NCBI GenBank assembly: GCA_947474995.1
Contig: CANJNJ010000026.1
Coordinates: 1 to 45,115, forward strand
Length of the DNA stretch: 45,115 nt
Direction of reading: 5' to 3'
Source: Opitutaceae bacterium
Lineage (GTDB): Bacteria; Verrucomicrobiota; Verrucomicrobiia; Opitutales; Opitutaceae
Part shown: one piece after another, positions 1 through 45,115 of the stretch
Numbering within the stretch: position 1 is the first letter of the stretch
Layout: each line of letters opens with the position of its first letter
Translations under genes and position numbers: made by a program
Notes under the pieces: generated by a model
What the model saw: only the letters and a program-made list of their open reading frames with translations
Database searches by the model: none
Told to the model about the DNA's origin: nothing

Positions 1-170
1 GGCGACCTGGCGCCGCTCCGCAGCGTCGACACCACGGGGGACTGCCGAGCAGAAAAAAGCGGCGCCAGATCGCCGCACTCCAAGGCACCGAAGAATCGGT
101 GCGCCCGGACGGTAGCTGGCAGCAGAACAGGCTGTCGTGGACCTTGCCCTATTGTGGGAGAGTCGACGGA

Positions 171-249
171 GCGTAGCCCGCCACGGGAGTGGCGGGACAA
201 ATCGGATCGATCGAAGCTTCGGTCCCTGCCCTCCCGGGCAGGGCTACGC
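171..249. repeat. Structured palindromic intergenic element
   Basis: An outer perfect 9-bp inverted repeat (GCGTAGCCC at 171-179, GGGCTACGC at 241-249) encloses two further hairpins, CCCGCCAC/GTGGCGGG near 178-196 and CCCTGCCC/GGGCAGGG near 224-243, plus the palindrome CGAAGCTTCG. The layout resembles a three-way junction or REP-like element. The rest of 1-268 shows no convincing gene; frame 1 is open but its composition is not protein-like. Confidence 0.6.
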
Positions 250-268
250 GGAAAAGTGCTGACCGCCG

Positions 269-559
269 CTAGACGATCTCGATGCTAAAGATGTAACCAC
301 TCGAAGGACTGTCCATGCCCTTCCATCCCGGGTGGAGCCCGGCATCACAGCTGATGAGGCGTCCGTCGTGCCACACCAGCGCGTTGGGATACATGCCCGG
401 TGATTTAAACATCCGCGTGGTCTTCGCCCGCCGCGTCGGAACACCACTCCGTCCTCCACCCCCGCCGGCGCCGCGAGCACCGCTTTGCTGCGCCAGCGCC
501 ATCGTCGCCGCGGCGAGATTCAGTCCGACCCCGGCGGCCAGAAAATCTCTTCGTTTCAT
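269..559 (-). pseudogene. Remnant of a Tat-exported, NHL/propeller-like protein
   Basis: A 96-residue reading frame starts with a Tat signal (MKRRDFLAAGVGLNLAAA) followed by a Gly-rich linker. It then has a short stretch (KTTRMFKSPGMYPNAL) that runs straight into a tail, VWHDGRLISCDAGLHPGWK...GYIFSIEIV. From memory of the family, the first motif is typical of the start of a secreted streptogramin-lyase-like propeller and the second of its extreme C-terminus, so an in-frame internal deletion of most of the propeller is inferred. The start at 559 is chosen because the Tat signal begins there; the frame extends upstream without signal-like sequence. It could still be expressed as a short secreted peptide, but function is unlikely. 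Confidence 0.5.
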
Positions 560-749
560 GTTCTTGGTTTTACCGCTCAAGGCGGTCGAGGGCGAGGGCA
601 GAGAGTGGACGGTAGTCTTCGGAAAGCGCGGATCCTTGGCGGTTGGGGCAGGAACGCTCAACGGCCGCTCGCGCCGGGTCCCTTTCCTACTCCTGCATTT
701 GGGATTGCCAGGCGCCGCCCCGGCAGCTCGGTTCGAATTTTGTTTAACC

Positions 750-1673
750 TCAGCCCGCGAACAGCGGCTTCATTTCCTGCAGGGTTCGCGGCACGGCGAC
801 GTAGGGATCCTCCTGCGACTCGTACTTGAGCGCGACCCAGCCCTGATAGCCGCCGTCGCGCAACAAGCGGGCGATGCGCGGAAAATCCATCGGCTGCCGC
901 TTGCCGGCCACGTTCAGATCGGTCTTCACGTGGATGTTCACGGCATACGGCAGACAAGCGGCAAATTCCTGGTAGGGATCGGCCACGGCCATTCCCGGAT
1001 CAAGATTGAGGCCCACGAACGAATTTTTCACGGCCTTGATAATGGGCAGCAGCCGCGCGGCGGTGTTGGTGACGTCGTGATTCTCGACGCAGAGAATAAT
1101 CCCGTGCCGGCCGGCGTAATCGCCGCACTCCTCCAGCCCCGCGATCACGAGCTTATCGGCTTCCTCCCGGGAGCTGGCATCGGTCTGCCCCACGAACACG
1201 CGCACCTGCGGCGCGCCCAGGACAACCGCCCGGTCGATCCAACGCTTCACGTGGGCGATATCCTGTTCCCGGGCCGGCCCCTTCGGGAGTGAAAAATTAT
1301 TACTGATGGGCGCGCTCGTGATCGAGACCCCGCGCAGAAAGCAATGCCGGCGCAGCCGTGCCAGAAATTCATCGGTTTCCTCCGCGAAGAAATAAGTGGT
1401 CGGCTCCGCGTCGCAGCCGTGGGCCGCGCAGTAGTCGACGAACTTGAACACATCGAGGGCCTTGTCGGGCGCGACAGCGACGGCCTTGCCGCGGTTGATC
1501 GTGAAATAACGGGAGAACGACATCGCCGTAAGGCTGAGCCGAAGGCGCGGCGCGCCACTGCGGGCAAACGGCGCCGGCGTCGCCCCGAGACGGGAAGCGA
1601 ACGGCGCGGTGGCGGCGGCAACACCCGCCGCGGCGGAGATTTGGAGAAACGAACGACGGGTCAGGATAGCCAT
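750..1673 (-). CDS. Tat-exported sugar phosphate isomerase/epimerase (xylose-isomerase-like TIM barrel)
   Basis: The protein has 307 residues. The start at 1673 gives MAILTRRSFLQIS, a Tat signal ending near residue 30. The body carries features of the AP-endonuclease-2/xylose-isomerase-like TIM barrel: ILCVENHD, VGLNLDPGMA, VNIHVKTD and a C-terminal GWVALKYESQEDP, which supply the usual Glu/Asp/His metal ligands. Members of this family isomerise or epimerise sugars and inositols; the substrate here is not evident. It is divergent from the cytochrome-linked sugar dehydrogenase at 2041 across a 367-bp gap, so the two may share control of periplasmic sugar metabolism (inference). The frame is open far upstream of 1673, but the Tat signal settles the start. 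Confidence 0.85.
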   Translation of the reverse strand: MAILTRRSFLQISAAAGVAAATAPFASRLGATPAPFARSGAPRLRLSLTAMSFSRYFTINRGKAVAVAPDKALDVFKFVDYCAAHGCDAEPTTYFFAEETDEFLARLRRHCFLRGVSITSAPISNNFSLPKGPAREQDIAHVKRWIDRAVVLGAPQVRVFVGQTDASSREEADKLVIAGLEECGDYAGRHGIILCVENHDVTNTAARLLPIIKAVKNSFVGLNLDPGMAVADPYQEFAACLPYAVNIHVKTDLNVAGKRQPMDFPRIARLLRDGGYQGWVALKYESQEDPYVAVPRTLQEMKPLFAG

Positions 1674-1875
1674 GGGGATGAAGAAAGGTAGAATTAAGAT
1701 GGAAGACAGGGGAAGGCCGAAAGCGGCGGCGGCAGGCACGGAACGAACCTCCTCGGTGGGCCGTGCGCTCCGCCACGCGGCCGAAGAACGTGAGATCGAT
1801 CCCGCCGATTGGCCGCCCACGGAGTGGCCGGCCCACCCGGACGCTATCGTCGAACGGAGGTTCCTATTGGCGCCC

Positions 1876-1893
1876 CGATCACGCACGTGATCG
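1876..1893. promoter_or_regulatory. Candidate operator palindrome in a divergent intergenic region
   Basis: CGATCACGCACGTGATCG is a perfect 8-bp inverted repeat with a 2-nt centre. It lies in the 367-bp gap (1674-2040) between the divergent genes at 1673 and 2041, about 150 bp upstream of the latter. Size and symmetry suit a dimeric helix-turn-helix regulator. No regulator gene lies next to it. Nothing else clear was seen in this gap. Confidence 0.35.
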
Positions 1894-2040
1894 ACAACGG
1901 CGGGTCGCCAGGGGCGCAGCTTGTTCTTGAACCCGGTCAGGAGGAAATCCATGCCATCTCCCCAACCCCACTCCATTCCTCCCGGCTCACTCCGCACTCG
2001 GAGGCGGGCGACTCGGATGTGATTCGACCAACCTGCACCC

Positions 2041-3429
2041 ATGAAAACCTTGATCCTTGCCCTCCTTCTGGCCGCGGGCGCCCATGCCCAGACGGCCCCG
2101 GAACTTTATCAGACGCTCTGCGCGGGCTGCCATGGGGCGCAAATGCAGGGAGGTCAGTACGCTCCGCTGCGCAAGAGCGAATGGCTGTACGGAGGTTCGC
2201 GGCCCGAGATTCTGCGAACGGTCATGTACGGCATCGCCGGCAAGGAGATGGTCCCGTGGTCGAAAGTAATCCCCGTCGCGCAGGTGGAGGCGCTGGTTGA
2301 TTACATCATCGCCAGTCGCGACTCGGCCCCAGGCGCCCCCGCGGCCAAGCCCGACACCCTGAAGCTCGCCGACTACACCGTGAGGATTGAGCGACTGGTC
2401 GAGAACGGTTTTCGCTCCTCGCCCTGGGGCCTCGAATTTGTGGATTCACATCGGGCGCTGGTCACGGAAATCCGCGGCGGTCTACGGTGGGTGGTCGACG
2501 GCAAACTCGACCCGGAGCCGATCGTCGGCCTGCCGGAGACCGTTCAATACGGAACGGGCGGGATGATGGACTTGGTGCTGGACCCCGACTACGCGCTGAA
2601 CGGCTGGATCTACATCGGGTATGTCCACCCACTGGGTAACAGTGGCCGGACGGACGAACGGCCCGCGATGACGCGGATCATTCGCGGGCGCGTCGTGGAT
2701 TACCGGTGGGTTCAACAGGAATTGTTGTTCAACGTCCCCGACGACCTTTACTTCATCAACCGGGGTCGCTGGGGCTGCCGGCTCCTCATCGACAAGGCGG
2801 GCTACCTCTATTTTACGATCGGTGACATTCGCGAAAACGCCGATGTGCAGCGACTGAACAAGCCGGCGGGAAAAACCTACCGGATTAACCGGGACGGCTC
2901 GATTCCGTCCGACAATCCGTACGCCGGCCGCACGGATGCGATTCAGGCGATCTATACCATTGGGAACCGCAATGTGCAGGGCATCGCCCAGCATCCGGTG
3001 ACGGGACAGATCTGGGGAACCGAGCACGGCCCGATGGGCGGCGATGAGTTGAACGTGCTCAAGCTGGGCCGCAACTATGGCTGGCCGGTGATTACGTGGG
3101 GCCTCGATTATGATGGCACGCCGATCACGACCCTAACGGAGAAGGAAGGCATGGAGCAGCCAGTGAAGTATTGGAAACCGTCACCGGCCTTGTGCCCTCT
3201 CGAGTTCTACACCGGCGACCTGTTTCCCAAATGGAAAAACCAGGCCTTTGTCGGGGCGCTGGTGTTCCAGGAAATCAAGCGGCTGAAACTGGCCGGCGAA
3301 AAAGTGGAGGAGGAAGAAATCTTCCTCAAGGGCTACGGCCGCGTGCGGGACATCAAGACCGGGCCGGAAGGCGCGATCTACGTGTTGCTCAACGAACCGG
3401 ATCAGCTGTTGCGGTTGACGCCGCGGTAA
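2041..3429 (+). CDS. Secreted cytochrome c / PQQ-dependent sugar dehydrogenase fusion
   Basis: The protein has 462 residues. A signal peptide (about residues 1-16, ending AHAQ) is followed by a cytochrome c domain with the heme motif C27-A-G-C30-H31 and a candidate axial Met in the KEMVPW segment. From about residue 105 a six-bladed propeller of the soluble aldose sugar dehydrogenase type follows (ENGFRSSPWGLEF, GGMMDLVLDPDYALNGWIYIGY, GNRNVQGIAQHPVTGQIWGTEHGPMGGDELN). That motif set matches Asd/GDH-B proteins, which oxidise sugars with PQQ in the periplasm. The built-in heme domain probably takes the electrons onward. No SD sequence precedes the ATG; the leader ends in CCTGCACCC. Substrate is not readable. 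Confidence 0.88.
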   Translation: MKTLILALLLAAGAHAQTAPELYQTLCAGCHGAQMQGGQYAPLRKSEWLYGGSRPEILRTVMYGIAGKEMVPWSKVIPVAQVEALVDYIIASRDSAPGAPAAKPDTLKLADYTVRIERLVENGFRSSPWGLEFVDSHRALVTEIRGGLRWVVDGKLDPEPIVGLPETVQYGTGGMMDLVLDPDYALNGWIYIGYVHPLGNSGRTDERPAMTRIIRGRVVDYRWVQQELLFNVPDDLYFINRGRWGCRLLIDKAGYLYFTIGDIRENADVQRLNKPAGKTYRINRDGSIPSDNPYAGRTDAIQAIYTIGNRNVQGIAQHPVTGQIWGTEHGPMGGDELNVLKLGRNYGWPVITWGLDYDGTPITTLTEKEGMEQPVKYWKPSPALCPLEFYTGDLFPKWKNQAFVGALVFQEIKRLKLAGEKVEEEEIFLKGYGRVRDIKTGPEGAIYVLLNEPDQLLRLTPR

Positions 3430-3478
3430 GGGAGCCTCGCCCGTTTCCTCTCCACGGGGAAACCCAACGAGGTCTCCC

Positions 3479-4780
3479 ATCAAAGCGAAACGCGGAAAAT
3501 TCCTGATACTCTTACTGACCGCCACCGGCATGCTGAGCGCGGCCCCCCTGCCGGCGACGAAGGAGTTCACCAATTCGCTCGGCATGCGATTCACGCGAAT
3601 CGAGGCCGGCGCGTTCACGATGGGGGAAACGCAGGAGATGCCGCCGGCGTTGCTCGATCCGCTGACCTACCCTACGCGGTCGGAGCTAACCGGGCGTTTT
3701 CCCGAGATCGATCCGGCCAAATTCCGCCTGCCGACGGAGGCGGCAGCGCACGGCGACTACGACGAACGCCCGGTGCATCGCGCAGCCCTGAGCCAGGCCT
3801 ATTACCTGGGCACCTGCGAGGTCACCAACGCGCAATTCGAGCAATTTCTGCCCGCCCATCGGGCCTTGCGCGGCAAACACGGATTTTCCCAAGCGGATGA
3901 CGAAGCCGTCGTGTTCGTCACGTGGGCGCAGGCCGTGGCGTTCTGCGAATGGCTTTCGCAGAAAGAGCAGCGCCCCTATCGGCTGCCCACTGAGACCGAA
4001 TGGGAATATGCCGCCCGCGCCGGCACCACGACGCTCTTTTCGACCGGCAACACGCTGCCCGCGCCCTTCCTCAAGAACGCCCGCAGCACCGCCTTCACGG
4101 ACCCGCAAGATAGCGTCTCCCTGGCGGTCGGAATGACACCGCCCAATCCCTGGGGGCTCTTCGACATGCACGGTAATGTCGAGGAATGGGTCGCGGATTG
4201 GTACGGCCCGTACCAAAACCGCGACCAAGTTGATCCGTCAGGTCCCACGGACGGTGACTTCAGGGTCACGCGCGGCGGAAGTCACGGCGTCGATCCCTAC
4301 TACCTGCGTTCCGCTAATCGCCTGGGCGCCCTGCCGGAGACCGCCAGTTGGTTGATCGGCTTCCGCGTGGCCCTGGGCCCGCCAGTCGCACACCCCGGGT
4401 CTCAGCCCGCCCCGCCGGCCGTGGGATCACGGCCGGCCATGCCGCCGACGCCGCCGAGGTTTTCGCCGGCCGCCGACGCCAGCGCCCCCTATTTTGCCGG
4501 TCCCCGCTGCTATGTGAAAATTCCCGCTGGTTCCAACGGGCCGCTCTTCTCGCAGCACAATCACGACGCCGCGATCACCGACTGCCCCAACGGCGACCTG
4601 CTAGCGATTTGGTACACCTGCGTGCAGGAACGCGGCCGTGAGGTGGCCATCGCCGCCGCCCGCCTGCGCCGCGGAGCGGACGAATGGGAGCCCGCCTACT
4701 CCTTCTGGGATACGCCGGATCACAACGATCATTGTCCCGCCCTGTGGTACGATGGCATGGACACGATGTATCATTGCACA
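3479..4780 (+). pseudogene. Truncated SUMF1 (formylglycine-enzyme-like)-sialidase fusion gene
   Basis: From the ATG at 3530 the frame encodes a full SUMF1/EgtB/PvdO-type domain of about 270 residues (NSLGMRFTRIEAGAFTMG, YYLGTCEVTNAQF, RLPTETEWEYAARAG, GLFDMHGNVEEWVADWY, RVTRGGSH). A linker leads to the first ~100 residues of a BNR/sialidase-like domain (SQHNHDAAITDCPNGDLLAIWYTC, NDHCPALWYDGMDTMYH). It breaks off near 4775 and turns into unrelated residues that stay in frame as far as the rhodanese gene. In the frame upstream of 3530 lies a good signal peptide (KAKRGKFLILLLTATGML) whose first codon at 3479 is ATC, as if an ATG start had been lost. GAGGT stands 5 nt before it. Truncation plus a missing start suggest a dead gene; the SUMF1 part could still be made from 3530 without export. 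Confidence 0.65.
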
Positions 4781-5044
4781 CGGCCCGCATCCGCGAGAGC
4801 GCCTAACAGTGTGCGACGGCAGGAGCGCGCGGCGAGCGCCCACCACAATCTGGCCCCGGTACCGCAAGGTGCCGGGGCCTCTTTGGGTTGCCACACGTCC
4901 ATGACGCCGCGCACTTCCGGTCAACTTTTGCCCATTAATAATCAACCCCTGCGGCGATACGCCGCGCACTCCGCGCTAGGCTTCGCTGCTGGCTGGCACC
5001 CTCACGTCGCCTCCAACGCAGTTCGGATCCAACGCCAATTTCGC

Positions 5045-5473
5045 ATGAACGTATATCAGCACTTCAAGTCGATGATGAGTTCGATCCCTCGCTTGGCACC
5101 GGCCGAATGCATCGAGCGCCTCCACGCCGGCACCGGCCTGCTGGTTGACGTTCGGGAACCGCACGAATGGGTGACGGACGTGGCCGCGGGATCCTCGCTG
5201 CTGCCCTTGAGCGATCTCAACGGCCCCCGCAATTTATGGCGGCCGTTTCTGGCGACGGTGGGCCAGCGCGAAATCGTGCTCTATTGCACTTCGGGCGCTC
5301 GCTCGGCCGCGGCCGGCCGGCTCCTGCTCCAGGAGGGATTTCATGCGGTGGACGCAGGCGCCATCGAAGACTGGGCCGACGCCGGGTGGCCCATCACGCA
5401 TGAGTCTCTCGCGCCCAACCACCGAGCCGGGGCCGGCACGGCCGCCCCATTTTCCAGCCTGTCGACTGAGTAG
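5045..5473 (+). CDS. Rhodanese-domain protein
   Basis: The 142-residue product has a single rhodanese fold: LLVDVREPHEW, then an active-site loop IVLYCTSGARSAAAG whose Cys would carry the persulfide, then GFHAVDAGAIEDWADAGWPI. Single-domain rhodaneses shuttle sulfane sulfur in the cytoplasm. No signal peptide is visible. The frame is continuous with the truncated SUMF1-sialidase gene upstream, so an automatic caller would report one 647-residue fusion. I start at 5045 (MNVYQHFK) because that is where rhodanese-like sequence begins; the internal Met pair at residues 10-11 is an alternative. Catalytic residues are intact, so it is probably functional. Confidence 0.75.
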   Translation: MNVYQHFKSMMSSIPRLAPAECIERLHAGTGLLVDVREPHEWVTDVAAGSSLLPLSDLNGPRNLWRPFLATVGQREIVLYCTSGARSAAAGRLLLQEGFHAVDAGAIEDWADAGWPITHESLAPNHRAGAGTAAPFSSLSTE

Positions 5474-5670
5474 CGCCGGTCGGCGCCCGGGACCGGGTCG
5501 GTCCGCGACATCTTCACGGGCGCGAAGCTAGGCCAAGCGCGCGCCTATTCTCTTTTTTGTCTTGTCCCTTCCACCGAGTCGCGCGTGCTTCACGTCCAGC
5601 ATGTCATCCCGACGGCGCGATTCGAGGCACCTCGCCTCGGCGCCGACACTCCAGACGCTGTTACCCACCT

Positions 5671-7038
5671 ATGAATATTCGTTTCCTTCCTGGTCTTATC
5701 CTTGGCTGCCTCGCGCTCCTCGCCCCGGCGGCCGCCGCCGCCGAAACGCCCGACCTGTCGCAGTGGAAGGCCGGCGCGGCCTCGGTCGACATCACGCCTG
5801 ACGGCCCCGTCTGGCTGGTCGGCTTCGGGTTTCGGACCAAGCCAAGCGAGGGAGTCGCCCACCCCATCTACGCCAAGTCTCTCGTCGTGGAAGACTACGC
5901 CGGCGTGCGCATGGTGTTTGTGACGCTCGATCTGTTGGGTATCCCAGTCGATATTCGGAACGCCGTCGTCAAGCAGGTGGGCGAAAAACATCACCTCGGC
6001 GCCGAGGCCGTGCTGATTAACGGTTCGCACACGCACTCCGGTCCCTCGATGGACGGACGGGGCGTGAGCAACCCGACCTTCAAGAAAAAGGGCGAGGAAT
6101 ACGCGGTGTTCCTCACGGCCAAGATCGTCCAGGCGATCGACGAGGCCATTTCCCATCTGACCCCCGCCAAACTTTTCTACACACACGCCCGGGCCGGTTT
6201 CGCCATGAATCGCCGGCTGCCCGTCGGAGCCGAAGTCGCCAACAGTCCCAATCCCGACGGACCGGTCGATCACGACGTCCCCGTGCTCCGCGTCATCGGC
6301 GCCGACGGCAACCTCAAGGCCATTCTCTTCGGCTACGCCTGCCACAATACCTCGGCGAACTTCCAGACGATCAACGGCGACTACGCCGGTTTTGCGCAAT
6401 CCTACCTGCAGGAGAACCGGCCGGGCGTCGTGGCGCTGTTCATGCTGGGCGCCGCCGCGGACCAAAATCCCTATCCTCGTCATCTTTCGATTGAACAGGC
6501 CAAGCAACACGGCCGGACACTCGCAAATGCTGTCGAGACGGCCCTGATCGTCACCAAGCAGCGCGCGCTAAACGGACCGATGCGCAGCGCCTTCGACACC
6601 GCGGCGATTGATTACGCCGACATCAGCCCGGCGGATCTCGCCCGCCGCGCCCGCTCGAACAATCCGACGGAAAAGAATCGCGCCGAAGCGCTGCTCAAGC
6701 AGATCGCCGAGGGCAAGGGGATCGCCAAGAGCTACCCGTGCCCGGTGCAAGTGGTGCGATTCGGCCCGGACCTTACCCTCGTCGCCATCGGCGGCGAAAC
6801 CACCGTCGAATATTCGCTCCGGCTGAAACGGGAGATAGCCGGCGCCGCGAGTGCGCTCTGGGTCGCGGGTTATTCCAACGATTATTTCGGCTATCTCGGC
6901 AGCCGCAACGTCATCCTCGGCGGCGGCTACGAAGGCTACTCCGCCAACTTCGGCCGGCACCCCGGCCCCTGGTCCACCACGACGGAAGATCGCGTGATTG
7001 GAAAGGCGTACGAGCTGATGCAGGCAACGAATCGGTAG
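5671..7038 (+). CDS. Secreted neutral/alkaline ceramidase-like hydrolase
   Basis: The 455-residue product has a signal peptide (MNIRFLPGLILGCLALLAPAAAAA) and the N-terminal neutral-ceramidase fold: KAGAASVDITPDGPVWLVGFG, then the zinc/active-site segment SH120-T-H122-S-GPSMDGRG, then NGDYAGFAQSYLQ and MLGAAADQNP. Eukaryotic and Pseudomonas ceramidases use the Ser and His of this segment to cleave N-acyl-sphingosine. At 455 residues this protein lacks the long C-terminal part of true ceramidases, as is usual in PVC bacteria, where the real amide substrate is unknown. The start at 5671 is chosen by the signal peptide; the upstream extension to 5557 is not protein-like. It is convergent with the amidohydrolase at 7188. 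Confidence 0.8.
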   Translation: MNIRFLPGLILGCLALLAPAAAAAETPDLSQWKAGAASVDITPDGPVWLVGFGFRTKPSEGVAHPIYAKSLVVEDYAGVRMVFVTLDLLGIPVDIRNAVVKQVGEKHHLGAEAVLINGSHTHSGPSMDGRGVSNPTFKKKGEEYAVFLTAKIVQAIDEAISHLTPAKLFYTHARAGFAMNRRLPVGAEVANSPNPDGPVDHDVPVLRVIGADGNLKAILFGYACHNTSANFQTINGDYAGFAQSYLQENRPGVVALFMLGAAADQNPYPRHLSIEQAKQHGRTLANAVETALIVTKQRALNGPMRSAFDTAAIDYADISPADLARRARSNNPTEKNRAEALLKQIAEGKGIAKSYPCPVQVVRFGPDLTLVAIGGETTVEYSLRLKREIAGAASALWVAGYSNDYFGYLGSRNVILGGGYEGYSANFGRHPGPWSTTTEDRVIGKAYELMQATNR

Positions 7039-7105
7039 GCCGAACGTCAGCGGTTAATCCAGAAGCCAGCAAGCCAGGAACAAGGCCACGGCAATTCCGA
7101 GTGGA

Positions 7106-7170
7106 GGGCCGAGCTCCGGCGCGGCCGAGCTTCCATCGTAGCTTACAACGGCCTCGACGGAGCTCGGCCC
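7106..7170. repeat. Palindromic element, GGGCCGAGCTCC family
   Basis: A perfect 12-bp inverted repeat (GGGCCGAGCTCC at 7106-7117 and its complement at 7159-7170) flanks an imperfectly paired interior. It lies between two convergent genes (stops at 7038 and 7188) and could serve as a two-way terminator. A related copy is at 18462-18526. Confidence 0.7.
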
Positions 7171-7187
7171 TTCATTAACCCACCCTC

Positions 7188-8126
7188 TCAGATCTTCAGC
7201 AGCTTCTTCGCGTTCTCGTAGAGAATCTTTCGCTCGACCGCCTTGCTCGGCGCGAGACGGCGGAGCGCCGCGATGGTGTTGGCGGCAAAACACGAGGGCG
7301 CAACGCCGGTGGCTTCGGCGCAGTCGCTGCCGTAGACCAATTTGTTCTGATGCCGCACGAGAAAGTCGCGATAGAAGGCCTCGTCGCGAATGATCGCACC
7401 GTAGCCCGAGCGCGCCGACACATCGGCGTAGCAGTTGGGATAATCGGTGAGATAGCGATCCGTCATTCCACCCGGCGTCACCGGTCCCGTCGGATAGGAA
7501 TTTTTCTGATCGTGATTCTTGTCGATGTTACCCCACCACGCGACGGCGTGGCCGATGAAATTCACGGTTGGAAATTTCTCGAGCATGGTGTGAAACCGCT
7601 CGATGTGTCGGTTATACAGGTCGTGCTCGAAATGCATGATGACCGGCACGTGGTACTCTTTCGCCAGTTCGGCGATGCGCACCAAGTGGGGCGAATCGCA
7701 GTCCACCTTGAACTTCTGTTCTCCGATGCCGATGGCCCCGAGCTTGAGATGCTTCTCGATGGTCTTCGTCGCCTCGGGCGCGTCCGCGATTTCGGTGGCG
7801 AAAAAGTGAAATTTTCCCGGTCGTGCCAGCGCGAATTGCCGCACCGGCTCGTTTTCCACCGAGCCACCCGGGTGGCCTTTGCCCCGATCGCCCGAGGGCA
7901 GGAGCACCGATATGGTCGCCCCCAACGCCTTCTGGTGGGCGAGAAACACCTCGTCGGGCCGGCCCGCGTAATTGAGGTGCCCATGCACGTCGATAATCGG
8001 CTCGGACGGCTCGGCCGCCGCCACGGAGCGCGCGAGCGAGGCGGAACCGAGCAGGACCGCCGACGCACGAAGGAAGTCGCGGCGGGAAACATTTCTGGGC
8101 ACGGGGCGAAGTGAGGAAATATTCAC
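7188..8126 (-). CDS. Tat-exported amidohydrolase (amidohydrolase-2 family)
   Basis: The product is about 312 residues. No ATG precedes the Tat signal NVSRRDFLRASAVLL, so I use the GTG at 8126; a second GTG at 8102 (VPRNVSRRDF) is equally possible. The mature protein opens with IIDVHGHLN, the H-x-H metal motif of the amidohydrolase superfamily. VPVIMHFEHD, NFIGHAVAWWGN and LVYGSDCAE follow as the expected later His and Asp ligands. Family members hydrolyse or decarboxylate cyclic and aromatic acids, lactones or amides; the substrate is not readable here. Export is implied by the twin arginine. Confidence 0.8.
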   Translation of the reverse strand: MNISSLRPVPRNVSRRDFLRASAVLLGSASLARSVAAAEPSEPIIDVHGHLNYAGRPDEVFLAHQKALGATISVLLPSGDRGKGHPGGSVENEPVRQFALARPGKFHFFATEIADAPEATKTIEKHLKLGAIGIGEQKFKVDCDSPHLVRIAELAKEYHVPVIMHFEHDLYNRHIERFHTMLEKFPTVNFIGHAVAWWGNIDKNHDQKNSYPTGPVTPGGMTDRYLTDYPNCYADVSARSGYGAIIRDEAFYRDFLVRHQNKLVYGSDCAEATGVAPSCFAANTIAALRRLAPSKAVERKILYENAKKLLKI

Positions 8127-8469
8127 GGGGAAGATTAAATCAAAAAGCCAGTTTCGCCGTCGGCGCAATGTCTTATCTGAAAGTGCCCCACCCCGGGGCG
8201 AGCCCCTTCGAACCAGCAGGAACCACCATCCGCTGCGCGGGCCACCAATTACACCCATGGGCACAAATGAAAAGCGACGGTCTGGGGCTCGCACCTGTGC
8301 CAATCTGTGAAATCTGCGGCAAAAACCACAGAAGTTATTCGGGCGCGGCAGCCCTGCGCTCGGTGGTCGGCAAAAAAATGTCTTTCCGCAATCGCGATAA
8401 CCACGAAGCCTCCAAATTCCCTTAACTTCCTCCGGTGACTTTGAATGCTCCCGATCCTTTTTCCCCGCT
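8127..8469. other. Intergenic region between divergent genes
   Basis: This 343-bp stretch separates the amidohydrolase (minus) from the first PVC dehydrogenase (plus). It contains a stretch around 8292-8330 (CCAATCTGTGAAATCTGCGG) that resembles a repeat I recall from intergenic DNA of PVC bacteria. Small open frames exist but none looks coding. Promoters must lie here but no convincing -35/-10 pair could be picked. Confidence 0.4.
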
Positions 8470-11025
8470 ATGATTATCCGCCCCTGTCTGCTCTCCCTCC
8501 TGGCCACGTCCACCCTCAGTCTTGTTTCGCTTCGCGCCCAGATGGGCGATCAGCGCGACACTGCCGGATCCGTGCAAAAACCGCCACCAGCAGCCTGGAG
8601 CCTGCCCGCCCCAGCCTTGACGCCGCAGGAGGCACTCAAAACGTTCAGCCTGCCCCCGGGTTTCCGGGTCGAAATCGTCGCGAGTGAGCCTTTGATCCAT
8701 GAGCCCATCGCGATGGACTTCGGTCCCGACGGCCGCCTGTGGGTGGTCGAACTCCGGAGCTATATGCCGGATGCCGACGGCAAGGGTGAAAACGAACCGA
8801 TCAACCGGGTCGTGGTCCTCGAGGACACCGATGGCGACGGCCGGATGGACAAAAGCACGGTTTATATGGATCACCTCGGCCTCGTCCGCGCCATCAAGGT
8901 GTTGGAGCACGGCGTCCTCATCGGTGAGCCACCGAACCTTTGGTACACGCGCGACACGAACGGAGACGGCAAGGCGGACGAGAAGATCGCCATCGCCACC
9001 GATTTTTCCCAGGCGGAAATGAATCCCGAAGGCGGCGGCAACGCGCTGCTCTGGGGACTCGACAACTGGATCGGCGGCTCTTCCTACGGTCGCCGCTTCA
9101 AGCTACAAAGCGGCAAGTGGATCGACTCGCCCGTCACGAATCGCGGCCAATGGGGCCAGGGCATGGACGACTACGGACGGATGTACACCAATTCCAACTC
9201 CGACTACCTGCGCGTGGATTTGGTGCCGAACCATTATCCGGCGCGAAATCCGAATCTCATTCCCTCCGGCCGGCGCGCCTCGAGCGGCAATGGCGTCAAC
9301 TACCAGCCCGATGCCGATCAAACCGTCTGGCCCATTCGCCCGACGCCAGGCGTCAATCGCGGCTATTGGGAGGGACAGCTCCGCGCGAACGGCACCCTCA
9401 AGGAATTCACCGCGGCCTGCGGCCCGACGATCTATCGCGGCGACAATTTTCCGGCGGAGTTTTACGGCAATTACTTCTCGTGCGAACCCTCGGCCCATGT
9501 CGTCCGTCGTTCGATTATCACCGAGAAGGATGGCATTCTCAGCGCGAAGAACGCGTACCAGGAAAAGGAATTCCTCTCGTCGACGGACGAACGTTTTCGT
9601 CCGGTCAATCTCTACACCGCGCCCGACGGTTCACTCTACCTCGTCGATCTCTATCGCGGCATTCTGCAGCACCGGCAGTTCATGACGAGCTACCTGCGGA
9701 AACAAATCGTCGAGCGCGGCCTGGACAAGAATCTCGGCCTTGGGCGCATTTACCGGATCGTCAACGAAGCGAAAAAGCCGGGTCCGCAACCCAAGCTCGG
9801 CCAGGCCACGCCGGCGCAGCTAGTGGCCACGCTCTCCCACCCCAACGGTTGGTGGCGCAACACGGCGCAACGGTTGCTCGTTGAACGCGGCGAGAAGTCG
9901 GTCGTGCCCGACCTGCGCAAACTGGCCCTCTCCCCGCAAACCAGCGAACCGGTTCGCCTCGGCGCGCTTTGGACCATGGAAGGCCTCGGAGCCATCGACC
10001 CGGAAATCGTCAGCCAGGTCATGGACGACCCGTCACCCAAAATGCGCGTCAACGCGCTCCGGCTCAGCGAACCGTATCTCGTTTCCGGTTCCGCCAAACT
10101 GGCCGAGGGCGTCACGAAACACGCGCGTGACGCTTCACCCGAAGTTCGCCTGCAGGCGGCTCTTTCCCTCGGGGAACTCGGCACGGCGGCCCGCGATGCG
10201 GCCCTCGCCGATCTTTTGCGGACCGAAGCCGAGTCGCCGTTCATGATTTCCGCCGCCGTCAGCGGACTGGCCGGAAGGGAGCTCGCGTTCCTCGAGCGGC
10301 TCACCGCCGCGCCCGAATGGCGCGAGGCAAAAAAGGGCTATACCGAGGTGTTTGAAACGCTGGGCGCGGCGATCGCCCAAAGCGGCGACGCCGCCACGCT
10401 CGATCCGCTTTTTCGGATTATCCGCACGGAGAAGGACGCGAAATGGCAGCGCCTGGCACTGCTCAACGGGATGAAGACCTCCAATATCCGCAAGATCTCC
10501 GCCCTGCCGCCGGAACTCGAGGCCGCGGCGAAAGCCTCCGACCCGGACATCGCCAAGGGCGCCTCGGACTTGATGGCGCGGTTCTCCTGGCCGGGAAAAT
10601 TCGGCTCCGGTCCATTGCCCCTCACCGCCGCGGAGAAGGAACTCTTCGAGAAAGGACGCACCGCGTTTACCACGATTTGCGCGGCGTGCCACCAGCCCGA
10701 CGGACGCGGCCTACCCGGCATCGCGGCCTCGCTCGTCGAATCGCCCTGGGCCACGGGACCGGAGCAACTCGCGGCTCGCATCGTCCTCAAGGGCAAGACC
10801 GGTAAGATGCTCGTGGCGATGCCCCCGTTGGAAATGTTGCCGGACGAAACACTCGCGGCGGCGCTCACCTATGTCCGCAGAAGCTGGGGTAACGAGGCGA
10901 CTCCCGTCAGCGTTGCGACCATTGCCGGTATGCGCCGCGCCGTGATCGTCCGTGGCCAGCCCTACACCGAAAAGGAGCTCGAGGAATTGCGCACGGCGGC
11001 ACCGATAACCTTGACGACCCCATGA
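8470..11025 (+). CDS. PVC-type heme-binding dehydrogenase (propeller-HEAT-cytochrome c), copy 1
   Basis: The 851-residue product has a signal peptide ending near SLRAQ. An N-terminal PQQ/GSDH-like propeller (about residues 45-430) includes LPPGFRVEIVASEPLIHEP, FGPDGRLWVVE, VVVLEDTDGDGRMDKSTVYMD, WGLDNWIGGSSYGRR and YRGDNFPAEFYGNYF. Next comes a HEAT-repeat region (about 450-700), then a C-terminal cytochrome c domain with C737-A-A-C740-H741 and the candidate Met ligand in VAMPPLEMLP. This layout defines the PVC-type membrane-bound dehydrogenase/heme-binding family of Verrucomicrobia and Planctomycetes. Periplasmic oxidation of a sugar or alcohol is the likely role, but substrates are unproven. 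The DTDGDGRMD and DTNGDGKADE loops look like calcium sites. Its stop overlaps the start of copy 2. Confidence 0.9.
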   Translation: MIIRPCLLSLLATSTLSLVSLRAQMGDQRDTAGSVQKPPPAAWSLPAPALTPQEALKTFSLPPGFRVEIVASEPLIHEPIAMDFGPDGRLWVVELRSYMPDADGKGENEPINRVVVLEDTDGDGRMDKSTVYMDHLGLVRAIKVLEHGVLIGEPPNLWYTRDTNGDGKADEKIAIATDFSQAEMNPEGGGNALLWGLDNWIGGSSYGRRFKLQSGKWIDSPVTNRGQWGQGMDDYGRMYTNSNSDYLRVDLVPNHYPARNPNLIPSGRRASSGNGVNYQPDADQTVWPIRPTPGVNRGYWEGQLRANGTLKEFTAACGPTIYRGDNFPAEFYGNYFSCEPSAHVVRRSIITEKDGILSAKNAYQEKEFLSSTDERFRPVNLYTAPDGSLYLVDLYRGILQHRQFMTSYLRKQIVERGLDKNLGLGRIYRIVNEAKKPGPQPKLGQATPAQLVATLSHPNGWWRNTAQRLLVERGEKSVVPDLRKLALSPQTSEPVRLGALWTMEGLGAIDPEIVSQVMDDPSPKMRVNALRLSEPYLVSGSAKLAEGVTKHARDASPEVRLQAALSLGELGTAARDAALADLLRTEAESPFMISAAVSGLAGRELAFLERLTAAPEWREAKKGYTEVFETLGAAIAQSGDAATLDPLFRIIRTEKDAKWQRLALLNGMKTSNIRKISALPPELEAAAKASDPDIAKGASDLMARFSWPGKFGSGPLPLTAAEKELFEKGRTAFTTICAACHQPDGRGLPGIAASLVESPWATGPEQLAARIVLKGKTGKMLVAMPPLEMLPDETLAAALTYVRRSWGNEATPVSVATIAGMRRAVIVRGQPYTEKELEELRTAAPITLTTP

Positions 11026-13565
11026 AGGCCCTCGCCCGTCCGCTCTTTCTTTCGGCCCTCTCCGCCTGCTGCACGCTCCCGCTTTCGGCGCAGATGGGCG
11101 ATCAGCGCGATGCGGCGGGCGCCGTGCAAAAGCCGCCGCCCGCCGAGTGGATCCGGCCCGCCCCGGTCCTTTCGCCGCAGGAGTCGCTGCAGACATTCAA
11201 TCTGCCGCCGGGCTTCCGCATTGAAATCGTCGCTAGCGAGCCCCTCATCCATGAACCTGTCGCGCTCGACTTCGGTCCGGACGGCCGCCTGTGGGTCGTC
11301 GAGATGCACAGCTACATGCCCGACGTCGACGGCAAGGGAGAGAACCAGCGGATTAACCGCGTGGTCGTCCTTGAGGATACGGACCACGACGGCCGCATGG
11401 ACAAAAGCACGGTTTACATGGACGGCCTCGGTCTCGTGCGAACCGTCAAGGTACTGAAAAACGGCGTACTGATCGGCGACCCGCCAAATCTTTGGTTCAC
11501 GCGCGATACGGACGGCGACGGCAAGGCGGATGAGAAAACTCTCCTCGCCACCGATTTTTCGGTCGCGGAACGAAATCCGGAAGAAGGCGCAAACGCCCTC
11601 ATCTGGGGTCTCGATAACTGGATTGGCGGTTCGTCGTACAGTCGGCGCCTTCGCCTGAAGGACGGCAAATGGATCAGCACGGCGGTGGCGCTGCGCGGCC
11701 AGTGGGGCCAGGGCATGGACGATTACGGCCGCCTCTACACGAATTCCAACGAGGATCATTTCCGCGTCGATCTCGTCCCCGCCTACTATCAGGCGCGGAA
11801 TCCGAATCTCATTCTGCCGATCCGCCCCGACGGCGCGGCGAGCGGCGTCAACTATCAGGTCAATGCGGACCAGTCGGTGTGGCCCATTCGCCCTAATCCC
11901 GGCGTCAACCGCGGTTATTGGGAAGGCCGCCTCCGCGCCGACGGCACGCTGCGGAACGCGGATGCGTCCTGCGGCCCGGCCATCTATCGCGGCGATAATT
12001 TTCCCGCCGAGTTTTACGGCAACTATTTCAACGCCGAGCCGGCCGGTCACGTCGTCCATCGGTCAGTCATGACGGAGCAGGACGGAATTCTCAGCGGGCA
12101 CAACGCCTACGAGCAGAAGGAATTCCTCGCCTCCACCGACGAGCGGTTTCGGCCGGTCAATGTCTATTCCGCGCCCGATGGCACGTTGTACGTCGTCGAT
12201 CTGCACCGCGGCATCCTCCAACACCGGCAATACATGACCAGCTACCTGCGGCGCCAAATCCTCGAGCGCGGGTTGGACAAGGGCCAAGGCTATGGTCGCA
12301 TCTACCGCATAGTCCACGAGGGGAAAAAGCCGGGCCCGCCACCGGCGCTGACGAAGGCCACTCCAGCCCAACTCGTCGAAAGCCTCTCCCACCCCAATGG
12401 CTGGTGGCGCGACACCGCGCAGCGACTCCTCGTCGAGGGCGGGGACAAGTCCGTGGTGCCGGCATTGCGCCGACTCGCAGTCGCCACGGAAACCAGTGTG
12501 CCAGTGCGATTGAAGGCGCTGTGGACGCTGGAAGGCCTCGGCTCGGTCGAGCCCGATTTCGTTGCCGGCGTCATGGAAGACGCGTCGCCAAAAATACGGC
12601 TCAACGCGATCCGCGTGAGCGAGCCTTTCCTGGCGGCGGGCGAGCCCACGCTCACGGACGCCGTCCGGAAGCACGCCGCTGATTCCGCCAAGGAAGTCCG
12701 CCTGCAGGTCGCCCTTTCGCTCGGCGAGGCGCCCGCCGCCGCGCGCGACGCCACACTGGCCAGCCTGATGCGCAATGAACCAAACGCACCGTTTTTGCTG
12801 GCCGGCGCGGTCAGCAGTTTGTCCGGTCGCGAACTCGAGTTTCTCCGCGGCTTGGTGGCCTCGCCGGATTGGCGGGAGGCGCGCCCCGGCTACGTCGAAG
12901 TGATTCAGCTCTTCGCTTCGACCATCGCCCAAGCGGGCAAAGCCGGCGACCTCGACGCGCTGCTGGAGATTACCGTGGCGGAAAAAGGCCAGAAATGGCA
13001 GCGCCTTGCGGTGCTGGAGGGCATCAAGACCTCCAGCGTGCGACGCGTAGACGCGCTCCCCGCCAATTTGGAACTGGCGGGCAAATCCGCCGATCCGGAG
13101 ATTGCCAAGAGCGCCGGCGTCGTGAGGGCGCGGCTCACGTGGCCGGGAAAGTTCGGGGCAGGACCCGCTCCGCTGACGGCGGTCGAGCAGCAGCTCTTTG
13201 AAAAAGGTCGGACCAACTACACGACGATCTGCGCGCAGTGCCACCAACCCGATGGCCGCGGCCTGCCCGGTGTCGCCGCCCCGCTTCTCGATTCGCCCTG
13301 GGTCCTGGGACCCGAGCAGTTTGTCGCGCGCATCGTCCTCAAGGGGAAAACGGGCAAGACCAACGTCACCATGCCGCCGCTCGAGATGTTGAGCAACGAG
13401 GTCCTCGCCTCCGCCCTCACCTATGTCCGGCGAAGCTGGGGCCACGCCGCCCCGCCGGTGAGTCCGGCGGTGATCAGCGAAATGCGTGAACAAATCATCC
13501 TCCGCAGCCAGCCGTACACCGAACAGGAATTGGAAGGGTTGCGGAGCAGCGCGGCGCATTTCTAA
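11022..13565 (+). CDS. PVC-type heme-binding dehydrogenase, copy 2 (tandem paralog)
   Basis: The 847-residue product is co-linear with the preceding protein and, by eye, about two thirds identical. It has the same signal peptide/MGDQRDAAG opening, the same propeller motifs (FGPDGRLWVVEMHSYMPD, WGLDNWIGGSSYSRR), HEAT region and C-terminal heme motif C737-A-Q-C740-H741, at the same residue numbers as in copy 1. Start and upstream stop overlap in ATGA (11022-11025), so the two are one transcription unit and probably translationally coupled. Conservation is high in the propeller and heme domains and lower in the HEAT region. A tandem duplication with substrate divergence or a heterodimer are both possible. 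Confidence 0.9.
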   Translation: MKALARPLFLSALSACCTLPLSAQMGDQRDAAGAVQKPPPAEWIRPAPVLSPQESLQTFNLPPGFRIEIVASEPLIHEPVALDFGPDGRLWVVEMHSYMPDVDGKGENQRINRVVVLEDTDHDGRMDKSTVYMDGLGLVRTVKVLKNGVLIGDPPNLWFTRDTDGDGKADEKTLLATDFSVAERNPEEGANALIWGLDNWIGGSSYSRRLRLKDGKWISTAVALRGQWGQGMDDYGRLYTNSNEDHFRVDLVPAYYQARNPNLILPIRPDGAASGVNYQVNADQSVWPIRPNPGVNRGYWEGRLRADGTLRNADASCGPAIYRGDNFPAEFYGNYFNAEPAGHVVHRSVMTEQDGILSGHNAYEQKEFLASTDERFRPVNVYSAPDGTLYVVDLHRGILQHRQYMTSYLRRQILERGLDKGQGYGRIYRIVHEGKKPGPPPALTKATPAQLVESLSHPNGWWRDTAQRLLVEGGDKSVVPALRRLAVATETSVPVRLKALWTLEGLGSVEPDFVAGVMEDASPKIRLNAIRVSEPFLAAGEPTLTDAVRKHAADSAKEVRLQVALSLGEAPAAARDATLASLMRNEPNAPFLLAGAVSSLSGRELEFLRGLVASPDWREARPGYVEVIQLFASTIAQAGKAGDLDALLEITVAEKGQKWQRLAVLEGIKTSSVRRVDALPANLELAGKSADPEIAKSAGVVRARLTWPGKFGAGPAPLTAVEQQLFEKGRTNYTTICAQCHQPDGRGLPGVAAPLLDSPWVLGPEQFVARIVLKGKTGKTNVTMPPLEMLSNEVLASALTYVRRSWGHAAPPVSPAVISEMREQIILRSQPYTEQELEGLRSSAAHF

Positions 13566-13631
13566 AGCGCGCCTCGCGACAACCTCACATCGGGCATTTG
13601 CTTTCGGTCTGTAGTCGTTTTGAATTTTCCC

Positions 13632-14231
13632 ATGCGTATTCTCCTCATCGGTGCCAACGGCACCATCGGCCAGGCCGTAGCCACCGTGCTCGGCTCACGT
13701 CACGAAGTCATTTCCGCCAGCCGGACGAAGTCCAAGTTCAGCGTGGATATTTCCCAACCCGACTCGATTCGCGCGATGCTCAAGGCCGTGGGACCGATCG
13801 ACGCCGTGGTCAGCGCCGCCGGCCAGGCGAAGTTCGCCCCGCTCGCCAACCTGAGCGACGCTGACTTTCAGTTTTGCCTGGAAAACAAATTGATGGGCCA
13901 GGTCAACCTCGCGCGGTTGGCGCTCGCGCAGGTGCGCGACGGCGGTTCGATTACCCTGACGAGCGGGGTGCTTTCGCATTCCCCGATGCCAGGCAGTGCC
14001 GCGATCAGCCTGGTCAATTCCGGGCTGGAAGGCTTTGTCCGGGCGGCGGCCCTCGAGGCCCCGCGCGGAATTCGCGTCAATGTCGTCAGCCCGCCGTGGG
14101 TGACGGAAACCTTGCTTGCCTACAAAATGGATCCCGCGGGCGGTCGCCTTGCGAGCGACGTGGCCGGCCTCTACGCCCAGAGCGTCGAGGGCCGCGCGAC
14201 CGGAACCGTGCTGGAGTTTCCGCGCCAGTAG
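13632..14231 (+). CDS. Divergent SDR-family protein lacking the catalytic Tyr/Lys
   Basis: The 199-residue product is a short Rossmann protein: MRILLIGANGTIGQAVATVLG is the nucleotide-binding start, followed by VVSAAGQAKF and GSITLTSGVLS with the SDR Ser at 111. Aligned with classical SDRs (Y-x3-K), the segment GSAAISLVNSGLEGFVRAAALE has Ile at 125 and Asn at 129 in place of the catalytic Tyr and Lys. The tail FPRQ is short. Binding of NAD(P) looks retained, but ordinary SDR chemistry does not; a sensing role or altered chemistry is possible. A TTG at 13620 is an alternative start, but MRILLIGANG at 13632 fits the fold. The gap from the PVC dehydrogenase is 66 bp. Confidence 0.8.
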   Translation: MRILLIGANGTIGQAVATVLGSRHEVISASRTKSKFSVDISQPDSIRAMLKAVGPIDAVVSAAGQAKFAPLANLSDADFQFCLENKLMGQVNLARLALAQVRDGGSITLTSGVLSHSPMPGSAAISLVNSGLEGFVRAAALEAPRGIRVNVVSPPWVTETLLAYKMDPAGGRLASDVAGLYAQSVEGRATGTVLEFPRQ

Positions 14232-14273
14232 AATTCGATCCTCCTCGGCCGCCCTTTTATTCAGACACGAAAA

Positions 14274-14323
14274 AGCCAGAAAGCCCGAATCACCGGTATC
14301 CGGTGCTCCTGGGTTTCTGGCTT
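14274..14323. terminator. Bidirectional terminator hairpin between convergent genes
   Basis: AGCCAGAAAGCCC (from 14274) pairs with GGGTTTCTGGCTT (14311-14323), and inside is a second hairpin CACCGG-tat-CCGGTG (14291-14305). A-rich sequence precedes and T-containing sequence flanks the stem. It lies between the convergent SDR gene (ends 14231) and ferredoxin gene (ends 14344). Confidence 0.7.
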
Positions 14324-14343
14324 CAGCATCAAACCGACTCAGC

Positions 14344-14664
14344 TCAGTAACCCAATTCGGCCTTGCGCGCCGCGGCCGTGGGCAAGGGATCCTTCTTCTT
14401 CGAGATCGCCTCAGCTCCCGAGTCCTTTATCTCGTTCCCCTTGTCCGCGTTGAACGCGATGCTGGCCGCAAATTCCACCGGAACGTTCGACTCGAGATAG
14501 ATCGCCTGCACGGGACACACGTCCACGCACGCGGTGCAATCGATGCAGTCGTCCGCGTGGATGACCACTTGATTGTCCATCTCATAGAAACAGGCGACGG
14601 GACACACCTCGACGCAGTCCGTGAATTTGCATCCCACACATTTTTCGGTGACCACATGTGCCAT
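14344..14664 (-). CDS. fdxA: 7Fe ferredoxin (3Fe-4S/4Fe-4S), FdxA type
   Basis: The 106-residue product begins [23 protein letters not shown], the N-terminal cluster motif of FdxA-type seven-iron ferredoxins. [17 protein letters not shown] follows as a standard 4Fe-4S motif. The C-terminal half (residues 60-106) is a charged tail without further Cys, as in Azotobacter FdI-like proteins. It is a soluble low-potential electron carrier. It is read divergently from the DUF1552 gene across about 300 bp and appears monocistronic, ending at the hairpin at 14274-14323. Confidence 0.92.
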
Positions 14665-14960
14665 GACAGTATATTTTTGTTTTTGGGTTGGCTGTGACGA
14701 AACTGAGACGGTGGAAGCAAGACTGCCCTCCGCCAGCCGTCAATTCCTCTTCCGCCCCCAGCGGGGCAAATTTTAATCCCCCCCCCCGAAAGTCCTCGAT
14801 CGGTCCGGTCGGGATCGTCCGCGGCGAGAGAACCGAGCGTGCGGCCGCTGGCGCCCGCTCCCGCACGCCGGCCCGTTGGGCGCGCCCGACCCGGGCCAGT
14901 ATCAACGCACTCGCCAATGCGCCCGAAATTCATCTATCTGCCCCCAGCCGGACCAAGCCC
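14665..14960. other. Divergent intergenic region with a C10 tract
   Basis: The region lies between the ferredoxin (minus) and DUF1552 (plus) genes. It contains a run of ten cytosines at 14778-14787, preceded by TTTTAAT. An open frame in phase with the DUF1552 gene extends back to 14688, but it has no recognisable protein features before the Tat signal. Homopolymer length changes here could alter promoter spacing, though this is speculative. Confidence 0.4.
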
Positions 14961-16310
14961 ATGAAACCCCTCCCCTCGACCGGGTCCTCTGCGGCCCCGT
15001 TCATTTCGCTCCGTCGTCGCCTCTCGCGCCGCCGCTTTCTACAAGGCTCGGGCGTGGCCCTGGCGCTGCCGTTTCTGGATTCGATGCTGCCGGCTTTCGC
15101 TCGCGCCGCCCAATCATCGTCGCCGCTGGATCCCGCCGCCAAGCCGCGCCGGATGTTCGCCATCTGCCAGAACCTCGGCGTCCTGCCGGATTTGTTTTTT
15201 CCCACGACCGCGGGCCGGGATTACATCGCGTCGCCCTATCTCGAACTCCTCAAAGAACATCGCCACGACTTCACCGTGGTCAGCGGCGCGTCGCACCCGG
15301 GCGTCGACGGCAGCCACACGTCGGACATCTGCTTCCTGACCGCAGCGCCGCACCCCGGCAGCAGTTCGTTTCGCAACAGTATCTCGCTCGATCAATTTAT
15401 CGGCGAGCGCATCGGCATCCTCACTCGGTTTCCCTCCATCACCCTCGCGGTCAATACGCGCTCCCGCAGCCTTTCCTACAGCGGCACCGGCGTGGCGATT
15501 CCGCCCGAGGACAAGGCCTCAGAAGTCTTCAAGCAGCTCTTTCTCCAGGGCACGCCCGAACAAATCGAGGCCCAGGTCCGTCAACTCGACACGGGGCGCA
15601 GTATCCTCGACGCGGTGGCCGGCCACGCGAAGGAACTGGAGCGCAACAGCGGCGCCCGCGACCGCGAACGGCTCGATCAATATTTCACCAGTGTGCGTGA
15701 TCTCGAGAACCGGATGCGGGTTTCGCGCGGTTGGGAGCAGAAGCCCAAGCCGGTCGTTCAAGCGTCGGCGCCGGTCGATCCTGCCACCCCCGCCGCCTAC
15801 ATGCAGAAGACGCGGATCATGTACGACCTGGCCCGACTGGCCTTTGAAACCGATTCGACCCGGGCGGTTACGCTGATGCTGGACAGCGTGAGTTCACCGG
15901 CGCTCGAGGTTCCCGGCGCGACGATTTCGGACGGCTATCACAACCTGTCGCATCACGGCCGCTCAGAGGACAAACGTTCGCAACTGAAGACGCTCGACGA
16001 CATGCACATGAAGCTCCTCGCAAAATTATTCACCAGTCTGAAGGCCGTCCGCGAAGGTGAAGAGACTCTGATGGATCGCACGATGGTGTATTTTGGTTCG
16101 AACATGGGTGACGCCAACAAGCACGTGACGACCAATGTGCCGGTGCTGTTCGCCGGGGGTGGCTTCAAGCACGGCCAGCACCTCGCGTTCGACCAGGAGC
16201 GCAATTATCCACTCCCGAATCTCTTTGTCTCAATGTTGCAGCGCATGGGTCTGGAGCAGGACAAATTCGCCACCTCCACCGGCCCGCTCCGCGGCTTGGA
16301 GATGACCTGA
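14961..16310 (+). CDS. Tat-exported DUF1552 protein
   Basis: The 449-residue product starts [10 protein letters not shown] with a Tat signal [27 protein letters not shown]. The mature part follows the DUF1552 pattern: [81 protein letters not shown] and [27 protein letters not shown]. The fold is related to sulfatase-like/DUF1501 proteins, but the biochemical role is unknown. DUF1552 genes usually follow a large cytochrome-type DUF1592/1588/1585 gene; none is present here. The start at 14961 is set by the Tat signal. Confidence 0.85.
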
Positions 16311-16336
16311 ACCTGAATTCGCAACCGGAACGCCCG

Positions 16337-16762
16337 ATGGTGAGATTCCTTTCCCGGCCCCTGGGCCCTCTCCTTTCCTTGCTTCGGGTACTCGCGCTGC
16401 TCGGCGCGACGCCCCTATTTTCGGCCCAACCCACCCTGACCGAAGCCCCCGCGCCCGTTCCCCTCACCGCCGAGCAAAAGTCCGCGATCGCGGCGCTCGA
16501 CGTCCGACTGCGCGGAGTGGAAGCCCTCATTCAAAAAGTAAACGACCCGAAATACCGGGCCGAACTCGACGGCGCGATTAAGGATTTCCACCAGCGGCGC
16601 GACGCGATGGCGAAGAACTTTGATCAGGGGCTCTACGACAACCTGATGCACGCCATCATCAGCCGGTATCAGATTGTCGCGCTTTGGCTGAAGCCACCGC
16701 TCGTTCCGTCAGCGGACGGAAAAAAGGCCGACGCCAAAGCCGCACCGACAGCGTCCCATTAG
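16337..16762 (+). CDS. Small secreted hypothetical protein
   Basis: The 141-residue product has a hydrophobic N-terminus (LLSLLRVLALLGATPLFSA) that is a likely signal peptide. A mainly helical, charged body follows (EQKSAIAALDVRLRGVEALIQKVNDP, DFHQRRDAMAKNF) and a Lys/Ala-rich tail. No family is recognised. It lies 26 bp after the DUF1552 stop and is probably co-transcribed, which is the only hint to a role. Confidence 0.6.
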   Translation: MVRFLSRPLGPLLSLLRVLALLGATPLFSAQPTLTEAPAPVPLTAEQKSAIAALDVRLRGVEALIQKVNDPKYRAELDGAIKDFHQRRDAMAKNFDQGLYDNLMHAIISRYQIVALWLKPPLVPSADGKKADAKAAPTASH

Positions 16763-16780
16763 GCGGAAGTTCAGCCGTTC

Positions 16781-16841
16781 GTAGTTCCGCCTTTAGGTGG
16801 AATGATAGTCAGATCAAATTCCGCCTGAAGGGCGGAACTAC
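16781..16841. repeat. Palindromic element, GTAGTTCCGCC family
   Basis: A perfect 11-bp inverted repeat, GTAGTTCCGCC (16781-16791) and GGCGGAACTAC (16831-16841), encloses TTTAGGTGGAAT / ATTCCGCCTGAA, which pairs imperfectly. Related copies are at 22593, 39786 and (degenerate) 41533. It sits between convergent genes. Confidence 0.75.
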
Positions 16842-16925
16842 CAACGAAGTCACCCACGCCGCCTGCAGCGCAGTCGCACCTTCACGGCTTCTTTTCGAAC
16901 CTCCAGCTTTTCCTGCGCTAAGCAG

Positions 16926-18368
16926 TCAGGGCGACTTGACATCCGCAGCCCCAAGCGGCGCCCCCTCGGCGAGGAGACGCTGGATCAGTGGAGCCAATTC
17001 GGTCTCCCGCATGGTTCCAGGATGGTATAAGCGGATTATTCCGGCGCGATCGACCATTGCGAGAGTGGGCGTGGTACTCACACCATAGCGCTGATGATTC
17101 GCCTCGCCGAGCGGCGTGGGCACGGAAGTCATCCAGCCATAGTACCGCTGGCGCACCTGTTCGATATAACGGTTTTCCTGTTCGGCCGGCGCCGGCACGT
17201 CGCCCGCCACGTAACCGAAGCGCTGCGTGGGCGCCACGATCGTGAAGCCCTGCGGGCCGAATCGCTCCATGAGCCGGGCTAATTCCGGTCCCTGTTCTTT
17301 GCAGTCGCTGCACCAATGCGCCCAGAAGAAAAGCAGCACGACGCGGCCTTTGAGTTCGGCAAGTGCCGGCGGCTTTTTCCCCAGATACTCGGCGAGGTCG
17401 AGCGGCGGCGCCGTCGTGCCTTCGAGGCTGATCAAGTTGAGGTCCTTCTGAATCCGCTTGTGCAGCGAGGTTGCCCCGTAGGTCTTCAGTTCGCCTTGGA
17501 GAAACGCGAGGGCTTCGCTCCGGGCTCCACGCTCTGTTGCCGCCAGCGCGCGCACCTCGATCGCCGCGCCGAAAGCCGTGGGCAGATCCGGCTCGTCGTC
17601 CATGGTCCGCCGCTTCAACGCCATCACCGCCAGTTCGTAGGTTCGACCCGCATAGCCCTCGGCCAAGTCCAGACGTTTCGCCGTCAGGGCCATCCGCCCT
17701 TGCCAGGAAATCGCCAGCAGCAAGTCCGGCGTCACGCCGAGCGCCGCACGATAGGCGTCGACCAGCGCATCCCCTCGCGCAAAATCGCCATTCGCCGCCG
17801 CGACTCTCACGTCACGCACCAGATTCCGGGTGACCGGTAGTGCCGGTAACACCGGCTGGGTGCCGTTCGCGGCGGGCGACGCGGCAGGCTCGCCCGGCGC
17901 CATCACCTGCAGGGACCAAACGACCTCCGCCGTCGCCGGCTGAAAACAAACCTGATCGTTGCAGGCCTGATAACGGAGCCGGCCGCGAACCTCCAGTCGA
18001 CCCGGCGCCTGACCCGCTGCCAGCGTCACCCTGACGCCAATCGCGAAGGTTCGACCAAACACCGCCAGTGGCTGGGGCAGGCCGGCCTGCCTCAGGTCGC
18101 TCGCTGCCGGATAGATAATCTCTTCCAACACAACACCGGTGGGCGGCTCAACCGTGAGAACGGTTGGAATGAACGCGGGGTCTCGCGGCGCGTTGGACTG
18201 GACGTGCAGGCCCTCGGGTAACGCAACTTGCACTGAAAGTCGCACCGCTCCCCCGGCGCGCACCGGAGCGGTCTCAACTACTGGCGTCACCTGCGCGACC
18301 GGCCGACTAACTTGGGCCCGTCCCACGAGGACACCCAAGAGAAAGAAGCCGGCAGCCAAAATTCGCAC
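16926..18368 (-). CDS. Secreted DsbD-N / TlpA thioredoxin fusion protein
   Basis: The 480-residue product has a signal peptide (MRILAAGFFLLGVLVGRAQ). Residues 25-155 look like the DsbD alpha domain (LPEGLHVQSNAP, PAASDLRQAGLPQPLAVFG, RLRYQACNDQVCFQP), including the Cys136/Cys141 pair. Residues 180-310 are helical and TPR-like. Residues 315-480 are a TlpA-type thioredoxin with W352-C353-S-D-C356 and a cis-Pro segment STTPTLAMVDRAG. No transmembrane beta domain as in real DsbD is present. The protein probably reduces or exchanges disulfides in the periplasm, perhaps in cytochrome c assembly for the heme proteins of this window (inference). It is transcribed after the gene at 18540 across a repeat-bearing 171-bp gap. 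Confidence 0.8.
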   Translation of the reverse strand: MRILAAGFFLLGVLVGRAQVSRPVAQVTPVVETAPVRAGGAVRLSVQVALPEGLHVQSNAPRDPAFIPTVLTVEPPTGVVLEEIIYPAASDLRQAGLPQPLAVFGRTFAIGVRVTLAAGQAPGRLEVRGRLRYQACNDQVCFQPATAEVVWSLQVMAPGEPAASPAANGTQPVLPALPVTRNLVRDVRVAAANGDFARGDALVDAYRAALGVTPDLLLAISWQGRMALTAKRLDLAEGYAGRTYELAVMALKRRTMDDEPDLPTAFGAAIEVRALAATERGARSEALAFLQGELKTYGATSLHKRIQKDLNLISLEGTTAPPLDLAEYLGKKPPALAELKGRVVLLFFWAHWCSDCKEQGPELARLMERFGPQGFTIVAPTQRFGYVAGDVPAPAEQENRYIEQVRQRYYGWMTSVPTPLGEANHQRYGVSTTPTLAMVDRAGIIRLYHPGTMRETELAPLIQRLLAEGAPLGAADVKSP

Positions 18369-18461
18369 GCCTCAGTCTTAGCGGGTCGGCTCGAGCTGTC
18401 AGTCCTGAATATTCCAGCCGGCCACTCGTTCGACGTAGCGAGCGCCAATTTTCCGAAATGG

Positions 18462-18526
18462 AGGGCCGCGTTCCACCGAGGCCGCCGGAGTACATCGCGA
18501 TTCCGGCCTCGGCGGAGCTCGGCCCG
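18462..18526. repeat. Palindromic element, GGGCCGAGCTCC family, second copy
   Basis: GAGGGCCGCGTTCC at the left pairs with GGAGCTCGGCCC at the right, and an inner CCGAGGCCG pairs with CGGCCTCGG. Ends and length match the element at 7106-7170, and the right arm is identical over 12 bases. Confidence 0.65.
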
Positions 18527-18539
18527 CCCCTGTCGATTG

Positions 18540-19985
18540 TCACATCCCGAAGACTTTCATCACCCCGCCCCACACTCCGGACCAAAACGCGCGCGCCGAC
18601 TTGGCCTCGCCGGTGGACGAGACCTGCTGGCACAGGAAAATCCCTCGCCCCGCAAACAAGTCGTCGAACAACGGATTCGTCCCGCGATAGTAACTCCAAA
18701 AGGTTTCCGCCCGCACCGGGCGATAATCGAGATTCGGCGTGAAACCGATGGTGGCGTCCTGGTTCGTCCGGCGGGCCGCGACCGTATTCCCCTCTCGCTC
18801 GGTCAACCGCTCGGCCCGGACGCCGCGATTTCCCGCCACGATCAAGCGGCACGGCCCGACAAATTCAAAATACCGAAACTGCAGTGACACCCATGACTGC
18901 CAGCGAAACAGCTGCCAGCGCCGGCGAATCTTCAGACGCCGGCCTTCGGCCGTCACCACCCCGGCCAGAAAACTCGGACGCAGTACGATCGAGGCACCCT
19001 CTTCCAGGGCAAGTACCGCCAGTTCGCTGTGGGGATCCTTTTGGTTCGAAAGGGTCAGCCGCTGATCCGCCGCACCGTCCGCGCTTCCGTTGCTCATCTC
19101 GATCAGCTCAACCAGGTTCGTCGCGAGACAGGTCAGCGGCAACCGCCAGTCGAGCAAAAACCGGGTCTTTCGCTTCAGGCCTTCGTCGGAAGCCTGCAGG
19201 AAACTTTCCTTGATCCAAAGCCGCTCGCCGCCCCGCAATGCGACTTCGACCGAAACACCCGTGGCCCCCACTTCCGGCAGCGCCGTCGCTCCCGTCTGCA
19301 ACCGCACCGGCCGACCGCGGGCGATGTACGGCGCCACAAAGTAAAAGAGCCCGATTTTTTTGGCGGATGGCCCGAGGAAGTAAAAGCCCAAGGCGACATA
19401 CACCCAAATCTTGAAAGGCCAGCGCAGCGGAGCCCGGCCCACCGGGTGTTCCCACGCCTGCTCGAGGTAGTGCATCACGCGCGACTCCTTCTCCTTGGCC
19501 TCCTGCAACCGGGCGTCGATTTTGCCGACGGCGATCTCCAGGCCATCGCGCTCCCATTGGGTCCGCGTAAATTCCCGCTGCAGGACGCCGCTCTGCGCCG
19601 TGATGTTGGTCCGCAGGGTCGTGATTTTTTCCAGCTGCGCCGCATTCGACTTTTGCTGCTCGGGATTGCCCACGAAACGATCCCACGTGCTCTCCAGGTC
19701 CCGCAGCTGGGCGATAATCTTGTCAGCCTGCCGGCCCCGCTCCTGCTCGGCGGAGATTTCCGCCGCTTGCCGATCCAGGCGCTTATTAACGTCCTCCAGC
19801 GCGCTTTGGACTTTGGCCCGCTCGCCGTTGATGGAGCGAACCACATCCTGGCGCCACATCTCGAAATCCACGCTGTCCCGCAGGAAAAGCCAAAGCCCGC
19901 ACGCCACCACGCCCAGCCCCACGATCAGTGCGGCAGCGGCGAATTTTTCGAAAATCCAGCGAAGGAGTGAGATGAGCATGCCCAT
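18540..19985 (-). CDS. Membrane-anchored coiled-coil protein of unknown function
   Basis: The 481-residue product has an N-terminal membrane segment (about 15-34, FAAAALIVGLGVVACGLWLFL), then a charged helical region (about 45-165) with heptad-like spacing that suggests a coiled coil. A second hydrophobic stretch follows (about 185-215, IWVYVALGFYFLGPS and LFYFVAP). Residues 220-481 form a beta-rich soluble domain with GTNPLFDDLFAGRGIFLCQQV near the end. The C-terminal half has a faint AIM24-like flavour (Gly-rich strands, VELIEMSNGS), but I cannot confirm that. It lies upstream of, and in the same direction as, the thioredoxin fusion. No catalytic motif is visible. Confidence 0.7.
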   Translation of the reverse strand: MGMLISLLRWIFEKFAAAALIVGLGVVACGLWLFLRDSVDFEMWRQDVVRSINGERAKVQSALEDVNKRLDRQAAEISAEQERGRQADKIIAQLRDLESTWDRFVGNPEQQKSNAAQLEKITTLRTNITAQSGVLQREFTRTQWERDGLEIAVGKIDARLQEAKEKESRVMHYLEQAWEHPVGRAPLRWPFKIWVYVALGFYFLGPSAKKIGLFYFVAPYIARGRPVRLQTGATALPEVGATGVSVEVALRGGERLWIKESFLQASDEGLKRKTRFLLDWRLPLTCLATNLVELIEMSNGSADGAADQRLTLSNQKDPHSELAVLALEEGASIVLRPSFLAGVVTAEGRRLKIRRRWQLFRWQSWVSLQFRYFEFVGPCRLIVAGNRGVRAERLTEREGNTVAARRTNQDATIGFTPNLDYRPVRAETFWSYYRGTNPLFDDLFAGRGIFLCQQVSSTGEAKSARAFWSGVWGGVMKVFGM

Positions 19986-20129
19986 GGTGCGGACCGCGTG
20001 GTCGCGGCGAAGAAAGGATCAGTCAAATGACCGGGCTGGCGGAAGCCAATTGCTAATCCCGATTTAGCCGATAAGCTAACCAACAATCGAACGAACTGGT
20101 TCCGTGCCAGTTACAACATCGATCCTCCT

Positions 20130-21404
20130 ATGTCCAAAGCTGTCGTTTCCTCGCTTTACGACTCCGACGTATTCCGCATGGCGTGCCGTCAATTCGACCA
20201 GGCCGCCGACGCCATCAGCCTCCCGGAGGCGATTCGCGATCGCACGAAATACCCCCGACGCTGCCTGGCTGTATCCCTGCCCGTCCGGCGCGTCGATGGC
20301 AGCGTCACCGTGTTCGAGGGCTACCGGGTGCAGCACAATCTTTCCACCGGCCCGTCCAAGGGTGGCATCCGGTTTCACCAGCATGTGACGCTCGGCGAGG
20401 TCGCGGCCCTTGCGATGTGGATGAGCTGGAAAACGTCGCTCGTCGGACTGCCGTACGGCGGAGCCAAGGGCGGCGTGATCGTCGACCCGAGTTTGCTCTC
20501 GGAGACCGAGCTCGAACACCTCTCGCGTCGCTACATGCAGGAAATGGTGAATTTCGTCGGTCCGCACGTCGATGTGCCCGCGCCCGATGTCGGCACCAAC
20601 GAGAAGATCATGGGCTGGATGATGGACACTTACTCCAACCACGTCGGCCACGTCGAACCGGCCGTGGTCACCGGCAAGCCCATCGCGCTCGGCGGCTCCC
20701 AAGGCCGCCGCGAAGCCACCGGCGCGGGCGTGGCTTACCTCGTGAAGAAATACCTCGAGGACATGAAGGTCCCCATCACGAAGGCCACGGTTGCCATCCA
20801 GGGCTTTGGCAATGTCGGCAGCGAAACGGCGATCGCCCTCTCGCGCTACGGGGCAAAAATCATCGCCATCTCCGACGTCTCGGGCGGCATCTACAATCCC
20901 AAGGGGATCGATATCACGAAGGCGCTGACCTACGTGCGTTATCAAAAAATGCTGCACGACTTCGATGGCGGTGAGCCGATTTCGAACGAGGCGTTGCTGG
21001 AGTTGAAATGTACGGTGCTGGCGCCAGCGGCCCTCGAGCGGGTCATCACGGACGTGAACGCGCCCAAGCTGAAGTGCCGACTGCTCGCCGAAGCGGCCAA
21101 CGGCCCGACGACCAACGCGGCTGACCGGATCCTCGAAAAGCGCGGCGATATCGAACTCATCCCCGACGTGCTCTGCAATTCGGGCGGGGTGGTCGTCTCC
21201 TACTTCGAGTGGCTGCAAAACCTTTCCAATTATTACTGGGATCGCGACGAAGTCATGACGAAGCTGTTCGCGATTCTCGACAAAGCGAAGATCGCCGTCG
21301 ACGCCCAGAAGAAGAAATTCCAGTTCAGCCGCCGGCTGGCCGCCCTGACGCTCGGGATTCAGCGGGTCGCCGACGCCAAGCAGAGCCGGGGGCTTTTTCC
21401 GTAA
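20130..21404 (+). CDS. gdhA: Glu/Leu/Phe/Val dehydrogenase, probable NAD(P)-glutamate dehydrogenase
   Basis: The 424-residue product has the hexameric GDH pattern: GYRVQHNLSTGPSKGGIRFH with Lys77, MSWKTSLVGLPYGGAKGGV with Lys101 and the catalytic Lys113, PAPDVGTNEKIMGWMMDTYS, and the Rossmann start IQGFGNVGSETA. Length and motifs fit the roughly 420-residue glutamate dehydrogenase class. It interconverts glutamate and 2-oxoglutarate plus ammonia in the cytoplasm. The leader ends CGATCCTCCT, which is anti-SD-like rather than a ribosome site. The gene stands alone. Cofactor preference cannot be read with confidence. Confidence 0.92.
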   Translation: MSKAVVSSLYDSDVFRMACRQFDQAADAISLPEAIRDRTKYPRRCLAVSLPVRRVDGSVTVFEGYRVQHNLSTGPSKGGIRFHQHVTLGEVAALAMWMSWKTSLVGLPYGGAKGGVIVDPSLLSETELEHLSRRYMQEMVNFVGPHVDVPAPDVGTNEKIMGWMMDTYSNHVGHVEPAVVTGKPIALGGSQGRREATGAGVAYLVKKYLEDMKVPITKATVAIQGFGNVGSETAIALSRYGAKIIAISDVSGGIYNPKGIDITKALTYVRYQKMLHDFDGGEPISNEALLELKCTVLAPAALERVITDVNAPKLKCRLLAEAANGPTTNAADRILEKRGDIELIPDVLCNSGGVVVSYFEWLQNLSNYYWDRDEVMTKLFAILDKAKIAVDAQKKKFQFSRRLAALTLGIQRVADAKQSRGLFP

Positions 21405-21508
21405 GAAGCGCCACACCCCGGCTTTCGCTTTCTCTCTCTGTCATTCTGAGACGGGTCACCAACGGATGCCCGTTCGATATTTCCTGCTGATAAACCCTTC
21501 ACCTTTTA

Positions 21509-21609
21509 TCATTCTGAGCGAAGCGAAGAATCCATACCGTAGGTCACCTCGTTTGCGTGGATGCGCAAACTGTCGCTTCGCTCAGTATCTTCGCTTACGC
21601 TCAGAATGA
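21509..21609. repeat. Palindromic element, TCATTCTGAGCG family
   Basis: TCATTCTGAGCG-AAGCGAAGA (21509-21529) pairs with TCTTCGCTTACGCTCAGAATGA (21588-21609); an inner hairpin GTTTGCG/CGCAAAC lies near 21551-21570. A partial unit (TCATTCTGAGACGGG) lies just upstream near 21440. The same design recurs at 42705-42779. The whole 21405-21691 gap has no gene. Confidence 0.75.
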
Positions 21610-21691
21610 CAAACCAAGAGGGCGATTTTTGCGGAACTTCACGACCGGCCCGTCGTCTTGTCGCGCGATCGAAGCACCCGTTGCTCCTGCC

Positions 21692-22549
21692 ATGAAACCA
21701 CCCGCCCGCGCCTTCCTTTTAGCAGTTGTCTCCGCCACGATGGTTTCCGCCGGTCCGGCGGAAACCGCGATTGTCGCGGCCATGAAGCTGGCCGAGGCGC
21801 CCAATTACGGCTGGGTTTCAGACATCAGCGACGATGCCCGCAGCTACACGATCGACGGGAAAACCAACCTCGCCGACAAAGGGGATCTTTCGCTCGTAAA
21901 CATGCCGCTGGTCTCGGCCCTGCGCCGGAACGCGACGGGCAGCCCGGCGGCCGGCGGAGCCCACTCGGACAACCAGGTGAACGTGATTTTCAGCGGCGAC
22001 GAAAAGCTCGTCATCGAAGTCGGCGACGCTTGGAAAAAGCCTGATGAACTAAAATCGCCGGATACCCGTGGCGGTTATTCCGGCCGGGGGCGTTTTGGCG
22101 GTGGGATGGGCGGTCGCCGGGGTCGTCGTGGGGGAATGCCGGTGAACCCCGAGGGCGGAGAGCAGCCCATGCCCGCCTTCAGCAACCTTCAACTCACGCT
22201 CAGCCGACCGCACGAGGAACTCTCGATCATCGTCGCCGGTTACACGGATCTCAAAGTCGACGGTGATGTGGTCAGTGGTGCCCTCACCGAAACCGGCGCA
22301 AAACTCCTGCTGGTTCACGCAGGACAAAAGGAAATCACACCGCTCACGGGGAGCGGGACGTTCCGGCTTTGGCTCAAGGACGGCGGGCTCGTTAAGTATG
22401 AAATTACGCTCGAAGGCACGCTCGCCATCACGAGTGGTGGCAATCGCCGCGAAGTGCAGGTGCATCAAAACGCCGTGACGCAAATCCGCAACATCGGCAC
22501 GACGACGTTCGAGGTGCCGGCCGAGGCAAAAAAGAAACTCGAATCCTGA
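21692..22549 (+). CDS. Secreted hypothetical protein, intact paralog
   Basis: The 285-residue product starts MKPPARAFLLAVVSATMVSAG (signal peptide). It then reads AAMKLAEAPNYGWVSDISDDARSY, a Gly/Arg-rich linker (GRGRFGGGMGGRRGRRGG, about residues 132-149) and a C-terminal region NLQLTLSRPHEELSIIVAGYTDLKVDGDVVSG with a strand-rich tail (EVQVHQNAVTQIRNIGTTTFEVP). No known family is recognised. The next gene downstream is a clear paralog interrupted by a stop. The frame extends upstream to 21557 through repeat DNA, so the signal peptide sets the start at 21692. Confidence 0.75.
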   Translation: MKPPARAFLLAVVSATMVSAGPAETAIVAAMKLAEAPNYGWVSDISDDARSYTIDGKTNLADKGDLSLVNMPLVSALRRNATGSPAAGGAHSDNQVNVIFSGDEKLVIEVGDAWKKPDELKSPDTRGGYSGRGRFGGGMGGRRGRRGGMPVNPEGGEQPMPAFSNLQLTLSRPHEELSIIVAGYTDLKVDGDVVSGALTETGAKLLLVHAGQKEITPLTGSGTFRLWLKDGGLVKYEITLEGTLAITSGGNRREVQVHQNAVTQIRNIGTTTFEVPAEAKKKLES

Positions 22550-22592
22550 GCGAAGCCCGCACTGCAGCGCCCGAGTGGGGTCTTGGTTCGCT

Positions 22593-22663
22593 GGTTGGTA
22601 GTCCCGCCTTTAAGCGGAAGAATTGAAACGGCCCGATTCCGCCTGAAGGCGGAACGACCAACC
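22593..22663. repeat. Palindromic element, GTAGTTCCGCC family, second copy
   Basis: GGTTGGTAGTCCCGCCTT (22593-22610) pairs with AAGGCGGAACGACCAACC (22646-22663), 16 of 18 positions. Inner sequence TAAGCGGAAGAATTGAA / GATTCCGCCTG parallels the copy at 16781. Confidence 0.75.
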
Positions 22664-22773
22664 GCGGCTGACTTCATTCTGAGTCGGCGTCTTCAATACC
22701 GTGCCCCCCGCGGCCCCAATCACATTCCCAGTTGAATCCCGGACCGGTTGGGGTCATTAAGAATTCAACCCCT

Positions 22774-23640
22774 ATGAAGCGGCTGCTATTAGCATCGCTT
22801 GTCATCTTGTACCCGTCCCGCGTTACCGCCGGTCCCATCGAGGATGCGGCGGTGTACGTTATGCGCCTGTCGGACCGCCCAAACTATACCTGGGTTGCCA
22901 CGATCGACGACGACGCCCGCTCGTACGACATCGTCGGGCGAACCTCCAAGGAGGGCTACACGCTGGCCAAAATGCCCGCCATCAATTCGGTCCGCCGCCG
23001 ACTGGGACGCAGCGCCGCCGACAACGAGGCCGAGGTGATCTTTCGCGGCCATGTCGACTGCGTCATCGCCACCGACGAGGGTTGGAAGTCGGTCGCCGAA
23101 TTGCCGGTCAACGCCGAGGGCGTTCCGGTCATCGGGACCAGCGGACTGACGCTGCAAAGCGCAGCCCTCGCCGGCCCCCTGGGCACTTCGGTGCGCGGCG
23201 GTCGTGGCGACGTTCGGATGCTACCCGCCGTCCACGAAAAGCGCGAGCCGCGCGCCTAAAGCAATCTGCAACTCGGCGTCAGTCATCCGCACGAGGAACT
23301 CGGGGTCATGGTCACTTGCAGCACGGATCTGGCGGTAGACGAAAACGCCGTCACGGGAACGCTCACGGATCTCGGAGCCCAGCTGCTGCTGGTCCGCGAC
23401 GGCCAGATCGCAATCACGCCCGCGCGCGCGGCCGGCACCTTCAAGATCTGGCTGCGCGGCGGTCTGGTCGAACGCTATCAGGTCAGTCTCGAAGGGGTGC
23501 TGGACGTGAGGACCGGGCTGGCGCACAAGCAAATCCAGGTTCACCAGTCCAGGCACACGGTGGTGAAGGAGGTCGGAACCACGCGATGGGAAATTCCCGA
23601 CGAGGCGCGAAGAAAGCTCGGCCATCGATCCGAACGGTGA
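22774..23640 (+). pseudogene. Paralog of the 21692 secreted protein, interrupted by an in-frame TAA
   Basis: A start at 22774 gives MKRLLLASLVILYPSRVTAGP (signal peptide) and then YVMRLSDRPNYTWVATIDDDARSYDIVG, matching the intact neighbour. A single TAA at 23257-23259 ends the first part (162 codons). Reading on in the same frame gives SNLQLGVSHPHEELGVMVTC, KIWLRGGLVERYQVSLEGVL and HQSRHTVVKEVGTTRWEIPDE, the full C-terminal region of the family. The intact copy has Phe at the place of the stop (AFSNLQL). No frameshift is needed across the stop, although residues ~118-162 differ enough that a compensated shift there is possible. Either a recent pseudogene or a readthrough candidate. Confidence 0.75.
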
Positions 23641-23693
23641 GCGGACGACGGGGCGGCCCGCGGGCGGCAACTGGCTCGGGCGCCCTCCCGGGC

Positions 23694-25217
23694 TCACAGC
23701 ACCATGAAGGAAAATGCCACGAGCAGCGTGGGCACCAACGCGCCGAGCAACAGGCCCGCCGGTGAAATCCCGTCGGGAAAATAACGCTGCAGGATCGACT
23801 GGCCCGCCGGATTCGGGGCATTGGCAATCACCGTGAGGCCGCCGCCTGTCACCGCTCCCGCCACGACGGCAAACTTCAATTTTTCACTGAACCCGGGGAC
23901 CAGCGTAGCCAGGTAGGTGATGAGCGCGTTGTCGTTAAAGGCGGTGAGCAACGTCGCCCCGGCAAAGAGCGGCACTTCAGTCAAACGGCCAAGCACCGGC
24001 TCGATCCACCACCCCTGCAAGCCACCATGGATCACTAGGCCAGCGAGGAAGAAGCCCACGAGCAGCGGCCCTCGCAGGTCGACCTTGCTCTGGTGGTGCG
24101 CCGTGGCCTGCGCAAAGGCGAGATAGAACAAAAATCCGCCGATAAAGAGCGCCGGATGGTGTGCGCTCCAAACGGTGAAGCCAATAAACCCGACATGAAC
24201 GGCCGTCACCCAGGCCGGCACGGGATCGTCCACTGGCGCCTCCTTGGCGGCCACCGGCGGGCGCAAGGCCAGCAGTTCCCGGCGGAACATCAACAAGTAC
24301 GCTCCATTCGAAAGTGCGATACCCGCGACCGCGTGCCAGCCAAAGTGAGTAAACATGTACTTCATGTTCCAGCCCCACGCCGCCGCGACCATCAAGACCG
24401 GTGGCGCCGCGAAATGCGTCAACGTGCCACCGACCGAGATATTCACGAAGAGCAATCCAAGGGTGGCGTATTTCAGCCGCAGACTGGGCTTCAGCGCGTA
24501 AAATTGTTTGGCGAGAAGCAGGGCCGCGATGGTCATGGCGGCCGGCTCGGTCATGAATGAACCCATGAGGGGCGCCAGCGTCAGAATCGCGAGCCACCAG
24601 GCCACCGGTCGTTCCCGGCCCAGCGCCGCCACGAGGCGCAGGCACTGTTCCGCGAGCCGCAAGACGGGCCGGGTCGAGGCCAGCGCCATGATGATGACGA
24701 CAAACATCGGCTCCGTGTAATTGACCCCATCCGCGATGTAATGGATCGCCGTGTCGAGGCCCTTGAACCAGGCGATCGCCACACCGAGAGCGACGGCCCA
24801 CAGGCCGAAAATCGCTTCGATCTCTCCAAAAAAATGCAGTACTTGGCCCCAGAAGCTGACTTCGTCCGGCACGTCGTCGTCGTCGCGGTCCGTGATAACC
24901 GGACGCTCTTTGAGCTGCGCGAGATGTCGCGCTTCCACGACATGCGCCCAATGCCGGAACTTTGCCGCCATGAAGGTATGCAGCACCGCCAGAACAAAAA
25001 CAACGGTGGCCACCACGTTGAACGGTTCGAGCCGGGCCCGACCGCGCAGCGTGGCGATCAAATCCGGCGATTGCGCCGAAGCATATTCGCTCAGCGGGCG
25101 GGGAAATGCCGCGTCCACCGCAGCCCCCTGTGCCGCCGAAGCCACCATGGCGCCGAGAACGAGAGCCATCAGCCCAACACCGGCAAATCGCGCGGCCCGG
25201 ATAACACTCGGAATCAT
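23694..25217 (-). CDS. Putative Na+/H+ antiporter (NhaD/ArsB-like ion transporter superfamily)
   Basis: The 507-residue polytopic protein has an N-terminal signal-like segment, a cytoplasmic-looking loop with RPVITDRDDDDVPDE, then about eleven hydrophobic segments. Characteristic stretches are GLDTAIHYIADGVNYTEPMFVVIIMALASTRPV, APLMGSFMTEPAAMTIAALLL, FVNISVGGTLTHFAAPPVLM and FNDNALITYLATLVPG, the last two being the paired Asn/Asp-containing re-entrant motifs of the ion transporter superfamily. Sodium-proton exchange is the usual annotation for this group. The start at 25217 is used because the frame upstream overlaps the DUF1015 gene; the gap to that gene is 70 bp, so a shared transcript is possible. 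Confidence 0.8.
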   Translation of the reverse strand: MIPSVIRAARFAGVGLMALVLGAMVASAAQGAAVDAAFPRPLSEYASAQSPDLIATLRGRARLEPFNVVATVVFVLAVLHTFMAAKFRHWAHVVEARHLAQLKERPVITDRDDDDVPDEVSFWGQVLHFFGEIEAIFGLWAVALGVAIAWFKGLDTAIHYIADGVNYTEPMFVVIIMALASTRPVLRLAEQCLRLVAALGRERPVAWWLAILTLAPLMGSFMTEPAAMTIAALLLAKQFYALKPSLRLKYATLGLLFVNISVGGTLTHFAAPPVLMVAAAWGWNMKYMFTHFGWHAVAGIALSNGAYLLMFRRELLALRPPVAAKEAPVDDPVPAWVTAVHVGFIGFTVWSAHHPALFIGGFLFYLAFAQATAHHQSKVDLRGPLLVGFFLAGLVIHGGLQGWWIEPVLGRLTEVPLFAGATLLTAFNDNALITYLATLVPGFSEKLKFAVVAGAVTGGGLTVIANAPNPAGQSILQRYFPDGISPAGLLLGALVPTLLVAFSFMVL

Positions 25218-25287
25218 TCCAGCCAGAAAACGGTTCGTCCGCCTTTGCGCAAGCCAGCCCGACCGTTCGTCAGGGAATTTCTGCCCC

Positions 25288-26502
25288 TCAAAAGGTGTGG
25301 ATAAAAAGCCCCGACCGCAGCTTCGGTTCAAACCACGTGCTCTTCGGCGGCATGATCTGCCCGGCATCCGCGATATCCATGAGCTGCCCCAGGGTCACCG
25401 GATAGAGTGAAAACGCGACCCCGCCATCGGCATCAACCCGTTTCACCAATTCACCCGTGCCGCGAATGCCGCCGACAAAATCGATCCGCTTGTTCGTCCG
25501 CGGATCGTCGATGCCGAGCAGCGGCGCGAGCAATTTGTCCTGCAGCACGCTGACGTCGAGCTTGCCGACCGGATCGGCCTTGGGATCAACCGGGCACCGC
25601 AAGCCATACCACTTTCCGCCGAGATACATGCTGACGCGGCCGACCGCGCTGGGCGACGGTGACGCGTTCTCCTCGAGGCCAAACGTCGCCTTCACGCGCG
25701 CCAGGAAATCGTCTGCGGAGAGACCGTGGAGGTCGGGCACCATCCGATTGTACGGCAAAATCTTCAGCTCGCTCGCGGGAAACATGACGCAGAGGAACCA
25801 ATTGTATTCCTCATGGCCCGTGTGCTTGGCATTGCGCTCCCGCCGTAACCGGGCGACGCGCGCCGCGCTCGCTGCGCGATGGTGACCGTCGGCGATGTAC
25901 GTCACCGGGACACCGCCAAACGCCTGCACCCACTCCGGTCCGCCGGCAATCCGCCAGACCGTATGCCGAATGCCGTCCGGAGCCGTAAAATCGTGCTGGG
26001 GCTTTTCCTGAGTCTTCGCGTTGACCAACGCCGTTACGGCCGCGGAATCACGATAGGTGAGAAATACCGGTCCCGTGTCAGCGCCGAGGGTATCGATGAG
26101 CTTCGTGCGATCGTCTTCCTTATCCTTCCGCGTCTTCTCGTGCTTCTTGATCAGTCCCGCGTCGTAGTCGTCAACGTGGCAACCCGCGACCAGCCCACGC
26201 TGTCGGTGCGTCCCCATCTCCTGCTGGTAAACATACAGGCAGGGTTCCGGTTCGCGCACAAGCACGCCCGCCCGCTGCAACGCCTGAAAATTGTCCCGCG
26301 CCTTCGCGTAGACGGCGTCGCTGTACGGATCAGTTCCGGCCGGCAAATCGATCTCGGCCCGGTCCACCTGCAGCAGGCTGTGCGGCTTGCCCATGGCAAG
26401 CGCCTTAGCCTCGACGGTGTTGACGACGTCGTAGGGCACGCACGCCACTTCGGGCGCTTGGGCCGGCGTCGGAACCAGTCCTTGAAACGGATGGATGCGC
26501 AT
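25288..26502 (-). CDS. DUF1015 family protein (SerK-like)
   Basis: The 404-residue product begins MRIHPFQGLVPTPAQAPEVACVPYDVV, the DUF1015 opening. It carries YVYQQEM, KKHEKTRKDKEDDRTKLIDTLGADTGPVFLTY, the hallmark TYIADGHHRAASAARVA and FPASELKILPYNRMV. DUF1015 is related to the ParB-fold ADP-dependent serine kinase SerK of archaea; bacterial members are often found with serine-biosynthesis genes, which are absent here. The ADGHHR segment holds the likely catalytic and phosphate-binding residues. Cytoplasmic. Unlike most genes here it has an SD-like GAGGCAGGA just before the ATG. Confidence 0.85.
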   Translation of the reverse strand: MRIHPFQGLVPTPAQAPEVACVPYDVVNTVEAKALAMGKPHSLLQVDRAEIDLPAGTDPYSDAVYAKARDNFQALQRAGVLVREPEPCLYVYQQEMGTHRQRGLVAGCHVDDYDAGLIKKHEKTRKDKEDDRTKLIDTLGADTGPVFLTYRDSAAVTALVNAKTQEKPQHDFTAPDGIRHTVWRIAGGPEWVQAFGGVPVTYIADGHHRAASAARVARLRRERNAKHTGHEEYNWFLCVMFPASELKILPYNRMVPDLHGLSADDFLARVKATFGLEENASPSPSAVGRVSMYLGGKWYGLRCPVDPKADPVGKLDVSVLQDKLLAPLLGIDDPRTNKRIDFVGGIRGTGELVKRVDADGGVAFSLYPVTLGQLMDIADAGQIMPPKSTWFEPKLRSGLFIHTF

Positions 26503-26523
26503 GGTTCCTGCCTCGCAAAACCT

Positions 26524-26555
26524 AAGGAATTTTCCGCCCAGGCGGAAAATTCCTT
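26524..26555 (-). terminator. Terminator after rpmE
   Basis: AAGGAATTTTCCGCC (26524-26538) and GGCGGAAAATTCCTT (26541-26555) form a perfect 15-bp stem with a 2-nt loop. On the minus strand the stem begins at the rpmE stop codon and is followed by GGTTTTG. It separates the ribosomal genes from DUF1015. Confidence 0.8.
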
Positions 26556-26811
26556 ACGACTTGGGGCCGCCCTGGCGCTTGAACTTCGTGGTGAACTTCT
26601 CGACCCGGCCCGCCGTGTCGACGAGACGCTTTTCCCCGGTGTAGGCCGGGTGCGAGTCCATCGTCACGTCACGCGCGATGACGAAATATTCCTGACCGTC
26701 AATTTGTTCCTTCCGCGCTGACTTCATCGTGGAACGGGTGAGAAAACGACGTCCGGTTCCAATATCAAGGAAGCAGACATTGTTCATGGTGGGATGGCCT
26801 TCAGCTTTCAT
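26554..26811 (-). CDS. rpmE2: 50S ribosomal protein L31, type B
   Basis: The 85-residue product MKAEGHPTMNNVCFLDIGTGRRFLTRSTM... fits type B L31 (HPxYxxVxFxDxxTGxxFLTRST), with SHPAYTGEKRLVDTAGRVEKFTTKF at the C-terminus. The CxxC zinc motif of type A L31 is missing, which identifies the zinc-independent form. It follows rpmJ by 16 bp; both are non-zinc paralog types, often induced under zinc shortage. Confidence 0.92.
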   Translation of the reverse strand: MKAEGHPTMNNVCFLDIGTGRRFLTRSTMKSARKEQIDGQEYFVIARDVTMDSHPAYTGEKRLVDTAGRVEKFTTKFKRQGGPKS

Positions 26812-26827
26812 CGCGATAAAGTGTTAC

Positions 26828-26953
26828 TCAGCCTTGCCGGGCTTTGTAGCGCGGCTCGACTTTGTTGATGACGTAAATCTTACCCTTGCGGCGAACAACT
26901 TGGCACGCCGGGTGGCGCTTCTTCGCCGACTTGATGGAGGAAACGACTTTCAT
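26828..26953 (-). CDS. rpmJ: 50S ribosomal protein L36, variant form
   Basis: The 41-residue product [41 protein letters not shown] is the L36 fold. Only one Cys (17) is visible where zinc-type L36 has C-x2-C...C-x4-H, so this is the zinc-free variant (ykgO-like). The start at 26953 is chosen over an upstream in-frame ATG at 27013 because L36 always begins with MKV. It is the first gene of an rpmJ-rpmE2 pair. Confidence 0.92.
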
Positions 26954-27020
26954 AAAAGAGGTCAAAGCATAGGTCGGTTTCACCTCTGTCAACTGAAATG
27001 CCACGGGAGCCACAGATCAG

Positions 27021-27109
27021 TTTCACGCGGAGACGCGGAGACGCGGAGAAATTCACCAAAAAAATGTCTGATTGAGCCCCCTCCGCGCTCTCCGCGACTC
27101 CGCGTGAGA
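27021..27109. repeat. Palindromic element of ACGCGGAG units
   Basis: TTTCACGCGGAGACGCGGAG with a further ACGCGGAGA (27021-27048) pairs with CTCCGCGCTCTCCGCGACTC...GTGAGA (27081-27109). The left arm is three tandem ACGCGGAG units. It lies upstream of rpmJ; the 276-bp gap 26954-27229 holds no gene. Confidence 0.7.
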
Positions 27110-27229
27110 CCGGATTGAAAGCGCTCACTGGAAACGACGAAACTACCGGACCAAAAGGCAAATTAACCAATCCAAAGCCACCCTTGCAGCGGTACGTTCG
27201 TCTGAGAATTGCCCCCCCGAACCGGGCGA

Positions 27230-27784
27230 CTAATTCGCCTCCGGGTGCTCCGGTTCCCCGGCCATGACCCGCCAGTGGGCGCTTTCCCGGCCCAAAACCG
27301 TCCGCCACAGCGAATCGTCCTGCGAATGAGCGAGGAGGTCTTCCGGCACCTCGGCCACGATCCAGGTCTTGAGTTTCATCTCATTCTCCAACTGCCCGGG
27401 CGACCAGCCAGAGTACCCGAGGAACCCGCGGACATGCGTCCCCTCCTCTGCCAGCAACTGCAGCGCCTTGTCGGGCTCGATGCCAAAATGCAGCCGGAAT
27501 CCATCGAGCCGCGATTGCCACGCCGCGAGGACCAACTGTTCCGTCTGGACCGGTCCGCCCGTGAACAGCGGCACGCCGGCCAGCGGGCCGAGCGCAAAGT
27601 CCCCGTTCAATTCGCCCAGCCGTTTGCCGAGGGGCCGGTTCAACACCACGCCCATCGCGCCACCCGCATCGTGCGCCGACATCAGGACCACGCTGCGGCG
27701 AAAATTCGGATCCCGCATGGCGGGATGCGCCAGCAACAATGAGCCGGCGAGGGTTTCCTTGGTAGTCTTGCGTCGTTCGCGCAT
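27230..27784 (-). CDS. YqgE/AlgH family protein
   Basis: The 184-residue product has the family signature: GSLLLAHPAMRDPNFRRSVVLMSAHDAGGAMGVVLNRPLG, LFTGGPVQTEQL, RGFLGYSGWSPGQLENEMKLKTWIV and SLWRTVLG. The YqgE/AlgH fold is widespread and its biochemical role is not settled. I start at the ATG 27784; a TTG at 27817 overlaps the previous stop and is less likely. It follows the dCMP deaminase gene by 29 bp and is probably in its transcript. Confidence 0.88.
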   Translation of the reverse strand: MRERRKTTKETLAGSLLLAHPAMRDPNFRRSVVLMSAHDAGGAMGVVLNRPLGKRLGELNGDFALGPLAGVPLFTGGPVQTEQLVLAAWQSRLDGFRLHFGIEPDKALQLLAEEGTHVRGFLGYSGWSPGQLENEMKLKTWIVAEVPEDLLAHSQDDSLWRTVLGRESAHWRVMAGEPEHPEAN

Positions 27785-27813
27785 GGCGTGTGGTTCCCGA
27801 CCGCGGCGTCGGC

Positions 27814-28329
27814 TCAAAGTTTCAAAACCTTTACCCCCACGTCGGCGAGCAAAGGCGCGACGAGCGGATCATTGAGATAGTCGGCCCGGTAACGGATTTC
27901 CGCGATGCCGGAAGCGGCCAGAATCTTCGCACAGTTGATGCAGGGATAATGGGTGACGTAGGCGACACAGCCCTCGACCGAACTACCCCGCCGCGCCGCG
28001 TCGGCGATGGCATTTTGTTCGGCGTGCACCGTCGCCTGCTCGTGGCCTTCGCGGAGGCGCGAGACGTGGGGCGTGCCGGGGAGAAAACCGTTGTAACCGG
28101 CGGCGACAATCCGGTTTTTCCGCTCGCCGCCCGTCACAATCACACAGCCGACATGCAGGCGCTCGCAGTTCGAGCGCGACGAAATCAACACGGCCGTGGC
28201 CATGAAATATTCGTCCCACGAGGGGCGATGGGGAAAATTACTCGCCGCGTCCGCGATCAGATCGACCGGCCGTTCGGGCACGGCCGGAACGGTCGGAGTG
28301 TCAGGCGCGGGAATCGCAGATAGGCTCAT
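27814..28329 (-). CDS. Deoxycytidylate (dCMP) deaminase family protein
   Basis: The 171-residue product has RPSWDEYFMATAVLISSRSNC, HVGCVIV, GYNGFLPGTPH, the zinc/catalytic motif T-V-HAEQNAIADAAR, and THYPCINCAKILAASGI with the C-x2-C zinc ligands. These are the marks of dCMP deaminases, which convert dCMP to dUMP for thymidylate synthesis in the cytoplasm. The start at 28329 is chosen by family length; the frame runs further upstream to 28425, over the start of the divergent methyltransferase. ComEB-type competence deaminases look alike, but no competence genes are nearby. Confidence 0.87.
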   Translation of the reverse strand: MSLSAIPAPDTPTVPAVPERPVDLIADAASNFPHRPSWDEYFMATAVLISSRSNCERLHVGCVIVTGGERKNRIVAAGYNGFLPGTPHVSRLREGHEQATVHAEQNAIADAARRGSSVEGCVAYVTHYPCINCAKILAASGIAEIRYRADYLNDPLVAPLLADVGVKVLKL

Positions 28330-28414
28330 GGAATTCGCCCGACACTCTGGACAGGTTCCCGGACGTGGGCAACCTTCGTCTGGCCGAACGGTCAATTTCG
28401 GACTGCCCCTGCCC

Positions 28415-29059
28415 ATGCACCGCACGCTTCAACCCGAATTGCTCGACTCGTTACCGTCCGATCACCCCGATGCGCTGCACAATCGCCGGGACCTGCGGCT
28501 CACGAACCAGATTGTCGGAAACCACCGGTGGATGGAGCGGGTCCTGCCACCGCTGCTGTGCGCCAGCGACCGCGTCTTGGAAATCGGTGCGGGCACCGGC
28601 GAACTCGGCCGCCGCCTCCACCGCGCGGGCGTCGCGCTCGACGGACTGGATCTGTGGAGCCGCCCCACGGTCTGGCCCGGCGACCGTCTTTGGCATCAGG
28701 CCGATGTGCGCACGTTCGCCGGCTACGCGCCCTACGCCGCGGTCTGCGGCAATCTCATCTTCCACCAATTCTCCGGCGCTGACCTGGCGAGCTTCGGTGA
28801 ACGCTTTCGTCGTCAGGTTCGCGTGGTGGTCGCCTGCGAGCCCGCCCGCCGCCGCGTCTCCCAAATCCTTTACCGCACACTCGCGCCCCTCTTCGGCGCC
28901 AATCACGTGAGCCTCCACGATGCTCACGTCAGCATCGCCGCGGGTTTTCGTGACGACGAACTTCCGCGGGCGCTCGGTCTCGACGCCGCGACGTGGGAGG
29001 TCCGCTGCACGACTACCGCGCTCGGGTTGTATCAGATGATTGCGATTCGGCGCGCCTGA
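28415..29059 (+). CDS. Class I SAM-dependent methyltransferase of a type III PKS cluster
   Basis: The 214-residue product has motif I VLEIGAGTGELGRRL preceded by NHRWMERVLPPLL, then LDGLDLW, YAAVCGNLIFHQFSG and VVVACEPARRRVSQILY. The fold is UbiE-like. The stop at 29057-29059 lies 2 bp before the FAD oxidoreductase start, and the type III PKS follows, so it is probably a tailoring enzyme that methylates the polyketide ring or chain. The start at 28415 (MHRTLQPELLDSLPSDHPD) is preferred; the open frame further upstream overlaps the dCMP deaminase gene antisense. Confidence 0.85.
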   Translation: MHRTLQPELLDSLPSDHPDALHNRRDLRLTNQIVGNHRWMERVLPPLLCASDRVLEIGAGTGELGRRLHRAGVALDGLDLWSRPTVWPGDRLWHQADVRTFAGYAPYAAVCGNLIFHQFSGADLASFGERFRRQVRVVVACEPARRRVSQILYRTLAPLFGANHVSLHDAHVSIAAGFRDDELPRALGLDAATWEVRCTTTALGLYQMIAIRRA

Positions 29060-29061
29060 CG

Positions 29062-30081
29062 ATGCCACCCCAGTCGGTCGAAATCATTGGGGGCGGGCTG
29101 GCGGGTCTGTCGTTGGGTCTCGCCCTACGGCGCGAGGGGATTCCGGTCACGATTTTCGAAGCGGGCGAATATCCCCGTCACCGCGTGTGCGGGGAATTTA
29201 TCACCGGTTTGGCCCCGTCGACCATCGCGCGTTTAGAACTCGCCCCGTTCCTCGTCGACGCGCTGCGACATCACGACGTCGCCTGGTTCATCAACGAAAC
29301 GCCCTCCCGGATTCAACGGTTGCCGGCGCCCGCGCTCGGCCTGAGTCGGCATCTCCTCGACGCCCGGCTCGCGGCGGCCTTCGTGGCGGCGGGTGGCGAA
29401 TTGCACACGCATACCCGCGTCACCGATCTCGGTGCAAATCCAGGTCGCGTCTTTGCTTCGGGCCGACGCCGCGGCGGGTCGGCGTGGCTGGGTCTCAAGG
29501 TCCACGTCCGTGGCCTCGGGCTCGAGCGCGACCTCGAGCTTCACCTCGGGGCAAACGGCTATGTCGGTTTGGCCCGGATCGAGAACGACGCCGTCAACGT
29601 CTGCGGCCTTTTTCGGCGCTGCACCGCAACCGGCCGCGGGCCCGAGCTACTGCTCGCCTATTTGCGACAAGCGGGGCTGGACGCGTTGGCCACGCGCCTC
29701 GAAGCCGCCGCGATTGAGGCCGACTCTTTTTGCGCTGTCGCCGCCCTCAGCTTTGATCGCGGGGTTCCCGCTGCCGATCGCGTTTGCCTCGGCGACGCGG
29801 CTGCAATGATTCCCCCCTTCACCGGGAACGGCATGGCGATGGCCTTTCAAAGTGCCGAACTTGCGCTCGAACCGTTGATCGACTTCGCGCAGGGGAAGGC
29901 CACCTGGCCCGCCGCGTGTCACGCGATTCAGGCCGCGCTCCACCGCCGTTTTCGCCTGCGGCTCGCGACCGCACAAGCGCTGCATCCTTTCCTGCTCCAA
30001 CCGCGCCGGCAGCGCTGGCTCGCCGCGCTCAGCCGCGCCCGGCTGCTGCCCCTCACCCCGCTTTACGCGACCCTCCACTGA
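29062..30081 (+). CDS. FAD-dependent oxidoreductase of a type III PKS cluster
   Basis: The 339-residue product has an N-terminal dinucleotide-binding site VEIIGGGLAGLSLGLALRRE, an acidic EAGEYPRHRVCGEFI segment and a later RVCLGDAAAMIPPFTGNGMAMAFQSAELA, the GD motif of the geranylgeranyl-reductase/PHBH-like flavoproteins. Such enzymes hydroxylate or reduce aromatic or lipid products. Gene order (methyltransferase, FAD enzyme, type III PKS) with a 2-bp gap before and 47 bp after marks one operon. It probably modifies the PKS product. Confidence 0.87.
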   Translation: MPPQSVEIIGGGLAGLSLGLALRREGIPVTIFEAGEYPRHRVCGEFITGLAPSTIARLELAPFLVDALRHHDVAWFINETPSRIQRLPAPALGLSRHLLDARLAAAFVAAGGELHTHTRVTDLGANPGRVFASGRRRGGSAWLGLKVHVRGLGLERDLELHLGANGYVGLARIENDAVNVCGLFRRCTATGRGPELLLAYLRQAGLDALATRLEAAAIEADSFCAVAALSFDRGVPAADRVCLGDAAAMIPPFTGNGMAMAFQSAELALEPLIDFAQGKATWPAACHAIQAALHRRFRLRLATAQALHPFLLQPRRQRWLAALSRARLLPLTPLYATLH

Positions 30082-30128
30082 AATTCGTGCTCCAACCTGG
30101 TTAAACAACCATTGGCCAGGCCCCCAAT

Positions 30129-31160
30129 ATGTATCTCCACGCCCTTTCAACCGCCGTCCCGACCGCCGCTTTCACGCAGGGCGATTGCTGGGAAATCGCG
30201 CAACGCTCCAACGTTCGCCAACGGCTCAAGCGCCGTTCGATGTTGATTCTGCAGACCATCCTGCGCGGTGATCACGGCATCGCGCGACGCCATTTCGCGG
30301 TGCCGGAGATCGACGCGGTCTTCGATCTAACGGCTGATCAATTGAACGCGGCCTTTCGCACCGAGGCGCCCCGCTTGGCTGGTCGCGCCCTCGCGGGTGC
30401 CTTGGCTCAGGCCGGCGTCAAAGCCACCGAGTTGGACGCGTTGCTCATCTGCACCTGCACGGGATATCTCTGTCCGGGCATCACCAGCTACGTGGCGGAG
30501 CAGCTCGGACTGCGGCCGAATGCCTTCCTGCAGGATCTCGTCGGCCTCGGCTGCGGTGCGGCGATCCCCACGCTGCGCGCCGCCAGCCACATCCTCGCCG
30601 CCCAACCCAACGCGATTGCCGCCTGTGTCGCCGTCGAAGTGTGCTCGGCCGCCTTCTATCTCGACGACGATCCCGGGGTCCTCATCAGCGCCTGCCTGTT
30701 CAGCGATGGTGCGGCCGCGACGGTTTGGCGCGGCACGCCCGGGCCCGATGGGCTGAAGGCATTTGAATTTAACACGACCCACCTGCCCGCCGAGCGCGAC
30801 AAACTCCGGTTTGAGCAGCGCGACGGCAAACTTCGCAATCTACTGCACCGCACCGTGCCCGAGCTCGCGGCGGGCGCGGTCGCGCAGCTTTGGCGGGAAC
30901 GTTCGGCCCGCCCGGTGTCGCGGGTCGTCGCCCATTCCGGCGGCCGCGACGTGCTCGAGGCCCTGGCGCCGGTGCTCGAACCGCACTCGCTCGCGGCCAG
31001 CACGAATATACTTCGCGACTACGGTAACATGAGCAGCCCCTCGGTGCTGTTTGCGCTCGCCGAAACAATGAAGGACGGACCGCCCAATGGTACGGGCGAT
31101 TTCTGGTTGGTGAGTTTTGGCGCGGGCTTCAGTGCGCACAGCTGCCGGATTGGAAAGTAA
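30129..31160 (+). CDS. Type III polyketide synthase (chalcone/stilbene-synthase family)
   Basis: The 343-residue product has the whole catalytic triad: Cys142 in DLVGLGCGAAIP, His269 in VVAHSGGRDVLEAL and Asn300 in RDYGNMSSPSVLFAL. ICTCTGYLCPGITSYV and LGLRP also match the family, as does the C-terminal FWLVSFGAGFSAHSC. Such homodimers condense malonyl-CoA units onto an acyl-CoA starter and cyclise the chain, giving alkylpyrones, alkylresorcinols or phloroglucinols. Starter and length cannot be read from the sequence. It is the last gene of a three-gene cluster; a strong palindrome (31173-31228) follows. Confidence 0.92.
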   Translation: MYLHALSTAVPTAAFTQGDCWEIAQRSNVRQRLKRRSMLILQTILRGDHGIARRHFAVPEIDAVFDLTADQLNAAFRTEAPRLAGRALAGALAQAGVKATELDALLICTCTGYLCPGITSYVAEQLGLRPNAFLQDLVGLGCGAAIPTLRAASHILAAQPNAIAACVAVEVCSAAFYLDDDPGVLISACLFSDGAAATVWRGTPGPDGLKAFEFNTTHLPAERDKLRFEQRDGKLRNLLHRTVPELAAGAVAQLWRERSARPVSRVVAHSGGRDVLEALAPVLEPHSLAASTNILRDYGNMSSPSVLFALAETMKDGPPNGTGDFWLVSFGAGFSAHSCRIGK

Positions 31161-31172
31161 ACACGTCAGCGA

Positions 31173-31228
31173 GCCGACGCCAGCCGGAGACTGGCGCGAC
31201 GTCGCGCCGGTCTCCGACCGGCGTCGGC
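31173..31228. repeat. Long palindrome, GCCGACGCCAG/CCGGTCTCCG family
   Basis: Two 28-nt arms (31173-31200 and 31201-31228) are complementary at about 25 positions with no loop, the mismatches being mostly G-U compatible. It starts 13 bp after the PKS stop and may end the transcript. Related halves are at 33108-33130 and 42608-42655. Confidence 0.75.
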
Positions 31229-31276
31229 CGGAATCGATCTCGTCCTCCGGCTTGGAATCGTGCTCGATGACAAGGC

Positions 31277-32032
31277 ATGGCCGCCCAACTCGAAGAACTC
31301 GTCGCCTACTGTGACCAGCGCACGCGTCGTACCGCCTTCAAGGATGCGCCCGGCGCATTTAACGGTCTGCAGATGGCCAACAGCGGCCGCGTTACGCGCA
31401 TCGGCGCCGCAGTCGATGCCGGCGTGGTCCCTTTCCTCAAGGCGGTCGACGCCGGCGTGGATTTCCTGATCGTGCATCACGGCATGTATTGGGACATGCC
31501 GCGGCCGATCGTGGGCGGGCCCTATGCCCGGATCGCCACGCTCATCCGGGGCAATTGCGCCCTCTACTCGAGCCACCTGCCACTGGACGGTCATCCGGAA
31601 ATCGGCAACAACGCGCTCCTCGCCCGGGAAGTCGGCCTGCGCCCCTCTCGGCCGTTTCTGGTTCGGGACGGCGAGGCCATCGGCTGCATCGCGAAGCACA
31701 AGGGAACGCGCAATGCGCTGCGCGCGAAACTCGAAAAGCGCTACTGCCGTGTCATCGCCATCGAGTTCGGCTCACCCAACCCAGGTGCGGTGGCCTTCTG
31801 CAGTGGCGCGGGCAACAGCGCCGTGCCTGAACTCGGGCCCGCGGGCGTCGACACGCTGGTCACGGGAGAATTACGCGAAGAGTGGTTCAACCGGGCCCAG
31901 GAGGAGAAATTGAATCTCTACCTCTGCGGCCATTACGCGACGGAAGTCCACGGGGTCAAAGCCCTCGCCGCCGAGCTCGCCCGCAAGTTCAAACTCCCTT
32001 GGACGTTTATCGGGACCGACAACCCACTTTGA
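31277..32032 (+). CDS. Nif3-like dinuclear metal centre protein
   Basis: The 251-residue product follows the Nif3/YbgI/DUF34 pattern: NGLQMANSGRVTRIGAAVDAG, FLIVHHGMYW (two His metal ligands), NCALYSSHLPLDGHPEIGNNALLA, VTGELREEW and LNLYLCGHYATEVHGVKALA (last His/Glu ligands). These proteins form toroidal hexamers with a two-metal site; proposed roles include hydrolase or metal-insertion functions, and none is proven. It appears alone, with aroQ 74 bp downstream. Confidence 0.88.
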   Translation: MAAQLEELVAYCDQRTRRTAFKDAPGAFNGLQMANSGRVTRIGAAVDAGVVPFLKAVDAGVDFLIVHHGMYWDMPRPIVGGPYARIATLIRGNCALYSSHLPLDGHPEIGNNALLAREVGLRPSRPFLVRDGEAIGCIAKHKGTRNALRAKLEKRYCRVIAIEFGSPNPGAVAFCSGAGNSAVPELGPAGVDTLVTGELREEWFNRAQEEKLNLYLCGHYATEVHGVKALAAELARKFKLPWTFIGTDNPL

Positions 32033-32106
32033 GTTCTCCCGCCACGCGGTGCCGCCCTCAGTGAATTGCCTTTTCTGACTCCCCCACTTCTGAATCATCC
32101 CTCTCC

Positions 32107-32535
32107 ATGAAAAAGATCGCCGTCCTCAATGGTCCCAACCTCGACCGCCTTGGCAAGCGCGAGCCGGAGATTTACGGGAAAGCCACCCTCGCCGACCTCG
32201 AAAAGGCGCTGCGGGCGGAGTTTGGCGCGGCAGCCGAACTCGAGTTTTTTCAGTCGAACCACGAAGGGGCGCTGATCGACAAGATCGCCGCGCTGACTGA
32301 CGCGAAGTTCTCGGGCATCGTGATCAACGGTGGCGCGTTCACCCACACAAGCGTGGCCCTGCGCGACGCGCTGCTCGGCGCCCACCTGCCGACCATCGAA
32401 GTGCACATCTCGAATATCTACAAACGCGAGGAGTTCCGGCACAAGTCGCTAACCGCGCCCGCGTGCATTGCCGTCATCACCGGCCTGGGCCTCGAAGGTT
32501 ACCATGCGGCCATCCGTTTCCTGCTGAAGAGCTGA
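32107..32535 (+). CDS. aroQ: 3-dehydroquinate dehydratase, type II
   Basis: The 142-residue product has [23 protein letters not shown] with the catalytic Tyr, [31 protein letters not shown], and [18 protein letters not shown] with the catalytic His. This is the small dodecameric type II enzyme of the shikimate pathway, which turns 3-dehydroquinate into 3-dehydroshikimate. [10 protein letters not shown] replaces the usual INPGAYTHTS, a mild change. The NusG-like gene follows after 4 bp. Confidence 0.93.
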
Positions 32536-32539
32536 TCCG

Positions 32540-33031
32540 ATGGGCGACAATTACTGGCTGGTCTGCCACACCAAGCCGCGGTGTGAGAAAAAATTTGCCG
32601 CGCTCCTCACGGCGGAAAAATTTGAGCACTATCTCCCGCTCGTCCAGAGCGTGCGCCGCTACGCCCAACAGACGAAGAAATTCACCAAGCCGCTTTTTCC
32701 CGGCTATGTGTTCGCCCAAGTCCCCACCGAGAGCAAGGCGCGCATCTATCAGCAGGAACTGATCGCGCGGGCCATCATCGTCGAGGACGAGGAAAAATTC
32801 CTGCGACAGCTGGCCGACGTGAAAGCCATCGTCGCCTCGGGCTTCGAACTCAGCGTGCTGCCGCTCCTCACCAAGGGCCGCCGGGTCAAGATCGTCGGCG
32901 GGCCGTTACACGGGCTGGAGGGTTTCGTCGACAACCCCGCGAATCCCCAAGGCATCGTGCTCTCGGTCGACGTGCTCCAACAGGGTCTCCTCGTCAAAGT
33001 ACCGATCGACTATCTGCAGGTGCTGCCCTGA
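32540..33031 (+). CDS. NusG-family antiterminator (RfaH/UpxY/LoaP-like paralog)
   Basis: The 163-residue product begins with a NusG N-terminal domain, YWLVCHTKPRCEKKFAALLTAEKFEHYLPLV, followed by KPLFPGYVFAQ. It ends in a KOW domain, LLTKGRRVKIVGGPLHGLEGFVDNP. It is shorter than housekeeping NusG and stands beside aroQ, not the secE-rplK region, so it is probably a specialised paralog acting on particular operons. No surface-polysaccharide operon, the common target, is within the window. The 4-bp spacing suggests co-transcription with aroQ. Confidence 0.87.
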   Translation: MGDNYWLVCHTKPRCEKKFAALLTAEKFEHYLPLVQSVRRYAQQTKKFTKPLFPGYVFAQVPTESKARIYQQELIARAIIVEDEEKFLRQLADVKAIVASGFELSVLPLLTKGRRVKIVGGPLHGLEGFVDNPANPQGIVLSVDVLQQGLLVKVPIDYLQVLP

Positions 33032-33181
33032 CGGCGTGACGCGCCGCGTGAAGGGCTTAAGGGTCAAGTTTAAGGATGCCGCACTAAAGCCGTCGGAGTC
33101 TTCAGAATAGCGCCGGGCTCTGACCGGCGTTCAACTTCAAGAAGAAATCCGAACCATCGAAACGCGGGTGGGAGCCCCGTG

Positions 33182-33688
33182 CTACTTCAAGAGCCACGCG
33201 CCGAGGTGCAGCGTCGCGCACGCGGCGAGCGCGGCAGCGCTGTCGTCGATCACCACCCCCCACCCTCCGGGCAGATCTTGCAGGCGCGTTATGCCAAAAG
33301 GCTTTAAGATATCGAAGAGCCGAAACAGCCCGAATCCCGCCAAGAATACCTGCCAGGACGCCCAGTGGCCCGGCAGCGTCGACCAACCCAAAAAACACAG
33401 CGGCATCGCGACGAATTCATCGAGGATGATGGCGCCAGGATCTTTTTGCCCGAGGCGAAGCTCCGCCTCGCCACAAAGCCCCACGGCCAGCCAGCCCGCC
33501 GCCGCGCTGATCACCAGCGCCGGCCCAAGGCTGAGGCGTTGAAAGAACAGTGCGAAATACAGCAGTCCCGCGAGCGAACCCCACGTGCCGGGCGCGGGCA
33601 ATTTGCGGCCGAGTGGACCCAGCGTGGCGCAGCCCACGACCAGTCTGGTCGGCAGCCCGCGGGGCCAGAGCGGCTGCGACAGACGCAT
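33182..33688 (-). CDS. pgpA: Phosphatidylglycerophosphatase A
   Basis: The 168-residue membrane protein has APGTWGSLAGLLYF, DPGAIILDEFVAMP (metal-binding acidic motif), FGLFRLFDILKPFG and LPGGWGVVIDDSAAALAA, which are PgpA signatures. It removes the phosphate of phosphatidylglycerophosphate at the inner membrane. It lies 6 bp behind pgsA, whose product makes its substrate, so the two form a phosphatidylglycerol operon. The 150 bp beyond its stop (33032-33181) hold only a repeat fragment. Confidence 0.92.
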   Translation of the reverse strand: MRLSQPLWPRGLPTRLVVGCATLGPLGRKLPAPGTWGSLAGLLYFALFFQRLSLGPALVISAAAGWLAVGLCGEAELRLGQKDPGAIILDEFVAMPLCFLGWSTLPGHWASWQVFLAGFGLFRLFDILKPFGITRLQDLPGGWGVVIDDSAAALAACATLHLGAWLLK

Positions 33689-33694
33689 GGCGAC

Positions 33695-34291
33695 TCAGCT
33701 GAACAGGACCCGACCGTGCCGGCGAAAATACGTCACGCCCGAGGTAATCGTCAGCACGGCCGACAGCACAAAAAGCGTCATCCCGATCATTCGAACGGTG
33801 GTGACCCAAGAGCGATCTTCCCCGCCGAACAATTCGGGATAGTCGCCGGAGAGCATGCGCGCGCCCATCAGCCACCCGATGGCGTTCAACTGCACAAAGG
33901 TCTTCACCTTGCCCCCCGCGTCCGCCTCGACGACCTGCCCCTTCGTGGCGACGGCCATGCGGAGGCCGGAAATCGCGAACTCCCGGCACAAAATGCAGAG
34001 CAGCAAGATCACCGCGATCAGGCTGTGGCCTTGGAAATAGTCGCCGTTCACCAGGGCGATCATCACGCCAATCACCAGGACCTTGTCGATGACCGCATCC
34101 ATGAACCGGCCAAACGCGGAGACTTCACCCCGGTCCCGCGCGATTTTGCCGTCGAGCCAGTCGGTCAAGGCCGCCGCGATAAAAAGCCAGAAGGCCGCCG
34201 TCGCCGCCCACTGGAATTCAGCGTACATTAGGGTGACGACGATGAACATCAGCGGCACGCGCGAAATGGTCAACAGGTTGGGCAGGCTCAT
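33695..34291 (-). CDS. pgsA: CDP-diacylglycerol-glycerol-3-phosphate 3-phosphatidyltransferase
   Basis: The 198-residue membrane protein MSLPNLLTISRVPLMFIVVTLMYAEF carries the CDP-alcohol phosphatidyltransferase motif DG-x2-AR...G-x3-D-x3-D as DGKIARDRGEVSAFGRFMDAVIDK. It makes phosphatidylglycerophosphate, which the PgpA encoded next dephosphorylates. The start at 34291 places MSLPNLLT at the N-terminus as is usual; an in-frame ATG at 34321 adds ten residues. It is divergent from coaD across about 110-140 bp. Confidence 0.92.
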   Translation of the reverse strand: MSLPNLLTISRVPLMFIVVTLMYAEFQWAATAAFWLFIAAALTDWLDGKIARDRGEVSAFGRFMDAVIDKVLVIGVMIALVNGDYFQGHSLIAVILLLCILCREFAISGLRMAVATKGQVVEADAGGKVKTFVQLNAIGWLMGARMLSGDYPELFGGEDRSWVTTVRMIGMTLFVLSAVLTITSGVTYFRRHGRVLFS

Positions 34292-34429
34292 GTTCTTGGG
34301 CTGAATGACATCTGAAAACATGGGCCGTTGCAACGAACGCAAGCGCGGACCGCCGCCCCCCCCATTTTCACCCAAAAAAACGCCATCGCCACGCCCGGCC
34401 CGGTCGTGTTCGATTTCCCCACCCTGTCC

Positions 34430-34921
34430 ATGCGCCATTGCATCTATCCCGGAACCTTTGACCCCATCACCTACGGGCATCTCGACGTGCTTTCCCGCGC
34501 CGCCCGGCTGTTTGACAAGGTCACGGTGGCCGTCGCCGAAAGCGCCGGCAAAGACCCGCTGTTCAGTCCCGAGGAACGAATGGACATGATCCGCCCCAAT
34601 GTGGCGAATCTGCCGCACGTGACGGTCACGATTTTTAGCGGCCTGCTGGTGGAGTTTTGCATGGCGCACAAGGCCGACGCCATCATCCGCGGCCTGCGCG
34701 CCCTGTCCGATTTCGAATTCGAATTCAACATGGCGCTGATGAACCGGCACCTCGAACCCAAGTTGGAAACCCTGTTCGTCATGCCCAATGAGCAGTTCAG
34801 CTACACGAGTTCCACGCTCGTCAAGCAGGTCGCCAAATATGGCGGCGACATAAAACATTTTGTGCCGCCAAACGTGGCCCAGGCGCTCAACGCCGCCTTT
34901 GGACGAGTTCCAATGAAGTGA
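34430..34921 (+). CDS. coaD: Phosphopantetheine adenylyltransferase
   Basis: The 163-residue product has CIYPGTFDPITYGHLDVLSRAA with the nucleotidyltransferase TxGH motif, IRGLRALSDFEFEFNMALMNRHL and YTSSTLVKQVAKYGGD, all typical of CoaD. It transfers AMP to 4'-phosphopantetheine in coenzyme A synthesis. The frame continues upstream to 34328, but MRHCIYPG at 34430 is the family start. The 224 bp to the next gene (34922-35145) hold nothing I can identify; a 66-codon frame at 34918 looks spurious. Confidence 0.94.
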   Translation: MRHCIYPGTFDPITYGHLDVLSRAARLFDKVTVAVAESAGKDPLFSPEERMDMIRPNVANLPHVTVTIFSGLLVEFCMAHKADAIIRGLRALSDFEFEFNMALMNRHLEPKLETLFVMPNEQFSYTSSTLVKQVAKYGGDIKHFVPPNVAQALNAAFGRVPMK

Positions 34922-35145
34922 GAAGTTCGTCCGGCCCGATTCATCGGCGCAGTCCACGCGGACCAACCGACCCGTCAGGAAATTTCGGGAAAGTTGCTCG
35001 TTTTCATTCCCGGACGGCGGGATATTTTTTGTCACCTTTCGCACATGGCCGCGTCTACTCGAACTACTTGGCAACGAAGGTTGAGCTTCCCGTCAGGTTG
35101 AAAAGCGCGCCGGTTTGATATTCCCCTCCCCCTCCATCCCCGATC

Positions 35146-36681
35146 ATGGCCAAATCCAATAGTTACGGTGGTCTCATCTTCCTCGCGTTAATCGTCGCTG
35201 CCGCCGGGGGTGGCAGTTGGTATTATTTCTTCGGCCGTCCGCCGAAGGAGCCGGAATATTCGACGGTGAAAGTTAACCGTGGCTCGGTGATTCAAACCAT
35301 CACCGCCACCGGCAACCTCCAGACCACGTCCCAGGTTACCATCAGCAGTCAGGTGTCCGGCAACGTTATCGCCATCAACGCGGACTTCAACGGCATCGTC
35401 AAAAAAGGGCAGTGGCTCCTGAAAATCGATCCCTCCACCTACGTCCAAAAACTCAAGCAGGCCAAAGCCGATCTCGAGGCGGCGACCGCAAACACCATCA
35501 AAGTCCGCGGCGACGCCGCCCGCACGAAGGAACTCTTTGGCAAAAACCTGGTTTCGCAATCGGACAATGACTCCGCGATCGCCACGCTGGCCCAGTCCGA
35601 ATCCACCCTCGTGAGTCGTCAGGCGGCCCTCGAAAACGCCCAGACCGATCTCAATCGCTGCATCATTTATTCGCCGATCGATGGCGTCGTCCTCAATCGC
35701 ACGATCGACGTCGGCGCCACCGTCAATGTGAACCAATCCGCCGTTTCCCTCTACACGCTCATCAATGACCTCACCAAGCTGCAGATCAGCGCGGACGTTT
35801 CCGAGGCGGATATCGGCGCGGTCAAGGAAGGCCAGGTCGTGCGGTTCTCGGTGGACGCCTATCTCAACCGGCCTTTCCAAGGCACCGTCGCCCAAGTGCG
35901 CAACTATGCGAAGAACAGCAGCGGCGTCGTCACGTTTTCGGTCATCATCGAAGTCGATAATTCCAACCTCCTTTTAAAGCCCGGCATGACCGCAACGGCC
36001 AATATCATCATCACCGAGCGCCCCAACGTGCTGACGGTGGCTAACAATGCCCTGCGCGTGCGGATTCCCACGGATTTGCTGCCCAAGACACCGCTCGTCG
36101 CGACCGTTGCCCCGCCGAAAAAAGAGACTCCGGCTCCAATGACCGACGAAGAGCGGCGCGCCGCGATGCGCGAAGTTTTTGCCGAGGCCGGCTTCGTCAT
36201 GGGCACGCCCCCAACGCCTGAAATTCTGGAAAAGGCCAAGAAACTCGCCGCCGCCAAGGGCCTCGACGCCGACGCCGTGGCGCAACAGCTGGCTCGAATG
36301 GGTAATCGCGGCGGCGGTGGCGGGAATGGTGGCGGGGGCCGGGGTGGCCGCGGTGGCGCCGGAGCAGGAACAGGAGTTGCCACCGGAGCGGGAGTAAATG
36401 TCAGCAATCAACCCCGTACGCTCTACAAGTTGGTGACCGACCAAACCGGCAAGAAGTCACCGGTCCCGGTCCTCGTACATCTGAGTATTTCTGATGGTTC
36501 CATAACGCAGATTTTGGATGGACTGGAAGAAGGCGACGTCATGGTGACATATGTCACTCTGCCCGGCGCCACACCGGCGGCGATGCCCGGTGGTCCTCCG
36601 GGCCAGACCGGCAATCCTTTCCAACAAAACCAGCGGGGCGGCTCCGGCGGATTTGGCGGCGGCCGCGGCTTTGGCGGCTAA
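35146..36681 (+). CDS. Periplasmic adaptor of a MacAB-type efflux system, with a large insertion
   Basis: The 511-residue product has an N-terminal anchor (about 9-29), then the membrane-fusion-protein order: a lipoyl half (VSGNVIAINADFNGIVKKGQWLLKID), an alpha-hairpin (about 98-170), a second lipoyl half (CIIYSPIDGVVLNRTIDVGATV) and a beta barrel (about 210-290). Residues 313-420 are unusual: a helical charged part (PMTDEERRAAMREVFAEAGF, EILEKAKKLAAAKGLDADAVAQ) then a Gly-rich stretch. The protein resumes with the membrane-proximal strands and ends in a second Gly-rich tail (GGSGGFGGGRGFGG). Typical MacA is about 370-390 residues, so the insertion and tail explain the excess. ATPase and permease genes follow. 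Confidence 0.88.
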   Translation: MAKSNSYGGLIFLALIVAAAGGGSWYYFFGRPPKEPEYSTVKVNRGSVIQTITATGNLQTTSQVTISSQVSGNVIAINADFNGIVKKGQWLLKIDPSTYVQKLKQAKADLEAATANTIKVRGDAARTKELFGKNLVSQSDNDSAIATLAQSESTLVSRQAALENAQTDLNRCIIYSPIDGVVLNRTIDVGATVNVNQSAVSLYTLINDLTKLQISADVSEADIGAVKEGQVVRFSVDAYLNRPFQGTVAQVRNYAKNSSGVVTFSVIIEVDNSNLLLKPGMTATANIIITERPNVLTVANNALRVRIPTDLLPKTPLVATVAPPKKETPAPMTDEERRAAMREVFAEAGFVMGTPPTPEILEKAKKLAAAKGLDADAVAQQLARMGNRGGGGGNGGGGRGGRGGAGAGTGVATGAGVNVSNQPRTLYKLVTDQTGKKSPVPVLVHLSISDGSITQILDGLEEGDVMVTYVTLPGATPAAMPGGPPGQTGNPFQQNQRGGSGGFGGGRGFGG

Positions 36682-36715
36682 ACGGATCGCGTCACTGCGC
36701 ACCTTTTCCATTCGC

Positions 36716-37495
36716 ATGTCTGCCGTCGTCAAAATCGAGGACATCCATAAGATTTACGAGTCAGGCGAAGTGCCCGTGCACGCGGTTCGTGGCGTTTCCC
36801 TGGAGATTCACCAGCAGGAATTCGTCGCGCTCATGGGCGCGAGCGGCTCCGGTAAATCCACCTTGATGAATCTCCTCGGCTGTCTCGATCGCCCCACCCG
36901 CGGCAGCTATCTCCTCGACGGCGTCGATATTTCGCGGTTGGACAAAAACGAGCTCGCCGACATCCGAAACAAAAAATTGGGGTTCGTGTTTCAGGGCTTC
37001 AACCTGCTGGCCCGCACCACCGCCGTCGAAAATGTCGAACTCCCCTGCCTCTACGGGAAACAGCGCATGTCCGCCAAGGCGATGCGCGAACGGGCGATGC
37101 ACTGTCTGGAGATCGTCGGGCTCTCGAATCGCGCCGATCACATGCCCAACCAGCTTTCGGGCGGACAGCAGCAACGCGTCGCGATCGCCCGCGCGCTGGT
37201 CAACGAACCGCAGTTGCTCCTCGCTGACGAACCGACCGGCAATTTGGACAGCAAGACCTCGATCGAGGTCATGGGCGTATTTCAAAAACTCAACGACCAG
37301 GGCATTACCATCGTGATGGTCACCCACGAGCTCGACGTGGCCCATTACTGCAAGCGCTACTTAATCCTCCGCGACGGCGTCGTGGTCCGCGACGAAGCCA
37401 CGCTGGATCGCAGCATTGCCAACGTCGAGCTGGCCAAACTCAAGCAAGCGGAAACTGCGGCTAAGCTCCTCGGCGCCGGTTCAACCGCGGCCTAA
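36716..37495 (+). CDS. MacB-type ABC transporter ATP-binding protein
   Basis: The 259-residue product belongs to the MacB/LolD class: [29 protein letters not shown], Walker [29 protein letters not shown], signature LSGGQQQR, Walker [10 protein letters not shown] followed by NLDSKTS, and the His switch in VTHE. It energises the permease of the next gene. The start at 36716 is chosen because the family begins near the ExIHKxY segment; an open frame upstream overlaps the adaptor gene. The C-terminus has an extra helical tail (about residues 228-259). Confidence 0.92.
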
Positions 37496-37518
37496 AGCCC
37501 GCGAAACTCTCGAATCCG

Positions 37519-38799
<1,281 letters not shown>

Positions 38800-38898
38800 G
38801 CGCTGGCCGCGGCCACCGGGCGGCACGTGCCGGCAGATTTTTTTGGCTCGGATGGCGACGCCGCGACTGGCTCACTTTTCGTCCTGAGCTTTCTCCTC

Positions 38899-39777
38899 AT
38901 GCGGCTTCGTGTTTCCCTTGCCTTCCTCCTCGTCGCGTTAGCGGGGGTCGAGGCTGCCCCGGAATCGTCGCCTTCCGCGCTCAGCGCCGCCGTGGCCCTC
39001 TTCAAGGAGAAGCAGTACCCCGCCGCTCGCGCCGCCCTCGAGAATATCGTCGCCGCCGAACCAAAAAACGCCGCGGCCTGCTACTACCTCGGGCGCACTT
39101 TGGAGCTTCGCGCCGTCCCCGACGCCCTTGCCGACGCCCTGCGTTGGTATGAACAAACCCTCGCGCTCGAGCCCAACAACACGATCTATCTCGCCCGTTA
39201 CGGCGGGGCTTCACTGCAGTTCGCCTCGCGCACCTCGTCGCTTTCCGCCGCCCGGAAAGGCCGCGACGCCTTGGAAAAAGCGCTGACGCTCAATCCCGAT
39301 GACCTCGACGCCCGCGAGGGCCTGATGCAATTCTATCAACGCGCCCCCTGGCCGTTGGGCAGCAGCGCCAAGGCCGCCGCCCAACTTGAGGAGATCCGGC
39401 GCCGCGATCCGACCCGCGCCACGACCCTCAGCATCCTGAATCGCGCCAACGCGAAAGATTACGAAGGCGCGTTTCAGCTCTGTGACGAAGTGTTGGCCCA
39501 AAATCCCGACAACTACGTGGCCCTCTACCACTACGGCCGAACCGCCGACGTCTGCGGCAAAAATCTCGCACGCGGCCTCGCCAGCCTCCAACGGTGCCTC
39601 GCGCTCCCGCCTCCCAGCCCCGCCTCACCTTCGCATGCCGACGTGTGGCGTCACATTGGGAACCTCGAGGCACGGCAGCAGCACGTCAGCGCCGCTCGCG
39701 ACGCCTATGAATCCGCGCTTCGGCTCGATCCCGGCAACAAGCAGGCCGCCGACGCCCTAGGGCGTTTAACGCCTTAG
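38899..39777 (+). CDS. Secreted TPR-repeat protein
   Basis: The 292-residue product starts MRLRVSLAFLLVALAGVEA (signal peptide). Tetratricopeptide-like repeats follow at about 30-62 (VALFKEKQYPAARAALENIVAAEP), 63-100 (AACYYLGRTLELRAVP), 105-150, 205-235 (YEGAFQLCDEVLAQNPDNYVALYHYG) and 258-290 (WRHIGNLEARQQHVSAARDAYESALRLDP). TPRs make protein-protein contacts; no enzyme domain is present. It follows the permease by 99 bp. A GTG at 38827 in the same frame is possible but would bury the signal peptide. Confidence 0.8.
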   Translation: MRLRVSLAFLLVALAGVEAAPESSPSALSAAVALFKEKQYPAARAALENIVAAEPKNAAACYYLGRTLELRAVPDALADALRWYEQTLALEPNNTIYLARYGGASLQFASRTSSLSAARKGRDALEKALTLNPDDLDAREGLMQFYQRAPWPLGSSAKAAAQLEEIRRRDPTRATTLSILNRANAKDYEGAFQLCDEVLAQNPDNYVALYHYGRTADVCGKNLARGLASLQRCLALPPPSPASPSHADVWRHIGNLEARQQHVSAARDAYESALRLDPGNKQAADALGRLTP

Positions 39778-39785
39778 CCTTTGCT

Positions 39786-39851
39786 CGCAGTTCCGGCCTT
39801 TAGGAGGAAGGATTGAGTCGCTCGAATTCCGCCTAAAGGCGGAACTGCGAA
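39786..39851. repeat. Palindromic element, GTAGTTCCGCC family, third copy
   Basis: CGCAGTTCCGGCCTTTAGG (39786-39804) pairs with CCTAAAGGCGGAACTGCG (39831-39849) with one bulge; inner AGGATTG / CTCGAATT matches the spacing of the other copies. It stands between the TPR gene and the ABC transporter genes. Confidence 0.75.
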
Positions 39852-39931
39852 CCGAGCGGGCAGCGTTCGCCCCACGCCATGGCTATCTCGTCACTTGTCA
39901 CGCGTCACCGCGCGCTTCACGTTCAGCGCTC

Positions 39932-40702
39932 ATGGCTGCCTCGCCGATCGTGGAATTCAAGGACGTCACCAAGCGCTACGGCGAAGGGCCCGTCGTGCTT
40001 GATCGCGTGTCCTTCACGGCCCAGTCCGGCGACTTCATCGGGCTGATTGGCCCGAGCGGCTGCGGGAAATCGACGCTCCTCCGGCTGCTCGCCGGCCTGA
40101 GCCCGCTCAACGAGGGCTCGCTCAGGGTCGAGGGGACCACGCCCGATGCCGCCGCCGCGAAACTCGCCTTTGTCTTTCAGGAGCCGACGCTCCTGCCCTG
40201 GCTATCGGTCGCCGGCAACGTCGAGGTACCACAACGGCTCCATCGCATCGGGACCGCCGAACGCCTCGCCACCCGCAATCGCGTGCTCGAACTGGTCCGG
40301 CTGGCGGAAAAAGCCGATGCGTATCCGCGCCAACTGTCGGGTGGACAGAAGATGCGCGTTTCCCTGGCCCGCGCCCTGGCGCTGGCCCCCAAAGTCATGT
40401 TGCTTGACGAGCCCTTTGGCGCGCTCGACGAAACGACGCGTGAGCACCTCAACGAGGAACTGCTCGCGATCCGCCAGCAGGAGGCGTGGACCGCCTTCTT
40501 TGTCACCCATTCCGTCGCCGAAGCGGTATTTCTCTCCAACCGCATCCTGGTGATGTCGGCCAACCCGGGTCGCATTCACACGGAGATCGCCGTCCCGCTG
40601 CCCTACCCGCGCACGGCGGAAACGCGGCTCTCATCCGAATACCAAAGCCTCGTGGCGGCCGTCTCCCGCGTGCTGCGCTCCGTGGAAACAGTCGGAGCCT
40701 GA
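39932..40702 (+). CDS. ABC importer ATP-binding protein (SsuB/TauB/ThiZ-like)
   Basis: The 256-residue product has Walker A GPSGCGKST, the Q-loop FVFQEPTLLPW typical of nitrate/sulfonate/taurine/thiamine-precursor transporters, signature LSGGQKMR, Walker B MLLDEPFGALD and switch VTHS. The tail (MSANPGRIHTEIAVPLPYPR) also fits this class. It lies 10 bp before the permease gene, and the binding protein gene follows. The substrate is suggested by the binding protein: a THI5/NMT1-like ligand, perhaps a pyrimidine precursor of thiamine or another small organic acid. Confidence 0.9.
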   Translation: MAASPIVEFKDVTKRYGEGPVVLDRVSFTAQSGDFIGLIGPSGCGKSTLLRLLAGLSPLNEGSLRVEGTTPDAAAAKLAFVFQEPTLLPWLSVAGNVEVPQRLHRIGTAERLATRNRVLELVRLAEKADAYPRQLSGGQKMRVSLARALALAPKVMLLDEPFGALDETTREHLNEELLAIRQQEAWTAFFVTHSVAEAVFLSNRILVMSANPGRIHTEIAVPLPYPRTAETRLSSEYQSLVAAVSRVLRSVETVGA

Positions 40703-40712
40703 TCCTGCCATC

Positions 40713-41504
40713 ATGACCAGGAAACTAAATACCGTTCTCTTTCCCGCGCTCACGGGGGCAGTCGTGCTCGCGCTCTGGTACGGCCTGCACTTCTTCCTCT
40801 CCGAAGACCGCCGCTTCCTCCTGCCCACGCCCGGCGCCGTCCTCGCAGCCTTGCGCGACAACGCGCCTTTTCTCGCCCGGGCCGCTTGGAACACGTCGCA
40901 GGGCGCGCTCCTCGGCTTTGCGCTCGCGGTCTTCGTCAGTTTCACGCTGGCGTTGCTCCTCTCGCTCTCGCCCATCGTGCGCGCGAGTCTTTACCCCTAC
41001 CTCATGGCGCTACAGCTGACGCCGCTGCCGATCCTCGCGCCCATCTGCGTGATTTGGGTCGGAGCCGGCATCAACAGCGTCGCGCTGCTCACGTTCGCCA
41101 TCGCGTTCTTTCCACTCGTCGTGAACACGACGCAGGGACTCATTTCGACCGACCGCAACCTGGTGGAACTCTTTCGCCTCTACCGCGCGAGCCGCTGGCA
41201 ACAGTTGTTCCTCCTCCGTGTGCCCTCGGCCCTCCCGTACTTTTTCACGGGTTTGCGGATTGCGGCCACCCTCGCGCCCATTGGTGCCGTGGTCGCGGAC
41301 ATGAATGCGGGCTCTTCGGCGGGTGACGGCGGTGGACTGGGATTTCAGGCGATCATTTATTCGAGTCAGGCCAAGTATCCCGCCCTCTATGCCACGGCCG
41401 CGACCACCTGTCTGCTTGGATTTGTTTTTAACGCCGTGATCGTCATCGTGGCGCGATACTCCCTGCAAAACTGGCACGACTCGTACGAACGCCCCGATAA
41501 ATAA
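40713..41504 (+). CDS. ABC importer permease (SsuC/TauC/ThiX-like)
   Basis: The 263-residue product has about six membrane segments. The EAA-type loop is present in the region FPLVVNTTQGLISTDRNLVELFRLYRASRWQQLFLLRVPSALPYFFTGLRIAATLAPIGAVVADM. The PTPGAVLAAL segment at about residue 38 is characteristic of the BPD permeases for sulfonate and thiamine precursors. It is the second gene of the ABC unit; 124 bp with a degenerate repeat separate it from the binding protein. Confidence 0.9.
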   Translation: MTRKLNTVLFPALTGAVVLALWYGLHFFLSEDRRFLLPTPGAVLAALRDNAPFLARAAWNTSQGALLGFALAVFVSFTLALLLSLSPIVRASLYPYLMALQLTPLPILAPICVIWVGAGINSVALLTFAIAFFPLVVNTTQGLISTDRNLVELFRLYRASRWQQLFLLRVPSALPYFFTGLRIAATLAPIGAVVADMNAGSSAGDGGGLGFQAIIYSSQAKYPALYATAATTCLLGFVFNAVIVIVARYSLQNWHDSYERPDK

Positions 41505-41532
41505 CCACCCTTCGAATAATCGCTCCCTCGTT

Positions 41533-41595
41533 TGTAGTCCCGGCTTCAGCCGGAACGATTGATCCCGGCGCCGCCCAAAGGCAGAATGACCAGCC
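41533..41595. repeat. Degenerate copy of the GTAGTTCCGCC palindrome
   Basis: TGTAGTCCCGGCTTCAGCC on the left has the family consensus start, GGAACGATTGATCCCGGC lies in the middle and AAAGGCAGAATGACCA on the right. Pairing is imperfect, as if decayed. It lies inside the ABC unit between permease and binding-protein genes. Confidence 0.45.
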
Positions 41596-41628
41596 AGGCC
41601 TGGCCCAGCGACAGTTCAAATAATACCG

Positions 41629-42600
41629 ATGAAACTCACCCGATTCCTCCTTTCCCTCGTTCTGAGCGGTCTGGTGTTGCAAGTTCACGCCGCGGACAAG
41701 CCTCCCTTCAAGCTGACCGTTCAACTCGACTGGGTCGCCGAACCGGAGCACGGCGGATTTTATCAGGCCCAGGCCCGCGGCTTTTTCAAAGCCGAGGGCC
41801 TCGACGTCACGCTCATCCCCGGCGGGCCGGGCGCGGTCGTCAAGGAAAGCGTCGCCACCGGGAAAGCCGACGTGGGCCAGGCTGACAGCATCGGCACCCT
41901 GCTCCAGCAGGCCGAGGGCCTGCCCTTCGTCCAGTTCGCCGCGGTCTTTCAGGACGATCCTTCCGGCATCCTCGTCCACGCCGACAGCCCGGTGCGGAAA
42001 TTCGAAGACCTCCAGGGCAAGACCGTCATCGCCCGACCCGAGTGGCCGTTTCTGCAATTCCTGAAGAAAAAATACGGACTCAAGGTCAACGTCGTCGCCC
42101 AAAATTTTTCCGTCGCCGCGTTTCTCAGCAACCCCGGCGCCCTGCAGCAGGGATACTTCATCGCCGAACCCTACCACATCGTGCAGGCTGGCGGCAAAAT
42201 GCCGCGCTTCCTTTCAACGTGGGACGCGGGCTTCCGCTCCTACGCGGTGCTCATCACCAGCCGGAAGTTTGCGCGCGAACATCCCGCCGAGCTGCGGGCC
42301 TTTGTCCGGGCGTATATCCACGGTTGGCGCGACTACCTCGACGGCGATCCCGCGTCGGCCCACGCCGCGTTGAAGAAAGCCAACGCCAACAACACGGATG
42401 AATTCATGATGTTTTCCCGCAAAATGATCATCGACGAAAAACTCGTGACTGGCCGGGATCAGGACGGTGGCCCGGCAAAAATCGGCCGGCTCGAACCCGC
42501 GCGGTTCGCCACGCAAATCACCCAGTTGGAAGAACTCGGCATCCTGGCGAAAGGCAAAGTCACGCCCGCGACGGCCGTTACCACGGATTTTCTGCCGTAA
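41629..42600 (+). CDS. THI5/NMT1-like ABC substrate-binding protein
   Basis: The 323-residue product has a signal peptide (MKLTRFLLSLVLSGLVLQVHA). The PF09084-type start is KLTVQLDWVAEPEHGGFYQAQARGFFKAEGLDVTLIPGGPG, followed by TGKADVGQADSIGTLLQQ, VQFAAVFQDDPSGILVHADSP and LQGKTVIARPEWPFLQFLKKKYG. This family binds thiamine pyrimidine precursors, riboflavin-like or sulfonate ligands. The CCCFC motif of THI5 synthases is absent, so it is a binder, not a synthase. No TPP riboswitch is visible upstream of the operon, which weakens a thiamine role. Confidence 0.85.
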   Translation: MKLTRFLLSLVLSGLVLQVHAADKPPFKLTVQLDWVAEPEHGGFYQAQARGFFKAEGLDVTLIPGGPGAVVKESVATGKADVGQADSIGTLLQQAEGLPFVQFAAVFQDDPSGILVHADSPVRKFEDLQGKTVIARPEWPFLQFLKKKYGLKVNVVAQNFSVAAFLSNPGALQQGYFIAEPYHIVQAGGKMPRFLSTWDAGFRSYAVLITSRKFAREHPAELRAFVRAYIHGWRDYLDGDPASAHAALKKANANNTDEFMMFSRKMIIDEKLVTGRDQDGGPAKIGRLEPARFATQITQLEELGILAKGKVTPATAVTTDFLP

Positions 42601-42607
42601 CGACCAG

Positions 42608-42655
42608 GCCGGCCGGAAACTGGTGCGGCGTAGCGCCGGTCTTCGAGCGGCGTCG
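42608..42655. repeat. Palindrome, CCGGTCTCCG family, second copy
   Basis: GGCCGGAAACTGGTGCGGCG pairs imperfectly with the following TAGCGCCGGTCTTCGAGCGG and CGTCGG. The order and arm sequences match the element at 31173-31228, with more mismatches. It starts 8 bp after the binding-protein stop. Confidence 0.55.
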
Positions 42656-42704
42656 GGTTCAGCGAAGGGACGAGGAACAAAACCCGGACGCAAAAAATAC
42701 TTTT

Positions 42705-42779
42705 TCATGCTGAACAGGGCGAAAAATCCACGCGGCCGTGAATGTCGAACGTATGGATTCTTCGCCCTGCTCAGAATGA
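42705..42779. repeat. Palindromic element, TCATTCTGAGC family, second copy
   Basis: TCATGCTGAACAGGGCGAAA (42705-42724) continues to AATCCA and pairs with TGGATTCTTCGCCCTG... (42754-42779). The arms agree at about 23 of 26 positions. The consensus (TCATTCTGAGC...GAAGAATCCA) is the same as at 21509-21609, and the right arm overlaps the putative start of the LMF pseudogene. Confidence 0.75.
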
Positions 42780-44283
42780 CGGCGAATTTGGATTTGAATC
42801 CGAATGCTCGTTCATCGCGACCCGCGTCGCCAGCTCACAACCACTTCGCCTTCGCCACGTGGTTCTTTCTTCGGATGCCGGGGCTGATTCACCTCATCGC
42901 GTTCGTGTCCTTCTGACGCAGCTCGCGGGCCTCGTCGGCGCTCACGACCTGCTCCCGGTCACGCGCTTTTTCACCTCGGTCTGCGCCGAACTGGGTCCGG
43001 CCGCCTACCTCCAGCTTCCGTCGCTCTGCTGGTTCTTTGGCGCCGGGGCATTTCTCCACGTGCTGAGCGCCGGCGGCACCCCGCTCTCCCTGCTGCTCTT
43101 TGCCGGCGTCGCCCCCGCTCTCTGCCTCGCGTTGCTTTGGGTCGGCTATCTCGCGCTTTCCTGCGCCGGCCAGATTTTCCTCAATTTTCAATGGGCACTC
43201 GCACCGCTCTGGAGATTATCCGAGTCGCCGTGTCTGACCCGGCTGCTCCTCGGCTGGCTCCTCTTTCGCCTGATGTTTCTGGCCGGGGTCGTGAAACTGG
43301 CGAGCGGCGATCCTCGCTGGCAGGATCTCAGCGCCCTGACGTTTCACGATGAAACCCAGCCCCTCCCGACCCCGCTCGCGTGGCACGTTCATCAGTTCCC
43401 CGCGTGCCCACCGCGCCTCGTGCTTCGGCATGTTCGTGATTGAGCGGCTCGTCTCTTTCTTCCTTTTCGCTCCCCGGACGCTGCGCGACCGCGCCGCCCT
43501 CATCATGGCCGCGCTCTTGGCCGCCATCGCGCTCACCGGCAACTACACTTTCTTCAATTTCCTCACCGCCATCCTCTGCCTCCTCCCTTCGACGACGCCC
43601 TCTGGCTCCGCCTCCTGCCCCGGCGGCTTCCTCCAGTTTGTCATCTATTAGATGACAAACTGGCCGGGCCGGGGCCGGGGCCGGGGCCGGGGCCGGGGCC
43701 GTGGCAGCGGGCGGCGCAGCTTCCGTTGGCAATTTTCGTTTTCGGGGACACTTCGATTGAAATGCTGCCGGTGGTAGGGCGCGGGGCAGCCGAACCGCCG
43801 GGATTCGAGGTGCTGGCTTCGGTGGTGGGGCCGTTTCGGTCCTTCAACACCTACGGCCTGTTTGCTTTATGACCAATCCGCGGCCGAGCTTATTTCCAAA
43901 AATAGCGATGATGGCCGGGAGTGGAAAACCTGCAAATTCCGCACCCGCGCGGCGACCTCGCGCGGCGCCCCACCTGGGGGGCGCCGCATCAACCGCGCCT
44001 CGACCGACAGCTTTGGTTTGCCGCCCTGGGTCCGCCCGAGCAGAATCCCTGGGTCTTGTCTCTCTGCGAACATCTTCTCCGTGGCACGTCTGAGGTGCTC
44101 GCGCTCTTCGCGCCCAATCCGTTTCCGACCAAACCGCCCCGGAATATTCGGGTCGTACGTTACGAATACCATTTCACCGAGGCGGCCTCTCGCGCGCGCA
44201 CCGGCCAGTGGTGGCGCCGGACGCCGCTCGATTTCTACGTGCCTTCCGCTGCCGCTGCGGTGACGCTCTTGTCTGCGCCATGA
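42776..44283 (+). pseudogene. Lipase maturation factor (LMF1)-family gene broken by frameshifts
   Basis: Fragments of one LMF-family protein lie in order but in alternating frames. Frame 2 to about 42912 gives ATWFFLRMPGLIHLIAFVSF. Frame 1 to about 43420 gives TQLAGLVGAHDLLPVTRFF and LSALTFHDETQPLPTPLAWHVHQFP. Frame 2 to about 43585 gives HRASCFGMFVIERLVSFFLF and LTGNYTFFNFLTAILCLL. Frame 1 to about 43865 gives DDALWLRLLPRR and GPFRSFNTYGLFAL. Frame 2 to about 43945 gives AAELISKNSDDGREWK. Frame 1 to 44283 gives DLARRPTWGAPHQPRLDRQL and QWWRRTPLDFYVP. At least five shifts are needed. Intact LMF proteins are multipass membrane proteins. The last fragment ends in an ATGA overlap with the next gene. 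Either a decayed gene or a badly sequenced GC-rich stretch; neighbours are intact, which favours decay. Confidence 0.8.
43633..43700. repeat. Perfect palindrome followed by a GGGGCC tandem repeat
   Basis: CCAGTTTGTCATCTA (43633-43647), one T, then the exact complement (43649-43663) form a 31-bp palindrome with a 1-nt centre. Five tandem GGGGCC units follow (43671-43700). Both lie inside the LMF pseudogene. A fold-back duplication or slippage event is a likely origin. Confidence 0.85.
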
Positions 44284-45115
44284 CCGACCCACAACCACCC
44301 GCCCGCGATCGCTTTCTTGGTTTGCTGCGCGCGGCAGTCCAAGAGTCCAGCCTCGTAAAACTCACCCTCGGAAAATACCGCGGCGGAGATGCCTCGCTCC
44401 AAAACCTGTTTGTGCGACCCGTCGCATTGAAAGCGGGACCGCATCTGGCCTTCGTTTGGCGCCATGCCACCCGCGACGTCACGAAGAACCATGCGCCGGA
44501 AACCGCCGTGGTCGAACTCGCGAAGCTCGTGGGTAAAGATTTTCTCGATGCGCACCTTTTTACGGCCACGCAATCCGCCCAATTGGAATGCCAGGCCGAC
44601 GGGAAAGCGCGATTGCGCGTGAAAACCGCCCCGGCGGACCTGCCGCCTCCAGCACCCGTGAGCCCGGGTCATGATCGCGCCAAACAGCATGCCATTCCCG
44701 GTGATGCGCCGTGGCTTCGCGCCCTCGGGATCACCAACGATCGTGGCCAGCCGCGTGAAGGCATGGCCGACAAATTTCGACAAATTCAGAAATTTGCCGA
44801 GCTGCTCAGCCATCTCCTCGACGAAGCCCGGCTCGACTCAAACGCCGCCGTATCCGCGCGCCCACCGCTGCAAATTGTCGATATGGCCAGCGGCAAAGGC
44901 TACCTCACGTTCGCCCTCGCGGCGCTCCTGGGCGAGCGCGCGATCATTCGCGGGGTCGAGCTGCGCCCTGAACTGGTCGACTTGTGCAACCGGGTCGCGC
45001 GCGAGGCTGGTTTCGCTTCCCGTCTCAGCTTTACCTCGGGGTCAATCGACGAAACCCCGCTCGGCACCTGCGACGTGCTCATCGCGCTCCATGCCTGCGA
45101 CACCGCGACCGACGA
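44280..45115 (+). CDS. Class I SAM-dependent methyltransferase, C-terminus beyond the window
   Basis: An open frame of 278 codons runs off the right edge. It begins MTDPQPPARDRFLGLLRAA, with its ATG overlapping the stop of the LMF frame (ATGA). Residues ~20-140 (LVKLTLGKYRGGDASLQNLFVRPV, FVWRHATRDVTKNH) form an N-terminal domain seen before the methyltransferase in this group. Residues ~145-190 (PWLRALGITNDRGQPREGMADKFRQIQKFAELL) link to motif I LQIVDMASGKGYLTFALAALLG, then RGVELRPELVDLCN and DVLIALHACDTATD, the pattern of the Methyltransf_32-type proteins. The substrate is probably RNA or another macromolecule, but is not established. Confidence 0.82.
   Translation, partial: MTDPQPPARDRFLGLLRAAVQESSLVKLTLGKYRGGDASLQNLFVRPVALKAGPHLAFVWRHATRDVTKNHAPETAVVELAKLVGKDFLDAHLFTATQSAQLECQADGKARLRVKTAPADLPPPAPVSPGHDRAKQHAIPGDAPWLRALGITNDRGQPREGMADKFRQIQKFAELLSHLLDEARLDSNAAVSARPPLQIVDMASGKGYLTFALAALLGERAIIRGVELRPELVDLCNRVAREAGFASRLSFTSGSIDETPLGTCDVLIALHACDTATD

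Follow-up and report, generated by a model that had tools for sequence, protein, structure and literature searches.

Three adjoining genes in the genome of an Opitutaceae bacterium, encoding a methyltransferase (MT), a FAD-dependent flavoprotein (FAD) and a type III polyketide synthase (PKS), raised the question of whether they form one biosynthetic unit and what kind of product the unit would make. The window, which is the whole stretch of DNA analysed, was 45,115 nucleotides long. The cluster was real and conserved and its general kind was known; the new part was a distinct clade of the synthase. For the product, we lean towards a three-gene operon making a tailored phenolic lipid, a methylated hydroxy-alkylresorcinol or (hydro)quinone lipid.

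Organization of the cluster

The features of the cluster site were as follows.
27817–28329, minus strand: dCMP deaminase-like flanking gene, divergent, left boundary of the site; homologs near family loci
28415–29059, plus strand: class I SAM-dependent methyltransferase, 214 residues (P0001); SAM motif LEIGAGTGEL; homologs upstream of the PKS
29062–30081, plus strand: FAD-dependent oxidoreductase, 339 residues (P0002); group A monooxygenase/halogenase-like fold, likely a ring hydroxylase
30129–31160, plus strand: divergent-clade type III polyketide synthase, 343 residues (P0003); C142-H269-N300, FGAG in place of FGPG
31173–31228, no strand: dispersed palindromic repeat (z -5.83; matches in the genome), outside the pathway
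31277–32032, plus strand: Nif3-like flanking gene, right boundary of the site; homologs near family loci

The three genes were located on the plus strand with gaps of 2 bp (MT–FAD) and 47 bp (FAD–PKS), in agreement with the original prediction, and would be co-transcribed. The predicted interval, which extended to 31228, was retained for the genes but not for its last 68 bases, as this tail holds the palindromic repeat. The repeat gave 46 listed matches in the same genome, including its own place and an inverted self-match, and was rejected as an operon-specific terminator because it is one of a family of repeats dispersed in the genome. The terminator scan gave 4 sites against 2.8 in shuffled sequences, and the promoter scan gave 0 sites (shuffled mean, 0.4). 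The start codon of the MT was supported by its relatives, most of which aligned from residues 1–3, and the MT matched Pfam only at an E value of 0.02. The flanking genes are those that we take, from their sequences, to be dCMP deaminase-like and Nif3-like.

Family and fold of the polyketide synthase

The PKS was a stand-alone protein of the thiolase fold without a carrier domain. It passed the Pfam thresholds of the chalcone/stilbene synthase family, with 44.4 bits for PF00195 and 31.1 bits for PF02797 (cut-off 27 each). The predicted Cys-His-Asn triad was intact as Cys142, His269, and Asn300, and the triad was found in all sequences of the residue comparison. The triad alone also occurs in KAS III enzymes, and an FGAG loop is KAS III-like. 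The KAS III model ACP_syn_III_C scored 41.6 bits on the window PKS. A KAS III assignment was nevertheless set aside as the main reading. The best PDB sequence matches were type III PKSs, headed by RppA (1u0m), and the 50 structural matches listed were type III PKSs, with no KAS III chain among them, which is compatible with a fold relation to KAS III. Furthermore, the best NCBIfam model was DpgA (NF042429) with 129.9 bits, below its equivalog cut-off of 425 and more than twofold above the best KAS III model (59.0 bits). A second, remote KAS III/PKS-like gene (G000:C97:13210-14052, a 371-residue frame) was located elsewhere in the same genome.

The G-F-G-P-G loop near the C-terminus is the usual signature of type III PKSs, which are defined by fold and chemistry. 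The proline of this loop, at position 332, was replaced by Ala in all 116 Opitutia sequences, 78 of 79 proteobacterial-type sequences (one gap), and all 10 sequences of a third group, and was Pro in the 23 sequences of clade A, RppA, 4b0n, DpgA, and the Paludisphaera borealis enzyme; the chalcone synthase segment compared did not extend that far. Because the loop proline was replaced by Ala, the window PKS lacks the signature and is filed, on its sequence, as a member of a divergent clade and not as a canonical type III PKS. Two further positions were invariant in 205 of 205 sequences. Position 237, corresponding to the second gatekeeper Phe265 of chalcone synthase, was Asn (Ile or Met in clade A), and position 115, corresponding to Met137, was Cys. 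In addition, Ala175 of the window PKS corresponded to Thr197 of chalcone synthase. Cys115 and Ala175 are small residues that we take to have a role in the acyl tunnel.

In a PKS tree of 73 sequences, and in agreement with a matrix of pairwise identities, the window PKS was placed in a clade of 50 with a support of 87, which is not decisive. The clade was composed of Opitutia (30 sequences, support 99), a group mainly of Proteobacteria (13, support 99), and the third group, of Verrucomicrobiota (7, support 87). RppA, DpgA, chalcone synthase, the Ectocarpus enzyme, the P. borealis operon PKS, and clade A of Deinococcus and Verrucomicrobiota were placed on the other side, in trees that were quick searches with DpgA, RppA, chalcone synthase, and others on long branches. 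The outgroup sequences (L217, L221, and L230) were remote thiolase-fold relatives. A topology holding the Opitutia PKSs with the P. borealis PKS was rejected (p-AU 1.8e-6, quick tree). The original prediction had expected few characterised type III PKSs from Verrucomicrobiota, and none turned up in the open-licence papers searched; these papers also gave no characterised product for any member of the window's PKS clade. As far as the searches show, the clade is distinct and uncharacterised.

Conservation of the three genes as a unit

When 200 genomes of the window's family were searched with the PKS, 177 gave a match at an E value of 0.001. The match was strong (E 1e-20 or better) in 107 genomes, the window's own included, by a hand count that leaves out a 29% match of G032, and was weak or partial in the remainder; the synthase was present in about half of the family genomes tested. 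Within the window's genus, 7 of the 11 genomes searched, including its own, had a strong match, and 4 had none. The neighbourhoods of 86 loci with a PKS identity of at least 45% were compared. Of the 106 other family genomes that matched strongly, 85 supplied these loci, G066 supplying two, and contig-edge fragments, lower-listed matches, and near duplicates were left out. L118 (PKS of 27%) and L120 (no PKS) were excluded, while L117, with its PKS split in two frames, and the decayed L119, counted as MT-PKS, were kept.

The order MT-FAD-PKS was conserved in 75 of the 86 family loci. Ten loci, one of them decayed, had MT-PKS without the flavoprotein gene, and one had the PKS alone, an extra copy in a genome with the complete set. 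Thus 85 of 86 loci had an MT homolog ahead of the PKS, one of these 85 homologs being a decayed fragment. Outside the family, 387 genomes of the phylum were drawn with PF00195, of which 132 had a match, and 80 loci were fetched. The PKS identity was at least 45% in 32 of these, all from the same order or class, and 25 of the 32 shared the gene order; one had PKS-MT-FAD, one had FAD-PKS, and five had the PKS alone. Homologs lying apart in relatives, which the original prediction had named as counter-evidence, were accordingly found for a minority of loci only, namely these five and the one that lacked only the MT beside the PKS.

The genomes of these six loci were searched further. Four encoded homologs of both the MT and the FAD protein, and neither homolog was found genome-wide in the other two (G315 and G407). 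In G318 and G390, the MT and FAD genes adjoined each other on another contig, apart from the PKS; the three genes were on three different contigs in G528, and the FAD homolog was beside the PKS in G207. Searches for MT (E 1e-8) and FAD (E 1e-15) homologs were negative in every one of 34 PKS-free family genomes, selected from about 92; all these counts come from related genomes and are not independent events. The conserved order, the co-occurrence, and the empty sites described below strongly support a real small biosynthetic unit, as had been predicted.

Comparison with hidABC and planctomycete operons

The gene content of the srsABC cluster of Streptomyces griseus presumably resembles that of the window cluster. 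The hidABC (hierridin) genes of cyanobacteria and an MT-oxidoreductase-PKS operon of Planctomycetota share with the window the three gene kinds, their order, and their direction, according to two papers (PMC10896814 and PMC8086630) and the annotation of a P. borealis plasmid. The window thus has the hidABC-type gene order, but its PKS did not group with the hid-type PKSs, which were placed in a separate clade with P. borealis standing in for HidC. When compared with the P. borealis operon, the one operon of that layout on which the planctomycete comparison rests, the PKS was 27.6% identical over 275 residues and the FAD protein 27.8% over 316 residues; the MT gave 30.5% over 118 residues at an E value of 0.1, which is not significant. 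The planctomycete and cyanobacterial operons were reported to be 48–55% identical to each other (PMC10896814).

In the same planctomycete study, 58 of 96 type III PKS genes of Planctomycetota ended a hidABC-like MT-oxidoreductase-PKS operon, and four of six PKSs expressed in C. glutamicum gave pentadecyl- or heptadecylresorcinols (PMC10896814). The four productive PKSs came from three-gene operons or variants, and nothing was detected for the two from outside such operons. Addition of the G. maris methyltransferase and oxidoreductase led to a single methylation, which the study places probably on carbon, and the role of the oxidoreductase was left open there (PMC10896814). By analogy, the planctomycete operon appears to be the best functional model for the window cluster. 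For strain ASA1 (Opitutales), a T3PKS region is reported from antiSMASH, grouped with clusters that have little similarity to known ones. The genome taken to be that of this strain (G013) carries the three-gene cluster at 60% PKS identity, and the reported region is probably this cluster.

Proposed pathway and alternative explanations

The most likely product, judged by analogy, would be a methylated, ring-oxidised lipid of the alkylresorcinol type. In this pathway, the free-standing PKS would load an acyl thioester starter on Cys142, add malonyl units, and close a resorcinol-type ring. The flavoprotein would hydroxylate the ring made by the PKS, and the methyltransferase would methylate a ring oxygen or carbon to give the methylated hydroxy-alkylresorcinol or (hydro)quinone lipid. 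The substrate or starter, the ring type, and the order of tailoring in this scheme, and any biological role of the product, are what we infer. The starter and ring type may differ, because the best model was the malonyl-primed DpgA and Asn replaces the second gatekeeper. The original prediction of a methylated, oxidised product remains plausible for a resorcinol-type ring by analogy with the hidABC and planctomycete operons, but the window PKS lies outside their clade.

The same DpgA and RppA matches favour a small aromatic of the phloroglucinol, dihydroxyphenylacetate, or naphthol type, made from a malonyl starter, lacking a lipid tail, and modified afterwards by oxidation and methylation. 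DpgA was 30.9% identical to the window PKS over 333 residues, a better match than the hid-type PKS. However, the score was far below the DpgA cut-off, no dpgB/C/D-like genes were noticed on reading the neighbouring ORFs, and DpgA was placed outside the window's PKS clade (support 87/88, with DpgA on a long branch). The replacement of the chalcone synthase residues Met137 and Thr197 by Cys115 and Ala175 also argues against a malonyl starter, yet DpgA shares the Ala at position 175. We regard the small aromatic as unlikely. A somewhat less likely product still is an alkyl-α-pyrone, which would be released as a triketide or tetraketide lactone without aldol closure and tailored as a pyrone by the FAD protein and the MT; the fold of the associated oxidase and the parallel with hidABC would, purely by analogy, favour an aromatic ring instead.

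The nature of the flavoprotein bears on the oxidation step. Its fold was that of aromatic monooxygenases and halogenases in a structural comparison with a low-confidence model (pLDDT 64). If it were a halogenase or a reductase and not a hydroxylase, the product would be halogenated or reduced. The seven best structural matches were flavin halogenases (PltA, 25.6; ChlB4, 25.5), and the best NCBIfam model was a geranylgeranyl reductase (TIGR02032; 59.2 bits, below the cut-off of 158.8). On the other side, the Pfam Trp_halogenase family was not matched at 0.001, and monooxygenases followed within 3 Z units (VpIndA1, 22.9). The structural ranking is weak either way because of the pLDDT of 64, and a halogenase or reductase appears improbable, more so than the pyrone.

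A hydroxylase acting on the resorcinol-type ring may not be required in every lineage. The FAD gene alone was absent from 9 intact loci. On the PKS tree alone, whose outgroup did not lie on one side of a single branch, this pattern needs about 6 changes, of which well-supported branches force at least 3. In 7 of these 9 genomes, the search for another FAD homolog (E 1e-15) was negative; G141 had an FAD homolog beside a PKS fragment and G198 had one at 34%. Since several lineages keep the PKS and MT without the flavoprotein gene, ring oxidation seems to be an optional step. The flavoprotein was repeatedly absent but the MT was not, a pattern suggesting that the methylated product also has a use when left unoxidised.

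Relatives of the synthase outside the family

The window's PKS clade also occurs in many Betaproteobacteria, with no tested member among the open-licence papers searched. Plasmid pSBC2-3 of Caballeronia sp. SBC2 carries PKS-MT-FAD-ACP-KS, where ACP is an acyl carrier protein and KS a β-ketoacyl synthase (ketosynthase). Its PKS belongs to the same clade (43% identity) with the same clade motifs, and the MT family is shared (30%, E 5e-18). In contrast to the window, the beta- and gammaproteobacterial clusters mostly have the PKS first and often add ACP and KS genes, and the Caballeronia FAD protein is longer (419 residues) and shows weak similarity, with a pairwise E value of 0.004 and a family-profile score of 75 bits. 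No characterised product of these five-gene clusters was found in the open-licence papers searched.

A contig scan with the Caballeronia PKS first in the alignment gave at least 543 relatives. The best 80, ranked by likeness to Caballeronia and giving no abundance estimate for the clade, were by title largely Beta- and Gammaproteobacteria, with some Verrucomicrobiota and Nitrospirae. PKS, MT, and FAD were on one strand in 65 of these 80 loci, 45 of the 80 also having both ACP and KS, as counted from same-strand matches in the locus and not by strict adjacency. The others comprised 9 PKS-MT, 2 PKS-ACP-KS, and 4 PKS alone, and several were cut by contig ends. The added ketosynthase in these loci (L237–L316) was FabF-like, and the species labels of a few MAG records (L303 and L315) looked doubtful. 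The Caballeronia KS had five matches at 31–40% in the window's own genome.

Because ACP and ketosynthase genes are present in many proteobacterial clusters, carrier-bound starters are suggested for the clade. It is conceivable, but in our judgement rather doubtful, that the clade stands apart as its own subfamily of type III PKSs whose active site has been remodelled, with the second gatekeeper Phe changed to Asn, the loop proline to Ala, and Cys at 115. Fed by an acyl- or β-ketoacyl-carrier protein, it would provide Opitutia and Betaproteobacteria with phenolic lipids of a new class, methylated and oxidised on the ring, and perhaps quinones with redox activity. One product assignment would cover the whole clade and probe carrier-bound starters for free-standing type III PKSs. 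The product would also show whether hierridin-type lipids evolved on two occasions, each with this gene order.

Other relatives were more remote. The third PKS group of the clade, from other Verrucomicrobiota (L208–L216 and L229), was 33–38% identical to the window, with a weak MT match in 6 of 10 fetched stretches and an FAD match in none of the 10. Some clade A members of Verrucomicrobiota and Deinococcus held remote homologs of all three genes together with the PKS first; their PKSs were 23–29% identical to that of the window and differed in having the G-P-G loop and a histidine at position 175. Near others of the clade A loci, neither an MT nor an FAD homolog was found. The FAD protein of L191, a PKS-MT-FAD locus of clade A type, scored 145 bits with the family profile, more than that of any other locus searched that is not in the clade. 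DpgA and RppA, outside the clade, differed from the window PKS in the G-P-G loop and Phe at position 237, and DpgA adjoins dpgB/dpgC.

Cassette site and history of the cluster

The cluster was located between the divergent dCMP deaminase-like (left) and Nif3-like (right) genes. When homologs were counted anywhere in the sequence fetched around each locus, which reached at most about 6 kb on each side, the former was found in 51 and the latter in 46 of 85 family loci, so that more than half of the fetched loci were near the same housekeeping genes. Both flanking genes were present in 28 of the 34 PKS-free genomes. In 18 of the 28, the two genes were divergent neighbours whose matches lay less than 500 bp apart, forming an empty site; they were about 1.4 kb apart in 2 and separate in 8. 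Given these empty sites in PKS-free relatives, the cluster genes come and go largely together, as a cassette.

A recent arrival in the window's lineage was unsupported, with the flanking housekeeping genes at up to 51 of the 85 loci and the PKSs in one subclade, which contained 13 of 13 family sequences and 17 of 18 class sequences of the tree. The PKS of L183, from the same class, grouped with the proteobacterial PKSs, as did those of the Verrucomicrobiota records L303, L307, and L313. Horizontal transfer elsewhere, outside this lineage, is therefore likely. Decayed or split copies were found in L119, L117, and G141 (G141:C11:20558-21891), and are perhaps losses in progress or assembly errors.
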